A stretch of 64,000 nt of DNA, taken from Halosolutus gelatinilyticus (lineage in GTDB: Archaea > Halobacteriota > Halobacteria > Halobacteriales > Natrialbaceae). The position numbers were made by a program, and so were the translations under genes. The notes under the pieces are model-generated. The model saw only the letters and a list, made by a program, of their open reading frames with translations. It was not told the DNA's origin and made no database searches. Below are positions 1 through 64,000 of the stretch, one piece after another (position 1 is the stretch's first letter; the number at the start of each line of letters is the position of its first letter). Location of the stretch: positions 1,736,001 to 1,800,000 of the forward strand of contig NZ_CP095491.1 in NCBI RefSeq assembly GCF_023028105.1, read 5' to 3'.

Positions 1-433
1 CGTCGAGCACCGCGAATCCGGGACGATTCCCGCGTGGCTGGGCGTGACTGCCCGGGTTCAACAGCACCACGTCGCCGGTCTCGACGATCGTCGGCCGGTG
101 CGTGTGCCCGGAGACGACGACGTCGGCGCCTCGCGATCGGCCGAACATCGCCAGCCCCGCGTCCCCGCCGTCGCGTCGGTGCGTCACCGCGAACCGGATC
201 CCGCCGGCCTCGACGATCCGCTCGGTCGGCAGCCGATCGCGCACCGCGGCGCTGTCCGCGTTGCCGTGGACGGCGTAGAAGTGTTCGCACTCCTCCTGAA
301 AGGCGTCGAGCGCCGCCGGACTCGTGAAGTCCCCCGCGTGAATCACGGTGCCGGCCTCTCGTGCGGCGGTCAGGGCCTCGCCCGCGAGTTCGTGCCCGCT
401 ATCGCTGTGCGTATCCGAAAAGATCGCGATCAT
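1..433 (-). CDS. YfcE/MJ0936-type metallophosphoesterase, 3' end off the window
   Basis: Reading the minus strand from ATG at 433 gives MIAIFSDTHSDSGHE and then the ordered motifs of calcineurin-like phosphodiesterases: DTH near residue 7, GDF near residue 32, GNAD near residue 54 and GHTHRP near residue 109, followed by NPGS. These motifs hold the two metal ions of small YfcE/MJ0936-type phosphodiesterases, which are cytosolic and about 165 residues long; roughly 144 residues lie in the window and the C-terminus is cut by the left edge. The family is clear from the motifs. The physiological substrate is unknown. It is divergent from the CDF transporter gene on its right. Confidence 0.9.
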   Translation of the reverse strand, partial: MIAIFSDTHSDSGHELAGEALTAAREAGTVIHAGDFTSPAALDAFQEECEHFYAVHGNADSAAVRDRLPTERIVEAGGIRFAVTHRRDGGDAGLAMFGRSRGADVVVSGHTHRPTIVETGDVVLLNPGSHAQPRGNRPGFAVLD

Positions 434-599
434 GCCCTCTGATTCGGGCCCGATCGGGACGATCCTTTCGAACTTTCGTCGCCGGCTCGATCGGAAGACA
501 GTGTGCGGTCGATCGGCCGCGCCCGACGACCGGCGTCGAAGACGCGCCGCGAATTATCAGCCACCTATTCTTTTAAGACGGTGTGCGTAGGTGCCATCG

Positions 600-1550
600 A
601 TGGCCAGTAGCACCTCCGTCGTACTCGCCGCGCTGTTCGCGAACGGCGCGATCGCGGTCCTCAAGTTCGGCGGCTTTCTGCTCACCGGTAGTCCCGCGAT
701 GCTGTCGGAGACGTACCACTCGATCTCGGATACGGGCAATCAAATCTTCCTCCTCGTCGGCATCCGCTACGGGGCGCAGGAGGCGAACCGAACCCACCCG
801 TTCGGCCACGGCAAAGCGCAGTTCTTCTACAGCTTCCTCGTCAGCGTCATGCTGTTCGGGATCGCCGGCTGGGAGAGTGCGACGCACGGCTACGAGGCGC
901 TGACCCACGGCGGCGTCCACCGCACGAACGAACCGGTCTCGCTGCTCGGGACGACGTTCGACCCGGTGTACGTCAACTACGCCGTCCTGCTAGGTGCGAT
1001 CGCGTTCGAGGCGTACGCGTTCCACAAGGCCTACCAGGGGATCACCCGTCAGATGGCGGCCCACGGGTGGGAGAGTTTCCGCGAGGCGTTCCACAAGACG
1101 AGCGACGTGACGACGCTCACCGCGCTCACCGAGGACACGATCGCCCTCGCCGGCGCGGGGATCGCCCTCCTCGGGATCTATCTCAGTCGGGTTTACGAGA
1201 ACCCGATTTACGACGCCGGCGCCGCGCTCCTCATCGGGATCCTGCTCATGGGATTCGCCGTCGCGCTCGCGTGGGAGAACAAGCGGCTCCTCCTCGGGGA
1301 GAGCCTCCCCGAACCCGCCGAGGACGAACTGCGCGCCATCGTCGCCGGCTGGGACGGGGTCACCGACGTCGTCGACTTCCGGACCGTCTACTTCGGCGCC
1401 GAGGAACTGCTCGTCGCGGCGGACGTCGCGTTCGAACCCGACCTCGATACGGAGACGATCGACGAGCGCATCACCGCGATCGAACTGGCGCTGATGGACC
1501 ACGACGAGCAGGTCCAGAAGGTGTACATCGAACCCGAGACGATCGAGTGA
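600..1550 (+). CDS. Cation diffusion facilitator (CDF) family transporter
   Basis: A 316-residue membrane protein. The N-terminus runs into HSISDTGNQ, the CDF metal-site motif of the second membrane helix; HGKAQF (about residue 65) is the cytoplasmic signature; further hydrophobic helices follow, and the C-terminal 90 residues form the usual cytosolic ferredoxin-like domain ending in KVYIEPE. CDF proteins export divalent cations such as Zn, Mn or Fe in exchange for protons; the metal cannot be told from sequence. ATG 600 is preferred to the in-frame GTG at 591 because a TTTTAAGA box at 571-578 puts the transcription start at about 600, a leaderless mRNA. The last 180 bases recur at 4241-4420 with 9 differences. 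Confidence 0.92.
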   Translation: MASSTSVVLAALFANGAIAVLKFGGFLLTGSPAMLSETYHSISDTGNQIFLLVGIRYGAQEANRTHPFGHGKAQFFYSFLVSVMLFGIAGWESATHGYEALTHGGVHRTNEPVSLLGTTFDPVYVNYAVLLGAIAFEAYAFHKAYQGITRQMAAHGWESFREAFHKTSDVTTLTALTEDTIALAGAGIALLGIYLSRVYENPIYDAGAALLIGILLMGFAVALAWENKRLLLGESLPEPAEDELRAIVAGWDGVTDVVDFRTVYFGAEELLVAADVAFEPDLDTETIDERITAIELALMDHDEQVQKVYIEPETIE

Positions 1551-1680
1551 GGAGGTCAGGACACCGCTCGGTGACCTGTCGCACCGTCGACCTCTCCCCG
1601 TGACCGCTTCGACAGGTCCGTTGACCTGTGGTTTTACGATGAGGTAGAAATATATATGTCGAAAGCATTCATTAAATTCA

Positions 1681-2181
1681 ATGAATTCGATCAGTATGTT
1701 GCTCCGGTCCACCTTCCCGGTCGCCGGCATCCTGCTGTTCTGGGGGCTCGTCGGTCAGCTACTCCCTCTCTCAGCTGCGACCACGGGCGCGCGAATCGGC
1801 GGGATCCTCATGGCAACGTTGTACGTCTTTGCAATCGCCACCTCTAGACACGCTCACACTACAGAATCAGCCGAACACACCGGTATCCACGGTGTGGCAC
1901 GCGAAAACGTTAGGGTGGCCGTTGCAGCGAGCAGTTGGTTCCTCGTTGCGTTCGTATGTTGGTTTATTTCAGTACCCCTCGAACAGACCCCCAATAATTG
2001 GTGGTTCGGCAGACTCGTCACCGCCGTCGCGACGGAAGGGATCACAGTGGCGACGTACGCGTTCGTCGGGACCGGAGTTCTGACGGTTGTCCTCTACGTC
2101 GTTTCGGCCAGCTCGGCGTACGTCGGCAGCCACGGATCAAACGGCTATTATTCGAGCACCGCCTCAAAGTCTGACGACTAA
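1681..2181 (+). CDS. Hypothetical membrane protein (about 4 TM segments)
   Basis: 166 residues with four hydrophobic stretches at about residues 8-30, 38-54, 80-98 and 122-143 and a polar Ser-rich tail. I recognise no family. A box AATATATAT at 1648-1657 lies 28 bases before ATG 1681, fitting a leaderless transcript. Base composition is clearly lower in GC than the CDF gene before it. A palindrome (ACCTGTCG near 1573, CGACAGGT near 1610) lies between the CDF stop and this promoter and could be an operator. The gene belongs to the island bracketed by the duplicated CDF 3' end. Confidence 0.65.
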   Translation: MNSISMLLRSTFPVAGILLFWGLVGQLLPLSAATTGARIGGILMATLYVFAIATSRHAHTTESAEHTGIHGVARENVRVAVAASSWFLVAFVCWFISVPLEQTPNNWWFGRLVTAVATEGITVATYAFVGTGVLTVVLYVVSASSAYVGSHGSNGYYSSTASKSDD

Positions 2182-2367
2182 TCATAAAGCACACACTTAT
2201 CATCGCCAATTCGTAAGTACGTTTTAAGGATACAGTCCGTCAAGCCATAATCCAAGCGGACTTAACTCGCGTCCAACTGGATTGGGCGCGCAGTTTCGTA
2301 CTGCGAACGAACGAGACGTCGATAAAAATACACAATAATTAGGTCGGGGTTCGGTCAGTAATTGTCG

Positions 2368-3144
2368 TTACTTGTCCGAGAACCCGTTTTGCATCTGGTA
2401 CTCCGACGGACTCGCACTCCGGTTCCAGACGCCACCGTGAAGACCGATGTCCCAATCCAGATCGATGTTCGAACCTGACATCGAGATATCGGTCAGTTCG
2501 GCACCCCAAGTGTGCCAGAAATTGACGGTCAGTTCGCGCTGGGACGGAGTTGAGTTCGCTGACGGATCTACGGCAACATCGAAGGACGATTCGAAACGTC
2601 CAATAGTGTCGTACGCGGCGTCATTTGAGTTGTATTCTACGACTAAGCCAGTGTCGCTAGTGTCGTCTTCCCGGTCAGAGATTGGAAAGACATAGTCACC
2701 ATATGTGGGGCCGTAATACGAGTTACGGGTGTAGTCGCTTGAATCAAACGTAATCGCAGCGTAGTCAAGCGGGTCTGTCGCCCAGTCGTCGTATCCATCG
2801 TTCAACGACCACTTGAAGTTCACCCAGTTTGCATCGCTCCCCTCGGAGTAGGTGACGAACAGATGCGACTCGTTTTTGTCTAGCTTCGTCGTTCCAACAT
2901 CACTGCCACCAATCTTCTTGTTAGTGTACTTGACGACGAATCCAGCGGCTCTGAGTCGATGATGCCAGGTAGAAAGGTCCCAGTTGTTTTCGGTACGCAT
3001 CTGAGCGAGGCGTTCATATTCCTCGCCATTTGGGGCGGGTTTTTGTGCTGATGCAATTGGTAGTCCGGCGAATGCCGCCCCGCCGACCGCTGCGAGGATT
3101 GACCGCCGATTCGTCTCTTTCAAGCTTGCGTTGTCGTGTTTCAT
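2368..3144 (-). CDS. Tat-exported protein of unknown function, paralogue 1
   Basis: 258 residues starting with a Tat-type signal: NRRSILAAVGGAAFAGLPIA, probably cleaved after ASA near residue 33. The mature part is acidic and rich in Asp, Ser, Tyr and Trp, as expected for a folded extracellular halophilic protein. It shares with the upstream gene (3172-4014) the spaced pattern WD..W...L...G....K.T, a central WSL(N/D)DG(Y/W) followed by DY..I.F, and IGRF.S.FD, so the two are tandem paralogues. No known domain is recognised and there is no obvious catalytic motif. The start codon is only 27 bases after the paralogue's stop, so the pair is probably cotranscribed. Confidence 0.75.
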   Translation of the reverse strand: MKHDNASLKETNRRSILAAVGGAAFAGLPIASAQKPAPNGEEYERLAQMRTENNWDLSTWHHRLRAAGFVVKYTNKKIGGSDVGTTKLDKNESHLFVTYSEGSDANWVNFKWSLNDGYDDWATDPLDYAAITFDSSDYTRNSYYGPTYGDYVFPISDREDDTSDTGLVVEYNSNDAAYDTIGRFESSFDVAVDPSANSTPSQRELTVNFWHTWGAELTDISMSGSNIDLDWDIGLHGGVWNRSASPSEYQMQNGFSDK

Positions 3145-3171
3145 TGTTCGATATACTGTGAAACGCGTGAG

Positions 3172-4014
3172 TCACTCTGGGTCGTCGTCGACGTAGGTTT
3201 CTCCATTGTCCATCTCAGCTTCTGAGGTAAACGTCTCGGCACGCCAATGGCCGTCCTCGGAGCCGAAGTTAAGGCCACCATCCCCGTTAGAATCAACGAC
3301 GAAGCCAGTTATTGTCTCCTCCGTCCACCGGCAGTGGTAGTCCATGTAGATCTGGCGTGTCTGAGGCGAGCCACCAGTGGCGTAGAGTTTCGTATCGAAC
3401 CAGGAACCAAACCGGCCGACCGAATTCATCGCGTGCCCGTCGGCATTGTAGCTGACGACCCGATAGTTGTGGCCGAGTGAGTCGATACCTTCGGCGCTGT
3501 CGGTATAATCCCCGTAGTCCTCATCGTATCCGTCGGTGAAGTTGTAGTAGCTGCCTTCAAAGCTAATGGAGACATAGTCCTCCGGAGGTTCGGCGTACGA
3601 AGACCAGCCGTCATCGAGGCTCCACTCTACCATGAGATGGTCCGTGTCCTGACCCCGCGTGTAGGTCATGTACAGTCTCGCAGTGCTTTCATAGAGGCGC
3701 TGTGAACTGGGGCCGCCATGCGCTGTTGGTTTCTTCACGGTCACCTCGTCGCCCGTGTGTTTGAAGTCCAAGCCATGGCCGGCGAGCCAACTCCTCCATT
3801 CATGGACATCCCAGCCCCTGTTTTTCCGGAGCCGCAGCGATTGTTGATAAATTCGATCCGTTGCTTTCCCCGCTCTGAAGTCGCTGCTATCGGGACCTCC
3901 TGCAGTGGCGGAAGCCGAACCTAGGCTTGCAAGCCCGGTAATCCCTGCGGAGCCTACGACCGTTCTCAGGAAATCTCTTCGTGTATTACTTCTGATATTA
4001 TCTTGCTGATTCAC
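3172..4014 (-). CDS. Tat-exported protein of unknown function, paralogue 2
   Basis: About 280 residues. GTG 4014 is taken as start (MNQQDNIRSNTRRDFL); an in-frame TTG at 4026 is the alternative. The signal NTRRDFLRTVVGSAGITG is a canonical Tat twin-arginine sequence, with likely cleavage after ASA. An AT-rich box TTTATATAAA at 4045-4054 would start transcription a few bases before GTG 4014. The mature domain matches its downstream neighbour in several conserved blocks (WD..W, YMTYT.G.D, WSLDDGW, VGRF.SWFD), so both form an exported two-gene family. Function unknown. It lies in the lower-GC island. Confidence 0.75.
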   Translation of the reverse strand: MNQQDNIRSNTRRDFLRTVVGSAGITGLASLGSASATAGGPDSSDFRAGKATDRIYQQSLRLRKNRGWDVHEWRSWLAGHGLDFKHTGDEVTVKKPTAHGGPSSQRLYESTARLYMTYTRGQDTDHLMVEWSLDDGWSSYAEPPEDYVSISFEGSYYNFTDGYDEDYGDYTDSAEGIDSLGHNYRVVSYNADGHAMNSVGRFGSWFDTKLYATGGSPQTRQIYMDYHCRWTEETITGFVVDSNGDGGLNFGSEDGHWRAETFTSEAEMDNGETYVDDDPE

Positions 4015-4214
4015 TATGGAACCCAACTATTAATTAAAATACCATTTATATAAATGTATGTATTCTAAGTATATCTATCTATGATCATATTTACATTTAC
4101 AAAAATAAAATATATTCTAATATTTATTAATAAAGAGAACTATTGGTCGGATACTTCACCCAATCGTTTACTACGAGAAAATATGTACTCATCTGAACAT
4201 CAGTCGAAATACTC

Positions 4215-4424
4215 ATTCACGCCATCGACTCGAACGACGTCACCGACCTGGTCGACTTCCGGACCGTCTACTTCGGCGCCGAGGAACTGCTCGTCACCGC
4301 GGACGTCGCGTTCGAACCCGACCTCGATACGGAGACGATCGACGAGCGCATCACCGCGATCGAACTGGCGCTGATGGACCACGACGCGCAGGTCCGGAAA
4401 GTGTACATCGAGCCCGAAACGTAA
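4215..4424 (+). pseudogene. Orphan 3' end of a CDF transporter gene (partial duplication)
   Basis: In the frame ending with TAA 4422-4424 this reads as the last 60-70 residues of a CDF C-terminal domain (VDFRTVYFGAEELL near its start, KVYIEPET at the end) with no start codon and no membrane part. From 4241 to 4420 it aligns without gaps to 1361-1540 of the intact CDF gene at an offset of exactly 2880 bases, with 9 mismatches in 180, some synonymous. Its first codons and last residues differ from the intact copy. It looks like the original or an imported 3' end left behind by a recombination event that placed the island 1551-4214 between two copies. Confidence 0.85.
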
Positions 4425-4466
4425 CGGGCGTCTCGATCGCTCCACCGGGCCGTTCGACGACCGGCG

Positions 4467-4889
4467 CTATTCGATCGCGCCGGGACGTTCGACGTCCTTG
4501 TCGACGTACCCCGCCACGATCGTCGGCCCCGGCGGCCGATCGTTCAGCACCGCCGTCACGGTCGTCTCCTCCAGGTCGACCGTCGACTCGAGCGGTTTCC
4601 AGCCCGAATCGGTGTCGACGGCGACGGCGACGTCCGTCGGACTCGCCCCCGGCGGCAGTTTCGACGGATCGTAGCCGAGCGTGATCCGGACCGCTTCGAT
4701 CGCCTTCAGTCCGTCCAGCCCGCGGATGTCGACGGGGTTCGCGAGCGCGTCGATCGGCCCCTCGATCGCGCTCTTCGACAGGCCGAACTCGTCGGGAACG
4801 ACGCCGGCGACGACGGCGATGCTGGCGCCTCCCTGTGGCAATGTGTCCTCCGCGACCGTATCGGAATCGTACCCTGGAATGGCCACCAT
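4467..4889 (-). CDS. Conserved-looking hypothetical protein
   Basis: 140 acidic residues, MVAIPGYDSDTVAED at the start. The C-terminal half (about 65-130) reads ITLGYDPSKLPPG, then VAVAVDTDSGWKPLESTV and a TVTAVLNDRPPGPTIVAGY block, a beta-rich pattern like the C-terminal domains of haloarchaeal surface or secreted proteins. Here there is no signal peptide, no membrane anchor and no PGF motif, so it may be the surviving piece of a larger secreted protein or a short free-standing domain. No function can be assigned. It follows the orphan CDF fragment and is convergent with it. Confidence 0.6.
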   Translation of the reverse strand: MVAIPGYDSDTVAEDTLPQGGASIAVVAGVVPDEFGLSKSAIEGPIDALANPVDIRGLDGLKAIEAVRITLGYDPSKLPPGASPTDVAVAVDTDSGWKPLESTVDLEETTVTAVLNDRPPGPTIVAGYVDKDVERPGAIE

Positions 4890-5585
4890 ATTCGGGGCGA
4901 AGTGCCGGTTCGTTATGTCCCTGTACCCCGCGTACGCCGGCTGTGAGAACTGTGGTCAATTGGCATTTCGTCTCTGTTCGACTACCACGCTGAATAATTC
5001 GTAGCGGTTGGAAACACCACGAAAACCCCTGCTGCGATCGAGTCGGGGGACTCGTTGCGCGCCTCGCCTCACTTCGTTCGACTCGGTGCTAACGCCGTCC
5101 GCCTTCCCCGATCGCACTGGCCCCGTTCAGCCCCACCCGTGTCGGCTGATCGGCAGGCCACCGCGGGTGGGACTGAACGGGGCTGGCAGCATCCGGGAAG
5201 ACGGGCGCCGTCTTTGCTCGCTCCGCGCGCAAAGGACTGCGAGAGCCGTAGACTCTCGCTTGGCCAGCACCGAACGGAGTGAGGTCGTTCGAAAGGCGCT
5301 GCGCGCCTTTCGTGACTGAGCGAATCGGAGATTCGCGATGTCCGCGAAACCGAAGGTTTCGCTTGATGACGAGAGACCACAGGTCTCTCGAACCACGCAC
5401 AGCAAGTCCCTCGACCGGATGCTGCCAGGGGCTTTCGTTGTGATCTCATCCGGATCGCAGATGTCTTCGTCTGATCCGAACACGATCGACTCCATCTGGT
5501 CGATTGGAGTCGACGATCGAGTCCGCATCAAGAAGCGCTGAATCGAGACGAATGCTTTTATCGGAGCAGGAACCAATCACGTATC
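4890..5585. other. Long intergenic region with hairpin-rich repeat
   Basis: No credible gene is seen: the open frames here are low-complexity and overlap dense inverted repeats. It holds the hairpin cluster 5041-5410, a further stem at about 5489-5514 (CGACTCCA pairing with TGGAGTCG), and the promoter of the downstream helicase, TTTTATC at 5556-5562, 27 bases before GTG 5586. Confidence 0.7.
5041..5410. repeat. Cluster of short inverted repeats (haloarchaeal REP-like element)
   Basis: A 20-base arm at 5120-5139 (GCCCCGTTCAGCCCCACCCG) pairs with 5164-5183 at 19 of 20 positions across a 24-base loop. To its right come several near-perfect hairpins, most with a 3-base loop: 5240-5258 (6-base stem CGAGAG, 7-base loop), 5290-5312 (10-base stem CGAAAGGCGC), 5320-5336 (7-base stem GCGAATC), 5344-5362 (8-base stem GCGAAACC) and 5370-5390 (9-base stem CGAGAGACC). 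The tandem arrangement of unrelated stems that share loop size is not a CRISPR and has no coding sense. Similar single hairpins recur elsewhere in the window. Confidence 0.8.
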
Positions 5586-7757
5586 GTGTCCGAGACAGCC
5601 GGGTACATGCGCTTTTTCCCGTACGACCAGCCGTACGAGAATCAGCGCGAGGCGATGGACCGCATCTACAACTCCCTCTACCGGGGACAGGACGTCCTCT
5701 TCGAGGGGGCCTGCGGGACCGGCAAGACTCTCTCGTCGCTCGTTCCCGCCCTCGAAGTCGCCCGCGAACAGGGGAAGACGGTCGTCATCACGACCAACGT
5801 CCACCAGCAGATGCGCCAGTTCGTCGCCGAAGCCCGCGCGATCACCCGCGAAGAGCCGATTCGGGCGGTCGTGTTCAAGGGAAAATCGTCGATGTGTCAC
5901 ATCGACGTCGGCTACGAGGAGTGTCAGGCGCTGCGGGACAACACCCGGGCGCTCGTCGACGCCGAACGCGATAAGCAGCAACTCGAACGCCGCCAGCGGG
6001 AACTGCTCGCGGAGAGCCAGGAGGGCGACGGCGGCGCGGCCGACGCCCGATCGGCGGTGATGGACGAACTCGAGTCGATCGAGGACCGACTCGACGACCT
6101 GGCGGACCAGAACGTCTGCGAGTACTACCGCAACAACCTGACGGCGGAGACGGACGACTTCTTCGGCTGGCTCTTCGATGACGTCCGCACGCCCGAGGAG
6201 ATCTACGACTACGCCGAACAACAGCAGTTCTGCGGGTACGAACTCTTAAAAGAGGGGATCGAGGGCGTCGACCTGGTCGTCTGTAACTACCATCACCTGC
6301 TCGATTCGATGATCCGCGAGCAGTTCTTCCGGTGGCTCGGCCGCGATCCCGAGGACGTGATCGCCGTCTTCGACGAGGCGCACAACGTCGAAGACGCGGC
6401 CCGCGAACACGCCACCCGCACGTGCTCGGAGCGCACGTTCGACTCCGCGCTGGACGAACTCGCCGAGACGGACGATCCTCGGGCCGAAGACGCGGTGAAC
6501 GTCCTCTCGGCGTTTCACCGCGCGCTGGTCGAGACCTACGAGGACTCGTTCGGCTTCGGCGGGCGCGAACGGATCGGCGAGAACTGGGAGGACGTCCCGA
6601 TCGCCAACGAGGACCGGCGGGACGACCTCACGCTCGCCTTCCTCCAGCAGTACTCGGGGCAAGGGATCGAAGGTGACCTCGAGGCGGCGACGAAACTCGG
6701 CCAGGAACTCGACGAGCAGTACGAGGAGGCCTACCGCGAGGGCGAGACGGCAACGCGGACGGAGTGCCAGACGCTGCAGGCTGCGGCGTTCGTCAGCGCG
6801 TGGCTAAACGAGGGCGCGAAAGAGGGACTCTACCCGGTCGTCTCCGTCACGCGCGACGCCGGGACCGACGAGGTCTACGGCCGCGCGGAACTGTACACCT
6901 GCCTCCCACGGCAGGTGACCGGCCGCCTGTTCGACGAGGTGTACGCGACCGTCCTGATGAGCGCCACGCTCCAGCCGTTCGACGTCACCGAGGACGTGCT
7001 GGGCCTCGAGAACCCTGTGACGATGGCGTACGGCCTCCAGTTCCCCGACTCGAACCGGCGCACGTACGCCGTCGAGACGCCGCCGCTGTTCTCGTCCGAT
7101 CGCGACGATCCCGAGGTCCAGGAACGGGTCGCCGAGACGATTCACGACGCCGTCCGCATGACGCCCGGGAACACGCTCGCGTTCTTTCCGAACTACGGTG
7201 AGGCGAGTCGGTACGCCGAGCGGCTCGAATCCCGCTGCGAGAACCCGGTTTACCTCGACGAACCCGGCGTCGCTGTCGAGGACCTCCGCCGGGAGTTCGT
7301 TGCAGACGACGACGCCGTGCTCTGTACGTCGCTGTGGGGGACGCTCGCGGAGGGCGTGAGCTTCGACGGCGCCGACGCTCGGACCGTCCTCGTGGTCGGC
7401 GTCCCCTATCCGCACCTCGACGATCGCGCCGAAGCGGTTCAGGAGGCCTACGACGCGGCCTTCGAGGGCACCGAGACGGGGTGGCGCTACGCCGTCGAGA
7501 TCCCGACGGTTCGGAAGACTCGTCAGGCGCTCGGGCGGGTGATCCGATCGCCCGAGGACGTCGGCGTTCGCGCGCTGCTCGATCGCCGCTACTCACGGCG
7601 GGAGAAGTCGGATCTCGGCAAGTACAGCGTCAACGGCACCTTCCCCCACGAGGACCGCGAGGAGCTGCTCGACATCCAGCCCGAGAAGCTGAAGTTCGCG
7701 ATGCTGAATTTCTACGCCGATCACGGCGCGTACGACGGCGATCCGCCGGCTCCGTGA
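5586..7757 (+). CDS. XPD/Rad3-DinG family ATP-dependent DNA helicase
   Basis: 723 residues, superfamily 2 helicase of the XPD/Rad3 group: Walker A GACGTGKT near residue 43, DEAHN (motif II) near residue 264, motif LMSATL near residue 458, GVSF and the terminal ALGRVIRSPED motif VI. Four cysteines at about residues 103, 113, 178 and 216 sit where the family binds an iron-sulfur cluster. Such enzymes unwind DNA 5' to 3' in repair. GTG 5586 is favoured because a TTTTATC box ends 24 bases before it, making the mRNA leaderless; ATG 5607 is an alternative that keeps all motifs. No operon partner. Confidence 0.92.
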   Translation: MSETAGYMRFFPYDQPYENQREAMDRIYNSLYRGQDVLFEGACGTGKTLSSLVPALEVAREQGKTVVITTNVHQQMRQFVAEARAITREEPIRAVVFKGKSSMCHIDVGYEECQALRDNTRALVDAERDKQQLERRQRELLAESQEGDGGAADARSAVMDELESIEDRLDDLADQNVCEYYRNNLTAETDDFFGWLFDDVRTPEEIYDYAEQQQFCGYELLKEGIEGVDLVVCNYHHLLDSMIREQFFRWLGRDPEDVIAVFDEAHNVEDAAREHATRTCSERTFDSALDELAETDDPRAEDAVNVLSAFHRALVETYEDSFGFGGRERIGENWEDVPIANEDRRDDLTLAFLQQYSGQGIEGDLEAATKLGQELDEQYEEAYREGETATRTECQTLQAAAFVSAWLNEGAKEGLYPVVSVTRDAGTDEVYGRAELYTCLPRQVTGRLFDEVYATVLMSATLQPFDVTEDVLGLENPVTMAYGLQFPDSNRRTYAVETPPLFSSDRDDPEVQERVAETIHDAVRMTPGNTLAFFPNYGEASRYAERLESRCENPVYLDEPGVAVEDLRREFVADDDAVLCTSLWGTLAEGVSFDGADARTVLVVGVPYPHLDDRAEAVQEAYDAAFEGTETGWRYAVEIPTVRKTRQALGRVIRSPEDVGVRALLDRRYSRREKSDLGKYSVNGTFPHEDREELLDIQPEKLKFAMLNFYADHGAYDGDPPAP

Positions 7758-7877
7758 CCGGTCCCGTCGCCGATTTTGCCCCTCGATCAGGGTCGCGAAA
7801 AGGCCGATCGGTCACGAGGCGCACCCTCGTCGTCACGGTACTGCGACCGGACGGTCGCGGACGGAATTGGCCGGCGA

Positions 7878-8426
7878 TCAGGCGGGAAGGCCCACGCGGC
7901 TGACCGGCAGCCGGTAGGTGCCGTCCCAGAACTCGAGTTCGGAGACCGTCCACCGGATCGGCTCGATCTCCCGATCGGCGAGCCGTCTCGCGACCTCGCT
8001 GTCGCCGCCGCGAGCCAGCGTGACGTGGGGGACGTAGTCGCTGCCTTCGAGACCGTCGACCGCGTCGAACGTCTCGGCGAGATTCGCGTGAATCCGCTCG
8101 AGGCCCGGACTCTCGACGGCGAGGTAGACGACGGGGGCCGATCCCAGCGGCGGATCGTCGAAGTAGTCGATGCCCGTGATCTCGGCTTCGACCGCGGGAG
8201 ATCCCTCGAGCGCCCGGTGGGCGCGGTGCTGGAGCCGGGAGACGTGATCGGCGTCGCCGAGGCGCTTGAGCAAACACGAGTGGTCCTCGCGAACGCGATC
8301 GAACCCGAGCAGTTCGGGGTAGAGGGCGTCCGCGAGTTCGCGGACGCGCCCCGGTACGGGGACGTTGACGCTGTACACTTCGGTCTCAGTTCGGTCGGTC
8401 GACGTATGAGTCTGGCGTTCGCTCAC
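7878..8426 (-). CDS. 2'-5' RNA ligase / cyclic phosphodiesterase superfamily protein
   Basis: 182 residues when started at GTG 8426 (MSERQTHTS); the frame stays open to 8501 but that extension is Arg-rich and unlike the family. The N-terminal half has EDHSCLLKRL and the C-terminal half HVTLAR, the two His-containing motifs of the 2H phosphoesterase fold (LigT-like); the first is HxCx rather than the usual HxTx. Family members act on 2',3'-cyclic phosphates or 2'-5' linkages in RNA, often tRNA. The true substrate cannot be read from sequence. It is convergent with the XPD helicase and divergent from the next gene. Confidence 0.8.
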   Translation of the reverse strand: MSERQTHTSTDRTETEVYSVNVPVPGRVRELADALYPELLGFDRVREDHSCLLKRLGDADHVSRLQHRAHRALEGSPAVEAEITGIDYFDDPPLGSAPVVYLAVESPGLERIHANLAETFDAVDGLEGSDYVPHVTLARGGDSEVARRLADREIEPIRWTVSELEFWDGTYRLPVSRVGLPA

Positions 8427-8552
8427 GGTCAGCCCGGCAGCCAGCGGGCGCCGCGCGAATCGTTCACCCGCTCGCGTTGACGTGACAGTTGAAAAACACA
8501 CCGCTACCGCGGTCGGAAAGACCTATTTAGGCGGCTCTGTCATCGTTAACTA

Positions 8553-9668
8553 ATGGACGTGAGGGGGCTCCGGGCCCTGGTTTGCCTGCTCGTGGTGGTT
8601 GGCTCGATCGCGTTCGTTCCGTTCGGTGTGGCTGCCGATGCCGGCGGGAGTGCTACCGGGATCGACGCCGCCGCGGTTCAGGAAGAGCGGAACGAGAGCG
8701 CGTGGTTAGAGGAGGCTGACGAGATCCATGTCAACGTCGTCATCCACGAGAACGGATCGGCGACGTTCACCGTCGACCATCGATATGCGATCAACGGTGA
8801 CGACGGCAACGAGTCCAACGTGGAATGGGAGACGCTTCGGGAGGACGTCGAGTCGAATTCCGACGCGTACACCGATGCGCACGCGGACGACTGGCAAACC
8901 GAACTCGTCGAGGCCGAAAATCGGACGGAGCGCGAGATGGAACTCATGAACGTCTCCGTCAGAACGGACAAGAGCACCGCACCGCGGACGTTCGGCCACG
9001 TCACGTTCACCTTCACGTGGAACTCGTTTGCCCACGTCGAACTGAACCGGATCGAGGCGGGCGATTCGCTCTCCGGATTCACGCTCTCCGACGGGACCAC
9101 GCTGCAGTTTCGCTGGCCCGAGGGCTACGAGACCTACGACGGCGTCGACCCCTCGCCGGACAGTCGGGACGATCGATCGGTCTTCTGGAACGGCGAGGAG
9201 ACCGAGTTCACCAACGAGCAACCCCGGCTCATCCTGATCGAGAACGCGAGCGACGGGGAGGCTGCCGACACCGACGGGGGTCCGCCCATGCCCTGGCTCG
9301 CGGTCGCGGCCGCCCTCCTGTTGCTCGCGGCGGTCGGCGCCGCGGGCTGGTGGATCGGGGGCGAACGGGGGCGAACCGGCGGGCACGCCGGCGTCGACTC
9401 CGAACCGATCGACGACCCGAGCGTCGCCGCCGGCGGTTCGAACGGTCCGCCGCCGGAACTGCTGAGCAACGAAGAGCGCGTCCTGCGGTTGCTCAACCGG
9501 CGCGGCGGCCGGATCAAGCAACAGGAAGTCGTCTCGGAGTTGGACTGGACCGAAGCCAAGACGAGCCAGGTGGTCAGCAGGCTCCGCGAGGACGACCAGA
9601 TCGACGTCTTCCGGATCGGTCGCGAGAACGTGCTCTCCTTGCCCGACGACGAGGAAGACGAGGACTGA
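8553..9668 (+). CDS. Membrane-anchored protein with C-terminal winged-helix domain
   Basis: 371 residues: signal peptide/anchor at 1-27, an acidic extracellular beta-rich domain at about 40-235, a single strong membrane segment near 250-270 (WLAVAAALLLLAAVGAAGWW), then a cytosolic winged helix at about 305-365 (EERVLRLLNRRGGRIKQQEV, SQVVSRLREDDQI). This one-pass architecture, an outside sensor domain fused to an inside DNA-binding domain, is a common haloarchaeal regulator type of unknown ligand. TATTTAG at 8523-8529 lies 27 bases before ATG 8553, giving a leaderless mRNA. I infer a membrane-tethered transcription regulator; target genes are unknown. Confidence 0.85.
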   Translation: MDVRGLRALVCLLVVVGSIAFVPFGVAADAGGSATGIDAAAVQEERNESAWLEEADEIHVNVVIHENGSATFTVDHRYAINGDDGNESNVEWETLREDVESNSDAYTDAHADDWQTELVEAENRTEREMELMNVSVRTDKSTAPRTFGHVTFTFTWNSFAHVELNRIEAGDSLSGFTLSDGTTLQFRWPEGYETYDGVDPSPDSRDDRSVFWNGEETEFTNEQPRLILIENASDGEAADTDGGPPMPWLAVAAALLLLAAVGAAGWWIGGERGRTGGHAGVDSEPIDDPSVAAGGSNGPPPELLSNEERVLRLLNRRGGRIKQQEVVSELDWTEAKTSQVVSRLREDDQIDVFRIGRENVLSLPDDEEDED

Positions 9669-10005
9669 TCGGACGATCCCTCTTCGCGCGCCGTCCCGTC
9701 GACGGCGGCTGTAACATTTGCCGTCCCGATAGCGTTTAATAGCTCGGGCTGTGTTACCTGTACCAATGAGTCTCTCCGTCGGACCCGCCGTTGCCGGTCT
9801 CGGTACCGACGGAGCTGTTTCTCCGCGACCGCGACGACCGCGACCGGGCCTCTGAGCCCGTACTATACTACCCCCCCACGTCTCCGGTTCGTTCCCAACG
9901 TTCCAGCAATTGCCCAATTTTCCGGTTAGCGTACGCTCTAAACTTAATTTACTCGAATAAAACCAATGAATTTAAGTCCATCCTGCCGTTTCACTCGAGT
10001 ACGAC
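9669..10005. other. Intergenic region upstream of argG
   Basis: Contains the small arginine-rich ORF at 9766-9855 with its own TATA-like box, a run of eight cytosines near 9871-9878 after a TACTATACTA stretch, and an AT-rich argG promoter whose likely TATA element is TTTAAG at 9971-9976, about 30 bases before ATG 10006. The length and the embedded ORF suggest argG control acts here. Confidence 0.5.
9766..9855 (+). CDS. Possible 29-residue leader peptide before argG (Arg-rich tail)
   Basis: ATG 9766 opens a 29-codon frame MSLSVGPAVAGLG...; four CGA arginine codons occur within the run PRPRRPRP just before the stop at 9853-9855. TTTAAT at 9735-9740 is 28 bases before the ATG, the normal spacing for a haloarchaeal leaderless gene. 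It ends 150 bases before argG. A cluster of arginine codons in a short ORF ahead of an arginine biosynthesis locus recalls attenuator leaders, but transcription-coupled attenuation is not established for haloarchaea and Arg-Pro repeats also arise by chance in GC-rich DNA. Confidence 0.3.
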   Translation: MSLSVGPAVAGLGTDGAVSPRPRRPRPGL

Positions 10006-11253
10006 ATGACACGCGTTGCACTCGCGTTCTCGGGCGGGCTGGACACGACCGTCTGTGTTCCGCTGCTCGAGGAGGAATACGGATACGACGACGTCATCGG
10101 CGTCACGGTCGACGTCGGACAGCCGGCCTCCGAGTTCGAAGAGGCCGAAGAAACCGCCGAGGCACTCGGCCTCGAACACTACGTCGTCGACGCGCGAGCG
10201 GAATTCGCGCAGCTCTGTCTCGAGAGCGTCCGCGCGAACGCGACCTACCAGGGCTATCCCCTCGGGACGGCGCTCGCCCGCCCCGTGATCGCGACGGCCA
10301 TCCTCGAGGTGGCCGAGGAAGAGGGCTGTACCGGTATCGCCCACGGCTGTACCGGCAAGGGGAACGACCAGTTGCGGTTCGAGGCGATTTGGCGCGATTC
10401 GGATCTCGAAGTGATCGCGCCCGTGCGCGAACTCGGGCTCACGCGCGAGTGGGAACAGGAGTACGCCGCCGAACGGGACCTCCCCGTCGAGGGCGGCAGC
10501 GGCGGCGACTGGTCGATCGACACCAACCTCTGGAGCCGCTCGGTCGAGGGCGACGAACTCGAGGACCCGAGCTACGTCCCGCCGGAGGACATCTACGCGT
10601 GGACACAGGCGCCCACCGGGGAGACCCAGGAGATCGAGATCGAATTCGAGGAGGGCTACCCCGTCGCCGTCGACGGCGTCGAGTACGAGCCCGTCGAACT
10701 CGTCGAGCACTTGAACGGCGTGGCCGGGGCGTACGGCGTCGGACGCACCGACTCGATGGAAGACCGCATGCTCGGACTGAAAGTTCGCGAGAACTACGAG
10801 CACCCGGCCGCGACGACGCTGCTCAACGCCCACGAGGGGCTCGAGGGGCTCGTCCTTACACAGGAAGAACGCGAGTTCAAGCAGCTGATCGATCAGAAGT
10901 GGTCGAAGAAGGGCTACGAGGGGCTGATAGACGCGCCGCTCGTGGACGCGCTCGAAGGCTTTATCGAGGAAACCCAGCAGCGCGTCACCGGCACGGTGAC
11001 GATTCGCTTCGAGGGCGGACAGGCCCGCGTCGTCGCTCGCGACAGCGAGTACGCCGCCTACTCGGCCGAGCACGCCTCCTTCGACACCGAGACGGTCGGC
11101 AAGATCACGCAGGAGGACGCCACCGGGGTCGCGAAGTACCACGGCTTCCAGCGCCGCCTCGCGAACGAAGCGATCGCCGCGAACGCGGCCGCCGAGGAGG
11201 AAGTCGAACTCGCTCCCGACGGCGGGAGCGAAACCGACGCCGAGGACGAGTAA
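10006..11253 (+). CDS. argG: Argininosuccinate synthase
   Basis: 415 residues. The N-terminus MTRVALAFSGGLDTTV carries the PP-loop SGGLDT that binds ATP; GCTGKGNDQLRFE near 109-121 and the later TNLWSRSVEGDELE and GRTDSMEDRMLGLK blocks are the citrulline/aspartate binding signatures. The enzyme joins citrulline and aspartate using ATP, the seventh step of arginine synthesis. Length matches the family (about 400). It is two bases from argH on the same strand and clearly in one operon. An acidic 15-residue tail after the core is typical halophilic decoration. Confidence 0.97.
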   Translation: MTRVALAFSGGLDTTVCVPLLEEEYGYDDVIGVTVDVGQPASEFEEAEETAEALGLEHYVVDARAEFAQLCLESVRANATYQGYPLGTALARPVIATAILEVAEEEGCTGIAHGCTGKGNDQLRFEAIWRDSDLEVIAPVRELGLTREWEQEYAAERDLPVEGGSGGDWSIDTNLWSRSVEGDELEDPSYVPPEDIYAWTQAPTGETQEIEIEFEEGYPVAVDGVEYEPVELVEHLNGVAGAYGVGRTDSMEDRMLGLKVRENYEHPAATTLLNAHEGLEGLVLTQEEREFKQLIDQKWSKKGYEGLIDAPLVDALEGFIEETQQRVTGTVTIRFEGGQARVVARDSEYAAYSAEHASFDTETVGKITQEDATGVAKYHGFQRRLANEAIAANAAAEEEVELAPDGGSETDAEDE

Positions 11254-11255
11254 CC

Positions 11256-12812
11256 ATGACCGAGGAGAGCGCTCACGACGGCGAATCCGCTCGCGATCGG
11301 ATCGTCCGAACGGACGGCGGCAGCGATCAGGGCGTCGTCCGACGGGACCGCTTCAGCGGCGGCCCCGCCCGGAGCTTCCTCTCCTCGCTCGTGGCCGACG
11401 AACGAATCTTCGAGGCCGATCTCGAGGTCGATCGCGCCCACGTGATCATGCTCGCCGAGCAGGGAATCGTCGAGGACGACGTTGCGGGCCGGATCCTCAC
11501 CGCGCTGGATGCGATCGAGGTCGACGGCCACGCCTCGCTGCCCGACGGCGAGGACGTCCACGAGGCGATCGAGACGGCCGTCATCGAGCGGATCGGCGAG
11601 GCGGGCGGGAAGATGCACACCGCGCGCTCGCGCAACGACGAGGTCGCGGCCTGCATCCGGTATCGCGTGCGCGAGGACGTTCTCGACGCGATCGAGACGA
11701 CGATCGCGCTGCGCGAGGCGCTGGCAGCGGTCGCCGACGCACACCGGGAGACGATCATGCCCGGCTACACGCACCTCCAGCCCGCCCAGCCGACTACCGT
11801 CGCGCACTGGGCGCTCTCCTACGAAGGCGCGGTTCGTCGCGACACCGAACGCCTGTTCGAGGCGTACGGCCGGATCAACGAATCACCCCTCGGCGGGGCC
11901 GCGTTCGCCGGGACGACGTTCGAGATCGATCGCGAGCGTACGGCCGAACTGCTCGGCTTCGACGGCGGTCCCGCGAGCGGCACGAGGGGGACCTCGGCGG
12001 AGCAGCGCTCCGCCGTTGTGATCGAGAACTCGATGGACGCCTCCTCGAGCCGGGACTTCCTGCTCGAGACGGTGCAGGCGCTGTCGACCCACGCGACGAC
12101 GCTGTCGGGAATCGCGGAGGACCTCATCGTCTTCGCGAACCGCGCCTTCGTTTCCCTCTCGGACGACTACTCGTCGACGTCGTCGATCATGCCCCAGAAG
12201 AAAAACCCCGACACGTTGGAGCTCGTCCGCGCGGTCGCGGGCGACGCAGCGGGCGGGGTCCAAGGGCTGACGACGACGCTCAAGGGTCTCCCCCGCGCGT
12301 ACAACCGCGATCTCCAGCGGGCGACGACCCACGCCTGGGAGACCGTCGACGCGGTGATCGAGGCGAGCGAGGTCGCGGCCGGCGCGATCGCAACGGCCGA
12401 CTGGAACGAGGACGCCCTCGCGGCGGAGGCCGGCGCGGGCTTCTCGACGGCGACCGGCGTCGCCGACCTGCTGGCGGCGAACGGGTTGCCGTTCCGGACG
12501 GCGCACGAAGTGGTCGCGATCGCGGCGGAGAACGGCGCGGACTACGATGCGATCGACGCCGCTGCGGCGGAGGTCCTCGGCGAACCGATCGACTCGTTCG
12601 TCGATCCCGAGGCCGTGGCGGCAGCCCTCGATCCCGCAGAGAGCGTGGCGACTCGCGACTCGCGGGGCGGTCCCGCCCCCGAGGTCGTCGCGGACCAACT
12701 CGATGACGCGCGCGACGCGCTCGCGAGCCACGAGGCGACGCTCGACGAAACGAGCGAGGCGATCGAGGCCGCACACGCGGCGCTTCGCGAGGAGGTGAAC
12801 GAGTATGTTTGA
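11256..12812 (+). CDS. argH: Argininosuccinate lyase
   Basis: 518 residues from ATG 11256. KMHTARSRNDEVA near residue 120, TRYTHLQPAQPT-like GYTHLQPAQPT near 168 and the fumarase-superfamily signature SSIMPQKKNP near 309 identify the enzyme, which splits argininosuccinate to arginine and fumarate. Between LLGFDG and the conserved ENSMDASSSRDF there are about 16 extra residues (GPASGTRGTSAEQRSA) not expected from relatives I remember; the DNA for this stretch contains a perfect 9-base hairpin at 11995-12015. The open frame extends upstream through argG but that part is an out-of-frame shadow. Confidence 0.96.
   Translation: MTEESAHDGESARDRIVRTDGGSDQGVVRRDRFSGGPARSFLSSLVADERIFEADLEVDRAHVIMLAEQGIVEDDVAGRILTALDAIEVDGHASLPDGEDVHEAIETAVIERIGEAGGKMHTARSRNDEVAACIRYRVREDVLDAIETTIALREALAAVADAHRETIMPGYTHLQPAQPTTVAHWALSYEGAVRRDTERLFEAYGRINESPLGGAAFAGTTFEIDRERTAELLGFDGGPASGTRGTSAEQRSAVVIENSMDASSSRDFLLETVQALSTHATTLSGIAEDLIVFANRAFVSLSDDYSSTSSIMPQKKNPDTLELVRAVAGDAAGGVQGLTTTLKGLPRAYNRDLQRATTHAWETVDAVIEASEVAAGAIATADWNEDALAAEAGAGFSTATGVADLLAANGLPFRTAHEVVAIAAENGADYDAIDAAAAEVLGEPIDSFVDPEAVAAALDPAESVATRDSRGGPAPEVVADQLDDARDALASHEATLDETSEAIEAAHAALREEVNEYV
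11995..12015. repeat. In-frame mini-palindrome inside argH
   Basis: Nine-base perfect stem CGGCGGAGC / GCTCCGCCG around loop AGC. It lies exactly in the extra segment of ArgH between GFDG and ENSMDA. Stem and 3-base loop resemble the hairpins at 5290-5390, 12889-12907 and 57824-57844. Confidence 0.75.
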
Positions 12813-12857
12813 GGTCGCGTTTCGACCAACAATTCCGATTCGGCCACCCTCGCCGTT

Positions 12858-12907
12858 CGCAGATTCCGATCGCGGGATCTGCGGGCGAGCGGGAGTTCCA
12901 CTCCCGC
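12858..12907. repeat. Pair of hairpins between argH and lysW
   Basis: First hairpin 12858-12883: arms CGCAGATTCC and GGGATCTGCG pair at 9 of 10 positions. Second hairpin 12889-12907: perfect 8-base stem GCGGGAGT with loop TCC. They lie after argH and before the AT-rich lysW promoter and could act as a transcript-end or processing structure separating argGH from the lysW unit, or be copies of the same mini-palindrome family. Confidence 0.7.
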
Positions 12908-13068
12908 CGCCGTCCCCTCCCGGGGACGTATTACCTATCACATGATATGTGAAACGAAAATTTGCCGGAAAATCGCCTTTTCAAACCGTTAGCGGGTAGT
13001 GTCCATACTGTAATCTTGTTGTTAAGTTCGAAGGGTTTAAGGGATACCGGCTCCCAGTTGCGAGTACA

Positions 13069-13233
13069 ATGACCGAATGCGTCGAGTGTGGGGCCGAAGT
13101 GTCCCTGCACGACGATCTGGAAGTTGGAGAGATCGTTGACTGTACGACCTGCGGTGCCGAGCTGGAAGTCGTCGACACCGAGCCACCAGTCCTCGAGCGA
13201 GCCCCGGAGCTCGAAGAGGACTGGGGTGAGTGA
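13069..13233 (+). CDS. lysW: LysW amino-group carrier protein
   Basis: A 54-residue protein too short to be obvious. Two CxxC pairs (TECVECGAE near the start, VDCTTCGAE near residue 28) form a zinc ribbon and the sequence ends in EDWGE, the conserved LysW tail whose terminal Glu is the attachment point for glutamate (or aminoadipate) amino groups. It therefore carries and protects the substrate through ornithine synthesis, replacing N-acetylation. GTTTAAGGG at 13035-13043 is a likely TATA box about 31 bases upstream. The TGA stop overlaps the argX start. Confidence 0.95.
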   Translation: MTECVECGAEVSLHDDLEVGEIVDCTTCGAELEVVDTEPPVLERAPELEEDWGE

Positions 13234-14114
13234 TCTTGCGCGTAGGAATACTCTATTCCCGGATCCGCAAGGACGAGAAGCTCCTGCTGAACGAGCTTCG
13301 CGATCGCGACCACGAGGTCGAGAAGATCGACGTCCGCAAGCAGACCTTCGACATCAGCGACGTCCCCGAGACGTTCACCGACCTCGACATCGTCGTCGAT
13401 CGCTGTCTCGCCACGAGCCGGAGCCTGTACGCCACGCAGTTCTTCGAGGCGTACGGGGTCCCCGTGATCAACAGCCACGAGACAGCCGACATCTGCGCGG
13501 ACAAGGTGAAAAACAGCCTTGCACTGGATCAAGCGGGCGTGCCCACGCCCGCGACGAAGGTCGCCTTCACCAAGGAGACCGCGATGGAGGCTATCGAGGA
13601 CTTTGGCTACCCGTGCGTCCTCAAACCCGTCGTCGGGTCGTGGGGTCGTCTGATGGCCAAGATCGACTCTCCCGACGCCGCCGAGGCGATCTTAGAGCAC
13701 AAGGCGACGCTGGGCCACTACGAGCACAAGGTGTTCTACATCCAAGAGTTCGTCGAGAAGCCCGGTCGCGACATCCGCGTGCTGGCCACCGACGGCGAGC
13801 CGATCGCCGGCATGGTCCGCTCGTCGGACCACTGGATCACCAACGCCGCGAAGGGTGCCGAGACGGACGTCTTCGAGCCCGACGCGGAGGCGAAAGAGCT
13901 CGTCGAGAAGGCCAGCGACGCCGTCGGCGGCGGGCTACTCGGCATCGACCTCATGGAAACCGAAGACGGATACACCGTCCACGAGGTCAACCACACGGTC
14001 GAGTTCAAGGCGTTAGACGGCGCCGTCGACACCGACATCGCCGGCACCGTCGTCGACTGGCTCGAACAGAAGGCCGCTGACGCGACCGAAACCGAACTCG
14101 AGGTGACCGCCTGA
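13230..14114 (+). CDS. argX: LysX-type ATP-grasp ligase (glutamate-LysW ligase)
   Basis: 294 residues, RimK-like ATP-grasp. VGILYSRIRKDEKLL opens the N-terminal domain; DKVKNSLAL near 90, CVLKPVVGSWGRLM near 132 and the metal site GIDLMETEDGYTVHEVNHT near 240-260 are visible. The HEVN(H/S)T motif is typical of the LysX/ArgX group that couples an amino acid's amino group to the LysW C-terminal Glu with ATP. In this operon, with argC/B/D/E/F, the substrate is inferred to be glutamate. Start GTG 13230 overlaps the lysW stop by four bases (GTGA), implying translational coupling. Confidence 0.93.
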   Translation: MILRVGILYSRIRKDEKLLLNELRDRDHEVEKIDVRKQTFDISDVPETFTDLDIVVDRCLATSRSLYATQFFEAYGVPVINSHETADICADKVKNSLALDQAGVPTPATKVAFTKETAMEAIEDFGYPCVLKPVVGSWGRLMAKIDSPDAAEAILEHKATLGHYEHKVFYIQEFVEKPGRDIRVLATDGEPIAGMVRSSDHWITNAAKGAETDVFEPDAEAKELVEKASDAVGGGLLGIDLMETEDGYTVHEVNHTVEFKALDGAVDTDIAGTVVDWLEQKAADATETELEVTA

Positions 14115-15190
14115 TGGCCGTCGGCACCGACGTCAGCGCCGACGAGAACGCAGCGACGGTCACCGCGACCGTCATCGGTGGCTCCGGTTTCACGGGCGGC
14201 GAACTGCTCCGCCTGCTCGCGGGCCACCCGAACGTCGAGATCGCCGAGGTCACCAGCCGATCGAAGGCGGGCAAGAGCGTCGGCTCCGTCCACCCGCCGC
14301 TGCGCGGGGCGGACCTGCGCTTTACGGAACCCGAGGATCTCGAGAGCGTCGACGTCCTGTTCGCGGCGACGCCACACGGCGTCTCCATGGGCCAGATCGA
14401 TGACTTCTTCGAGATCGCAGACACCGTCGTCGACCTCTCGGCGGACTTCCGCCTCGACACCGAGGAGCAGTACGACGAGTGGTACGACGGCCACGAGGCA
14501 CCCGAGTACCTCGAGAAGGCGGAGTACGCGCTTCCCGAAATCAATCGCGAGAACCTCGAAGGCGCCGAACTGATCGCCGGCGGCGGCTGTAACGCCACCG
14601 CCACCATTCTGGGGCTGTACCCGCTCTTCGAGCACGACGTCCTCGACGGCGGGGAGCAGATCGTCGTCGACGTCAAAGTCGGCTCCTCCGAGGGTGGCGC
14701 CGGCGGCGGCGAGGCGTCGAGCCACCCCGAGCGATCGGGCGTCGTCCGTCCCTACGCGCCGACCGGCCACCGCCACGAGGCCGAAATCGAGCAGTTCCTC
14801 GGTACCTCGGTCGCGTTCACCTGCCACGCCGTGGACATGATCCGCGGCGCCAGCGCGACGAGCCACGTCTTCCCGTCCGGGCCGGTCTCGAAGGGCGACC
14901 TCTGGAAGGCCTACCGCGGCTGCTACGAGGACGAACCCTTCGTCCGGATGGCCGCAGGCGGCTCCGGCGTCTACCGCTACCCCGAACCGAAGGCCGTCGC
15001 CGGGACGAACTACGCCGAGGTCGGCTTCGAACTCGACCCGCAGAACAAGCGCGTCGTCGTCTTCTCGGCGATCGACAACATGATGAAGGGGTCGGCGGGA
15101 CAGGCGATCCACGCGGCCAACGTCGCGCTCGGACTGGAGGAAACCGCCGGACTCGAGTTTGCGGGGTTACACCCCGTGGGGGCGCCCTAA
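14114..15190 (+). CDS. argC: LysW-gamma-glutamyl-phosphate reductase (ArgC/LysY)
   Basis: 358 residues. GGSGFTGGELLRLL is the Rossmann NADP site (about 20-32); GGCNATATILGLYPL near 157 holds the catalytic cysteine, matching the G(G/N)CN.T motif of ArgC/LysY; SSEGGAGGGEASSHPER near 200 marks the LysY/ArgC group. It reduces the acyl phosphate on LysW-glutamate to the semialdehyde. The ATG shares one base with the argX stop (TGATG), so translation is coupled. Confidence 0.95.
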   Translation: MAVGTDVSADENAATVTATVIGGSGFTGGELLRLLAGHPNVEIAEVTSRSKAGKSVGSVHPPLRGADLRFTEPEDLESVDVLFAATPHGVSMGQIDDFFEIADTVVDLSADFRLDTEEQYDEWYDGHEAPEYLEKAEYALPEINRENLEGAELIAGGGCNATATILGLYPLFEHDVLDGGEQIVVDVKVGSSEGGAGGGEASSHPERSGVVRPYAPTGHRHEAEIEQFLGTSVAFTCHAVDMIRGASATSHVFPSGPVSKGDLWKAYRGCYEDEPFVRMAAGGSGVYRYPEPKAVAGTNYAEVGFELDPQNKRVVVFSAIDNMMKGSAGQAIHAANVALGLEETAGLEFAGLHPVGAP

Positions 15191-16047
15191 TGACGGTAGT
15201 GGTCAAAATCGGCGGCGCCCGCGCCGTCGATCCCGAAGGCGCGCTCGCGGACGTCGCCTCGCTGGTCGAAAAGGGCGAGGACATCGTTCTCACCCACGGC
15301 GGGTCGACCGCCGTCGACGAGACGCTCGAAGCGCTCGGACAGGAGCCCACCTACGTCGAGACGCCCGGCGGCGTCGTCGGCCGCTTTACGGACGAGGAGA
15401 CGATGGACGTCTTCAAGATGGTCATGCCGGGCAAGCTCAACACGGATCTCGTGGAGAGCCTGCAGAACGAAGGCGTGAACGCGGTCGGTCTCTCGGGCAC
15501 GGACGGCAAGCTGCTCGAGGGCAAGCGCAAGTCCGCCGTCCGCGTGAAGGAGGACGACAAGAAGAAGATCAAGCGCGGCGACCACTCCGGGACGATCGAG
15601 TCGGTCAACGCCGATTTGCTCGAAACGGTGCTCGCGGGCGGTTACACGCCCGTCGTCTCCGTGCCGGTTCTCGGAAAAGAGAAAGCCGGCGGCTACACGG
15701 CCGTTAACGCCGACGCCGATCGCGCGGCGGCGGCGATCGCCGGCGCTCTCGAAGCGGACCTGGTCGTCCTCACCGACGTCTCGGGCATCTACGAGGATCC
15801 CGACGACGAGTCGACGAAGATCGACTCGGCCGCGACGCCAGAAGAGTTCGCGGCCGTCAAAGCGGCCGCGGAGGGCTTCATGACCAAGAAGGTCATGGCC
15901 GCCGAGGAAGCCCTGGAAGGCGGCGCGTCGTCGGTCATCGTCGCGACGGCGAACGCCGACGAGCCGATTTCGGCCGCGCTGACGGGTGAAGGGACGACCC
16001 TCGAACCCGACGCGATCGCTGAGAAGGGCGAGGAGGTGGCGCAGTGA
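15190..16047 (+). CDS. argB: LysW-glutamate kinase (ArgB/LysZ, acetylglutamate kinase family)
   Basis: 285 residues. VVKIGGARAVDPEGAL at the start and VLTHGGS near 36 are the amino acid kinase phosphate and substrate loops; VLTDVSGIYEDPDD near 195-208 and KKVMAAEEALEGGASSVIVA near 238 complete the fold. It phosphorylates the side-chain carboxylate of LysW-bound glutamate. The family name in databases is often acetylglutamate kinase, but the lysW-argX context argues for the LysW-linked substrate. The ATG overlaps the argC TAA (TAATG). Confidence 0.95.
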   Translation: MTVVVKIGGARAVDPEGALADVASLVEKGEDIVLTHGGSTAVDETLEALGQEPTYVETPGGVVGRFTDEETMDVFKMVMPGKLNTDLVESLQNEGVNAVGLSGTDGKLLEGKRKSAVRVKEDDKKKIKRGDHSGTIESVNADLLETVLAGGYTPVVSVPVLGKEKAGGYTAVNADADRAAAAIAGALEADLVVLTDVSGIYEDPDDESTKIDSAATPEEFAAVKAAAEGFMTKKVMAAEEALEGGASSVIVATANADEPISAALTGEGTTLEPDAIAEKGEEVAQ

Positions 16048-17198
16048 GCGACCACGACTTCGTCTCCGGAAGCAAGCCAATCGGCATCGGGCGCGGCGAG
16101 GGGCCGTACCTCTATACCGCAGACGGGACGGAGTACCTGGACGCCGGTGCGAGCTACGCGTGCACGCCGCTCGGCCACAGCCACCCCGCCGTCGTCGAGG
16201 CGGTACAGGAGCAGGTCGGTGAGCTGACGTTCGTCGACTCCTCCTATCCCGTTCAGGCGCGCCAGGACGCGTACGCCTCGCTCGTCGCGGCCGCGCCCGA
16301 CGGGTTGGACCAGGCCTGGTTCTGCAACTCCGGGACCGAGGCCAACGAGGCCGCGCTGAAGTTCGCCCGATCGGCGACCGGCGAGTCGAAGATCGTCGCC
16401 GCGACCCGCTCGTTCCACGGCCGGACGATGGGGTCGCTCGCGGCGACCTGGAAGGACAAGTACAAGAAGCCCTACGAGCCCCTGGCCGGCGACGTGGAGT
16501 TCGTCCCCTACGGCGACGACGAGGAACTCGCTGGGGCCGTGGACGACGAGACCGCGGCCGTAATCTTGGAGCCGATCCAGGGCGAGGGCGGGATCAACGT
16601 CCCGCCTGCGGGCTACCTCGAGACGGCCCGCGAACTCACCGCGGAGGCCGGCACAGCCCTCGTCTTCGACGAGGTCCAGACCGGGATGGGCCGGACGGGC
16701 CAGATGTGGGCCTGCCAGAACGCGGGCGTCACGCCCGACGTGCTCACGACGGCGAAGGGGCTGGGCAACGGCCTGCCCGTCGGCGCGGTCGCGGTTCGCG
16801 ACTGGATCGCCGACGGCGCGGCCTCGCACAACGCCACGTTCAGCGGCGGCCCCGTCGTCTCCGCGGCGGTCCACGCGACGATCACGACGCTGGTCGAAGA
16901 GGAGTGGCCCGCCCACGCTGCCGAAATCGGCGACTACCTCGTAGACGAACTCGAGGCGGCACTTGGCGACGACGTGCGCGAAGTCCGCGGCGCGGGCCTG
17001 CTCGTCGGCGTCGAGTTGAAACGCGGGGCGAACCGCGTCGCCCGCGATCTGGCGCTCGAGCACGGGATACTGGCGCTCCCTGCCGGTCGGACCGTCCTCC
17101 GCCTGCTGCCGCCGCTCGTGATCGGGGAGGAGGAGGCGGATCGCCTCGTCGATGCGCTGACCGCAATCATCGCACCCGAAGCCCAGGCCCACTCATGA
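16044..17198 (+). CDS. argD: LysW-ornithine aminotransferase (ArgD/LysJ)
   Basis: 384 residues, class III PLP aminotransferase. NSGTEANEAALKFAR near 97 binds the cofactor phosphate, VFDEVQTGMGRTG near 213 holds the Asp that contacts the ring, and TTAKGLGNGLPVGA near 236 carries the Schiff-base lysine. It converts the LysW-linked semialdehyde to LysW-ornithine using glutamate. Start GTG 16044 overlaps argB by four bases. The length is normal. Confidence 0.95.
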   Translation: MSDHDFVSGSKPIGIGRGEGPYLYTADGTEYLDAGASYACTPLGHSHPAVVEAVQEQVGELTFVDSSYPVQARQDAYASLVAAAPDGLDQAWFCNSGTEANEAALKFARSATGESKIVAATRSFHGRTMGSLAATWKDKYKKPYEPLAGDVEFVPYGDDEELAGAVDDETAAVILEPIQGEGGINVPPAGYLETARELTAEAGTALVFDEVQTGMGRTGQMWACQNAGVTPDVLTTAKGLGNGLPVGAVAVRDWIADGAASHNATFSGGPVVSAAVHATITTLVEEEWPAHAAEIGDYLVDELEAALGDDVREVRGAGLLVGVELKRGANRVARDLALEHGILALPAGRTVLRLLPPLVIGEEEADRLVDALTAIIAPEAQAHS

Positions 17199-18304
17199 AC
17201 GCGACGATGGACGACACGATCGACGTCTCGATCGAAGACGCGCGCAACCTGCTGATCGACCTCGTCTCGATCCCCTCGCCCTCCGGCGAGGAGCGCGCGG
17301 CCGCCGAGCGCCTCGTCGAGTTCTTCTCGGCGAACGGTCGGGAGGCCTGGATCGACGAGGTCGGTAACGTCCGCGCGCCGGCCGACGACGCGGTCCTGCT
17401 GACCTCGCACGTCGACACCGTTCCCGGCGAGATTCCGGTCGAGGTTCGATCGGCCGACGAAGACGATGTCGAGACCAAGGTGGCCGAGAAAGAAGGTGAG
17501 GACGTCCTCTGGGGACGCGGCAGCGTCGACGCCACCGGGCCGCTTGCCGCGATGGCCGTCGCAGCGGTACGCGCGGGCGTCTCGTTCGTCGGCGTCGTCG
17601 GCGAGGAGACGAACTCGCGGGGCGCCCGCCACCTGGTCGTCGATCGCGACCAACCCGACGCCGTCGTCAACGGCGAACCCAGCGGCACGACGGGGATCAC
17701 TCTCGGCTACCGCGGCTTCCTGGCGGGCACGTATGTCGCGACCAGCGAGTCCGGCCACACCTCGCGGCCCGAACCCAACGCGATCCAGCACGCGACCGAG
17801 TGGTGGACGGCCGTCGAGAACGCCTTCGACAGCGACGAGTACCAGCCTGTCTTCGAGCGCGTGACTGCCAAGCCGGTCGGCATCGACGGCGGGATCAGCG
17901 AGGACGGCCTCTCCGTCGAGGCGACGCTCAAGGTCCAGTTGCGGGTGCCTCCGTCGCTGGACGTCGACATCGTCCGCGAGACCGCCGAGGCCGAACTCGA
18001 GATCGGCACCGTCTCGTGGGCCGAACCGATCCCGCCGGTGATGGAGAGCCCCCGGACCGAGGTCGCCCGCGCGTTCCGCGCCGCGATCCGGAAGGGGGGC
18101 GGCGAGCCCCGCTTGCTTCGCAAGACGGGCACCAGCGACATGAACCTCTACGCCGGCGCCTGGGACTGCCCGATGGTCACCTACGGCCCCGGAAACTCCG
18201 ACCTCGATCACGCCCCCGACGAGCGCCTCTCGCTCGACGAGTTCGACGAGTCCGTCGCGGTCCTCGAACGGGTCGCGACCGCGCTCCGCGGAGGTGACGA
18301 CTGA
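17195..18304 (+). CDS. argE: LysW-ornithine hydrolase (ArgE/LysK, M20 peptidase family)
   Basis: 369 residues from ATG 17195, which overlaps the argD stop (ATGA). LTSHVDTVPG near 69 is the first metal-binding motif of M20 peptidases, GRGSVDATGPLAAMA near 106 gives the second, VGEETNSRGARHL near 135 the catalytic Glu pair and KTGTSDMN near 308 a C-terminal site; GHTSRPEPNAIQHA near 185 is in the dimerisation lid. It releases ornithine from the carrier. Database names vary (acetylornithine deacetylase, LysK); the locus supports the LysW-dependent role. Confidence 0.94.
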   Translation: MNATMDDTIDVSIEDARNLLIDLVSIPSPSGEERAAAERLVEFFSANGREAWIDEVGNVRAPADDAVLLTSHVDTVPGEIPVEVRSADEDDVETKVAEKEGEDVLWGRGSVDATGPLAAMAVAAVRAGVSFVGVVGEETNSRGARHLVVDRDQPDAVVNGEPSGTTGITLGYRGFLAGTYVATSESGHTSRPEPNAIQHATEWWTAVENAFDSDEYQPVFERVTAKPVGIDGGISEDGLSVEATLKVQLRVPPSLDVDIVRETAEAELEIGTVSWAEPIPPVMESPRTEVARAFRAAIRKGGGEPRLLRKTGTSDMNLYAGAWDCPMVTYGPGNSDLDHAPDERLSLDEFDESVAVLERVATALRGGDD

Positions 18305-19242
18305 TGGCGACGACCGGGGACGCCGCAAGCGACGCCGACGTCCGTCACTTCCTCGAGATCGACGATCTCTCCGAGGACGAACTGCTGACCGTCCTCGATC
18401 GGTCCGCGGAGTATAAACGCGCCCAGCAGCGGGGCGAGCCCCACGAGGACCTCGATGGACGGACGCTGGGCATGATCTTCCAGAAGCCAAGCACGCGGAC
18501 CCGCGTCTCCTTCGAGACAGGGATGACCCAGCTCGGCGGCCACGCCGTCTTCCTCGGCGAAGACGACATCCAGCTGGGTCGCGGCGAACCGTTGAAGGAC
18601 ACGTCGCGAACCCTCTCGCGGTACGTCGACGCCGTGATGGCCCGCGTGTTCAAACACGAGAACATCGAGGTGTTCGCCGAGTACTCGTCGGTACCGGTGG
18701 TCAACGGCCTCACGGACGACGCCCACCCCTGTCAGACGCTCGCCGACTTGCTGACGATCCGCGAACACGAGGGCGGCTTCGAGGATGTCTCGGTCGCCTG
18801 GATCGGCGACGGGAACAACGTCGCGCAGTCGTTCGCGATCGGCGCCGCGCTGACCGACATCGACCTGACGGTCGCGACGCCCAAGGGGTACGGCATCGAC
18901 GACGACGTGCTCGCCCGCGCCCGCGAACTCGGCGGCGATCCGACGATCACGAACGATCCCGTCGACGCCGCCGCGGACGCGGACGTCATCTACACCGACG
19001 TCTGGATCAGCATGGGCCAGGAAGACGAACGCGACGTCCGGATGAACGCCTTCGAAGGCTTCCAGGTTTGTTCGGACCTCCTCGAGCACGCCCCCGAGAC
19101 GGCGGTCATGCACTGTCTGCCCGCTCACCGCGGCGAGGAGATCACCGACGCTGTCATCGAGAGCGATCGGTCGATCGTCTTCGAGCAGGCCGAAAACCGG
19201 TTGCACGCCCAGAAGGCGCTGTTGAGCTGGCTGCTCGGGTAG
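18304..19242 (+). CDS. argF: Ornithine carbamoyltransferase
   Basis: 312 residues. FQKPSTRTRVSFE near 59 is the carbamoyl phosphate motif STRTR, DDAHPCQTLADLLT near 138 the HPCQ motif, and MHCLPAHRGEE near 269 the ornithine-binding HCLP loop. It makes citrulline, the substrate of ArgG upstream. It starts on the last base of the argE stop (TGATG) and is the last gene of the operon, so the locus encodes every step from glutamate to arginine apart from carbamoyl phosphate supply. Confidence 0.97.
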   Translation: MATTGDAASDADVRHFLEIDDLSEDELLTVLDRSAEYKRAQQRGEPHEDLDGRTLGMIFQKPSTRTRVSFETGMTQLGGHAVFLGEDDIQLGRGEPLKDTSRTLSRYVDAVMARVFKHENIEVFAEYSSVPVVNGLTDDAHPCQTLADLLTIREHEGGFEDVSVAWIGDGNNVAQSFAIGAALTDIDLTVATPKGYGIDDDVLARARELGGDPTITNDPVDAAADADVIYTDVWISMGQEDERDVRMNAFEGFQVCSDLLEHAPETAVMHCLPAHRGEEITDAVIESDRSIVFEQAENRLHAQKALLSWLLG

Positions 19243-19648
19243 AGCGCGGACACCTTCGCGCTGCGGACCGGCGTCCGACCGGAAGAAACAGGTAGTTTAC
19301 CCGGACAATGCGATATTTATCAACGATCGAAACCACTCACCGAGTCGGAACGATCCTGTAAAATTATACACGAGTTCGGTATAGGGCGAGTCGGCGGTAT
19401 GCCGTTCAGACTGCTGCTCGCCGCGCTTCTCATGATACTGGGGCCGGCGGCGCTGATCGCCCTGTATCTGACGTGAGCGAGCGTGCGGGGAAGTGGTATC
19501 GCTCGTAACCGGGGGCTGCGCCCCCCTGCCGCGTTTTCCGCGATTCGATCGCTCGGTGGGCGTCGGCCCCGATCGAGCGGCCGATTGGGTCGGCGCTAGT
19601 CCCCCGAATCCACGTCCTTTTTGCCTCTGCTCTCCCTCTCGACCGACA
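19243..19648. other. Intergenic region between argF and thrC
   Basis: Holds a small hydrophobic ORF (19399-19476) and, just before thrC, a T-rich box CTTTTTGCC around 19616-19624 that is the probable thrC TATA element, about 29 bases before ATG 19649. No other gene is supported. Confidence 0.5.
19399..19476 (+). CDS. Candidate 25-residue single-span membrane peptide
   Basis: ATG 19399 opens MPFRLLLAALLMILGPAALI and stops after ALYLT. It is one membrane span with a positive N-terminus. An AAATTATACA box at 19361-19370 lies about 33 bases upstream, acceptable for a short leader. Peptides of this size and composition do occur in haloarchaea, but the reading frame is short enough to be chance. 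Function unknown. Confidence 0.45.
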   Translation: MPFRLLLAALLMILGPAALIALYLT

Positions 19649-20908
19649 ATGAGTCTCAGCCTCTCCGCTGCCCGGCCGGACGAGCCGGCCGACGCCGTCG
19701 ACGGCGTCTGGCTCGAGTGCATCGAGTGCGGCGCAACGTTCGCCCCGTTCGAGGACGTCCGCTACACCTGCGACGACTGCGACGGCCTGTTCGAGGTGCG
19801 GTACGCGGATCTACCGACGTTCGACGATTTCGAAGGCCAGGGGGTCTGGCGCTACGCCGACGCACTTCCGCTCGAGGAGGGCGTCACCACCCAAGAGGGC
19901 GCGACGCCGCTGTATGAGGTGCCCCGTCTCGAAGCGGACGTCGGCGTCGACGCGCTGCGGATCAAACACGAAGGGATGAACCCCACCGGATCGTTCAAGG
20001 ACCGCGGCATGACCGTCGGCGTCGCCGTCGCGAAGGAACTCGGCGTCGATCGGCTGGCCTGCGCCTCGACTGGGAACACGAGCGCCGCGCTGGCGGCCTA
20101 CGGCTCCCGCGGCGGGATGGAGACGCTCGTCCTGCTACCCGCGGGCAAGGTCGCGGCGGGCAAGATCGCCCAGGCGAGCCTCCACGGCGCCCGCATTCTC
20201 GAGGTCGATGGCAACTTCGACGCCTGTCTCGACATCGTCCAGGAGCTCGCCGCCCGCGGCGAGGCGTATCTGCTGAACTCGCTGAACCCGTTCCGGCTGG
20301 AGGGCCAGAAGACGATCGGCCTGGAGATCCTCGAAGCGTTCCGCCACGACTACGGCGCGTTCCCCGATCGGATCGTCCTCCCGGTCGGCAACGCGGGCAA
20401 CACCTCGGCGCTGTACAAGGCGTTCCGCGAACTCGTCCAGGCGGGGGAACTCGACCCCGATGAGGTGCCGAAGCTGACGGGCATCCAGGCCGAGGGCGCC
20501 GCGCCGATGGTCGAGGCGATCGAGAACGGCGCCGACGAGGTCCGCCGCTGGGACGAGGTCGAGACCCGCGCGACGGCGATCCGGATCGGCAACCCGGTCA
20601 ACGCGCCGAAGGCGCTGCCCGGGATCCGAGAGACGGGCGGAACGGCGATCGCGGTCTCGGACGAGGAGATCACCGAGGCCCAGCGCGACCTGGCGGGCGA
20701 GGGGATCGGCGTCGAACCCGCCTCCGCCGCGTCCGTCGCCGGTCTGCGAAAGCTCCGCGGCGCGGGGATCGTCGACGACGACGAACGGGTCGCCTGCCTG
20801 ACGACGGGCCACCTGCTCAAGGATCCCGACGCCGCGGCCGCCGCGGGCGCCGACCCCGAACCGGTGCCGGCCGACACCGAAGGAGTCCTGGAGCATCTCC
20901 GGAACTAA
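19649..20908 (+). CDS. thrC: Threonine synthase
   Basis: 419 residues from ATG 19649. A zinc-ribbon-like N-terminus (ECIECG at 28-33, CDDCDG near 49) precedes the PLP fold: NPTGSFKDRGM near 113-123 with the Schiff-base lysine, ASTGNTSAALAAYGSRGG near 143, LPVGNAGNTSALYKAF near 250, and ASAASVAGL near 355. It makes threonine from O-phosphohomoserine. Upstream in-frame codons back to 19493 are ignored because a TATA-like box lies at 19616-19624. Monocistronic as far as can be seen. Confidence 0.95.
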   Translation: MSLSLSAARPDEPADAVDGVWLECIECGATFAPFEDVRYTCDDCDGLFEVRYADLPTFDDFEGQGVWRYADALPLEEGVTTQEGATPLYEVPRLEADVGVDALRIKHEGMNPTGSFKDRGMTVGVAVAKELGVDRLACASTGNTSAALAAYGSRGGMETLVLLPAGKVAAGKIAQASLHGARILEVDGNFDACLDIVQELAARGEAYLLNSLNPFRLEGQKTIGLEILEAFRHDYGAFPDRIVLPVGNAGNTSALYKAFRELVQAGELDPDEVPKLTGIQAEGAAPMVEAIENGADEVRRWDEVETRATAIRIGNPVNAPKALPGIRETGGTAIAVSDEEITEAQRDLAGEGIGVEPASAASVAGLRKLRGAGIVDDDERVACLTTGHLLKDPDAAAAAGADPEPVPADTEGVLEHLRN

Positions 20909-21011
20909 TCGGGCCGAAATCGCGATCGTCCGCTCCGCGCACGACCGCCGTCTGACGCGTCTGACATCCGACTGACTGACTTTTTTGATCGTCTACGTTG
21001 CTGATGCGTTC

Positions 21012-21362
21012 ATGTCCGCCGAGCAGCGACGCGCCGACTCCGGCGTTCGTGAATCGACCTCCACTCGAACCGGTTCCGACCGCGGTTTCCCGCCCGTCAC
21101 GACGCCGTCGATCGATGCGACGAGTGCCGAGCGTCCGTCTCCGATGGCGTCCCACATCGAACAGACCCGCTTGCGTGCTCAGGTCGCCGCGCTCGAACGC
21201 GAACTCGCGGCGAGCGAACGCCGCCGACAGGCGATCGTCGACCAGTACGAACGCGTCCTCGACGATCGCGATCGGTCGATCGCGGAGACTCGCGCCTCCG
21301 AGCGCCGATCCGACGAGGGACGCCGCGCGATCGTTCGACGGCTCGTCGCGACGCTGCGCTGA
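21012..21362 (+). CDS. Small coiled-coil hypothetical protein
   Basis: 116 residues from ATG 21012; TTTTTTGA at 20981-20988 lies 27 bases upstream, so the mRNA is leaderless and the in-frame TTG at 20985 is within the promoter. The first 50 residues are polar and disordered; from about 52 to 105 a heptad-like charged helix (QTRLRAQVAALERELAASER, then RQAIVDQYERVLDDRD) predicts a coiled coil. No known domain. Possibly a partner or regulator of neighbouring transcription factor TFB, but that is only proximity. Confidence 0.7.
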   Translation: MSAEQRRADSGVRESTSTRTGSDRGFPPVTTPSIDATSAERPSPMASHIEQTRLRAQVAALERELAASERRRQAIVDQYERVLDDRDRSIAETRASERRSDEGRRAIVRRLVATLR

Positions 21363-21554
21363 GTAGCCGCTCGAGGCGGTCCATCGCGGCCGTTCGATCG
21401 GGCGCAACGTAGCGTCTCGACTCCGACTCCCGCCTTGCTCTTCGACGCCGCGACGCTCCGTGTAGAACGAGTCCGTCGAATTTTATTTCGGAACCGATGC
21501 TAGAATTTAAATAGGATACCGGCGATCACCTACTGTGTGGGATGCTAATTACCG

Positions 21555-22463
21555 ATGGTTAATGTGGGATCTACTTCGGTCTGCCCCGAGTGTGGGGGCA
21601 CGGTTCGGCCGGCGGAAACGGAACTCGTCTGCGAGAATTGCGGTCTCGTCACCGACGAGGACGCGATCGATCGCGGTCCGGAGTGGCGATCGTTCGACGA
21701 CGACGGGTCCGATCCGCGTCGAACCGGCGCGCCGCTGACCCGATCGCGCCACGACCGCGGACTCTCGACGGAGATCGGCTACGGATCCGGCTCCGACGTC
21801 GGTTACACGACGCGACTCACCGGCCGGAAGCGACGCCAGCTCGCCCGGTTACGGCGGGAGCACAACCGAGCTCGACTGTCGACCAAGGCCGATCAGAATC
21901 AGGCCTACGGCTTCACCGAGATTAAACGCGTCACCGGGCGGCTGTCGCTCTCCGCGTCGATCCGCGACCAGGCGTGTGCACTGTTCGATTCGGCGCAATC
22001 GGAAGGGCTGTTTCAGGGCCGGTCGCTCGAGGGGTTCGCCGCCGCCGCAATCTACGCCACCTGCCGGACGCGGTCGATCGCCCGGACGATCGACGAGATC
22101 ACGGCCGTCGCGCGCGCCGACGCGAACGAACTCAAAGCCGCCTACGCCGCGTTGAACCGCGATCTCGGGCTGCCGACCGGCCCGATCGAACCTACAGAGT
22201 ACCTGCCGCGGTACGCCTCGAAGCTCGATCTCGACTCGCCCGTCGAACGGCGCGCTCGAGCCCACGTCGATGCCCTGCTCGCGGCGCGCGCGATCGGCGG
22301 CCGCAATCCGAGCGGGGTCGCGGCGGCCTGTCTCTACCGGGCTGCCAACGAACGCGAGGAGTGGCCGTCGGTGACCCAGGCCGCTGCGGCCGAGGTCGCC
22401 GACGTCGCGCCGGTGACGATCCGATCGACGGTTACGACGCTTCGAGAACTCGGGGTGGACTGA
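21555..22463 (+). CDS. tfb: Transcription initiation factor IIB (TFB)
   Basis: 302 residues. CPECGG at 10-15 and CENCG near 28-32 make the zinc ribbon; residues about 45-90 are the B-finger region (RTGAPLTRSRHDRGLSTEIG is the conserved block); two cyclin repeats follow, with GRSLEGFAAAAIYATCR near 155 and NPSGVAAACLYRAA near 256. TFB bridges TBP-bound promoters and RNA polymerase. Haloarchaea carry several TFBs, so this may serve a gene subset. A likely TATA box AATTTAAATAGG at 21505-21516 implies a short untranslated leader of about 20 bases. Confidence 0.95.
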   Translation: MVNVGSTSVCPECGGTVRPAETELVCENCGLVTDEDAIDRGPEWRSFDDDGSDPRRTGAPLTRSRHDRGLSTEIGYGSGSDVGYTTRLTGRKRRQLARLRREHNRARLSTKADQNQAYGFTEIKRVTGRLSLSASIRDQACALFDSAQSEGLFQGRSLEGFAAAAIYATCRTRSIARTIDEITAVARADANELKAAYAALNRDLGLPTGPIEPTEYLPRYASKLDLDSPVERRARAHVDALLAARAIGGRNPSGVAAACLYRAANEREEWPSVTQAAAAEVADVAPVTIRSTVTTLRELGVD

Positions 22464-22504
22464 CGCGTGCGGTCACCGGCGACTCTCGACGAGACCGGCT
22501 ACGA

Positions 22505-25500
22505 TCACGTCGTTCGGAGGTTGTCCGTACTCGGCTCGTAGACCTCGCCTTTCTGCTTTAACTTCTCGATCTCGTGTTCGGCCTTGGACTGATCCATCCC
22601 GATCTCCTCGGCCCGTTCCATGACGATGTCGACCGGCGCGCCCTCGTCGTATTCCTCCTCGATGTCGCCGATCAGCTGCTTCAGGTTCTTGATCCGATCG
22701 CGCTGGGACTTCGAGGTGCCGGCTTCGACGATGTCCGCGTCGAACTCGCCCGTCTCGGGGTCGACGCCGATGTCCTGCAGGCACGATCGGACAATCTCGA
22801 TGACCTGGTCGGCGTCGTCCTGTTCGACGGTGTCGGAGAGGCGAACCCGCGCGCTGGCCTCCGAGAGCCGCACCAGTGCCTCGAGTTTGCGGGCGGTGAC
22901 CGGCACCGCCGCGTCCTCGTCGGTCCCTTTCGATCGGAGATCGACGTAGAAGTCGCGGATCGCCTCGCGGGCCTCCTCGGTCATCCGCGGGTGGCAGTTT
23001 TGCTTCGCGTAGGCGATGTACTTGCGCAGCAACTCGGCGTCGATCACGGGATCGACCTGCTCGGTCATCTCCTCGATCTCCTCGTGACTGACGTCGAGGT
23101 TGGTCATCCGCTCGCGCTGAGTCGTTAACTCGCCCGCGTAGTTGGTCGTAAGGATGTGTTCCGCGAGATTCCGATCCTTGTCCTCGTTTGGCTGGTCTGT
23201 GACCGTGAAGATGAGATCGAACCGCGAGATGAGCGCGGGCTCTAAATCGATCTGCTCGCTGATCGGCTCGTAGTGATCGAAGCGGCCGTACTTGGGATTC
23301 GCCGCGCCGAGCAGCGAACATCGGGACTTGAGGGTCGCGTTGATGCCCGCCTTGGAGACCGAAATCTTCTGCTGTTCGAGGGCCTCGTGCATGGCCGATC
23401 GGTCCTCGGAGTTGTGGACGATCATACCGTTGGCGATGAAGTTGTGTGTGCCTTCGACAGTAAGATCGTACACTCGAGGCTGATCTCGCCGTTCGATTTC
23501 CTCGAGAAGTACTGAGAGATTCTGTCGTTTCTCGTCGAGTAACGCTTCGCAGACGGATCGGACGACGTCGAAGTTGTCGACGTCAACGGCTCCCGAGAAC
23601 CACCGTGAGACCGTCGATCCTGCAACGTCCATCTCCACGGCGACTTGCTGGAACGAAATGCCGTACATCCCGAGTCGGTTGCGAAGTTCGTCCCACGTTT
23701 CGGCCGGTTCGTCCGTCTCGAGCAAGGACCGCGCTCGCTCTCGAATCGAGTCGACGGTGGACGCACCGAGTTCATCAGCGAGTTGCTGTTCGAGAACTCG
23801 AACTCTAGTGTCGGTATGGTCCCGGGACTCTACCGAGTCTACTGCAGTTACGCGACGCCACTTCACGTCGCTCCCGATTAACACTCGGAGCGGCTCGAGA
23901 TCGACTGAGGCGGGCGTTTCGAGGATCTCACGTAGTCGGCTCCCCACTCGCTCTCGAAGATCGGTATTCCTTCCCCATCGAGCGGACAACTGCTGCTGGG
24001 AAAGCAACATCTCTGCGGCCAGTTCCCGCTGTGAGACGTGGTACTGCTCTCGGAGTTCTTCGAGGCGTTTCCAAGATGTCTCGGAATCGAGTTCTTCGCA
24101 ATGGTCACTGGCCGCTTCCTTTCGCTCCTCGAACGTCTCGAGTATCGTTTTCGAGAGTCGAAGCGATGCGTTCGCATCTCCGTTTTCGAAGTTACAGTAG
24201 GTCGCATCGCTCTTGAGACCGCACTCGGACTGATGTAATCGGAGTGCACTGCGGGTCTGTTCGAACAACTCACCGCACTCGGGCAGTACGTCCAAGATAG
24301 TTCGGGTTCCCGTCGTTCGTTCGCAGGCCCGTTCTAGCGCACGCTGTTTTCGATCGAGAGTAAAGCTGATATGCCGCTCGAACGCCTCGAGTGACTGATC
24401 GGACGTGATCGCGAGCACGAACAAGTCACGCTTGTCGTCCCGATCTCGCGTCTGGATCTGGCTCGAGATCCCGAACTCAAGGAGGAGCATCTTCGTTCCG
24501 AGGAGCAGTTCGTAGCTCGAGGAGTAAATTTTGACCGCTCGTTCATCGACTGTTCCCTCGGAATCTGCGAGGGCACGAACGAACGCTGCTTTCGTCTCTC
24601 GGGATGCGTTCGTTATCGTCTCGGGGAGTCGTTTTCCATCGTAGGTCTCGAGGTTCGCACCTGATTCGAGAAGTCTATCGACGTACTGCTTTCCGTGGAT
24701 TCGAACCGTTTCGACGCCGTCACTCCGCTGCTCGCTGGGATAGCGGACAGCTTGCGTATCGAACGCCTCCTCGCAGACTTCCTCGAAGTCGTTCAGGAGT
24801 TCTTCTTCCTTGTTCGTGAAGCGGAATCCATAGCTTCCGCCCTCTCGATCGTAGAAGACGTTCCCATCGCCAGCGATATAGCCTAGAACCGCGCCGTGTG
24901 CGGCAGTTATTTGATCGGTTTCCGATTCTGCCTCGGAGGCTGGAAGAACACTTACGCCGCCATCGGCTATCTCTGCTGGGATTTTCTCAGGTACGTATAC
25001 CCAGTCGCCTTCGTGAAGATGCTGGGCTTGCCGTTCCTCGTGCGTTCCGTCTTCTAAGACGAAGAAGGGATGATCCGCGGTAGTCGTTAGCTCTTCTCCG
25101 CTCTCTAATTCGACTCTCCGGAATTCTTCCGGTGCGTCGTATTCGTGGATTGCGAGAACGTCGCGTTTGACTACGTTTCCGTCATCGGTCATGGTCCAGA
25201 CGTCTATGTCGACGTCTCGGATCGTCCGGCCGTTCTCGAGTTCTTCAATCGACCCGTCAGCTATCGCTTCGTGTGCGAGTTCACGAATTGGCCTGATTCC
25301 GCTATTAGTATGGACAAGTGTGTCTCCTGTTACACACCGCATCTTGTCGAGTTCGTCGACTGCCGCGATGCCCTGATCTGCGAGAACTAAAGCGCCGGCT
25401 TCGAGGGTCCACTGCTGTCCGTCGCCGAAATCGTCCCTCACAGCAGCGGCGGTAAGTCCGGCCGAGGACGAACCCTTACCGGAGGTGTAGACGGACCGAG

Positions 25501-26533
25501 GTGCGATATTTTGGATGTACCCCAGCATCTGCGATTTACCCGTACCCGGATCGCCGATCAGGAGCATGTGCAGGTCGCCGCGGATCCGCGAGCCGTCGGG
25601 CAACTGCTTCGTGACCCCCGAAAACAGCTGGAGAATCATCGCGAGTTTCTCCTGATCGTAGCCGTAGATCGAGGGTGCGATCGAGCCGACCATCTGCTCG
25701 TAGATGTCGTCCTCTCCGGAGAGACGGACGATCTCCTCTTTGTCCTCGTCGGTGATGTCCATGTCCTCGAACTGCTCCTCGTCGATGTCGACGGACATCC
25801 CCTCCATGTAGAAGTCGAAGACGGGCGATTTCTCGCCCTGGCTCTCCTGCTGTTCGAGCCGGAGGACGCCGGTGGCAGAGACGTGGTCGCCGGGGGTGAC
25901 CTCGCCGGTGATGTCGTCCTCGATGTGGACGTCGAGCGATTGTGGGGTCTCCCCGCCGCGGAGGCCTTCGGGGCTCTCCTGGATGCGGAGTTTCTGGGAG
26001 TCGACGAACTCGGACTGGTCGAAGTTCACCCGGAACGGGCCCTGTCGTTCGCAGCCCTGGCACTCGTGGGGCTCCTGGAAGTCGCCGCTGGACTGGGGGA
26101 CGCGGGTCAGGGTGCCACAGAGCTGACACTCGAAGGCGGCTTCCTCGATCTTCGGCCGGACGTCGGTCGCCTTTCGAACGATCCCCCGTACCTGAACGAG
26201 GGAGTTCATATCGCGGGCGCGGATCTCCCGGATCTCGGGCGACTCGGTCTCGGGGAGGTTCCGTACCCGGACGTGGGCCTGGCCGAGACTGACGTCGATC
26301 GGCAGGTCGTACAGTCGCAGCGCCTCCTCCGCATAGCGCTGGAGCTGTTCGGGCTGATTGATGAGGTCGTCAGCCAGATCGGGATCGTACCGGTAGAGGT
26401 CCTGCCAGTCGACGTGGAGCGACCGCTGTTCGTTGGGGTACCGCTGCGCAAGCTGCTTGATCTCGTTGTCGTAGTAGTTGCGGAAGAACTGCTCGAAAGC
26501 ATCGACGAGTTCCGTGTTGCCCGCTTGCGCCAT
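22505..26533 (-). CDS. mcm: Replicative DNA helicase MCM, interrupted by an intein
   Basis: 1342 residues from ATG 26533; the frame continues upstream but TTTATA at 26560-26566 places the transcription start at the ATG. Extein parts: N-terminal hairpin/OB domain with a zinc ribbon (CQLCG near 136, CQGCE near 160), Walker A GDPGTGKSQ near 333, Walker B AAVDELDKM ending at residue 398. The intein follows residue 399; the extein resumes at Ser1042 with SEDRSAMHEALEQQ, the Arg finger SRFDLIF and a C-terminal winged helix. Extein total is 700 residues, normal for archaeal MCM, the hexameric helicase that opens DNA at replication forks. Splicing is required for function because the intein splits the ATPase site. 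Confidence 0.96.
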   Translation of the reverse strand: MAQAGNTELVDAFEQFFRNYYDNEIKQLAQRYPNEQRSLHVDWQDLYRYDPDLADDLINQPEQLQRYAEEALRLYDLPIDVSLGQAHVRVRNLPETESPEIREIRARDMNSLVQVRGIVRKATDVRPKIEEAAFECQLCGTLTRVPQSSGDFQEPHECQGCERQGPFRVNFDQSEFVDSQKLRIQESPEGLRGGETPQSLDVHIEDDITGEVTPGDHVSATGVLRLEQQESQGEKSPVFDFYMEGMSVDIDEEQFEDMDITDEDKEEIVRLSGEDDIYEQMVGSIAPSIYGYDQEKLAMILQLFSGVTKQLPDGSRIRGDLHMLLIGDPGTGKSQMLGYIQNIAPRSVYTSGKGSSSAGLTAAAVRDDFGDGQQWTLEAGALVLADQGIAAVDELDKMRCVTGDTLVHTNSGIRPIRELAHEAIADGSIEELENGRTIRDVDIDVWTMTDDGNVVKRDVLAIHEYDAPEEFRRVELESGEELTTTADHPFFVLEDGTHEERQAQHLHEGDWVYVPEKIPAEIADGGVSVLPASEAESETDQITAAHGAVLGYIAGDGNVFYDREGGSYGFRFTNKEEELLNDFEEVCEEAFDTQAVRYPSEQRSDGVETVRIHGKQYVDRLLESGANLETYDGKRLPETITNASRETKAAFVRALADSEGTVDERAVKIYSSSYELLLGTKMLLLEFGISSQIQTRDRDDKRDLFVLAITSDQSLEAFERHISFTLDRKQRALERACERTTGTRTILDVLPECGELFEQTRSALRLHQSECGLKSDATYCNFENGDANASLRLSKTILETFEERKEAASDHCEELDSETSWKRLEELREQYHVSQRELAAEMLLSQQQLSARWGRNTDLRERVGSRLREILETPASVDLEPLRVLIGSDVKWRRVTAVDSVESRDHTDTRVRVLEQQLADELGASTVDSIRERARSLLETDEPAETWDELRNRLGMYGISFQQVAVEMDVAGSTVSRWFSGAVDVDNFDVVRSVCEALLDEKRQNLSVLLEEIERRDQPRVYDLTVEGTHNFIANGMIVHNSEDRSAMHEALEQQKISVSKAGINATLKSRCSLLGAANPKYGRFDHYEPISEQIDLEPALISRFDLIFTVTDQPNEDKDRNLAEHILTTNYAGELTTQRERMTNLDVSHEEIEEMTEQVDPVIDAELLRKYIAYAKQNCHPRMTEEAREAIRDFYVDLRSKGTDEDAAVPVTARKLEALVRLSEASARVRLSDTVEQDDADQVIEIVRSCLQDIGVDPETGEFDADIVEAGTSKSQRDRIKNLKQLIGDIEEEYDEGAPVDIVMERAEEIGMDQSKAEHEIEKLKQKGEVYEPSTDNLRTT
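23411..25336 (-). mobile_element. Intein with LAGLIDADG homing endonuclease and two HTH modules
   Basis: 642 residues inside MCM, from Cys (CVTGDTLVH, block A) to the terminal HN, followed by Ser +1. Block B is TTTADHPFFV. Two dodecapeptide endonuclease motifs are intact: VLGYIAGDG near intein residue 150 and FVRALADSEG near 250, each with its acidic residue. A helix-turn-helix-like segment is at 425-455 (VSQRELAAEMLLSQQQLSARW) and a second at 549-581 (ISFQQVAVEMDVAGSTVSRW). VKWRRVTAVDSVE (block N4-like) at about 490 and VYDLTVEGTHNF (block F) at about 620 are separated by some 115 residues. GC content is visibly below that of the extein. Confidence 0.93.
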
Positions 26534-26990
26534 TGCACTGTGGTAGGGGCTGCATCGGGTATAAATGGTGGCAAAGCGGGGCGGAACTGATCGCCCGCCT
26601 GGCTTCGCTTGCGACGGTCGCGATCGCCGGCCGCGACTTCGATCGGCGGCTGCGTCAGGAGAACCGTCGATCGGTCCTGGACGGACCGATTGCCGTGCGT
26701 GAAAACATTCCCTGGTGCTTCGTTGGAACCCCTGGTGCTGCGGCGGACGCAGCACGGCCCGATCGGGTCGGGCGACCCGGCCACGTCGAACCGGTAGTCG
26801 GCGATCGTCGTACGGCGATCGTCGTGTCAGTGTTCGTCGTTCGCGCGGCCGAGTGACTCTTTCGAGTACTCGAGTATGTATCTCGTGCCAACGTGTTTTG
26901 GTACCTCCGTCGGAGTGTCGGCCCGATCGACGTGTAATATGGCTATGGATTCCGGAATGGATAAACGCGATACCGCCGATAGTGTCACGC
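26534..26990. other. Divergent intergenic region between mcm and the DUF4129 gene
   Basis: No gene supported. It contains the mcm promoter (26560-26566) at one end and, at the other, GGATAAACG at 26958-26966, whose distance of 28 bases fits a leaderless start at GTG 26991. Open frames across it are extensions of the flanking genes. Confidence 0.55.
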
Positions 26991-27905
26991 GTGGACCAAC
27001 GTACCGTACTCGTCGCCATCGTCGCAGTCGTCGGCGTTCTCGCAGTCTCGCTGGCGGCAGCGACGCTTCCATCGACCGTCGACGTCGAGAGCGGCCTCGG
27101 CGGCGGTGGTGGGGGCGGATCCGGCGAAGGGGAGGGAACCGGCGTTCAGCCGCCGCCGGCGTCCGATCGGCCGGTCGACGCCGTCGAAATCCCGTTTGTG
27201 AAGGAGATCCTGCTGGTAGTGCTGGGTCTCATCCTGCTTGCGCTTCTGGTGTACTTCGTCCGGAACTGGCGGCAATCCGTTCCGTGGATCGTCATCGTCG
27301 TCGTTTTCGTCGCGCTGCTGGTGCTCGCGCTGTTCCTCTTTTCGGGGTCGATCCCGACGGGCGATGAGCCGGTGCCGGAATCCGCGGGCGACGGCGGCCT
27401 CGGCGGCGAGGGCGACGGCGGCGGGCTCGGGTCCGGCGATTCGACGCCCGTTCCGACCGTCGTTCTCCTCGCGCTCACGATCGCGTTGCTCGGCGCGATC
27501 GTCGTCGCCGCTCGATCGTCGGCAGCGCGATCGACGGTGGTCGATCGGTTGCGAGGTGCCGATCCCAACGCCGACGAGGACGAAGACGACGCAGCGGCGA
27601 TCGGGCGCGCCGCGGGCCGGGCGGCGGATCGGATCGAGGACGGCGACGACATTGGCAACGACGTCCTTCGAGCGTGGCGGGAGATGATCGACCTCCTCGA
27701 GGTGTCCCGTCCCGAAACGACGACGCCGCGCGAGTTCGCGACCGTCGCCGTGGACGCGGGAATGGACTCCGACGATGTCCGCGAGCTCACGCGACTGTTC
27801 GAGGACGTTCGGTACGGGGAGTACAGTCCGACGACGGAGCGGGAGAAGCGAGCCGTTCGCGTGTTTCGCCGGATCGAACGGACGTACGGAGCTGATGACG
27901 AATGA
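26991..27905 (+). CDS. DUF4129 domain membrane protein
   Basis: 304 residues from GTG 26991 (in-frame GTG 26982 possible). A signal-type helix at 5-23, a Gly-rich linker, two membrane segments near 67-84 and 94-115, a Gly/Asp-rich linker, a third span near 150-171, and a cytosolic C-terminal helical domain (AWREMIDLLEV, EFATVAVDAGMDSDDVRELT, FEDVRYGEYSPTTEREKRAV) that matches the DUF4129 pattern. In archaea and bacteria this domain accompanies DUF58 and MoxR proteins in a cell-envelope or stress module of unknown mechanism. It overlaps the next gene by four bases (ATGA). Confidence 0.85.
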   Translation: MDQRTVLVAIVAVVGVLAVSLAAATLPSTVDVESGLGGGGGGGSGEGEGTGVQPPPASDRPVDAVEIPFVKEILLVVLGLILLALLVYFVRNWRQSVPWIVIVVVFVALLVLALFLFSGSIPTGDEPVPESAGDGGLGGEGDGGGLGSGDSTPVPTVVLLALTIALLGAIVVAARSSAARSTVVDRLRGADPNADEDEDDAAAIGRAAGRAADRIEDGDDIGNDVLRAWREMIDLLEVSRPETTTPREFATVAVDAGMDSDDVRELTRLFEDVRYGEYSPTTEREKRAVRVFRRIERTYGADDE

Positions 27906-29914
27906 GGACCCGCGGACTCCTCGTCGGCGCCGGACTCGGACTCTTCGGTCTCGCGCTCGTGGAGATGGTCGCGCCGGGCTCGCTCCCGATGCCGATCGGC
28001 GATCCGCTCGTCCCCGTCGTCGGCGGACTGGTGCTGTGCTACGCCTACTACGTCCGCTGGTCCGGCGACGGGTCGGGGGTCACACAGGCGTCGATTCCGG
28101 ATCCAGAAGACGTTCCGCCGACGCCGACGCCCGGCGACGAATTCGACGAGGTCCTCAAACAGTTTCTCGACTCGGGAACCGTCTATTCCACCACGCGAAC
28201 GAAGCGAGGGTTGCGGGCCGCGGCGATCGCGGTCCTCACCCGCTACGCCGACTGCACGGAGTCGGAGGCGCGCGAGCGCGTCGACGACGGGACGTGGACG
28301 GCCGATCCCTACGCCGCGTCGCTGTTGAGCGAGACCAACGACTCGCCGGGACGGCTTCTCGATCGACTTCGAACGCCGTTCCTCGCCGAATCGCAGTACG
28401 AACGAGCCGTTCGTCGCACCGTGTCCGAGATCGCGGCGATCGCAGCTGTTCCGGTCCCGGAGCGGGAGGTCGAGACGATTCGGTCGCGGATACGACAGAC
28501 GATCGGCTCGTCGCCAGAGCGCACAGCTGCCCCGTCTCCGGCTCGGCGAGCGGCGTCCGGCCCCGCGGCGACCGACGGACGGGCGCCCGCGGGGACGACG
28601 GTCGACTCCGACAGGATGGCCGCCGAGGGATCGACCACTCGATCCGGGATCCGACGATCGACCAACCACTGGAGCGGCGTGGGGCTCGTCGCGTTCGTCG
28701 CCCTGGGCGTCGGATTGCTCGTCGAGCGGCCGGCGATCCTCCTCGCGGCCGTCGTCGGTATCGGCTACGCGGCCTACGCCCGGTCGATGCCGCTCGAGCC
28801 GGTCCAGCTTTCGTTCGAGCGATCGCTCGGCGACGACGACCCGGAGCCGGGAGACGACGTCGAGGTAACCGTGACGATCACAAACGGCTCGTCCCGGTTT
28901 CTCCCGGACCTGCGCGTGGTCGACGGCGTCCCGCCGGGACTGGCCGTCACCGACGGATCTCCGCGGTTCGGAACCGCGCTGCGGGCGGGCGACTCGACGA
29001 CGTTTTCGTACACCGTCACGGCCCGTCGCGGCGAGCACGAGTTCCGACCGGCGATCGCCGTCGCGCGGAACCTGCCCGGGACGGTCGAACGCGAACTCCT
29101 CCTCTCGGCGCCGTCGGTGCTGCGGTGCGTGCCGCCGCTCCGGCCGACCCGGGAGGCGGTTCCTCTCCGGGCGCAGGCGAGCGAGTACACCGGTGTCGTC
29201 GAGACGGACGCCGGCGGCGCGGGCGTGGAGTTCTACAGCACGCGCCAGTACCAGCCCGGAGACGCGATGAACCGGATCGACTGGCACCACCACGCGCGGA
29301 CCGGAGAACTCGCCACGCTGAAGTTCCGGCGGGAACGGGCGGCGGTCGTCGTGCTGGTCGTCGACGTCCAGTCGTCGGCGTACGTCTCCCCCGGCCCGGA
29401 GTCCGAGCACGCGGTCGATCGATCGATCGCCGCCGCGCGGCGGATCTTCGCCGGCCTGTTGGCCGACGGACACCGGGTCGGCATCGCCGCCATGGGTGCG
29501 CCCGACTGCTGGCTCGCACCGTCGACCGGTCGCGATCACCGAGCGCGGGGACGGACGCTCTTCGCCACCGACCCGATCTTTTCGTCCGTTCCCGACGACG
29601 ATCAGTTCACGCTCTACTGGAAACGGCGACTCCGGCGACGGCTACCGGACGCCGCACAGCTGATCGTGTTCTCGCCGCTTTGCGATCGATCGACGATCCG
29701 CTACGTCCGTGAGTTCGAGGCGCGGGGGCATTCGACGACGGTTGTCAGTCCCGATCCGACGGCCGATCGAACGCCCGGACAGCAACTCGCGCGCGTCTAC
29801 CGAACGGTGGCGACGACCGACCTCCGCCGGGCGGAGATTCCGGTCCTCGACTGGGCGCCCGAGGAGTCGCTCGACGAAGTGCTCGCGAGGGCCCGGGCGG
29901 TGACGGGGCGATGA
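27902..29914 (+). CDS. DUF58 domain protein with N-terminal membrane extension
   Basis: 670 residues. Two membrane segments at 5-25 and 36-50, a helical soluble region to about 250 (including a repeated Ala/Arg-rich linker), two more spans near 258-290, then a beta-rich domain and the DUF58 core: GVEFYSTRQYQPGDAMNRID near 442-461 with HHHARTGELATLKF, followed by a von Willebrand A-like fold (VVVLVVDVQSSAYVS near 482). The N-terminal part resembles a small membrane protein that is often a separate gene beside DUF58 in relatives, so this looks like a fusion. It is coupled by 4-base overlaps to both neighbours. Role: unknown envelope function. Confidence 0.85.
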   Translation: MRTRGLLVGAGLGLFGLALVEMVAPGSLPMPIGDPLVPVVGGLVLCYAYYVRWSGDGSGVTQASIPDPEDVPPTPTPGDEFDEVLKQFLDSGTVYSTTRTKRGLRAAAIAVLTRYADCTESEARERVDDGTWTADPYAASLLSETNDSPGRLLDRLRTPFLAESQYERAVRRTVSEIAAIAAVPVPEREVETIRSRIRQTIGSSPERTAAPSPARRAASGPAATDGRAPAGTTVDSDRMAAEGSTTRSGIRRSTNHWSGVGLVAFVALGVGLLVERPAILLAAVVGIGYAAYARSMPLEPVQLSFERSLGDDDPEPGDDVEVTVTITNGSSRFLPDLRVVDGVPPGLAVTDGSPRFGTALRAGDSTTFSYTVTARRGEHEFRPAIAVARNLPGTVERELLLSAPSVLRCVPPLRPTREAVPLRAQASEYTGVVETDAGGAGVEFYSTRQYQPGDAMNRIDWHHHARTGELATLKFRRERAAVVVLVVDVQSSAYVSPGPESEHAVDRSIAAARRIFAGLLADGHRVGIAAMGAPDCWLAPSTGRDHRARGRTLFATDPIFSSVPDDDQFTLYWKRRLRRRLPDAAQLIVFSPLCDRSTIRYVREFEARGHSTTVVSPDPTADRTPGQQLARVYRTVATTDLRRAEIPVLDWAPEESLDEVLARARAVTGR

Positions 29915-30429
29915 CCCGGACCGATCGCTCTCCCGCGCGGCTGAGCGGCGTCGCCTCGTGCGTCGCCGCGGGGTGTGCGGCGATCGCGAGCGGGCTCTAC
30001 TCGTGGTACGCGCTCGCCGCCGGCGGCGTCGGCCTCGCGCTGCTGGTCAGCGGCGTCGCCAGGGGAACCCGATCGTCAGTCTCCTTGGGCGCCGCGGCGC
30101 TGGTCGCCGGTGCGATCGTGGCCGGCGTGCAGGGGGCCGCCGCGGGTGCGGTCCTGGTGAGCGTCGTCGCCGCCGTCCTGGCGTGGGACGCAGGCACGAC
30201 GGCGATCAGTATCGGCGAGCAACTCGGTCGGAAGGCGCCGACGCGCCGGATCGAACTGGTTCACCTCGCCGCGAGCGCCGCCGTCGGCGCGCTCACGATC
30301 GGCGCGGGCTATCTGCTCTACGAGATCGCGACCGACGGCCAGCCGCTGTCGGCGCTGGTGTTGTTGATCGTCGCGACGGTGCTCTTGCTGACGGCGATCC
30401 TCCGGGACGACGCGGCTAGCCGCGGATAG
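29911..30429 (+). CDS. Small multi-span membrane protein of the DUF58 operon
   Basis: 172 residues, five to six hydrophobic spans rich in Ala, Val and Gly (about 13-30, 34-48, 56-76, 78-92, 112-130, 138-155), with a single basic loop GRKAPTRRIELVHL near 106. It resembles a haloarchaeal membrane family (I recall DUF7519) located next to DUF58 genes, but the match is from memory. The ATG overlaps the DUF58 stop (ATGA) so the three genes are cotranscribed. Likely a membrane partner in the same module. Confidence 0.75.
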   Translation: MTRTDRSPARLSGVASCVAAGCAAIASGLYSWYALAAGGVGLALLVSGVARGTRSSVSLGAAALVAGAIVAGVQGAAAGAVLVSVVAAVLAWDAGTTAISIGEQLGRKAPTRRIELVHLAASAAVGALTIGAGYLLYEIATDGQPLSALVLLIVATVLLLTAILRDDAASRG

Positions 30430-30538
30430 CGATTCTCGTAACGGCTGGAGTTGCTTTCGAAACCGTATCGACACCGATAGTCGTCTCACAGTAGCACGCC
30501 TCGTAGAAGGGGTCGAGTTTCAAATAGGAATAGTCGCG

Positions 30539-31489
30539 TTACTCGATCGTCGGCACGGGCGTCTCCGCGAGCACCTCGTCGACGATCGACTCCTTCTCGA
30601 CGTCGTCGACGGCGGCGTCCGCCGTCAGGACGAGTCGGTGGGCGAGCACTGGCTTGGCGACGCGTTTCACGGTGTCGGGGGTGGCGTAGTCGCGCCCCTC
30701 GATGACCGCCCGCGCGCGAGTCGCTTCGAACAGCCGCTGGGAGCCACGCGGCGAGACGCCGACGGCCACGCGGTGGTTCGATCGCGTGCCGCGCGTGAGT
30801 TCGAGCATGTAGTCGACGAGGTCGTCGTGAACCCGAACCGTCTCGGGGACGCCCTGGAGGGCTTCCACGCGATCGGCCGTCAGCGCCCGTTCGACGGACG
30901 GACTTCGCTCGTGGCGGTTCGCGCGCCGCTTCAGGAGAGCGACTTCGCCCTCGAAACTCGGGTAGCCGATGCTCGTTTTCACCATGAACCGATCGACCTG
31001 GGCCTCCGGCAGGACGAACGTTCCCTCGTGTTCGACCGGATTCTGCGTCGCGATGACGAAAAAGGGGTCGGGCAGTTCGCGCGTCTCGCCGCCGACGGTC
31101 ACCTGGTGCTCCTCCATCGCCTCCAGTAACGCGGACTGGGTTTTCGGGGGCGCGCGGTTGATCTCGTCGGCGAGGACGACGTTGCTGAATATCGGTCCCT
31201 CCTGGAACTCGAACTCCCGCGTGCGCTCGTTGAAGACGTGCGTTCCGGTCACGTCGCCCGGAAGCAGGTCCGGCGTGAACTGGATCCGGGAAAAAGAGAG
31301 ACCGAGCGCCCGCGCCATGCTGCGCGCGGTAAGCGTCTTCCCCGTCCCCGGCACGTCCTCGAGTAATACGTGTCCGCGGGCCAGCAGCCCGAGGAGGGTC
31401 GTCTCGAGGAACTCCCGATCGCTCACCACCGTTTCCCCGATCGCGTCGATGACGGCCGCGCACTCGTCGGCGGCCTCGTCGATGTCCAT
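30539..31489 (-). CDS. MoxR-family AAA+ ATPase
   Basis: 316 residues. Walker A EDVPGTGKT near 44-52, Walker B VVLADEINRAPPKTQSAL near 105-122, sensor FFVIATQNPVEHEGTF near 145 and PEAQVDRF near 164 give the standard MoxR core; the C-terminal lid ends at LAETPVPTIE. MoxR ATPases act as chaperones or activators of VWA-domain proteins such as DUF58. This gene is convergent with the DUF4129-DUF58 operon and ends about 110 bases from it, so it is a probable functional partner with its own promoter. Confidence 0.94.
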   Translation of the reverse strand: MDIDEAADECAAVIDAIGETVVSDREFLETTLLGLLARGHVLLEDVPGTGKTLTARSMARALGLSFSRIQFTPDLLPGDVTGTHVFNERTREFEFQEGPIFSNVVLADEINRAPPKTQSALLEAMEEHQVTVGGETRELPDPFFVIATQNPVEHEGTFVLPEAQVDRFMVKTSIGYPSFEGEVALLKRRANRHERSPSVERALTADRVEALQGVPETVRVHDDLVDYMLELTRGTRSNHRVAVGVSPRGSQRLFEATRARAVIEGRDYATPDTVKRVAKPVLAHRLVLTADAAVDDVEKESIVDEVLAETPVPTIE

Positions 31490-31765
31490 GCGCTGTTACT
31501 AGGACGACACCTATACAGAACTGTTGATCTCCCGGTGACACGTGTGCGGCCTCGGCGGCCGATCCGTTCTCTCGTCGGTCGCAACCGGCCGCCTGACTCC
31601 GATTCGGCCGATCGACGACGGACCGGTTCGGCGATCGGACTCGCCGGCTGCCGTCCGAGGCGTCGGAAACTCGGTGTGCGTTGTGACGAGTTGTATGACG
31701 GTCGTCCGTCGGACGTCAGTAGACAACCATCGGGTTTTATATATCCGAGTCTGGCAGCGCGAAGT

Positions 31766-32032
31766 ATGAATCGGGGGCAACCGATCAGTCAGACAGTCAT
31801 CGAAACGATCGCCGAACACGAAGGAACGCCGTGTGCGGAGCTCACTCCGCCGCTTCACTACGCCGTCGATCTGGAGGCGCTCGACTCGCTCGCCCAGTCG
31901 GCGGGCTCCGATCGGGATCGACTCTCGGTCGAATTCTCGTATCAGGGTTACACGGTTCGCGTGCGCGGTGACGGTGAGGTGACGATCGGCGATTCCGACC
32001 CGGTCGCGCAGGCCGAACGAGAGGCCGCGTAG
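31766..32032 (+). CDS. HalOD1 output domain protein
   Basis: 88 residues. The pattern VIETIAEHEGTPCAELTPPL, then YAVDLEALDSLAQ and LSVEFSYQGYTVRVRGDGEV is the single-domain HalOD1 family, a small haloarchaeal output module often fused to or found near response regulators and light/redox sensors. The free-standing form has no partner beside it here. TTTTATATA at 31735-31743 is centred 27 bases before ATG 31766, so the mRNA is leaderless. Confidence 0.88.
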   Translation: MNRGQPISQTVIETIAEHEGTPCAELTPPLHYAVDLEALDSLAQSAGSDRDRLSVEFSYQGYTVRVRGDGEVTIGDSDPVAQAEREAA

Positions 32033-32624
32033 CGACCAATCGACGCTCGGAGTCGACCGGAGCGATCGGTGCGGTAGTCGGTCGGGAGCGCCGAATCGCG
32101 TACGGATGGGCGATCGATTCCGGTCGGCTCGGCTCAGCGTAGGCTCGATGTCGACGTTGTTGGCGATCGAAGCGACTCGCTCGGTACGGCGGTCGCGGGA
32201 CCGAGCAAACGAACTCGTTCGATCCCGCGCACACTTGACGGTATTTCTACGCCATCGGCTGCTATTTGGGGTATTAATCCCTCGCTAAGTTCATAGAATC
32301 ATGTATTAATAGGTATGAATTATACGATTATCCCGGTTCCGACCGACGAACCGTCACCGTCCGGGTGGTGTCGCGTGGGGGCGTCAGCGGGTACCCGTTC
32401 GATGAGGAGACGGACGGTGCTGAAAGTGATCGATCGCGGCGCTCGGGCTCTCGAACCGACGCGGACGCGAGACGGGAGTTTCGGACTCGCGCTGGCGCGC
32501 GGCCACCCGCGATCGCGGACGCGGTCGTAGACGCCGGCGCGGTGACCGCGTCAGTAGCGGCCACCCGCTGCGGTGCGGGCGATCCGCGCCTCCCGACCGC
32601 TCCGATTCGATCGGTGTTCGGCGG
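32033..32624. other. Intergenic region, no supported gene
   Basis: Two AT-rich boxes (GGTATTAATCC near 32268 and TGTATTAATAGG near 32301) stand in otherwise GC-rich DNA. An ORF from ATG 32315 (71 codons, MNYTIIPVPTDEPSP) begins just after the second box, too close for normal promoter spacing, and becomes Arg/Ser-rich nonsense; I do not call it. A true short transcript starting near 32330 is possible. Confidence 0.4.
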
Positions 32625-33512
32625 CTACTGACCCGGCGCGCTCGGGGCCCGTTTTCCGGTGCCGAAATCGCGGACGCTCGGATAATCGGCGATCAACCCG
32701 TCGACGCCCAGTTCGAGGGGCGCCGTTGCGTCTCGCCAGCTGTCGATCGTCCAGACGTTCACCTCGCGACCCTCCGCGTGCGCCGTCTCCACGAGGGCGC
32801 GATCGAGCACGCCCGTCGACACGTTGACCGCTTCGGCGTCCAGCTCGCGGGCGATCTCGAGGTTTTCCTCCGGGTTGCTGCCGAATATGACCCCCACCGG
32901 AATCGTCGGATCGATCTCTCGAACCGCCTCGAGCGCGTCCGACTCGAACGAGGAGACGTAGAAGTCGCCCGGATACTCGGCCGCGATACCCAGGGCGCGA
33001 TCGGCGAATTCGAGCCAGGAGTCGTTCCCTGACGCCTTGAATTCGATGTTCATCGTGATGCTCGGCCGCGCCGCATCCAGGACCTCCCCCAGGGTGGGTA
33101 TCGTCTCGCCGCTTTCGAGGACTTCCGTCTGAGTGACGGTTTCGAAGGGTGTCTCGGCGACCGGCCCCGATTCGTCCGTGAGATGATCGAGCACGTTGTC
33201 GTGGAAAACGACGATTTCGCCGTCCTCGCACGCCACGACGTCGATCTCGATCCGATCGGCGCGGAGTCGCGACGATCCCGCGACCGCCGCGACGGTGTTC
33301 TCCGGGTAGACGTCGGCGTAGCCCCGGTGCGCCGTGATCCGCGGCGCTCGAATCGCGTCCCGCTCCTCGGAACGCTCCGCCGCAGCCGTGTCGCTGACGA
33401 CAATCGAGGCGATCGACGCGCCCGTGAGCGCGCCGGCCGCTCCCATGAACCGCCGTCGATTCGCCGTGCCCAACGGCGCTTTCGCGCTGTCGCCGTTTTC
33501 TTTCCCAGACAT
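32625..33512 (-). CDS. Tat-exported glycerophosphodiester phosphodiesterase
   Basis: 295 residues. NRRRFMGAAGALTGASIASI near 18 is a Tat signal with AAA at the likely cleavage site near 47. The mature enzyme has the GDPD signature: ITAHRGYADVYPENT near 59-73, EIDVVACEDGEIVVFHD near 93 with the catalytic His, FKAS near 158 and VNVWTIDSWRDATAPLELG near 250 and DGLIADYP near 269. It would hydrolyse glycerophosphodiesters to glycerol phosphate outside the cell. A TATATTTATA box at 33541-33550 fits a leaderless start at ATG 33512. Confidence 0.93.
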   Translation of the reverse strand: MSGKENGDSAKAPLGTANRRRFMGAAGALTGASIASIVVSDTAAAERSEERDAIRAPRITAHRGYADVYPENTVAAVAGSSRLRADRIEIDVVACEDGEIVVFHDNVLDHLTDESGPVAETPFETVTQTEVLESGETIPTLGEVLDAARPSITMNIEFKASGNDSWLEFADRALGIAAEYPGDFYVSSFESDALEAVREIDPTIPVGVIFGSNPEENLEIARELDAEAVNVSTGVLDRALVETAHAEGREVNVWTIDSWRDATAPLELGVDGLIADYPSVRDFGTGKRAPSAPGQ

Positions 33513-34034
33513 CAGAATCTAACTCCTGGGAGAAATAGAAGTATATTTATAATAGATGGCTATACTGAAAATTCGGCTCACGTGTACTGTAGAGAACTCA
33601 ATAGGGTTCTTGACGTTCGAGAGGACACCTCATCTCGATCGCCGCGGCGTTCCCGCTCATCGGATTCGACGAGTCGACTCACCGGTCGCCCCCGTCGTTT
33701 CTCGTGGAACTCTCAGAATTTGAAGCCGAACGCTCGGGAACTGTGTCTAGGATTCCATCCCAAATCTCGCCTTAACCACTCGGAGGTGCGTTGATCCGTC
33801 TTGGATCGCTAGCATCCCCTTGCCGGATGGTGTGCCGATGGTTCGGATCGTGATGGCTGGTAGGGTGGTCTGAGAAGGTTGTCTCCGGTTGTGGGACAAT
33901 AGTAGAGTTCGTCCAAACTGCGACAACGAACGGGTACCGCTCTGGCCATCTCTCATGCGTATCTCGATCGCGCTACTTCAAATCCTGTCTCTGTCAGATT
34001 CTTGCCGCTCGCGAATGTGCTCGCGGCAGTAATA
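33513..34034. other. Lower-GC intergenic region at the 3' side of tRNA-Pro
   Basis: Apart from the glycerophosphodiesterase promoter at its left end, I see no gene. The stretch 33590-33970 is lower in GC and has several stop-ridden frames; a minus frame at 33747-33956 (69 codons) has no recognisable family. It could be debris of an element integrated at the tRNA, but no tRNA 3'-end copy was found. A weak hairpin (TGCCGC/GCGGCA) at 34001-34028 lies directly after the tRNA 3' end and may be its terminator structure. Confidence 0.4.
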
Positions 34035-34107
34035 TGGGATCGCCCGGATTTGAACCGGGGTCACGGGCACCCAAGGCCCGAAGTATACCAGGCTAACCCA
34101 CGATCCC
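34035..34107 (-). tRNA. tRNA-Pro (anticodon TGG)
   Basis: The minus strand folds as a 73-base cloverleaf: 7-base acceptor stem GGGATCG/CGATCCC with discriminator A, D arm around TTAGCCTGGTATA, anticodon stem CGGGC/GCCCG around the loop CTTGGGT (anticodon TGG), and T arm with GGTTCAAATCC. CCA is not encoded. A TTTATGA box at about 34131-34137 stands 27 bases before its 5' end. No intron. Confidence 0.95.
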
Positions 34108-34188
34108 GTATTCACTGTTCCGGCCCGACGTCATAAAGCGTTTCGTTCCGTCGGCGGGTTTTACCTCGCTCCGCCCGAACAGTCAGCT

Positions 34189-34446
34189 ATGGTTACGGGA
34201 CTCGAAATCCTCCTGGTGGTCCTCGTGCTTGCCGCCCTCCTGGGCGCGTCGACGATCGTCGAGACCGTCCGCCCGTTCATCGTCAACACCGCCGTCGGCC
34301 TGCTGGTGTTGTTCCTCGCGCAGGCGGTGTTCGGTCTCTCGGTCGCCGTCACGCCGATCGCGATCGTCATCGTCGCCCTCGGGGGCGTCCCGGGTGCGAT
34401 ACTGGTGATCATGCTGGCGCTGTTCGGCGTCGCATTCGTGCCCTGA
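34189..34446 (+). CDS. BofA-family (pro-sigmaK processing inhibitor-like) membrane protein
   Basis: 85 hydrophobic residues in about three spans (5-21, 30-50, 56-82). The signature RPFIVNTAVGLLVLFLAQ and VTPIAIVIVALGGVPGAILV is that of BofA-like proteins, which are widespread in archaea although sporulation is not; the role there is unknown. GGTTTTACC at 34157-34165 is the TATA box, 27 bases before ATG 34189. It is divergent from tRNA-Pro and convergent with the helicase. Confidence 0.88.
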   Translation: MVTGLEILLVVLVLAALLGASTIVETVRPFIVNTAVGLLVLFLAQAVFGLSVAVTPIAIVIVALGGVPGAILVIMLALFGVAFVP

Positions 34447-34554
34447 CGGCCAGCGGTTACTCGCTTCCCTACTCGCGATTTCCGCGTCGATCGCTTCTCG
34501 GAAAGCGAGTCGTCGGTTCGTCGCGACGACTGCGTGGTCGACGGTCGTCCGTTC

Positions 34555-36621
34555 TCACAGATCGGCATCGCGGAGCTCGATATCTGCGATCAGCTCGTAG
34601 GGGTGGGCGTCCTTGCGGATACCGTCGACGAGCGCGAACGCCTCGCCCGGCTCGAGGAAGTGCTCGGTGATCACCCGACCCAGCGGCGTCGGCTCGAAGC
34701 CGTCGATGAACTCGTACTGGAGGAGTTTGCCGATCGCGTGCTTCGTCGGCACCTCGCCGAGCATCCGATCGTTGAGGGCCTTCGCGCGCTTGCCGCTGAC
34801 GGTGACGTTCGCGAGGGTCTCCTCGACCGCCGCGGTCTCGTCGTAGCGGGTCATCACTGACTCCATGTCGCCTTTGAGGAGCTTGAAGGCGACCTCGTCT
34901 TCGGTCATCTCCATCGAGTTGTGGTAGGAGCAGTCGGGTTCGACGAGGACGTACACCTTCCCCTCGTCGTGGTAGTCGGGCCGACCCGCGCGGCCGAGCA
35001 TCTGGTGGAACTCCTGGACGGAGAGCCACTCGATGCCCATCGCCAGCGAGTCGAAGACGACCTGCGAGGCCGGAAAGTCGACTCCCGCCGCGAGCGCGGC
35101 CGTCGTCACGACCGCGGCCAAGTCCTGTTCACCGAACTGGCGTTCGACTTTCTTCCGGCGCTTGTAGTCTAACCCGGCGTGGTACGGCGCGGAGGAGTAC
35201 TCCAGTTTCCGGGAGATCTCGTGACACCGCCTGCGGGAGTTCGTGAAGATGATCGTCTGGCCGCGGTAGCCCTTCGACGACTCGGTGTCGAACTCCCGCT
35301 TGACGAGTTTGTTCTCGATCCGCATCTTCTCCCGTCCGTCGGCGAACGTGACGTGACGCTCGATCGGCACCGGCCGCTCCTCGAACTCGATGAGTTTCGA
35401 CTCCAGCACCTTTGCGAGCTGTTCGGGGTTGCCGACGGTCGCGGAGAGGTAGACCCACTGTGCGCCTCCGTAGTCGTCGCGGCGCGTTGCTCGTCCTTCA
35501 CAAGTGTACTTGAGTCGCGAGATGAGTCCGTCGAGGCGGTGGCCCCGTTCCTCCTCTTTGAGGGTGTGGACCTCGTCGATGACGACCGTTCCGATGTCGC
35601 CCATGTCCTTGCCCGTCCGCAGGGCGTGGTCGATCCCCTCGTACGTGCCGACGATGACGTCGGCGTTCGGATCGAACTTGTTGCCGTTATCGCTGATGCG
35701 ACTCGCACCGACGCGGATCGAGACGTCGACCAGGTGGCCGTACTCGTCTTTGAAGTCTTCGTACTTCTGGTTCGCGAGCGCGACCAGCGGGACGAGAAAG
35801 AGCATCTTCCCATTCCCGTTTAACACGCGGTTGATGCCGGCCATCTCGCCGACGAGGGTCTTCCCGGTCGCCGTCGCCGATACCACTAGCTGGTCGTCGC
35901 CCTCGAACAGCCCGTTCTCGACGGCGAGACTCTGGACCGGCAGCAGCGTCTCGAACCGATCTTCGAGCAGGTTCTGCAGCCCCGGATGGAGGTTCAGCGA
36001 GTCGACGCGGACGGGATCGACCTCGTCGGTCGTCGCCGAGATTGTATCGAACTTCGTGAGATCGGGGTCGAGTCGCCCCTTGAGCAGGTTGACGATCCGA
36101 TCGAGGTCCTGGACCTCGAGCATGAGTTCTTCGAGGCGCTCCTTGGCGGCGCCGGTCACCTCGCCGCCGCCGGCGTAGGAGAGCTGCCGTTCGAGTTCCC
36201 GCCGGGCGCAGTCCCGGCAGATCCAGTCCCGATCGTCCTTGACAGCGGTTTCGGTCGTGATGGGCGAGTACCGGCCCGCGGAGGCGCAGTAGCGGCAGGT
36301 CCTGACGGCCTTTGCCTTGTCGTCGAGCTGGTAGCCCGCGAACATCTCCGTGAGTTCGTGCCGGCCCTCGGGCGAGGTCTGCTCGGAGATGCGGATCCGC
36401 TTCGCTCGGCGGGCGAGTTCGACGAACTCGTCGGGCTGGCGGGGTTCCTCGCTGGAGCCCTGTTTGAGTCGGAACTTCGCGGGCCGCGGCCCGGCCGAGG
36501 TCTCCGAGAGCCCGAGTTTCGCCCGGAACAGCCGCTGTCCGTCACGCTGGACGACGACGAGGTAGTCGTTGCCCGCCTCGTGACAAAAGATCGTCTCGAT
36601 CTCCTGGACCTGCTTCGACAC
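34555..36621 (-). CDS. Ski2-like DEAD/DEAH-box helicase with N-terminal zinc finger
   Basis: 688 residues from GTG 36621; TGAAATACC at 36642-36650 lies 26 bases before it, and the codons further upstream to 36768 are outside the transcript. An N-terminal domain with CRYC and CRDC cysteine pairs near 118 and 142 precedes the helicase: SATATGKTLVGEMAG near 232, DEVHTLKEEERGHRLDG near 335, LSATVGNPEQLAKV near 382, IIFTNSRRRCHEISRKL near 445 and QMLGRAGRPDYHDEGKVYVLVEP near 545. It is a haloarchaeal Ski2/Hel308-like family of unknown specific role in DNA repair or RNA processing. Confidence 0.93.
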   Translation of the reverse strand: MSKQVQEIETIFCHEAGNDYLVVVQRDGQRLFRAKLGLSETSAGPRPAKFRLKQGSSEEPRQPDEFVELARRAKRIRISEQTSPEGRHELTEMFAGYQLDDKAKAVRTCRYCASAGRYSPITTETAVKDDRDWICRDCARRELERQLSYAGGGEVTGAAKERLEELMLEVQDLDRIVNLLKGRLDPDLTKFDTISATTDEVDPVRVDSLNLHPGLQNLLEDRFETLLPVQSLAVENGLFEGDDQLVVSATATGKTLVGEMAGINRVLNGNGKMLFLVPLVALANQKYEDFKDEYGHLVDVSIRVGASRISDNGNKFDPNADVIVGTYEGIDHALRTGKDMGDIGTVVIDEVHTLKEEERGHRLDGLISRLKYTCEGRATRRDDYGGAQWVYLSATVGNPEQLAKVLESKLIEFEERPVPIERHVTFADGREKMRIENKLVKREFDTESSKGYRGQTIIFTNSRRRCHEISRKLEYSSAPYHAGLDYKRRKKVERQFGEQDLAAVVTTAALAAGVDFPASQVVFDSLAMGIEWLSVQEFHQMLGRAGRPDYHDEGKVYVLVEPDCSYHNSMEMTEDEVAFKLLKGDMESVMTRYDETAAVEETLANVTVSGKRAKALNDRMLGEVPTKHAIGKLLQYEFIDGFEPTPLGRVITEHFLEPGEAFALVDGIRKDAHPYELIADIELRDADL

Positions 36622-36837
36622 GGCCGTCAGTATGGCGGGACGGTATTTCAGCGGTTCGGACTCCCTCGGCGATCGCACCGACTCCCGCTCCGGCGATCGT
36701 CCGCCGGCCGAGGCCGGGCGCGATCGATGCGGCGCCCCGTCGCATCGTCCGTCGAACGTACCGGACAACGGCTCTCAATAGCGCTACGTTCCACAATTAG
36801 CGAGCTACATGGTATCCGGGTCTCGTTCGCCAATCGA

Positions 36838-39153
36838 ATGGGGTTCAATCCAGCCGAGTACGTTCCGGGAGTTCGTCGCAGTTACGCGCTTCGCTTCGTC
36901 GCCGCGCTCGTGGCCGTCGTCGTCGTGCTGGGCGCGTTCGGCGGCTACGTCTACGCGCACACCGGCGACGAACTCGAGTCCGACGTCGCGTCGCAACTCG
37001 TCTCCGGCGCCGAGAAAGATTCGGATCGACTCGACACCTGGTACGACTCGACCGAGCGGTACATGGAGTCGCTGCCGCGATCGACGGCGTTTCGGAGCGA
37101 AGACACGGTCGCGATCTCCGACGCGTTACACCGATTGACCGATCGCGCCGCGTTCGAGGGCGGCTACTACGTTGACCCCGCGACCGGCGAGGTCCTCGTC
37201 TCCGCCGGCGTGTCCGCGGTCGCCGACGAGCGGCGGCTGAACGATGCGACGGCCGATCGCGTCGCTGCGGCGATGGACGACGGGTCCAGTACGGCCTTCA
37301 CCGAGCCGTTCGAGATCGAAACCGGCCGCCCCGCGATGCTCGTCGTCAGCAAGGTTCCGGGATCCGATCGCGCCGTCGTCGGGCTCGTCGATCTCGGGTC
37401 GCTGTCCCGCTACATGATCGGCGACGAGGAGGACGACGTGGTCGTCGTCGATTCGAGCGGGACCGTCGTCCTCGCACACGATCGGGCGCTGCTTCTCCGG
37501 GACGACGTCCTCGATCCTGCCGACGTCGGTGACGGAACCGGAACGGCGTCGATCGAAACCGCGGCCGGGGATGAGCTCGTGGTGGGCTACGCGGCGCTCG
37601 AGAGCACGGACTGGACCCTGACGACCAGGGTCCCCGCCGCGAAGGCGTACTCGCTACAGACGGTCGTCTCGAACGGGATCCTGGCGATGCTGGCCGTCGC
37701 CCTCGCGAGCGTCGTCGTCCTCGGCGCGACGATCGGTCGAACCACCGCCCGATCGCTCCGCGACCTCTCCGGGAAGGCCAAGGCCATCGAAGGCGGGACC
37801 CTCGACGATCCCGTCGAGTCGACCCGCAGCGACGAACTCGGGGATCTCCACCGGTCGCTCGATCGGATGCGCCGGTCGCTGCGCGATCGGATCGAGGAGG
37901 CGGAGTCGGCGCGAGCGGACGCCGAACGCGCCCGCGCGGAATCGGATCGGTTCTCCCGCCACCTCGAACGGACGGCCGACGAGTACGGCGAAATCATGCG
38001 CGCCTGCGCCGACGGCGATCTCACGCGACGACTCGAACCCGACGGTGAGAGCGAGGCGATGGCCGCGGTCGCGGCCGAGTTCAACGCGATGATGGACGAC
38101 ATCGAGCGGACCGTCGGCGTCACGCGGGCGTTCGCGGACGCGGTCGACGACGCGGCAGAGACGACTGCCGACGGCGTCGTCGAGGTCCGATCGGCCTCCG
38201 AACAGGTGACGACCTCGGTTCAGCAGATCGCCGACGGCGCGGACCGACAGAGCGACCAACTCGCGGCCGTAAGCGCCGAGGTCGACGACCTATCGACGGC
38301 GACCGAAGAGATCGCCGCGACCTCCTCGCGGGTGGCCTCGCTCGCCGGACGAACCGCGGAAACCGGCTCGAACGCCCGCGAATCCGCCCAGCGAGCGATC
38401 GACGGGATGAACGCCGTCGAGACCGAGGCCGACGAGGCCGTCGCGGAAGTCGACCGACTCGAACGGGAGATGGCGGAGATCGACGACCTCCTGGCGCTCA
38501 TCGAGGCGGTGGCCGTCGAGACGAACATGCTGGCGCTCAACGCCTCGATCGAGGCGTCGCGCTCCGATTCGTCGGCCGGCGGCTTCACCGCGGTGGCCGA
38601 GCAGGTCAAGTCACTCGCCGAGGAGACCCAGGAGGCGGCGACGGAGATCGAGGACCGCCTCGAGCGGGTCGACGGGCAGACCGATCGCGTCGTCGAGGTG
38701 GTTCGCAAGACGAACGATCGGATCGAGACCCACCGGGGCGCGGTCGAGAAGTCGGTGGCCGCGCTCGACGAGATCTCGTCGTTCGCCGCGGAAACCAACC
38801 GGGGCGTCCAGGAGATTTCGACCGCGAGCCAGCAGCAAGCCGCCGCAACCCAGCAGGTCGTGGCGATGACCGACGACGTGACGGCCATCAGCGAGGAGAC
38901 CAGCGCCGAAGCCGAGACCGTCGCGGCGGCGGCCGAGGAACAGACCTCGTCGCTCGTCGAGGTTTCGCACACCGCGGCATCGCTGTCGGAGCGCGCGGGA
39001 GAACTCTCCGAGTCGCTCTCGACGTTCGAAGTCTCGATCGATCCGTCCGCAGCGGACGGCGACGAATCGGAGTCCGCGGATACGACCGCGCGTAGCGACG
39101 ATGAACCCCCCGACAGCGGGGACGAACCGAACGCGTTCACGTGGTCCGAGTAA
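36838..39153 (+). CDS. Methyl-accepting transducer (halobacterial Htr family)
   Basis: 771 residues from ATG 36838. TM1 at about 18-41, an extracellular dCache-like sensor at 45-275 (YYVDPATGEVLVSAGVS, DDVVVVDSSGTVVLAHD), TM2 near 282-303, a HAMP domain (LSGKAKAIEGGTLDDPVEST, then DELGDLHRSLDRMRRSLRDR) and a long signalling helix pair whose tip is AVAVETNMLALNASIEASRS. Acidic tail. It would signal through CheA/CheW to the archaellum; the ligand cannot be inferred. The open frame continues upstream through the helicase gene on the other strand, which is a shadow. Confidence 0.94.
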   Translation: MGFNPAEYVPGVRRSYALRFVAALVAVVVVLGAFGGYVYAHTGDELESDVASQLVSGAEKDSDRLDTWYDSTERYMESLPRSTAFRSEDTVAISDALHRLTDRAAFEGGYYVDPATGEVLVSAGVSAVADERRLNDATADRVAAAMDDGSSTAFTEPFEIETGRPAMLVVSKVPGSDRAVVGLVDLGSLSRYMIGDEEDDVVVVDSSGTVVLAHDRALLLRDDVLDPADVGDGTGTASIETAAGDELVVGYAALESTDWTLTTRVPAAKAYSLQTVVSNGILAMLAVALASVVVLGATIGRTTARSLRDLSGKAKAIEGGTLDDPVESTRSDELGDLHRSLDRMRRSLRDRIEEAESARADAERARAESDRFSRHLERTADEYGEIMRACADGDLTRRLEPDGESEAMAAVAAEFNAMMDDIERTVGVTRAFADAVDDAAETTADGVVEVRSASEQVTTSVQQIADGADRQSDQLAAVSAEVDDLSTATEEIAATSSRVASLAGRTAETGSNARESAQRAIDGMNAVETEADEAVAEVDRLEREMAEIDDLLALIEAVAVETNMLALNASIEASRSDSSAGGFTAVAEQVKSLAEETQEAATEIEDRLERVDGQTDRVVEVVRKTNDRIETHRGAVEKSVAALDEISSFAAETNRGVQEISTASQQQAAATQQVVAMTDDVTAISEETSAEAETVAAAAEEQTSSLVEVSHTAASLSERAGELSESLSTFEVSIDPSAADGDESESADTTARSDDEPPDSGDEPNAFTWSE

Positions 39154-39207
39154 CGGGACGGTTCAGTCAGACGCTCGAATTCGATCGGAGAGCGGCTTCG
39201 AGATCGC

Positions 39208-40335
39208 TTAGAACTCGCCGTTGACGATGTCGCTGACTTTCTGTCGGTCGAACAGCTCCTCGTCGACGCCATAGACCTGTTGGGCCGCGCGTTCGGTGAG
39301 GACGAGGTTGATGATCGGCCCCTGGTGGAGCGGCCCGCCGCGGTAGACGTCACCGTTCTGGACGGCGGTGAGATCGCTGGCGACGTTGTGGTTTTCCATC
39401 TCGGCGACGACCGTATTCCGGAACTCCTCGGCGCTAAGATCCTCGTTGCCGCGCAACAGGAGGACTTCGGGGTCGATCTCGAGGAGGTTTTCGTAGTCGA
39501 TCCGACCGCGGGAGTCGTGGAAGTTCTCCACGTTCGCTTCCGCGAGCGCGTCGTGGATGCCGAGGTCGTTCCACTGCTTGAAACTCGTCCCCTCGTCGAT
39601 CGTGTACGGGAGGAACTCGCCGTCGCCCATTGGCCAGACGATCGCGACTCCGGGCCGCTCGTCCTCCGACGGGACGACGTCCCCGAGCGTCGACTGGAAC
39701 TCGTCGTGAAGCGTGGAAAACGCCTCGTATCGTTCTTCCTCCTGGAATACCTCGGCGAGTTTCCCGAACGCCTCGTACAGCGTGAGGTACTCATAATCGT
39801 GCCAGTTGTATCCCCGAGAGAAGATGCTGTTCCCGAAGATCGGGGCGATCTGTTCGATATCTTCGACGTCGCTCTCGTCGATCGTGTCGTACCGGTTCGT
39901 CATGAAGTTAGGATCCATGACGTGCAGGTCGGCGTCGAGTTCGTAGAACTTCTCGACGTCGACGCCGTCGTCGTACAGATCGATCATCCCCTCTTTGCTG
40001 ACGTCGAGGTCGGGAATCCCGTCGTAGTACTGCGTGTGGTATCGGCTGGTGAGCCAGAGGGCCTTCGGCGGTTCCTGTCCGAGCGCGATCCCCATGTCGG
40101 CCCAGGTGCCGTTGTTGGCGACCCACGTCTCCGGGACGGCGTCGAACTCGACGGTTCCGACGGGCTCCATGGTCACGGAGTAACTGCCGCCTGATTCGCT
40201 TCCGCCGTCGCCGTTCCCGTCATCGTTTCCGTTGTCGTTCCCGTCGTCTAGACAACCGGCGACGGCGCCTACCCCGGCGATCGCGGCGCTCGTTCGGAGG
40301 ACGTGTCGTCTCGACCAGTATCCTTCGTCGCTCAT
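39208..40335 (-). CDS. Iron/siderophore-type ABC transporter substrate-binding lipoprotein
   Basis: 375 residues. WSRRHVLRTSAAIAGVGAVA is a Tat signal followed by the lipobox AGC (Cys near 28), then a Asp/Gly/Ser linker and a FecB/BtuF-like periplasmic-binding fold (LDVSKEGMIDLYDDGVDVEK, LLEIDPEVLLLRGNEDLSAEE, GDVYRGGPLHQGPIINLVLT). It binds an iron(III) complex or related ligand outside and hands it to the permease encoded next. It has its own promoter: a palindrome at 40341-40356 begins 6 bases before the ATG and CAAAAACC on the plus strand (TTTTTG on the minus) marks the TATA region. Confidence 0.93.
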   Translation of the reverse strand: MSDEGYWSRRHVLRTSAAIAGVGAVAGCLDDGNDNGNDDGNGDGGSESGGSYSVTMEPVGTVEFDAVPETWVANNGTWADMGIALGQEPPKALWLTSRYHTQYYDGIPDLDVSKEGMIDLYDDGVDVEKFYELDADLHVMDPNFMTNRYDTIDESDVEDIEQIAPIFGNSIFSRGYNWHDYEYLTLYEAFGKLAEVFQEEERYEAFSTLHDEFQSTLGDVVPSEDERPGVAIVWPMGDGEFLPYTIDEGTSFKQWNDLGIHDALAEANVENFHDSRGRIDYENLLEIDPEVLLLRGNEDLSAEEFRNTVVAEMENHNVASDLTAVQNGDVYRGGPLHQGPIINLVLTERAAQQVYGVDEELFDRQKVSDIVNGEF

Positions 40336-40340
40336 TACGC

Positions 40341-40356
40341 TTTAGGCACACCTAAA
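40341..40356. promoter_or_regulatory. DtxR-family-like iron box before the binding-protein gene
   Basis: TTTAGGCACACCTAAA, arms TTTAGG/CCTAAA around a 4-base centre. It sits between the TATA region and ATG 40335. The half-site TTAGG matches the DtxR/IdeR and haloarchaeal iron-regulator (Idr/SirR) class recognition pattern. Repression by iron is inferred from position and gene role. Confidence 0.75.
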
Positions 40357-40382
40357 ACGTCAAAAACCTTCCGAAAGTGCGC

Positions 40383-41324
40383 TTACGATCGATCGGTCTG
40401 GAGCGCTCGCTTCGGTAATACTTGCAACTCGGGTTCGTATTTGACGCTCGCCTCGACGCCGAAGACGTCCGCGAGCAGCTGCTCGGTGACGATCTCCTCG
40501 GGTGGCCCCCAGTCGTACAGCTCCCCGTCGCGCATCGCGATGAGGTAGTCGGCGAACCGCGCGGCCTGGGAGATGTCGTGGAGCACGACCGCGACGGTCA
40601 CGCCCTTTCGCTCGTTCAGCTGGCGGATCGTTTCGAGGACGCGGAACTGGTGGTGCAGGTCGAGGAAGGTCGTGGGTTCGTCGAGCAGAAGGATGTCGGT
40701 GTCCTGGGCCAACACCATCGCGATCCAGGCGAGTTGCTTTTGGCCCCCGCTCAACTGACCGAGTTCGGCGTCGCGAAGGTGGTCGACGCCCGCGAGCTCG
40801 AGGGCGCGTTCGACCGCCTCGACGTCCTCTGCAGAGACGCTGTCGAAGAACCCGCGGTGGGGATACCGGCCGTGGTAGACGAGGTCCTCGACGGTGATGC
40901 TGGCCACGGGATCGTTCTCCTGCGAGAGGAGCCCGAGTTCGCGCGCGAGTTCCTTCCGGTCGAACTCCTGAAGATCCTCCCCTCGCAAGCGGACGGCCCC
41001 CGCCTCCGGCTCGAGGTGACTCGAGAGCGCCTTGAGCATCGTGCTCTTGCCGCTGCCGTTCGGTCCGACGAGGGCGGTCACTTCCCCGTCGGGAATGTCC
41101 AGGCGCGCGCAGTCGACGATGGTCTCGTCGGTCGCGGGATAGCTCAACTCGAGGTCGTCGCCGACGAGTGCGCTTTCGACGACGCCGTCGGCGTCGCCGG
41201 TTACGGTCGTTTCAGCGGCGGTGCCAGTATCGGCGTCGGCGCCGGCGTCAGCGTCGCTGTCACTTCCACCGGCTCCCGTCGATTCGTCGAGGTTCCTATC
41301 GGTCATGGGATTCGATCGCGTCAT
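40383..41324 (-). CDS. FecE/BtuD-like ABC transporter ATPase
   Basis: 313 residues with an Asp/Ala-rich N-terminal extension of about 50 residues before the core. Walker A LVGPNGSGKST near 89, LSGGQKQLAWIAMVLAQ signature near 188 and Walker B ILLLDEPTTFLDLHHQ near 212 are intact; the His-loop is VVLHDISQAARFADYL. It powers import of iron chelates with the adjacent permease and binding protein. ATG 41324 shares one base with the permease stop (TGATG). MTDRNLDE at codon 7 is another possible start. Confidence 0.94.
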   Translation of the reverse strand: MTRSNPMTDRNLDESTGAGGSDSDADAGADADTGTAAETTVTGDADGVVESALVGDDLELSYPATDETIVDCARLDIPDGEVTALVGPNGSGKSTMLKALSSHLEPEAGAVRLRGEDLQEFDRKELARELGLLSQENDPVASITVEDLVYHGRYPHRGFFDSVSAEDVEAVERALELAGVDHLRDAELGQLSGGQKQLAWIAMVLAQDTDILLLDEPTTFLDLHHQFRVLETIRQLNERKGVTVAVVLHDISQAARFADYLIAMRDGELYDWGPPEEIVTEQLLADVFGVEASVKYEPELQVLPKRALQTDRS

Positions 41325-42439
41325 CAGAGTTCACCCATCGATCGCTGTTTGCGCATCAGATAGAGGAAGTACGGGCCGCCGAGCAGGCCGGTGACGACGC
41401 CGACCGGTATCTGTGTGCCGCCGAGTGCGAGTCGCGCGCCGACGTCGGCCGCGACCATCAGCGCCGGACCGGCGAACAGACAGCCGATCATCAGCTGCCG
41501 GTAGTCGCCGCCGAGCGTGTTTCGCACGATGTGGGGCACGACGAGACCGAAGAAGCTGACGATGCCCGCGATGGAGATGGCGACGCTGGCGGCCAGGATC
41601 GCGACGGCCGAGAGGAAGAACCGAACCCGCTCGACGCGCATGCCGAGCGATCGAGCGGTTTGCTCGCCGAGCAACAGGACGTTGAGCTGTCGCGCGCCGG
41701 CGAGGGCGATCAGGATCGCCAGGATCGCAGGCACGATCGCGACCCGGACCTCGTCCCAGCCGGTACCCGTGAGCGAACCGGTGAGCCACGCGATCGCCGT
41801 CTGGACGACGCCGAGGTCGTCGGCGAAGAAGAAAAGCCCCTGCTGGAGCGACTGAAAGATCATGTTGACGATCACGCCCGCGAGGACGAGTCGGACGGGG
41901 CTCGTCCCGCCCTTCCAGGCGATCGCGTAGACGACCAGAAACGCGAGCGTTCCGCCCAGCGCGGCGACGAAGGGGAGCAACGGCGCGAGGCCGCTGTAGA
42001 CGACGAGCGTCGCGAGCACGGCGAACCCGGCTCCGGAACTCACGCCCAGCACGAAGGGGCTTGCCAGTTCGTTGCGCGTCACCGCCTGGAAGATCGCACC
42101 GGAGACGGCGAGCGTCGCACCGGCGATGATCGCGACGAACACCCGCGGCAGCCGGATGTTCCAGACGATGAGACTGTTTCTATCCATCTCGGGGAGTTCG
42201 CCCCCGAGCAGGAACGCGTTCCAAGCCTTGATGTTGAACACCACGTCCGGATTCGCGACCGCCCGCCAGGCTTCGGCGATCGTCATCGAGTACGACCCGA
42301 AACTAACCTGCACGAGCCCGGCGACGATCGTAACGATCGTGCTCGCCAGACAGAACACCACTAGCGTGCCGGTGAGCCAGCTCTCTTGCTTCTGAGCGGT
42401 CGTTTGCGCCCCAGTCCCGGCCGAGTGCGATCCAGCCAT
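41324..42439 (-). CDS. FecCD-family ABC transporter permease
   Basis: 371 residues with about ten membrane spans; the first near 22-46, and the FecCD signatures RLPRVFVAIIAGATLAVSGA near 95 and SLGMRVERVRFFLSAVAILA near 266, PHIVRNTLGGDYRQLMIGCL near 308. It forms the channel for the siderophore/iron ABC importer. Its ATG (42439) is preceded at 42445-42460 by the second iron-box palindrome, so this permease-ATPase unit and the binding-protein unit would be controlled together. Confidence 0.94.
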   Translation of the reverse strand: MAGSHSAGTGAQTTAQKQESWLTGTLVVFCLASTIVTIVAGLVQVSFGSYSMTIAEAWRAVANPDVVFNIKAWNAFLLGGELPEMDRNSLIVWNIRLPRVFVAIIAGATLAVSGAIFQAVTRNELASPFVLGVSSGAGFAVLATLVVYSGLAPLLPFVAALGGTLAFLVVYAIAWKGGTSPVRLVLAGVIVNMIFQSLQQGLFFFADDLGVVQTAIAWLTGSLTGTGWDEVRVAIVPAILAILIALAGARQLNVLLLGEQTARSLGMRVERVRFFLSAVAILAASVAISIAGIVSFFGLVVPHIVRNTLGGDYRQLMIGCLFAGPALMVAADVGARLALGGTQIPVGVVTGLLGGPYFLYLMRKQRSMGEL

Positions 42440-42444
42440 TCACA

Positions 42445-42460
42445 TTTAGGTCCGCCTAAA
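42445..42460. promoter_or_regulatory. DtxR-family-like iron box before the permease gene
   Basis: TTTAGGTCCGCCTAAA, the same arms as at 40341-40356 with a different 4-base centre, starting 6 bases before ATG 42439 just as the first site does before ATG 40335. Confidence 0.75.
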
Positions 42461-42523
42461 GAACGTTTAGTAGTTGCGATCCTCGCCTGCGACCGACCGA
42501 CGCCGATCGGACGGGAACTGGCG

Positions 42524-42889
42524 CTACTCGAGCAGTTCGATCGCGTCGTCGCCGTTCGGGACCGCACAGAGGAACGCGCCCTGCTCGTCGCCGTCGTTGC
42601 GGTACCAGTGGACCGCGCCGGCAGGGATCAACAGCGAGTCGCCCGCTTCCACGTCGTACTCTTCGTCTTCGATGCCGACGGTGTATGCGCCCTCGAGGAC
42701 GTACTGCTCGTGTTCGACCTCGTTCGTGTGTTTCGGCACTTCGGCCCCGGAATCGAGGACGAACCGCCGGATCGCGAAGTTCGGCGCGCCGTGCTCATCG
42801 CCGATCAGGACGCCCTTCCGGAGGCCGTCGGCCGCGTCGACTGCTTCGTACTCGATCTCCGTGTCCGATCGGATCAGCGGCTCGGTCAT
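42524..42889 (-). CDS. Cupin domain protein
   Basis: 121 residues. The metal-binding cupin motif 1 is around HTNEVEHEQYVLEGAYTVGI near 54 and motif 2 around AGDSLLIPAGAVHWYRNDGD near 80. It is a single-domain beta-barrel cupin, conserved in haloarchaea, with unassigned substrate; such proteins are isomerases, dioxygenases or ligand binders. It sits 64 bases upstream of the iron box on the same strand but with its own start, so operon membership is unlikely. Confidence 0.88.
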   Translation of the reverse strand: MTEPLIRSDTEIEYEAVDAADGLRKGVLIGDEHGAPNFAIRRFVLDSGAEVPKHTNEVEHEQYVLEGAYTVGIEDEEYDVEAGDSLLIPAGAVHWYRNDGDEQGAFLCAVPNGDDAIELLE

Positions 42890-42983
42890 ACGCCTATTCG
42901 GCGATCGATCACCAAAATTGTCCCGGAGGGGTGCGGCCGCCCTCGGCTCTCGGTCCCCGATCCCGCACCCTCCGCTACGCCGG

Positions 42984-43103
42984 CTACAGCGCGCGTCGAA
43001 TCCTCGAACCGGCGTACCAGAGCCCGCCGAGGAATCCGACGAAGAGGAGAAGGTTGAACGCGATGACCGTGAGTTCGGGGACGCCGATCGCGGGGACGAT
43101 CAT
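42984..43103 (-). CDS. 39-residue single-span membrane protein
   Basis: ATG 43103 gives MIVPAIGVPELTVIAFNLLL followed by FVGFLGGLWYAGSRIRRAL; one membrane helix with a basic C-terminus (positive-inside rule), the kind of small haloarchaeal membrane peptide missed by gene finders. A weak AT-rich element at 43127-43133 lies about 27 bases before the ATG. Function unknown. Confidence 0.6.
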   Translation of the reverse strand: MIVPAIGVPELTVIAFNLLLFVGFLGGLWYAGSRIRRAL

Positions 43104-43251
43104 GGTACGGATGGTACGCGTACGGGGCGTATCATCGTGTCGGAACGCCGTCCTTCCGGTCGATCGCGTCGCGACCGTCGGCGTCGACGGTGCCGCCGCT
43201 GGACGGTGTAAAATACTGCAGTCAAGTGCCGATACCGCTACGAAATCCGCC

Positions 43252-43446
43252 TTACAGGCGCTCGACGTTCTTGGCGCGCGGGCCCTTGGGGGCCTGCTCG
43301 ATGTCGAACTCGAGTTCCTGTCCTTCTTCTAGGTCCGGGCCGCCGATGTCTTCCATGTGGAAGAACACGTCGTCGTCCGCGTCCTCAGTCTCGATGAATC
43401 CGTAGCCGCCAGTGTCGTTGAAGAAATCAACGGTTCCTTTCGCCAT
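43252..43446 (-). CDS. cspA: Cold-shock domain protein
   Basis: 64 residues from ATG 43446: MAKGTVDFFNDTGGYGFIET and DDDVFFHMEDIGGPDLEEGQ, the CspA OB fold with RNP1-like GYGFIET and RNP2-like VFFHMEDI. It binds single-stranded RNA or DNA. The open frame extends to 43539, but those codons are not CspA-like; TTTATCAGG at about 43470-43478 is the promoter, leaving a leader of roughly 5 bases. Confidence 0.96.
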   Translation of the reverse strand: MAKGTVDFFNDTGGYGFIETEDADDDVFFHMEDIGGPDLEEGQELEFDIEQAPKGPRAKNVERL

Positions 43447-43563
43447 TGCTTCTAAAGGGAGCCGCCCTATCCTGATAAACCCTCCGACTCGTCTCTTTTC
43501 CTGAATCCGGCGGACAGACGCATCACGAACCGCGTTCACCGGCGTATCGTGACAGACGCTGGC

Positions 43564-43782
43564 TCAGACCTCTTCACTCTCCTCGAGGCGGTGGACGGTT
43601 ATCGAGATGAAATACACCAGCATGAACAGGAAGAATCCGCCCACGAGCCCGACGAGTTCGGTCGTGCCGACGCCGCGGGGATTGATAACCGCGAGCGCGA
43701 CGAGCCCGACGAGAAACACCGCCATCGTGAACGCGCCGATCGCGTAGTAGAATCCGATGTCGGTCTCGAGGTACTCGCGCAT
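43564..43782 (-). CDS. Small two-span membrane protein
   Basis: 72 residues from ATG 43782: MREYLETDIGFYYAIGAFTM, then two hydrophobic helices (about 12-33 and 43-62) and an acidic tail. No family recognised. The frame is open upstream but the start at 43782 keeps the protein compact. Short conserved-looking membrane protein. Confidence 0.65.
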   Translation of the reverse strand: MREYLETDIGFYYAIGAFTMAVFLVGLVALAVINPRGVGTTELVGLVGGFFLFMLVYFISITVHRLEESEEV

Positions 43783-43900
43783 GGCGATAGCTTTCGTCGG
43801 GACCGACAAAACAACATCGACGAGCGGTCGAATCGGCGCCCGCCCTCCTCGATCGGTTCGGTCCATAACGTTATGCTGGTGGGCCGTGATACCGAGACTC

Positions 43901-44095
43901 ATGGACGGCGTTCTGAACGAAACCACGAACGAGATTCACAAGTACGAAGCCGGCAGCTCCGATTTCCGGACGCACTGTGGAGCGACGTCTCACGTTTCTC
44001 ACGACGAGTTGCGGCTGATCTCCGTCGAGCGAGCGATCAGCGACTCGAGCGCCACGAAGTGCGCTCGGTGTTTCGAGAACGTCCCCGAGTACTAG
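43901..44095 (+). CDS. Small cysteine-containing haloarchaeal protein
   Basis: 64 residues from ATG 43901. HCGATSHVSHDELRLISVER carries the first Cys/His, TKCARCFENVP the CxxC, which together resemble a small zinc-binding fold. I believe this is a conserved haloarchaeal family (HKYEAGSSDFRT is typical) but it has no assigned function. TAACGTTA near 43867-43874 is a candidate TATA region about 30 bases upstream. Confidence 0.75.
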   Translation: MDGVLNETTNEIHKYEAGSSDFRTHCGATSHVSHDELRLISVERAISDSSATKCARCFENVPEY

Positions 44096-44274
44096 GTTGG
44101 GACGATCGCCGTGGCGAGCCGCCCCGAACCGTCCGCTTGTTTTGCGCCCCACGTCGATCGGCGGGCGTTCCGACGTTCTCGCCCGAGCGAACCCGGTCGA
44201 GCAGATTCGGGTGAGTTACTCGGGCGGGCGGACTCGATCGAACAGATTCGGTCGAGTAGCTTCAGACGAGAGAC

Positions 44275-44979
44275 TCAGTCGAGTAGGCGCCGAATCGCCG
44301 ACTCGTACTTCGCCGGGATTGACGCGGCGATCGCCGCCGGTTCGGTCTCGCCGTTCAGATTGACGAGGTACGCGCGACCGTGGTCGTCGCCGTAGATCCC
44401 CTGGAAGTCGTAGACGAAGCCGTAGACGTCGACGTCGTCGTCGATCTCGTCCGACTCCAGCAGGAACCGGATCTGTCGGTCGACGTTGTACTCGACGAGT
44501 CGGTTGATCACCGTCTCGTCGTCGGCGTCGACGTCGATCGCCTCGCCCGACAGGGCGTCCTCGACGACCGGGACGAGCAGGTCGACCCACTTGTCGACGC
44601 CCCGCGGACCGGGACGATCGGCCCCGGTCGCGACCCGGTAAGCGGCGGTCACGGCCCCGCAGCCGGTGTGTCCAACGACGGCGATGGCGTCGGTGTCGGC
44701 GTGGTAAATCGGATACGCGAGGCCGCCGTTGACGACCGTCTCGCCGTCGACCTCGTCCCAGACCTGGTTTCCGATGTTGCTCGGCGTGAACACCGTCCCG
44801 GGCTCGTCGACGTCCCACATGCCCACCTGCGGGACGCGGGAGTCCGAACAGCAGATCGCCACGACGTCGGGCTCCTGTCCGGCCTGGACCGCCGCGAAGT
44901 GACCGTCGGCCAGCGCCTCTACGTGGCTGTCGTTCCCCGCGAGCAGTGCGTGCAGTACGTCGTCAGAGTCCGATCCCAT
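44275..44979 (-). CDS. Beta-class carbonic anhydrase
   Basis: 234 residues from ATG 44979 (upstream codons up to 45006 are in the promoter). CCSDSRVPQ near 48 carries the zinc Cys and the SDSR motif, and VVGHTGCGAV near 112 supplies the His and second Cys; these are the family's metal ligands. It interconverts carbon dioxide and bicarbonate. A TATA-like AGAAATTACTTTG at 45003-45015 (minus strand) supports a leaderless start at 44979. Confidence 0.94.
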   Translation of the reverse strand: MGSDSDDVLHALLAGNDSHVEALADGHFAAVQAGQEPDVVAICCSDSRVPQVGMWDVDEPGTVFTPSNIGNQVWDEVDGETVVNGGLAYPIYHADTDAIAVVGHTGCGAVTAAYRVATGADRPGPRGVDKWVDLLVPVVEDALSGEAIDVDADDETVINRLVEYNVDRQIRFLLESDEIDDDVDVYGFVYDFQGIYGDDHGRAYLVNLNGETEPAAIAASIPAKYESAIRRLLD

Positions 44980-45161
44980 ACGAGAACGGGCACGTACCAC
45001 CGTCAAAGTAATTTCTTTTCGGTCAGGCTTTGCGATCGGTTCTCGATCGCGGGCGACCGACGCCGTCGGGGCCGATCGGCGTGACGATCGCGAGTCGCCG
45101 ATCGGGGACCCGCGGCTTCCGGGATACCAACGTTGACCTGCCCGGCTCGCCTTGCCTGCGT

Positions 45162-46175
45162 ATGGAAGAGACGCGACAGTGGCGACTCGCGAGCCGTCCC
45201 GTCGGCGAACCGTCCCGCGACGACTTCGAACTGGTGACCGTCGATCGGCCCGAGCCCGGACCGGGCGAGGTGCTCGTGAAGACGCTGTACCAGTCGGTCG
45301 ATCCGTACATGCGCGGGCGAATGCGCGACGCAGAGTCCTACGCGGAGCCGTGGGACGTCGGCGATCCCATGCAGGCGGGGATCGTCGGCCAGGTGGTCGA
45401 ATCGAACCACGACGAGTTCGAGGCCGGCGACGTCGTGACGGGAACCCTCCTCTGGGCCGAACACGCGGTCGCGGACGGCGACGAACTCCGGCCGGTCGAT
45501 CCCGATCGCGGCCCGGTATCGACGGCGCTCGGCGTGCTCGGCATGCCCGGCGTGACCGCCTACTTCGGAATGCTCGACGTCGCGGACCCGACTCCCGGCG
45601 ACACGGTCGTCGTCTCGGCGGCCGCGGGCGCGGTCGGCTCCGTCGCCGGCCAGCTCGCCCGGCTCAACGGGGCACGCGTCGTCGGGACGGCCGGTAGCGA
45701 CGCGAAGGTCGAGTGGCTCACCGACGAACTCGGATTCGACGCCGCGGTCAACTACGAAACCGAGGACCTCTCGGCCGCGATGGCCGAGGCCTGTCCCGAC
45801 GGGATCGACGGCTACTTCGACAACGTCGGCGGCCCGATCACGGACGCCGTCTGGCCCCTGCTGAACGTCCGATCGCGCGTGGCGGTCTGTGGCCAGATCT
45901 CGCTGTACAACGCGACCGAAGTCCCGACCGGACCGCGAAAGCTCGGCAAACTCGTCGAATCCCGCGCCCGCGTCGAGGGCTTCCTGGTCAGCGACTACGA
46001 CGGCCGCTGGGGCGAGGCCCTCGATCGGCTCTCGACGTTCGTCCGCGAGGACGAGATCCGTTACCGCGAGACCGCCGTCGAGGGATTCGAAAACGCGCCC
46101 GACGCGTTCCTCGGCCTGTTCGAGGGTGAGAACGTCGGGAAGCAACTCGTGCAGGTCGCCGAGTACGAGTCGTAA
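45162..46175 (+). CDS. NADP-dependent zinc-less MDR oxidoreductase (CurA-like)
   Basis: 337 residues from ATG 45162. QSVDPYMRGRM near 45 and GQVVESN near 80 are typical of the leukotriene B4 dehydrogenase/CurA group; AAAGAVGSVAGQLARLNGARVVGTAGS near 150-175 is the nucleotide site, and DGYFDNVGGPITD near 222 the substrate-loop. It lacks structural zinc cysteines. These enzymes reduce alkenals and enones. The preceding 16 kb shows no link to a pathway. Confidence 0.92.
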   Translation: MEETRQWRLASRPVGEPSRDDFELVTVDRPEPGPGEVLVKTLYQSVDPYMRGRMRDAESYAEPWDVGDPMQAGIVGQVVESNHDEFEAGDVVTGTLLWAEHAVADGDELRPVDPDRGPVSTALGVLGMPGVTAYFGMLDVADPTPGDTVVVSAAAGAVGSVAGQLARLNGARVVGTAGSDAKVEWLTDELGFDAAVNYETEDLSAAMAEACPDGIDGYFDNVGGPITDAVWPLLNVRSRVAVCGQISLYNATEVPTGPRKLGKLVESRARVEGFLVSDYDGRWGEALDRLSTFVREDEIRYRETAVEGFENAPDAFLGLFEGENVGKQLVQVAEYES

Positions 46176-46196
46176 GTCGGGTTGCCGCTCTCGCCG

Positions 46197-46691
46197 CTAG
46201 ACGATCTCGGGCGTGAGCGGATACTGCCAGACCTCGCCGTCGTTCGCCTTGACCGCGGCGACCACGCAGAAGGCGATGTTGATGAGCGGCAGGATCAGCA
46301 GGCCGATGATGCCGACGACGACGAGCGCGAGAACGAACGACAGTACCATCCAGACAGTGAACATGATCTGCCAGTTCAGCGCTGTCCGCGCGTTCGCGTC
46401 GACGAACTCGTCCTCGGTGACGACGAGCACGATCAGCGGGCCGATCACCCACGTGAAGATCGCGAGCAGGTGCGTGGCCGCGGCGAACATCGTGTCGTTG
46501 CGGTGCGTACCGTACTCGTCTTCGACGTAGTCGCCCGTTCCGTCGACACCGGTCTCGTATCCACCCGTTCGATCGTCGACGTCGCGCTCCGAACGCCGCT
46601 CTCGATCCAGTTCCGCTCCGCACTCGGCGCAGTAGTTCGAGTCGGATTCGACGTTCGACCCGCAGTTCCAGCAGTGATCTGCCGTTTCCAT
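46197..46691 (-). CDS. Zinc-ribbon DUF4870 membrane protein
   Basis: 164 residues from ATG 46691. HCWNCGS and YCAECGAEL at about 6-26 form a zinc ribbon; a charged linker follows; then a DUF4870 domain with three hydrophobic spans (about 75-95, 110-130, 130-150) and the block EFVDANARTALNWQIMFTVW. The family is of unknown function in bacteria and archaea. It is convergent with the oxidoreductase. Confidence 0.85.
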   Translation of the reverse strand: METADHCWNCGSNVESDSNYCAECGAELDRERRSERDVDDRTGGYETGVDGTGDYVEDEYGTHRNDTMFAAATHLLAIFTWVIGPLIVLVVTEDEFVDANARTALNWQIMFTVWMVLSFVLALVVVGIIGLLILPLINIAFCVVAAVKANDGEVWQYPLTPEIV

Positions 46692-46769
46692 ACCGAAGCA
46701 ACACGTCACGGAGACAGTAAACACCCGGCGTTCGGCTTCGCAACTCGAGTCGGCACGGGCGCCCGATTT

Positions 46770-47564
46770 CTAGTCCGTCAGCCCGTACCCGGTCTTGAAC
46801 AGGTGGATGTCGATCGCCAGCACGATCGCGGTGAGCGTCGCGAGGACGAAAAGCGAGAGCAGCGGGGCGTACTCGGCGTAGGCCGCCGGGGCGATTTCGA
46901 GCATGTCCGAGTGGCCGAGCAGACCGTACCGGACGCTGTCGACCATGTAGACCATCGGGTTCGCCAGCGAGACGGCCTGCCAGATCGGATCGAGCATGGT
47001 CAGCGAGTAGAACACCGCGCCGAAGAAGACCAGCGGGCGCAGGATGAACTGGTTCATGACGGTTAGATCGTCGAAGTCGCGCGCGACTAGACCGCCGATA
47101 ATGCCTAGTCCCGCGAACAGTGAGGTGATAACGACCATCGTCGCGACGAGGAACAGTCCGTTTTCGATGCTGATCGGGACGAAGATCCGCCCGACGACGG
47201 CGATGATGAGGCCGACGATCAGTCCGCGGACCGCGCTCGCGGCCACGTAGGCGACGACCATCTCGAGGTACGACAGCGGCGAGGTGAGCGTCTCGTGGAT
47301 GTACTCGTTCCACCGGCCGTGGAAGATCGAGAACGAGGCGTTCTCGAAGGCGTTCGAGATCGCGCCGAGGACGATCAGCCCCGGGAGGATGAAGAGGATG
47401 TAATCGAAGCCAGCGATCCGATCGATCCGACCGCCGAGGACGACCCCGAAGACGGCGAAGTAGAGCACGTTCGTGATCGCCGGCGGCATGAACGTGTTCT
47501 TGGGGCGGCGAACGAACCGCAACACCTCGCGCCGGAAGAGCGCCCGGAAGCCGACGGTCCACAT
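46770..47564 (-). CDS. ABC-2 type transporter permease
   Basis: 264 residues, six membrane spans, REVLRFVRRPKNTFMPP near 11-27 at the cytosolic N-terminus and FFGAVFYSLTMLDPIWQAVS, ANPMVYMVDSVRYGLLG at the end of the transmembrane core, the normal ABC-2 order. Paired with the ATPase gene upstream by a one-base overlap (TGATG). Exports an unknown substrate, perhaps a drug, lipid or polysaccharide precursor. Confidence 0.92.
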   Translation of the reverse strand: MWTVGFRALFRREVLRFVRRPKNTFMPPAITNVLYFAVFGVVLGGRIDRIAGFDYILFILPGLIVLGAISNAFENASFSIFHGRWNEYIHETLTSPLSYLEMVVAYVAASAVRGLIVGLIIAVVGRIFVPISIENGLFLVATMVVITSLFAGLGIIGGLVARDFDDLTVMNQFILRPLVFFGAVFYSLTMLDPIWQAVSLANPMVYMVDSVRYGLLGHSDMLEIAPAAYAEYAPLLSLFVLATLTAIVLAIDIHLFKTGYGLTD

Positions 47565-48571
47565 CAGGCGACACCCTCCTGCTCCCGCTCGCGTTCATCG
47601 CCGACCCACTCCTCGGCGGCGTCGCCGTCGCTCGCGTTCGATCGCGTCACCGTGCGATCCTCGCGCTCGGTGAGGTCGACGAAGATCTCTTCCAGCGACG
47701 TCCGGGAGATCTCGAGATCGACGATCTCGTGGCCCATCGCCTCCAGGTCGTTGAGCAGCCGCGGTGCGGTCGAGCCGCCGTCGTCGACGCGGACCTCGAG
47801 GCGATCGTCGGACACCGTGGTTTCGTGCGCGTACGGCCCGAGATCCGGCGCGACCGTCGGCGGCGATTCGAGACGGACGTCGATCGTGTCGGTGCCGCGG
47901 GTCTTGAGTTCGTCCGGGGTCGCCACGGTCACTTTTCGCCCCTCGTTGAGGATCGCGACGCGATCGCAGAGCCGCTCGGCCTCCTCGATGTAGTGGGTGG
48001 TCAAGAGCACCGTCGTCCCCTCCTCGTTGAGTTGGGTCACGAGTTCCCAGAGGTCGTGGCGCAACTGGACGTCGACCCCCGCCGTCGGCTCGTCGAGGAT
48101 GAGCAGGTCGGGATCGGTGACGAGCGCCCGGGCGAGCAGCAGGCGCCGCTTCATTCCGCCGGAGAGCCAGTCGAAGCGTTCGTTTCGCTTGTCGTAGATG
48201 CCGACGCGCTTGAGCACCTCGTCGGCGCGATCGGCCGCCTCGTCCTCGGAAACGCCGTGGTAGCCCGCCTTGTGCATCAGAACCTCCTTGATGGGGAAGA
48301 ATCGATCGACGTTGAACTCCTGTGGAGCCAGGCCGATCGCGTCGCGGGCCTGCTGGTAGTCGTCCTCGACGTCGTAGCCGAAGACCCGCGCCTCGCCGCC
48401 GGTCTTGCGGACCAGCCCCACCAGCGTGTTGATGAACGTCGTCTTGCCCGCCCCGTTGGGGCCGAGCAGGCCGAAGAACTCGCCTTCCTCGACCGTGAGC
48501 GAGAGCTCCTGAAGCGCGCGCAGATCGCCGTATTCCTTCACCAGGTCGACGGTCTCGATGGCCGGTGGCAT
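47564..48571 (-). CDS. ABC-2 type transporter ATPase
   Basis: 335 residues from ATG 48571. Walker A GLLGPNGAGKTTFINTL near 38, signature WLSGGMKRRLLLARALVTDP near 135, Walker B LLILDEPTAGVDVQLRHDL near 155 are intact, followed by a long C-terminal domain of DUF-like beta structure ending in a charged tail. It drives the permease encoded next. A second in-frame ATG at 48619 would add a poorly conserved N-terminus. Confidence 0.93.
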   Translation of the reverse strand: MPPAIETVDLVKEYGDLRALQELSLTVEEGEFFGLLGPNGAGKTTFINTLVGLVRKTGGEARVFGYDVEDDYQQARDAIGLAPQEFNVDRFFPIKEVLMHKAGYHGVSEDEAADRADEVLKRVGIYDKRNERFDWLSGGMKRRLLLARALVTDPDLLILDEPTAGVDVQLRHDLWELVTQLNEEGTTVLLTTHYIEEAERLCDRVAILNEGRKVTVATPDELKTRGTDTIDVRLESPPTVAPDLGPYAHETTVSDDRLEVRVDDGGSTAPRLLNDLEAMGHEIVDLEISRTSLEEIFVDLTEREDRTVTRSNASDGDAAEEWVGDEREREQEGVA

Positions 48572-48719
48572 CGGACGGGAATCAGCCCCGACCGCGGTTA
48601 AGAATGTTGTTGGCGGCACTCGACGGGATCGTTCCGGTTACACGCGATCGCCACCCGAGACGATCGATCCCGATCGACGTACCGACGAGCGATACCTAAA
48701 GTCGTGATCGATCGTACCT

Positions 48720-49898
48720 TCAGTCCGCCGTCTGCGGTTGCGCAGCCATGTTCAGCCCGCCGCTCTTCTGGACGATGTCGAACGCGGTCATCAGGTCCGT
48801 CCGGGAGATCAGGCCCACGAGGTCGCCGTCCTCGACGACGAGCAGGCGACCGATGTCGTCGCTCTGCATGCGTTCGATCGCGGTCATCGCGTCCGAGTCC
48901 GGCGAGATCGTCTTCAGGTCGGTCGACATCACGTCCTCGACGGTGTAGGCGTCGCGCTCGACGGCATCGATCTCGCGGGCGTCGGAGAGCGTCACGAGGC
49001 CGACCAGTCGTTCGCCGTTGAACCCGCTTGCTTCGATGACCGGATACCCTGTGTGACGCTCGGTGAACATCCGCTGAATCAGATCGGCGATCGAGGTGTC
49101 GGGGTCGACGGTACGGAGGTGCTCGGCGGGCGTCATGATGTCCGAGACGGTGACGTCCTGGAAGGCGGCTTTCATCGTCACCTGCTGGGCCTCGCTGGAG
49201 GCGGCGATGTAGACGAAAAAGGCGACGCCGATGAGGATGATGTCGAACGCGAAGAGGCCGAACAGGCCCATGAAGACGGCGAACAGTTTCCCGATGCTCG
49301 CGGCCTGCTGAGTCGCCCGGGCGTAGGGCTGGCTCCGCGCGAGAAACGCCCGAAGGATCCGCCCGCCGTCCATCGGAAACGCCGGAATGACGTTGAAGAT
49401 CGCCAGCGCGACGTTCAACACGGCGAGGTAACCGAGGACGAACCGCACGCCCCCGAGGCTTTCGGGGGTGGCCAGGAAGAGCGCGTACGAGCCGACGCCG
49501 ACTAACACAGAGACGATCGGGCCGGCGACGGCGATGGTGAACTCCTGGCGCCAGTCTTCGGGCATCTCCGAGAGCGCGGCGATGCCGCCGAACAGCCAGA
49601 GCGTGATGGAGTCGATCGGAAAGCCGTACCGTTGGGCGGTCAGCGAGTGACCGAGTTCGTGGAGGACGACCCCGACGAACAGGCCGATCGCGGCGGCGAG
49701 TCCGAGGATCCACGGCGTGGCGCCGCCAGTGATCGTACCGGTTTGGATGCCGGCGCCGAGAACGTCGTTCAGGATCGTTGCGACTTCCCCAATCTGGTTT
49801 CCGATGAGGTACGCGAACAACGGGAGCACCAGCAAGAACGTCAGATCGAGTTTGATCGGAATACCGAATAGAGACCCGATCCGGAAACTCCTCAACAT
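48720..49898 (-). CDS. Site-2 protease family (M50) with two CBS domains
   Basis: 392 residues. Multi-span metalloprotease: GVVLHELGHSLTAQRYG near 75-92 with the HELGH zinc motif and NVIPAFPMDGGRIL near 167 with the third ligand (Asp). Two CBS domains follow the membrane part (about 245-300, ADLIQRMFTERHTGYPV; 310-370, VEDVMSTDLKTISPDSDAMT). Such SpoIVFB/S2P-type enzymes cleave within membranes; CBS domains usually sense adenine nucleotides. No regulated substrate is adjacent. Confidence 0.94.
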   Translation of the reverse strand: MLRSFRIGSLFGIPIKLDLTFLLVLPLFAYLIGNQIGEVATILNDVLGAGIQTGTITGGATPWILGLAAAIGLFVGVVLHELGHSLTAQRYGFPIDSITLWLFGGIAALSEMPEDWRQEFTIAVAGPIVSVLVGVGSYALFLATPESLGGVRFVLGYLAVLNVALAIFNVIPAFPMDGGRILRAFLARSQPYARATQQAASIGKLFAVFMGLFGLFAFDIILIGVAFFVYIAASSEAQQVTMKAAFQDVTVSDIMTPAEHLRTVDPDTSIADLIQRMFTERHTGYPVIEASGFNGERLVGLVTLSDAREIDAVERDAYTVEDVMSTDLKTISPDSDAMTAIERMQSDDIGRLLVVEDGDLVGLISRTDLMTAFDIVQKSGGLNMAAQPQTAD

Positions 49899-50431
49899 GC
49901 CGAATGCTAACGGTGGGTGGACCTTAAGTACGCTGCCGCTGAAACGATCGATCCAGTTCCGACGCCGATGTGACGATCCGAACCGCCACGCCAGGCAAAT
50001 GGGCCTCTCGGCTCGTTAGTCATCGCCTCGATCGCGAGCGATCGCAGTCGTCGGACGGGGCGTTCATCTCGCGATCGAACCGTAGCTGTTCGAGAAACTC
50101 CCGTTCAGTTCCGTACTGTTGCTTATATTCCTTATATGGAATCTCTCAGCCACGCTCTTAATCATCGTTAATGGCTGTCACTCCCGATCTTTGCCCGATA
50201 ACCCGTTTCGACTAACCGAGGTATCCAATAGCCCTCGTGCGATACGACCGTCGGGAATAGCATTTCCTAATGGTTTTATATCGGTGATAGGACCCTCACA
50301 GGGCGTCTCGTGTTATGTCAACGTACCTTGGTAAACCGAACCAATACATATTATCACGATTATACTGTTGAATCAGTATCCAGCCACTGCAACATAGAGT
50401 TATATTGTAGCTCGTGGTCGTTCGGTACACG
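49899..50431. other. AT-rich intergenic region
   Basis: No gene called. The stretch 50100-50410 is unusually AT-rich for this genome and ends with TTATATTGT at 50399-50407, the TATA box of the downstream HTH gene. On the minus strand around 50060-50150 a 40-codon run without start (IPYKEYKQQYGTEREFLEQL) reads like protein and could be a decayed gene end, but it opens after a stop and is not annotated. Confidence 0.45.
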
Positions 50432-50662
50432 ATGATGACACAACAGTTCGCGCCCGACCGCCGCTTTCGATTGCCGACGGAACTCGACTCCCCGCAGGGG
50501 AAGCTCGTCTACCTCTACCTCGACGCGACCGGCGGTGCGACCCTCGAAGACCTGAAGGGGACACTGTCGATGCGGAAGATCGCAATTCTGAGCGTCCTCC
50601 GGTCGCTCTCGAGTCAGGAACTGATCGAGCGCGACGGCGACGAGTACGTTCCGATCGCGTAA
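50432..50662 (+). CDS. Small winged-helix (TrmB/MarR-like) protein
   Basis: 76 residues from ATG 50432 (ATG 50435 equally possible). After FRLPTELDSPQGKLVYLYLD, a helix-turn-helix pattern GATLEDLKGTLSMRKIAILS and VLRSLSSQELIERDGDEYVP gives a wing, typical of small haloarchaeal TrmB-like DNA-binding proteins without a sensor domain. TTATATTG at 50399-50406 lies 28 bases upstream (leaderless). Target unknown. Confidence 0.8.
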   Translation: MMTQQFAPDRRFRLPTELDSPQGKLVYLYLDATGGATLEDLKGTLSMRKIAILSVLRSLSSQELIERDGDEYVPIA

Positions 50663-50756
50663 CGGCTTCGATGGCCGTCCCGCGGTGACGGCATGCGACG
50701 ATCGGTTTGGACCGAGCGGTCCGTTCGACTGATCGAGCCCGGTTCGGGATCGCGAT

Positions 50757-50815
50757 TTTATCCGTGCGGGCCGTCCGCACGGCGACGCGGCGCTTCGAAG
50801 GCTTTATCCGCACGG
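50757..50815. promoter_or_regulatory. Duplicated TATA-plus-palindrome motif before rpl10e
   Basis: TTTATCC at 50757-50763 and again at 50803-50809; CCGTGCGG at 50762-50769 pairs with CCGCACGG at 50775-50782 in a perfect 8-base hairpin with a 5-base loop, and CCGCACGG recurs at 50808-50815 next to the second TATA-like box. The second box is about 40 bases before the rpl10e start, so transcription would begin near 50832. Confidence 0.5.
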
Positions 50816-50846
50816 TAGGCTTCCGTTTTCGTAAGTAATCATAACC

Positions 50847-51377
50847 ATGGCTGACAAACCCGCCTCAATGTACCGGGAAATCAGTAAGCCGGCCTATACG
50901 CGCCGCGAGTACATTACTGGCATTCCCGGCTCGAAGATCGCACAGCACAAGATGGGCGACATCAGCGCCGAGCCCGACGACTACCCCGTCCAGATCAGCC
51001 TCGTCACCGAGGAGGAAGTCCAGATCCGTCACGGTTCGCTCGAAGCCGCTCGCCTCTCGGCTAACCGCTACATGCTGAAAAACGCTGGCGAGAACAACTA
51101 CAAGATGATCCTGCGCAAGTTCCCCCACCACGTCATCCGGGAGAACAAGCAGGCGACTGGCGCGGGTGCGGACCGCGTCTCCGACGGGATGCGCCAGGCG
51201 TTCGGGAAGATCGTCGGCACCGCCGCGCGCATCGACGCCGGCGACCGCATCTTCACGGTCTGGTGCGACGTCGACGACGCAGACCACGCCAAGGAGGCGT
51301 TCCGCCGCGCCTACAACAAGATCACGCCGCCGTGCCGGGTCGTGGTCGAGAAGGGCGAAGAGCAGCTGATCGCGTAA
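50847..51377 (+). CDS. rpl10e: 50S ribosomal protein L10e (uL16)
   Basis: 176 residues, [20 protein letters not shown]. The family signatures [17 protein letters not shown] near 55, [20 protein letters not shown] near 88 and [10 protein letters not shown] near 120 match archaeal/eukaryal L10e, a core protein near the peptidyl transferase centre. Full length. Confidence 0.97.
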
Positions 51378-51654
51378 AATCCCGTTTAAAAGCACTCTTC
51401 CCCCGTTCTCTTGCACTTGAGCGTCGCTTCTCGTCGCTCGTTCACTCGTTTACATCGATCGTCGGCCCACTCGTTCGCTTCGCTCACTCGCGACACCATT
51501 CGGTGAGATCCAGCCCTCTCCGGGTCGCGCGTCCCTCGTACCTGCTCGAGACGCGCTCCCGGCTATCGATTCGACTGCAAATCGAGGTATCGCATACTCG
51601 ATCGCCGTCCGCCTCCCGCGTACCTTTTTGCCCGTCTATTCCCGACTCTCAAGT

Positions 51655-52527
51655 ATGATCGATCTCGCGGTCGCGAACAAGAAGGAGACGTTCCGGCGGA
51701 TGCGCGATCCGCTCGCCGATCGGGGCATCCGAGTTCACCACGTGCCCGTGAGCGAGCGCGTGATGCCGCTCGGCGAGGACGCGCCGTGGTCGACCGACGA
51801 GTACGACGCGGGGTTCGTCTACCCGGGGCGGCTGATGGAGGGCGGCGTCGCCGACGCCTTGCTCGATATTCCGTGGCTCAACGACCACGAGACCGTCCTG
51901 ACCTCGCGGAACAAGGCCGAGGTGCTGGCTCGACTCGGACGGGCCGACCTCCCGATCCCGGAGTCGGTGTACGTCTCGAACGACGTCGGCGAGGCTGAAC
52001 TGACCGAGGTCTTCGATCGGTTCGACCCGCCGGTCGTGGTCAAACCGAACTCGACGACTCGCGGCGTCGGCGTCGCGAAGGCCCACGACCGCGACTCGTT
52101 TCTCGGAATCTGTGACTATCTCTCGCTGGTCCACGACTACCGGGCGACCGCCGACCGATCGTTCCTCGTCCAGGAGTACCTTCCCGACGCGACCGACTAC
52201 CGGGTGATGGTACTCGAGGGCGAGTACGTCGGCGCCGTGGAGCGACGCCTTCCCGACGACGCGGTTCGCAGCGGGCAGTGGAAGCACAACGTCCACCGCG
52301 GCGCCGAGGCGACGGGCGTCGACCTCCCTTCGGCGCACCGCGACCTGGCCGAATCTGTCGCCGCGGAACTCGATGTTCCCTTCCTCGGCGTCGACCTGCT
52401 CGTGACCGACGGTCGCGCGGTGGTCAACGAGACGAACGCGCGGCCGACGATCGACGAGGCGACGAAGTACGAACCGGACTTCTACGATCGGCTGGCGGCA
52501 GCGATACGCGCGGCTACGGATCGGTGA
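51655..52527 (+). CDS. RimK-like ATP-grasp protein
   Basis: 290 residues. An N-terminal pre-ATP-grasp fold (MIDLAVANKKETFRRMRDPL, AGFVYPGRLMEGGVADALLD) then the ATP-grasp core: SRNKAEVLARLGRADLPIPE near 85, PPVVVKPNSTTRGVGVAKA near 128, FLVQEYLPDATDYRVMVLEG near 172, LGVDLLVTDGRAVVNETNAR near 244 holding the metal ligands. RimK/LysX relatives add amino acids to proteins or carriers; the partner is unknown and the gene is not in the arginine locus. CCTTTTTGCC at 51623-51632 gives a leaderless start at ATG 51655. Confidence 0.9.
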   Translation: MIDLAVANKKETFRRMRDPLADRGIRVHHVPVSERVMPLGEDAPWSTDEYDAGFVYPGRLMEGGVADALLDIPWLNDHETVLTSRNKAEVLARLGRADLPIPESVYVSNDVGEAELTEVFDRFDPPVVVKPNSTTRGVGVAKAHDRDSFLGICDYLSLVHDYRATADRSFLVQEYLPDATDYRVMVLEGEYVGAVERRLPDDAVRSGQWKHNVHRGAEATGVDLPSAHRDLAESVAAELDVPFLGVDLLVTDGRAVVNETNARPTIDEATKYEPDFYDRLAAAIRAATDR

Positions 52528-52572
52528 GAGACAAAACGGGAACGGTGTCGGCCTCGACCGCGACGCAACTCC

Positions 52573-52971
52573 TTACTCGAGGCTGATACCCGAGGACTGC
52601 TCCGCGGATTCGAAGACGACCTCGAGGACGCCGTTGTTGTAGGTCGCGGAGGCGGTGTGTTCGTTGACGCGCTTGGGCAGCGAGACGCGTTCGTCGTACT
52701 GGCGGTGCTCGCTGTGGGCGGAGATGGTCAGGGTCTTGCCGTCACACTCGAGTTCGATGTTGTCCTTCTCGACGCCGGGGAGGTCCGCGACGACCCGGAC
52801 CTCGTCGTCCGTCTCGTGGATCGTGACGTGGGTGTCCATGCCGAAGCCGTTGTCGACGCCGCTCGCCGAATCGAACTCGACGTTGTCGGCCCCGCTCATC
52901 ATCTCGTTCATCATCCGTTCGATCTCGCGAAACAGGTCGTCGAAGGGTTCGTCGCGGTCGTCTCGGCGCAT
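52573..52971 (-). CDS. hsp20: Hsp20/alpha-crystallin small heat shock protein
   Basis: 132 residues from ATG 52971. FREIERMMNEMM at the N-terminus, then the alpha-crystallin domain: VRVVADLPGVEKDNIELECD near 60, KTLTISAHSEHRQYDERVSL near 80, ATYNNGVLEVVFES near 110. ATP-independent holdase. The upstream frame to 53739 is a shadow; TTTTTG (plus CAAAAA at 52996-53001) supports the start at 52971. Confidence 0.94.
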   Translation of the reverse strand: MRRDDRDEPFDDLFREIERMMNEMMSGADNVEFDSASGVDNGFGMDTHVTIHETDDEVRVVADLPGVEKDNIELECDGKTLTISAHSEHRQYDERVSLPKRVNEHTASATYNNGVLEVVFESAEQSSGISLE

Positions 52972-53087
52972 GCGTGAGCATAAGAAGGGGAGATGCAAAA
53001 ACTTTCCCCGACTCCTCGGCGACCGATCGACGGTCACCGCCGATCGGCGTCCGCGACTCCCAGCGGATCGACGCCGGCAGCCGCCGG

Positions 53088-54155
53088 CTAGTCCGCGGTC
53101 TGCCGATCTGCGGTCAGGTCGTCCCGGCCGCAAAGGCCACCGAAGTCGATACCGAGCGTTTCGTTCGTGATGGCTCGACTCTCGGGTCCCGTGAGGTGCC
53201 CGGTGAGCGCCCGGAGCGCGTCGACGTTCTCCGGGACGACGTCGGATTCCTGGTGGATCGCCTGCATGCAGTACAGATCGCGTCCCTCGAGCGTGACCGA
53301 CTCCTCCCAGATGCAGTTCTCCCAGATGTCGCCGCGGGACCGACCGGCGTCGAGCGCGAAGTCCTTGAGGGTCCCGGCGCCGTCGATCGCGGCGTAGTCG
53401 GGAATCATGAGGAGTCGATCCTCTGCGCGAAGGAGGTCCCGGACCTCGGCGGCGTCCTCGGGCGTCTTCTCGAGGGTCACGTTGACGGAGTGGACGTGCA
53501 TCATCGTCGTCGGCACCTTCAGGCCGATCGTGTCGATGTCGATCTCGGGGAGGACGGTCTGGACGTCGGGCCCGTGGTGCGAGGGGATCGAAACCGGGTC
53601 CGGAACCGCGTCGTTGATCGGCCCGCGACCGGTCTGGGCGGGGTCGCCGCCGCGTCTGACGAGCGTCACTCGGGCCTTCTCGACGCCGTAGGTTTCGTGA
53701 AGCGGGGCGAGAAAGCGCGAGAGCCCGGTCGTGTTGCACGAGACGACACGGACGTAGTCGGCGTCGGCGGCCTCATCGTAGTTCACGCGGGCGTTGAAAC
53801 TCACTTCCGCGGCGGTCGCGTCCTCGCCGCCCTGGAAGATCGCCGGGGTCTCGTGGCGTTCGTACAGCGGGCGATTGTCGGCGCCGACGCCCGACGGCGC
53901 GGCATCGATCATCACGTCGCTCTCGGCGACCAGGTCGTCGATCGTCCCGGCAGGATCGATGCCGATCTCGCGGAATCCGTCGATACGGTCCTCGTCGACG
54001 GCGTAGACGTCGTACCCGTTCTCGACCGCCCCGATGGCGACGTAGTCCGGACTGACCTTGGCGACGCCGTGGACCGCCATGTCGGGTTGTGCTCGAATCG
54101 CGTCCGCAACCCGTTTGCCGATGGTTCCGTACCCGTTTACTCCGACCCGTAGCAT
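53088..54155 (-). CDS. gapB: Type II (archaeal) glyceraldehyde-3-phosphate dehydrogenase
   Basis: 355 residues from ATG 54155. [15 protein letters not shown] near 3-17 is the NAD(P) site; [16 protein letters not shown] near 139 holds the catalytic Cys. This archaeal class is used in gluconeogenesis in haloarchaea, while the type I enzyme is catabolic. It is divergent from the type I gene at 54444, which makes opposed regulation possible. The TATA region TGCAAAAAGG/GTTATGCG lies at 54180-54195; a TrmB-like site stands at 54214-54229. Confidence 0.95.
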
Positions 54156-54213
54156 ACGACTCCTTATCCACCGCCGACGCGCATAACCTTTTTGCAAAAA
54201 ATTGATAGATGTT

Positions 54214-54229
54214 TACTCGAAATTGAGTT
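54214..54229. promoter_or_regulatory. TrmB-like operator candidate between gapB and gapA
   Basis: TACTCGAAATTGAGTT: TACT, 7 bases, GAGTT, one mismatch to the TACT-N7/8-GAGTA recognition motif reported for the haloarchaeal sugar regulator TrmB. It is 59-74 bases upstream of the gapB start, just beyond that gene's promoter, and about 215 bases from gapA. Activation of gapB is the geometry-based inference. Confidence 0.5.
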
Positions 54230-54443
54230 ATTTGGGGTGAAAACGGAGCATAGGGGTGTGTTAACGAGTGGAACAGAAACCATGGTTATATGTGTGTGGT
54301 ATGGTAGTTTATGCGCACTGATATCGGTGGTTTTTGCGACCAGAAGTTGAAGATCTCCTCGAAGTACGCACGATCGATCCGCATCGGTCATCAATGTTTT
54401 GCATGAAGAAACCGTTTTAACGCTGGCGGCCGACTACTCAAAC

Positions 54444-55517
54444 ATGAGTGAACATTCCTACGACGGTGGCTCAACGTCTGAGGAGCCGCTCCGGATCGGG
54501 TTAAACGGATTCGGTCGGATCGGCCGAAACGTTCTTCGCGCGTCACTTTCCTACGACAACGTCGAAGTCGTCGCCATCAACGACGTGATGGACGACGACG
54601 ATATGGAATACCTGCTCAAATACGACTCGGTACACGGCCGCGTCGACGACGTCTCCCGCGACGGCAGCACGCTCACGATCGGGGACCGGGAAGTGCAGCT
54701 CCTTTCGGAGCGCAATCCAACCGCGCTTCCCTGGGACGAACTCGACGTCGACGTCGCCTTCGAGGCGACCGGCCTCTTTCGAACGTACGACGACGCCGCC
54801 CAGCACCTCGAAGCCGGCGCCGACAAGGTGATCATCTCGGCGCCGCCGAAAGGCGAGAAGGACGTCACGACGATCGTCTACGGCGTCAACCACGAGGAGT
54901 ACGAGGGTGAGGACGTCGTCTCGAACGCCTCCTGCACCACGAACTCCGTCGCGCCGGTCGTCAAGGTGCTCGACGAGGAGTTCGGCATCGAGTCGGGCCT
55001 GCTGACGACCGTCCACGCCTACACCGGGACGCAGAACCTGATCGACGGCCCAAGCAGCAAGCGCCGTCGCGGCCGCGCCGCCGCCGAGAACATCATCCCG
55101 ACCTCGACCGGCGCCGCGATCGCCACCACCGAGGTGCTCCCCCAGCTCGAGGGGAAACTCGACGGGATGGCGATGCGCGTCCCCGTTCCGAACGGCTCGA
55201 TCACCGACCTCACCGTCGACCTCGAAGCCGACGCCACGGCGGACGAGCTCAAGGAGGCCTTCCGCAGCGCGGCCGACGGCGAACTCGCCGGCGTGCTCGG
55301 CTACACCGACGAGGAGATCGTCTCCCGGGACATCGTCGGCCTGCCGTTCTCCTCGTACGTCGACCTGAACTCGACGATGGTCCTCGAGGGCGGCCTCGTG
55401 AAAGTCCTGACCTGGTACGACAACGAGTTCGGCTTCTCGAACCGGATGCTCGACCTCGCACGGTACGTCGCCGCCGAGGCCGACGACGTCGACGCCGAGG
55501 AAGCCGTCGCCCGCTGA
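54444..55517 (+). CDS. gapA: Type I glyceraldehyde-3-phosphate dehydrogenase
   Basis: 357 residues from ATG 54444. GLNGFGRIGRNVLRASLS near 19, SNASCTTNSVAPVVKVLDEE near 165 with the catalytic Cys, HAYTGTQNLIDGPSSKRRRG near 190 and YDNEFGFSNRMLDLARYV near 330 are the bacterial-type GAPDH signatures; Glu/Asp-rich insertions are halophilic. TTTTAA at 54415-54420 is centred 27 bases before the ATG, so the 15 in-frame codons upstream from 54399 are not translated. Confidence 0.96.
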   Translation: MSEHSYDGGSTSEEPLRIGLNGFGRIGRNVLRASLSYDNVEVVAINDVMDDDDMEYLLKYDSVHGRVDDVSRDGSTLTIGDREVQLLSERNPTALPWDELDVDVAFEATGLFRTYDDAAQHLEAGADKVIISAPPKGEKDVTTIVYGVNHEEYEGEDVVSNASCTTNSVAPVVKVLDEEFGIESGLLTTVHAYTGTQNLIDGPSSKRRRGRAAAENIIPTSTGAAIATTEVLPQLEGKLDGMAMRVPVPNGSITDLTVDLEADATADELKEAFRSAADGELAGVLGYTDEEIVSRDIVGLPFSSYVDLNSTMVLEGGLVKVLTWYDNEFGFSNRMLDLARYVAAEADDVDAEEAVAR

Positions 55518-55566
55518 GCCGTTCACTCTTTTAACCTTTAACCGACTCCGCAGCACCCGTTTATCC

Positions 55567-56784
55567 ATGTCACCACCGACGTTCAAGACCATCGACGACC
55601 TCGAGCCGGGCCAGCGCCTGCTCGTCCGCATCGACATCAACGCGCCCGTCGAAGACGGCGCCGTCCAGAACAACCGCCGGTTCGCCCGCCACGCCGAGAC
55701 GATCGCCGAACTGCTCGGCGACGATCACGCGATCGCCGTGCTCGCCCACCAGGGCCGGCCGGGCCGGGAGACGTTCGTCTCGCTCGAACAACACGCCGAC
55801 ATCCTGGCCGAGCACCTCGATCGGGACGTCGGGTTCGTCGCCGACACGTTCGGCGAGGACGCCCTGGCGGCGATCGACGACCTCGAGTCGGACGACGTCC
55901 TGGTCCTCGAAAACACCCGGATGTGCGACGACGAACTGCCCGAAGAGGACCCCGAGGTCAAAGCCGAGACCGAGTTCGTACAGGCGCTCGCGCCGGCGTT
56001 CGACGCCTACGTCAACGACGCCTACTCGGCGGCCCACCGATCGCACGCCTCGCTCGTCGGCTTCCCGCTGGTTATGGACGCCTACGCGGGTCGCGTGATG
56101 GAAGCCGAGTACACCGCGAACTCGGCGATCCAGAACCGCGAGTTCGACGGCACCGTTACCATGGCCCTCGGCGGCACGAAAGCAGAGGACCTCATTCCGG
56201 TCATCGAGAAGGTCGACGACACCGTCGATCGGTTCTGCCTCGGCGGCATCGTCGGCGAACTCTTCTTGCGCGCGGCCGGCCACGACGTCGGCTACGATGT
56301 CGAGGGCACCGAGTTCTTCGACCACCAGTGGGACGATCACCGGGAGACGATCGAGCGCGTCCTCGACGAGTACGGCGATCGCCTACTCCTCGCCGACGAC
56401 CTCGCCTACGAGACCGACGACGGCGAGCGCGCCGAGCAAGCCGTCGAGGACATCGAGAAGGAGACGTCCTACCTCGACGTCGGCTCCGACACGGCCGATC
56501 GGTACGCCGACCTCGTCCGCGACTCGGAAGCCGTCTTCGTCAAGGGCGCCCTCGGCGTCTTCGAGGACGAACGGTTCGCCGACGGCACCGTCGAGGTGCT
56601 CTCGGCGATCGCCGACACCGACTGCTTCTCCGTCGTCGGCGGCGGCGACACCTCTCGGGCGATCGAGATGTACGGCCTCGACGAGGACGACTTCGGCCAC
56701 GTGTCGATCGCCGGCGGCGCGTACGTCCGCGCGCTCACCGGCGATCCGCTCGTCGGCGTCGAAGTGCTGGAACGGGACGACTGA
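55567..56784 (+). CDS. pgk: Phosphoglycerate kinase
   Basis: 405 residues. LVRIDINAPVEDGAVQNNRR near 18 is the N-terminal substrate motif (VR.D.N.P), VLAHQGRPGRETF near 60, LENTRM near 116, DAYSAAHRSHASLVG near 155, GGTKAEDLIPVIEK near 200 and GGGDTSRAI near 358 complete it. The glycolysis/gluconeogenesis partner of the GAPDHs. CCTTTAACC at 55534-55542 gives it a separate promoter, 50 bases after gapA. Confidence 0.96.
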   Translation: MSPPTFKTIDDLEPGQRLLVRIDINAPVEDGAVQNNRRFARHAETIAELLGDDHAIAVLAHQGRPGRETFVSLEQHADILAEHLDRDVGFVADTFGEDALAAIDDLESDDVLVLENTRMCDDELPEEDPEVKAETEFVQALAPAFDAYVNDAYSAAHRSHASLVGFPLVMDAYAGRVMEAEYTANSAIQNREFDGTVTMALGGTKAEDLIPVIEKVDDTVDRFCLGGIVGELFLRAAGHDVGYDVEGTEFFDHQWDDHRETIERVLDEYGDRLLLADDLAYETDDGERAEQAVEDIEKETSYLDVGSDTADRYADLVRDSEAVFVKGALGVFEDERFADGTVEVLSAIADTDCFSVVGGGDTSRAIEMYGLDEDDFGHVSIAGGAYVRALTGDPLVGVEVLERDD

Positions 56785-56903
56785 CGTCAGCCGTCCGCCG
56801 GCGGTGATTGACCGACGGATCGAGTCGTTCGTTCCGGCGGCGGTCACCCGCTCCGACCGCTGGATGGCAAACCATTTCGGACTGCTGGGGCCACAGTACG
56901 TGT

Positions 56904-57854
56904 ATGTCCGAACTTCGACCCGCCGCCGAGACGGCCGTTCGTCAGTGTCTGAACCTCCTGCCCGATGAGTCGTGCGCGATCGTAACCGACGACGAGCGCG
57001 AGCCGATCGGCGAGGCGCTGTACGAGGTCGCGAGCGAGATCACGGACGACGCCGTCGTGGTCCGGTACCCGCCGGGCAACACGCACGGCGAAGAGCCGCC
57101 GGCGCCGGTCGCGGCGGCGATGGCCGGCGCGGACGTCGTCCTCGCGCCGACGTCGAAGAGCCTGAGTCACACGCGCGCGCGAACCGAGGCGAACGAGGCG
57201 GGTGCCCGCGTCGCCACGCTCCCGGGAATCACCGAGGACGTCTTTACGACGGGGCTGGACGCCGACTACGAGTCGATCGCGGCTCACTGCCGCGACGTCG
57301 TCGAACAGGTCGAGGGCGCGGCGGAGGTTCGTGTGACGGCGCCCGCGGGGACGGACATCACCTTCGCGGTCGCCGATCGAGACTGGCTCTCGGACACCGG
57401 AATCGTCCACGAGTCGGGGGTGATGTCGAACCTCCCCGCGGGCGAGGTGTTCGTCAGTCCCGAATCGGCCGCCGGTACGTTCGTCGTCGACGGGACGATG
57501 ATGCCCCACGGATTACTCGACGAAGGCGAAACGCTCTCCTTCCAGGTCGAAGACGGGCTCGTCACCGACGTCTCGGACGACGACATCCGCGAGACGATCG
57601 AGAACGCGGCCGAGGAGGTCGGCGACGCAGCCTACAACCTCGCGGAACTGGGAATCGGAACCAACGTCGCCGTCACGGAACTCGTCGGCTCCGTCCTGCT
57701 GGACGAGAAAGCCGGCGGAACCGTTCACATCGCGATCGGCGACGACGCGGGAATCGGCGGCGACGTCGAGGCGCCGATCCACCTCGACGGAATCGTCAGA
57801 GAGCCGACGGTGTATGCGGACGGCGCGGAAGTGGAACTTCCGCGTGTAGAGTGA
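56904..57854 (+). CDS. M29-like aminopeptidase
   Basis: 316 residues from ATG 56904 (MSELRPAAETAVRQC). The N-terminal half has APTSKSLSHTRARTEANEAG near 90; the C-terminal half has AEVRVTAPAGTDITFAVADR near 140, NLPAGEVFVSPESAAGTFVV near 178, NLAELGIGTNV near 245 and GGTVHIAIGDDAGIGGDVEA near 280, typical of thermophilic-type (M29) metallo-aminopeptidases. The final codons coincide with a 9-base hairpin (57824-57844), so the C-terminus may have been altered by the mini-palindrome. Confidence 0.88.
   Translation: MSELRPAAETAVRQCLNLLPDESCAIVTDDEREPIGEALYEVASEITDDAVVVRYPPGNTHGEEPPAPVAAAMAGADVVLAPTSKSLSHTRARTEANEAGARVATLPGITEDVFTTGLDADYESIAAHCRDVVEQVEGAAEVRVTAPAGTDITFAVADRDWLSDTGIVHESGVMSNLPAGEVFVSPESAAGTFVVDGTMMPHGLLDEGETLSFQVEDGLVTDVSDDDIRETIENAAEEVGDAAYNLAELGIGTNVAVTELVGSVLLDEKAGGTVHIAIGDDAGIGGDVEAPIHLDGIVREPTVYADGAEVELPRVE
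57824..57844. repeat. Mini-palindrome overlapping the aminopeptidase 3' end
   Basis: Perfect 9-base stem CGCGGAAGT / ACTTCCGCG with loop GGA, encoding part of the last residues. A second one, GCGGC/GCCGC around GAA, follows at 57855-57867 beyond the stop. Same 3-base-loop style as the 5.3-kb cluster and the argH insertion. Confidence 0.7.
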
Positions 57855-58143
57855 GCGGCGAAGCCGCGAACCGGAGAGATCTACGATCCCCCGTGGAGCG
57901 AGCGGTGAAACCGAAAGCAGGCGCGGAAGCGGACCCTCCGCGAGCGTGATCAGCGCGAAACTGCCCGGCCGGCGCCGATCGACCTCGCGGCCGGTTTCGA
58001 GAGGTGTCAGAACTACCGCACCCGCTTGACAGCCACACGGGCGATTCGCTCTCGGGGCGGAGACGTAGCCCGGCGGGATTTGATCGTCGATAGACATGTG
58101 GGAATCTAGTGGTTTCAAGTAGTGCTGGTGTGAGTTCCGGGCG

Positions 58144-58725
58144 ATGAGCGATACGCGAGCCTACGACATTCAGGGGATCGAACTCACCGACGATCGGTAC
58201 ACGGTCGAACAGAGCCTCATCCGAAACAAGTACCGGGCGCTCGACGCCGTGGGAGACGTCGTTCTGCAAGGAAAACAGAAGATGTTCAAGATGAAAGAGG
58301 AGTTCCCGTTCGTCGACGGCGACGGCAACGAGGTGTTCACCGTGAAGGCGGGCGGCATCATCGACGTCGCCGGGAACTACGTGCTCTCGGACGCCCAGAC
58401 CGGGGAGGATCTCGTCGTCCTGGATAACGACTTCTCGTTCTTTCAGGACACATGGATCGTCCGCGATGCGACCACCGAGGAGAAACTGGCCGAGATCAAC
58501 TCCCGTGGTGCGGTGGTGACGCTGGCCCGGAACGTCGTCCCGTTCGGCGGTTGGATCCCGCACAAGTACGAGATCACCGATCGGGAAGGCGGTCACGTCG
58601 GCTCGATCAGCGGTCAGTTCTCCCTGCGGGATCGGTACGAGATCGTCATCGACGACGCCAGTACCGTCCCGAAAGAACCCATCGTGGCCGCGGCGATGGT
58701 CATCGACGCGATCCAGGGGAACTAG
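58144..58725 (+). CDS. LURP-one-related (tubby-fold) protein
   Basis: 193 residues. The pattern LIRNKYRALDAVGDVVLQGK, EEFPFVDGDGNEVFTVKAGG, DTWIVRDATTEEKLAEI, VPFGGWIPHKYEITDREGG and GQFSLRDRYEIVIDDASTVP is the beta-barrel LURP-one fold, widespread in haloarchaea. Function is uncertain; some relatives act as phospholipid-associated or stress proteins. Soluble, no signal peptide. Confidence 0.88.
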   Translation: MSDTRAYDIQGIELTDDRYTVEQSLIRNKYRALDAVGDVVLQGKQKMFKMKEEFPFVDGDGNEVFTVKAGGIIDVAGNYVLSDAQTGEDLVVLDNDFSFFQDTWIVRDATTEEKLAEINSRGAVVTLARNVVPFGGWIPHKYEITDREGGHVGSISGQFSLRDRYEIVIDDASTVPKEPIVAAAMVIDAIQGN

Positions 58726-58769
58726 TCCGGTTCAATCGCCTTTTAGGTGTGTAGCCGTTACGACGTGCT

Positions 58770-59423
58770 ATGAACGACATTCCGGACCGCGTTCCGACGC
58801 CCTGTCCGTCGTGCTCGCCGGACCTCGAAACGGTCCACGAGGTGCTGACGGAGGGTGGCGGGGCGCTCACCGTTCGCTGCAGCGAGTGCGGCCACGTCCA
58901 CAAGATCCAGCCCGAGACCCGTCGCGAGGTCACCCTCGACGTGGTCGTCTCCCAGGAGGGCGAATCGTTCACGGCGAACGTCACCACGCCCGAAGACGAG
59001 GTCGTCGAGGTCGGCGACGAGTTCATCCTGGAAACCGAGGAGGTGCTCTCGACGGTTCGCGTGACGAGCCTCGAACTCGACGGCCACCGCCGAACCGAGG
59101 CCGCGCCCGCCGACGAGATCGAGACCGTCTGGACCCGCGAGGTCGACAACGTCGCGGTCAACGTCACCGTCCACCCGAAGGACGGCTCCCGCGACGACAG
59201 CCGGAGCGTCACCGTGTACGTCCCCGGCGACTACGAGTTCGAGGTCGGCGACACCGAGACGTTCGGCGACGACGAGTTCGAGATCGACGCCTTCGTCGTC
59301 CGCGGCGACGCCACCGGTTACGATCGCGATCGCTACGAGATGGACGGCGACTCGATCGTCGCGAAGGACGCCAAACGGGTCTACGCCTACGATCAGACGA
59401 GCAGCGCCTGGTCGGCCTGGTAG
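58770..59423 (+). CDS. HVO_0476-family zinc finger protein
   Basis: 217 residues. CPSCSPDLETVHEVL near 12-26 and VRCSECGHVHKIQ near 35-47 make a zinc ribbon; the rest is an acidic beta-rich domain (EVTLDVVVSQEGES, VTVYVPGDYEFEVGDTETFG). I recognise the HVO_0476 family, found beside GAPDH/pgk genes in haloarchaea, which agrees with its position here. Role unknown. Confidence 0.9.
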   Translation: MNDIPDRVPTPCPSCSPDLETVHEVLTEGGGALTVRCSECGHVHKIQPETRREVTLDVVVSQEGESFTANVTTPEDEVVEVGDEFILETEEVLSTVRVTSLELDGHRRTEAAPADEIETVWTREVDNVAVNVTVHPKDGSRDDSRSVTVYVPGDYEFEVGDTETFGDDEFEIDAFVVRGDATGYDRDRYEMDGDSIVAKDAKRVYAYDQTSSAWSAW

Positions 59424-60034
59424 CCGCGAAATTCGTTTTCGGCCGCTTTTTTCGGCTTGTGACGCGGACGTTCCGCGTCGGTCTGCGAGCGTCCGACCGC
59501 AGCCGCGCTCGATCGGATTCGATGAGACGAACGAAAGAAAGAACGCCGCAGAGGGGTAGATGGATGTGGGCTGAGGGCCTCAGGGTCAATCGGTGCAGCG
59601 GTGGGGTGTGGGGTGATGAATGATTGAGCTGGCCTGAGGTACGTGTCTCGGTCGCGCGCCGGGGTGCACGCGACAATTAGAGTGTGAGACCGCTGTTCAC
59701 ATTAATCGGCGAACTCGCTCCCAGCGACTGGGAATCGCGCGATCGATATTTTTCGCGTGCGGATCGGAACCGCGGAGATCGCGGTGCGCGTCACTCCCTG
59801 TGAGCTCGAAAACTGGGATCTGACCGTCCTCGGCCTCGCAGAGAATCGATCCGCGATCCGGCGATCGACGCCGGCGCTGAGCGGTCCTCCCTCGATAATT
59901 CAGATCGTGTCCGCCAGGAGCTTTCGTGGAGTATTCACGAAGGGACAGATCCGAATTTCGATCGCACGGCTACCGACTAGCCGGCACTCGCGCCCAACAG
60001 CCTATTGCGTGCGACGGAGTAGTGAGGCGCAATC
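59424..60034. other. Intergenic region without a supported gene
   Basis: The open frame across it is continuous with the ABC ATPase far downstream and has no start features. A strongly G-rich, C-poor stretch at about 59525-59640 contains CTGAGG/CCTCAG at 59571-59583 and CCTCAGG (59578-59584) with a matching CCTGAGG (59633-59639); this could be a structured RNA. GATATTTTTCG near 59747-59757 is a plausible promoter element. ACAGCCTATTGC near 59995-60006 is the likely pcm promoter. Confidence 0.4.
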
Positions 60035-60691
60035 ATGGTGTTCGATCGCTTCGGCTCCGATTCCGGCCCCGACGACTACGAGGAGGCCCGCGAGCGGATG
60101 GTGCGGACCGTCGCCCCGCGCGTGGAGGACGATCGGGTGCTCGACGCGCTCGAAGCGGTGCCGCGCCACGAGTTCGTCCCGGCGGAGCGACAGGACGCCG
60201 CCTACGCGGATCGCCCGCTGCCGATCGGAGACGAGCAGACGATCAGCGCGCCGCACATGGTCGCGATCATGGCCGACGAACTGGATCTCAACCCCGGCAA
60301 CGAGGTGCTCGAAATCGGGACGGGCCGGGGCTATCACGCCGCGGTCACGGCCGAACTCGTCGGGGCGGGGCGCGTCTCCACCGTCGAGTACAGTCCGGAA
60401 CTCGCGGCGGACGCCCGCGAGACGCTCGCGGAGACGGGGTACGACGAGGTGTCCGTGCGAACCGGCGACGGCAGCGAGGGATGGCCCGAGCACGCCCCGT
60501 ACGACGCCGCGTACTTCACCTGCGCGGCGCCCGAATTTCCCGACCCGGTCGTCGAGCAGGTTCGGCCGGGCGGTCGGCTGCTCGCGCCGATCGGAACCGG
60601 CCTCCAGACGCTCGTCCAGGCCGACAAACGAGCGGACGGATCGATCGAGCGGACCGAACACGGCGGCGTTCGGTTCGTCAGAATGCGATAG
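60035..60691 (+). CDS. pcm: Protein-L-isoaspartate O-methyltransferase
   Basis: 218 residues. YEEARERMVRTVAPRVED, VPRHEFVPAERQDAAYADRP, GDEQTISAPHMVAIM near 68-82 and EIGTGRGYHAAVTAELVG near 95 are the diagnostic PCMT motifs for repair of isoaspartyl damage with S-adenosylmethionine. Full length (about 215). First of two pcm-like genes; the second is at 63228. Confidence 0.95.
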   Translation: MVFDRFGSDSGPDDYEEARERMVRTVAPRVEDDRVLDALEAVPRHEFVPAERQDAAYADRPLPIGDEQTISAPHMVAIMADELDLNPGNEVLEIGTGRGYHAAVTAELVGAGRVSTVEYSPELAADARETLAETGYDEVSVRTGDGSEGWPEHAPYDAAYFTCAAPEFPDPVVEQVRPGGRLLAPIGTGLQTLVQADKRADGSIERTEHGGVRFVRMR

Positions 60692-60752
60692 CGCCCCAGT
60701 TCGCGAGGCTTCGCCGCCACGTATTTCAGGCCGAGTTGCGTACCGATCGGCC

Positions 60753-61607
60753 ATGATCCGCGTCCGGGACCTCCGGTATACGTACGCCGGAGCGGACGAG
60801 CCGGCGCTCCGCGGGGTCGACTTCGACGTCTCGGGCGGCGAGATCTTCGGCTTTCTCGGCCCGAGCGGGGCCGGCAAGAGCACGACCCTGAAGGTGCTGA
60901 CCGGGCTGTTGGACGACTACGCGGGCGACGTTCGCGTGTTCGATCGTCCCGTCCCCGAGTGGGGTCGCGAGCTGTACGAGCGCATCGGCGTCTCCGCCGA
61001 GACGCCGAACCACTACCGGAAGCTGACCGGGCGGGAGAACCTCGAGCTGTTCGCGTCCCTCTACGGCGGCGCGGTCCGCGATCCCGACGCGTTGCTCGAG
61101 CGCGTCGGACTGGCGAACGCGGCCGACCAACGTGTCGGCACCTACTCGAAGGGTATGCAGCTGCGACTGAACGTCGTTCGGGCGCTGCTGCACGATCCGC
61201 CCCTGGTCTTCCTCGACGAGCCGACCGCCGGCATCGACCCGGGGACCGCCCGCGCGGTGACCTCGCTGGTCGACGAGTGCCGCGACGCGGGGACGACCGT
61301 CGTGCTGACGACCCACGACATGACCGTCGCGGATCGGCTGTGCGATCGGGTGGCGTTCATCGTGGACGGTCGCGTCCCCGTCGTCGGTCAGCCGCGGGCG
61401 CTGAAGCTCGAACACGGCGAGCCGACCGTCCGCGTCGAGTATCGGGCGAACGGCCGGCTCGAACGCGAGCGGTTTCCCCTGTCCGAACTGGGCGACGACG
61501 AGGCGTTCCACGACCTGCTGCGACGGCGGACGGTCGAGACCGTTCACACCGAGGAGGCCACCCTCGAGGACGTGTTCATCGACGTGACGGGGGCGGAACT
61601 GGCGTGA
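60753..61607 (+). CDS. ABC transporter ATPase (exporter type)
   Basis: 284 residues from ATG 60753. Walker A FLGPSGAGKSTTLKVLTGLL near 35, YSKGMQLRLNVVRALLHDPP signature near 130, Walker B LVFLDEPTAGIDPGTARAV near 150 and a C-terminal accessory domain. Fits an ABC-2 exporter, companion of the permease that starts 25 bases later. The gene lies between two isoaspartate methyltransferase genes, with no functional link I can name. Confidence 0.93.
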   Translation: MIRVRDLRYTYAGADEPALRGVDFDVSGGEIFGFLGPSGAGKSTTLKVLTGLLDDYAGDVRVFDRPVPEWGRELYERIGVSAETPNHYRKLTGRENLELFASLYGGAVRDPDALLERVGLANAADQRVGTYSKGMQLRLNVVRALLHDPPLVFLDEPTAGIDPGTARAVTSLVDECRDAGTTVVLTTHDMTVADRLCDRVAFIVDGRVPVVGQPRALKLEHGEPTVRVEYRANGRLERERFPLSELGDDEAFHDLLRRRTVETVHTEEATLEDVFIDVTGAELA

Positions 61608-61632
61608 TCCCGCGGTCCCCGGAGGGCGCGCC

Positions 61633-63123
61633 GTGAGCGCGCTCCGGGCGATGCTGGCGTGGGACGTCCGCCTGCAGTACCGGTACGGGTTCTACGCGGT
61701 CTACGCGATCTTGACCGTCGCGTTCGTCGTCGGCCTCCGGGCGATCGGCCCGCCCCTCCGGACCGACGCCGCGATCCTACTGATCGTGACCGACCCGACG
61801 GTGCTCGGCTTCTACTTCATTGCGTCGCTCGTCCTGTTCGAGAAGGACGACGGCGTCCTGGACGCGCTGGTGACCTCCCCGTTGGGCGATCGCGGCTACC
61901 TCCTTTCGAAGGTCCTCACGCTCTCGCTTCTCGCGACCGCCGCCGCGACGACCGTCGCGATCGTCGGCCACGGCTCGGTGTCGAATCCGACCGCGCTGCT
62001 CGGCGGCGTCGCGCTCTCGGCGTCGCTGTTCGTCCTCCTCGGGTTCGTGGCGGTCGCCCGGTTCGACTCGGTGAACGAGTACTTCATCAGCGCCGTCGGT
62101 TGGGGGACGGTCGCGTTCCTGCCGCTGTTCGGCGCCGTCGGCCTGTTCGAGACGCGCCTGTTCTACCTGCTGCCGGCCCAGCCGACGCTGCTCCTCGTCG
62201 AGGGCGGCTTTCGATCGTTGCCGGCGTGGCAGTTCGCGTACGCCCTCGCCTACCTCCTGTCCGCGAACGTCGTCGCCTACCAGTGGGCGCGGCGCGCGTT
62301 CCGCCGGCACATCGTTCGCGGCGGCGATCCGGGAGTCCAACTCGGACGCGGCGAGGTCCGGGAACGACGGATGGAGCGCGATCGAGCCGCGACCGACGAC
62401 CGCGCTCCGGCGGTCGCGCTGGCGCTCGCGGACCTCCGCAACTGGTTCCGGGATCCGATGCTGGTCGTCGCGGCGACCGGCCCGTTCGCGCTCGCGATAG
62501 TGATTCGAGCGGCTGCGCCGACCGTCGCCGAACTGGCCGCGCCGACGATCGCCCTCGAACCGTACTATCCCGCGATCGCCGGCTCGCTCGCCGTCTTCGG
62601 CCCGTCGATCTACGGCTTCGTCGTCGGCATGTTCGTCCTCGAGGACCGCGAGCAGGGGGTGCTCGCCGCCTACCGCGTCAGCCCGCTCTCGCCTCGCGGT
62701 TATCTGCTGTACCGCGGGGCGACGGCGTACGTCCTGAGCCTCGCCGCGACCGCTCCGGCCCTGGCCGCGGTCGGGCTGGTGTCGGCGTCGCCAACGGTCC
62801 TGGTCGGTACGGCCGCCGTCGCCGCGCTCGGCGGTCCGGCGATCGCCCTGGCGTTCGGGGCCATCGCGTCGAACACCGTCGAGGGGGTCGCGCTCAGCAA
62901 ACTCCTCAATCTGCTCGTGCTCGCACCCGTCGTCGCCGTCGCGGTCGTCCCGACTCCGCTCCAGTTCGTCGCGGGAGCCGTCCCCGCCTACTGGCCGGTG
63001 AAGGCGTTCGTCGCCGGCGCGGCCGGGGCGTCCGAGTGGCCGCTGTATCTGCTCGTCGGCGCCGGCTCGTACCTGATCGTGCTCGCCGTCCTCGATCGGG
63101 CGTTCGTCCGGCGAGCCGAGTGA
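61633..63123 (+). CDS. ABC exporter permease, 12-span (fluoroquinolone export-like)
   Basis: 496 residues from GTG 61633; about twelve hydrophobic spans in two halves (AMLAWDVRLQYRYGFYAVYA at the N-terminus; ALADLRNWFRDPMLVVAATG near 255 begins the second half), each resembling an ABC-2 half, so the protein is a fused permease. Pairs with the ATPase just upstream. Substrate unknown. No signal peptide. Transcription through both ABC genes is likely. Confidence 0.9.
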   Translation: MSALRAMLAWDVRLQYRYGFYAVYAILTVAFVVGLRAIGPPLRTDAAILLIVTDPTVLGFYFIASLVLFEKDDGVLDALVTSPLGDRGYLLSKVLTLSLLATAAATTVAIVGHGSVSNPTALLGGVALSASLFVLLGFVAVARFDSVNEYFISAVGWGTVAFLPLFGAVGLFETRLFYLLPAQPTLLLVEGGFRSLPAWQFAYALAYLLSANVVAYQWARRAFRRHIVRGGDPGVQLGRGEVRERRMERDRAATDDRAPAVALALADLRNWFRDPMLVVAATGPFALAIVIRAAAPTVAELAAPTIALEPYYPAIAGSLAVFGPSIYGFVVGMFVLEDREQGVLAAYRVSPLSPRGYLLYRGATAYVLSLAATAPALAAVGLVSASPTVLVGTAAVAALGGPAIALAFGAIASNTVEGVALSKLLNLLVLAPVVAVAVVPTPLQFVAGAVPAYWPVKAFVAGAAGASEWPLYLLVGAGSYLIVLAVLDRAFVRRAE

Positions 63124-63227
63124 CCGAACGGGCGGATCCGCTCGCGAGGATCGACGCGGGGTCGGCGAATGCACACCTGGTGGAGCGCAAGCGCGTGTTT
63201 GAATACGTCCGACGGGATATCCCAGGT

Positions 63228-63983
63228 ATGGATCCCGCGGTACTGCGCGAGGACATGGTCGACGGGCTCGAATCCCCGCCGAAGGAAGTCCTCGCGGACG
63301 AGGCCCTCGCAGTGGCGATGCGCGACGTCCCTCGCCACGAGTTTGTCGGCGACGAGCGAACGGCCTACGCCGATCGCGAGCACGAAGTTCTCGGGACGCG
63401 CGTCCTGTCCCCGAGTACGGCCGCGCAACTTCTCGAAGCGCTCTCGATCGAGGGCGACGAAACGGTGCTGATCGTCGGCGCCGGAGTCGGCTACACGGCC
63501 GCCGTCGTCGCCGAACGGGTCGGCGAAACGAACGTCCACGCCATCGACATCTCCCGGCCGCTCGTGATCGAAGCGCGGCGCAACCTCGCGGATGCGGGAT
63601 ACGAGGGCGTCCTGGTCGACTGTCGCGACGGGGCGAACGGGCTCCCGGAGTACGCTCCGTTCGATCGGATCCTGCTCGAAGCCGCCGCGGTCGAACCCCC
63701 GCGAGCGCTGCTCGATCAGTTGACCGACGACGGACGACTCGTCTTTCCCCGCGGGACGAACTGCCAGCGGCTGGCGGCGGTGTCGCCGACGGGCGAGACG
63801 GAGACGTTCGCCGCAGTTTCGTTCGATCCCCTGCTGGTCGAGGGCGAACAGTCGGGGGCCGTCGAACGAAATCGAACGGCACGCGAGGACCGGGAACACG
63901 CCCGTCGACGCGCCGAATCCCGCCGCGGCTGGGAGCAGGAGTGGATCGAGTGGGACGAGACGGTCGGCTCGCGATCGCGGTGA
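63228..63983 (+). CDS. Second protein-L-isoaspartate methyltransferase-like protein
   Basis: 251 residues from ATG 63228; TTTGAATACG at 63198-63207 lies 27 bases upstream (leaderless). An in-frame GTG 63120 overlaps the permease stop by four bases and could add 36 residues. DVPRHEFVGDERTAYADRE near 39 parallels the HEFV block of pcm; VLIVGAGVGYTAAVVAERVG near 86 is the SAM site. It is a diverged PCMT paralogue with a long charged, Arg-rich C-terminal tail (about 215-251) that the first enzyme lacks; substrate specificity may differ. Confidence 0.85.
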   Translation: MDPAVLREDMVDGLESPPKEVLADEALAVAMRDVPRHEFVGDERTAYADREHEVLGTRVLSPSTAAQLLEALSIEGDETVLIVGAGVGYTAAVVAERVGETNVHAIDISRPLVIEARRNLADAGYEGVLVDCRDGANGLPEYAPFDRILLEAAAVEPPRALLDQLTDDGRLVFPRGTNCQRLAAVSPTGETETFAAVSFDPLLVEGEQSGAVERNRTAREDREHARRRAESRRGWEQEWIEWDETVGSRSR

Positions 63984-64000
63984 GAGCCGATCGGCCCGAA

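Follow-up and report, generated by a model that had tools for sequence, protein, structure and literature searches.

A low-GC island beside a duplicated transporter gene end in Halosolutus gelatinilyticus suggests an integrase-free route of gene gain in haloarchaea

Among the closest described systems is the displacement of rhs C-terminal ends, or tips (Jackson et al. 2009, PMC2935791), which resembles the process proposed here: incoming DNA recombines within a conserved part of a gene, and the former end of that gene is moved downstream, where it persists as a silent fragment behind the intact copy. For the T6SS immunity arrays of Vibrio, homology-facilitated illegitimate recombination has been proposed (PMC5361080), a process in which one side is anchored by homology and the other is joined without it, and after which the displaced old gene ends stay downstream. 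Haloarchaeal foreign DNA at precise chromosomal positions, as in our case, is known from the deletion-coupled insertions of Haloquadratum walsbyi, whose mechanism the authors left open (PMC3119063). Many integrase-free insertions in haloarchaeal genomes lack an explained origin.

Here we analyzed a stretch of 64,000 nucleotides from Halosolutus gelatinilyticus (contig NZ_CP095491.1, positions 1,736,001 to 1,800,000; the window), in which an intact gene for a cation diffusion facilitator (CDF) transporter has downstream of it a start-less fragment of itself that probably bears the old end. The features of the locus are as follows.

600..1550, + strand: intact CDF transporter gene, 316 aa (PF01545, 6e-32; TIGR01297, 9.5e-42)
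1344..1541, + strand: repeat copy 1, the 3′ end of the intact CDF gene
1551..4223, no strand: inserted low-GC island, 52% GC, ~2.7 kb (from its composition and its absence at the site in all relatives)
1573..1618, + strand: 9-bp inverted repeat GACCTGTCG/CGACAGGTC 3′ of the CDF stop (read from the sequence)
1681..2181, + strand: probable membrane-protein ORF, 166 aa, cargo (homologues in 3 other Natrialbaceae genomes)
2368..3144, - strand: exported protein 1 (Tat-like RR signal), 258 aa, cargo (paralogue of exported protein 2)
3172..4026, - strand: exported protein 2 (RRDFL Tat-like signal), 284 aa, cargo (sporadic family)
4027..4222, no strand: AT-rich non-coding stretch adjoining the remnant junction
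4224..4424, + strand: repeat copy 2, a CDF 3′-end remnant of ~65 codons without start and with its own TAA stop
4467..4889, - strand: conserved 140-aa protein, directly after CDF in most close relatives
5586..7757, + strand: DEAD_2 helicase, the next conserved neighbor (PF06733/PF13307; synteny)

The initial annotation had described positions 1361-1540 as repeated at 4241-4420 with 9 mismatches at an offset of 2880 bases, which we reproduced exactly. The direct repeat as a whole (1346-1541 and 4226-4421, at the same offset) is identical at 182 of 196 positions, with 14 mismatches, and a blastn E value of 2e-81 excludes chance. Homology sets in at about 1344 and 4224 and stops at the end of the CDF gene, where copy 1 closes with ...ETIE-TGA and copy 2 with ...ET-TAA; the second copy is a gene end only, as had been stated. 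The inverted repeat, a possible terminator, lies in the final GC-rich DNA ahead of the low-GC island, and positions 1547-1690 had no match in relatives except for one chance-like 29-bp hit. Other close repeats in the region resemble IS copies, tandem tRNAs or paralogous genes.

Both congeners (G002 and G001) carry the CDF gene, then at once the 140-residue gene and then the helicase, with the island absent, and the window with its flanks joined aligned to them end to end over 1406 of 1410 bases at 79%. Most of the ~20 named Natrialbaceae loci are ordered CDF, small convergent gene, helicase, and those of Natrialba and Saliphagus keep this order minus only the 140-residue gene. The named loci of Natrinema, Haloterrigena, Natrialba and Natronococcus have a single CDF tail and no island. 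A CDF tail was present in 80 of 125 Natrialbaceae genomes, and two adjacent tails were found solely in this one; another genome (G006) has two CDF genes, on separate contigs. Relatives with the same arrangement as the window, which the initial annotation had named as evidence against an insertion, were looked for among Natrialbaceae and not found, and the uninterrupted gene that it had named as support for one is there. On these alignments, the island is demonstrably a lineage-specific insertion, later than the split from the two congeners. Recipient DNA at the insertion point was not lost, as the CDF end and the following gene were both kept. Homology-facilitated illegitimate recombination would leave an insertion in one lineage and an empty site in relatives, as observed here.

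Two loci from other lineages (L054:6948-8563 and L056:6975-9425) have low-GC DNA between CDF and helicase with no CDF tail, and these stretches carry ORFs with Tat signals or lipoprotein-like features. The CDF-helicase interval may take insertions repeatedly. Between the 140-residue gene and the helicase of the window, the intergenic, inverted-repeat-rich stretch 5003-5450 has ~50 partial matches elsewhere in the genome and belongs to a dispersed repeat family.

The content of the island also agrees with its first description as lower-GC DNA with one membrane gene, two paralogous exported-protein genes and no integrase. GC is 0.52 between the copies versus 0.66 for the CDF gene, in a neighborhood of 66% GC, and identity between the two exported proteins is 27-30%. 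None of the three cargo ORFs gave a significant Pfam, NCBIfam or PHROGs family, so the cargo has no recognizable integrase. No tRNA was found in positions 1-12000 of the window, and the locus yielded neither an integrase nor a conserved attachment core, by either of which an integrase-mediated genomic island would be recognized. The exported proteins fall into a family of Tat-signal orphans whose occurrence among haloarchaea is patchy; 38 of the 293 genomes of the order have members, which are often low in GC and sometimes present in several copies. The gene cluster around one homologue resembles a provirus on visual inspection. Searches on cargo function returned no significant PADLOC family and no credible solved relative, and the AlphaFold model, with a pLDDT of 30, is of no use for function. 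The cargo had no viral, phage or DNA-level plasmid match and a single plasmid-protein match, at 27%.

In a tree of CDF tails the two copies are sisters (92/88), with a branch length of 0.065 for copy 2 versus 0.036 for copy 1. They differ at 16 of 198 columns, and 10 of the 16 differences fall at codon positions 1-2, as expected with one copy unselected; functional orthologue pairs differ mostly at codon position 3. Copy 2 retains some states shared with relatives and lost from copy 1 (such as the T in LVTADV), and copy 1 retains others. Divergence is concentrated at the ends of the repeat (8/26 and 5/36, or 13/62 together) and is low in the middle (3/136). The middle region was chosen by eye, so that its P is optimistic (5e-5, or 0.002-0.02 in a longest-run test with the site rates of relatives). 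This conserved middle could stem from a crossover where the match was best, from conversion at a later time, or in part from chance.

Similar scars, in which an intact gene and a remnant of it flank cargo, occur at other haloarchaeal loci. Halorhabdus amylolytica (L044:6001-8619) has an intact CDF gene, an opposite-strand 455-residue ATPase_2/DUF234 gene that matches the PADLOC candidate PDC-S27 (4e-44), a 28-codon CDF tail and the helicase. Halorhabdus salina (L040) has an empty site, with 43 bp from CDF to helicase and a tail ending in ...ETRA, an ending shared by the decaying tail of H. amylolytica (...KKVSVEPETRA); Halorhabdus relatives closer than 85% were searched for and none was found. 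The H. amylolytica remnant agrees with the empty-site species at 4 of 5 informative third positions, and its other departures are mostly at codon positions 1 and 2. By these signs, it is evidently the displaced native end, now decaying. The insertion is independent of that in the window, and its cargo is unrelated.

Two more scars lie in the H. gelatinilyticus genome. In one (L154:2692-6433; 1638692-1642433), HemB is followed by a membrane protein of CPBP type and then by a decayed tail of HemB itself (193 bp, 78%), with third positions of 3:5, which do not favor the remnant as native. The other (L160:8863-11284; 1828863-1831284) has a PhoU/TrkA gene, a predicted lipoprotein ORF and a tail that is an 87%, frame-shifted copy of the last 115 bp of the gene, and for this remnant 5 of the 6 informative third positions match the congeners. 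In a genome of another family (G191, L164:6792-9366), a FemAB-like gene is followed by DNA of 44% GC, encoding a homologue of the exported proteins and a DUF5518 protein, and by an 87% copy of the last 103 bp of the gene; relatives are too diverged there for an empty-site comparison. The same genome has mirror scars (C1:1101647-1104444 and 1365182-1368196), with a gene-start remnant, a cargo ORF and the intact gene, the copies being ~90% identical. Since such scars exist at gene starts, we dropped the idea that the route is specific to 3′ ends. No attachment site common to the parallel scars was seen.

To gauge frequency, contiguous stretches of haloarchaeal sequence amounting to 1.96 Mb, plus other loci amounting to 1.55 Mb, were surveyed under strict criteria. 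Six layouts of intact gene, cargo and tail and two of head, cargo and intact gene gave 8 of the expected type, versus 1 of the two opposite (unexpected) layouts after an antisense duplicate was dropped. Two 400-kb stretches (G002 and G290) held no scars, nor did six 50-kb stretches of E. coli (300 kb) used as a control. The rate of ~2 scars per Mb is indicative only, because the sample is small, non-random and partly picked via earlier hits; G191, for one, entered it because it held the first parallel case. Mobility driven by the cargo itself was also considered and dropped, since scars at 2 of ~44 exported-protein loci (the window and L164) are not clearly above chance given this rate.

Our preferred explanation, to which we assign a probability of roughly 55%, is that a horizontally acquired island entered via CDF homology by homology-facilitated illegitimate recombination. 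The incoming fragment would have carried a related CDF 3′ end and then the cargo. Its CDF end would have recombined with the resident gene, so that the intact gene now ends in the incoming 3′ part, and the end of the cargo would have been joined without homology inside the resident tail, which would thereby have been pushed 2.7 kb downstream. No site-specific recombinase would be required. In Haloferax volcanii, ends are joined by microhomology and RadA-dependent homologous recombination is also needed for repair (PMC2700283), so both ingredients are present in haloarchaea. The initial annotation had likewise proposed an insertion or exchange through the CDF 3′ end, with which the empty sites in congeners and the two tails in 1 of 80 tail-bearing genomes accord. 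Its further proposal, of an incoming segment that restored the gene and pushed aside its former end, gains from the third positions in H. amylolytica and PhoU/TrkA, but those of the window copies (2:3) give no readable direction.

The same layout would result from a Campbell-type single crossover of a circle of ~2.88 kb carrying the cargo and a CDF 3′-end fragment, which could excise and re-insert through the same repeat. The window's own repeat does not discriminate between the two routes: copy 2 borders abruptly on AT-rich DNA at its left end, yet both repeat ends are diverged. A donor, in the form of a genome in which this cargo follows CDF, was not found. Under the simplest model, with homology at a single end, no more than one end should have diverged, so a circle that crossed over in the middle, or subsequent gene conversion, is also possible, and the divergent-identical-divergent pattern fits a crossover in the longest shared stretch. 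A circular intermediate is also the published model for rhs (PMC2935791). However, no plasmid or viral contig with this cargo was found, and the remnants in the best-resolved parallel cases, Halorhabdus and PhoU/TrkA, look native along their length and not chimeric, for which reason we favor illegitimate joining and regard the circle as possible but rather unlikely.

A history in which the CDF end was duplicated locally in tandem, and low-GC genes entered separately between the duplicates, would suit two copies that are sisters and mostly near identical. It requires two events, though, no relative has the duplication alone, and homology ends at the gene end, where diverged orthologues cease aligning, all of which makes it improbable. 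The elements e14 and P21 in E. coli icd are of the site-specific, gene-end type, and a carried gene end that restores the target gene is a hallmark of elements inserting in protein genes. An element of this type, with the CDF 3′ end as its attachment site and its integrase lost or acting in trans, would account for a carried end restoring CDF and for the independent strike on CDF in Halorhabdus. Given that there is no integrase, that the Halorhabdus cargo is unrelated, and that scars lie at unrelated genes and gene starts with no common site seen, we hold such an element to be very improbable.

Returning to illegitimate joining through a shared gene, the similar scars at unrelated genes suggest an integrase-free route of gene gain in haloarchaea that is little described in archaea. 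A broader version, in which displacement without a recombinase recurs as a cycle that brings cargo to conserved housekeeping genes of haloarchaea, with cassettes attached to gene ends recombining into the orthologue and perhaps exiting as circles via the duplicated end, is speculative and in our view doubtful. Gene-end remnants offer a readable scar of this homology-through-shared-gene route and a means of counting it, and they call for caution from annotators, who should not take such tails for real genes. The displacement route, if confirmed, would be open to test in Haloferax volcanii, where repair in mre11 rad50 mutants moves from end-joining to homologous recombination (PMC2700283).

Compared with the systems described above, the target at this locus is a housekeeping CDF transporter and not a polymorphic toxin family such as rhs, the cargo has no toxin tip, and the gene, in an archaeal host, would have exchanged its end for an orthologous one. 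Naturally transformable bacteria are where homology-facilitated illegitimate recombination is known, whereas here we propose it for an archaeon. Insertions in Haloquadratum walsbyi lose recipient DNA, whereas here the recipient gene end is kept in duplicate, and the deletion-coupled insertions may represent the reciprocal outcome.
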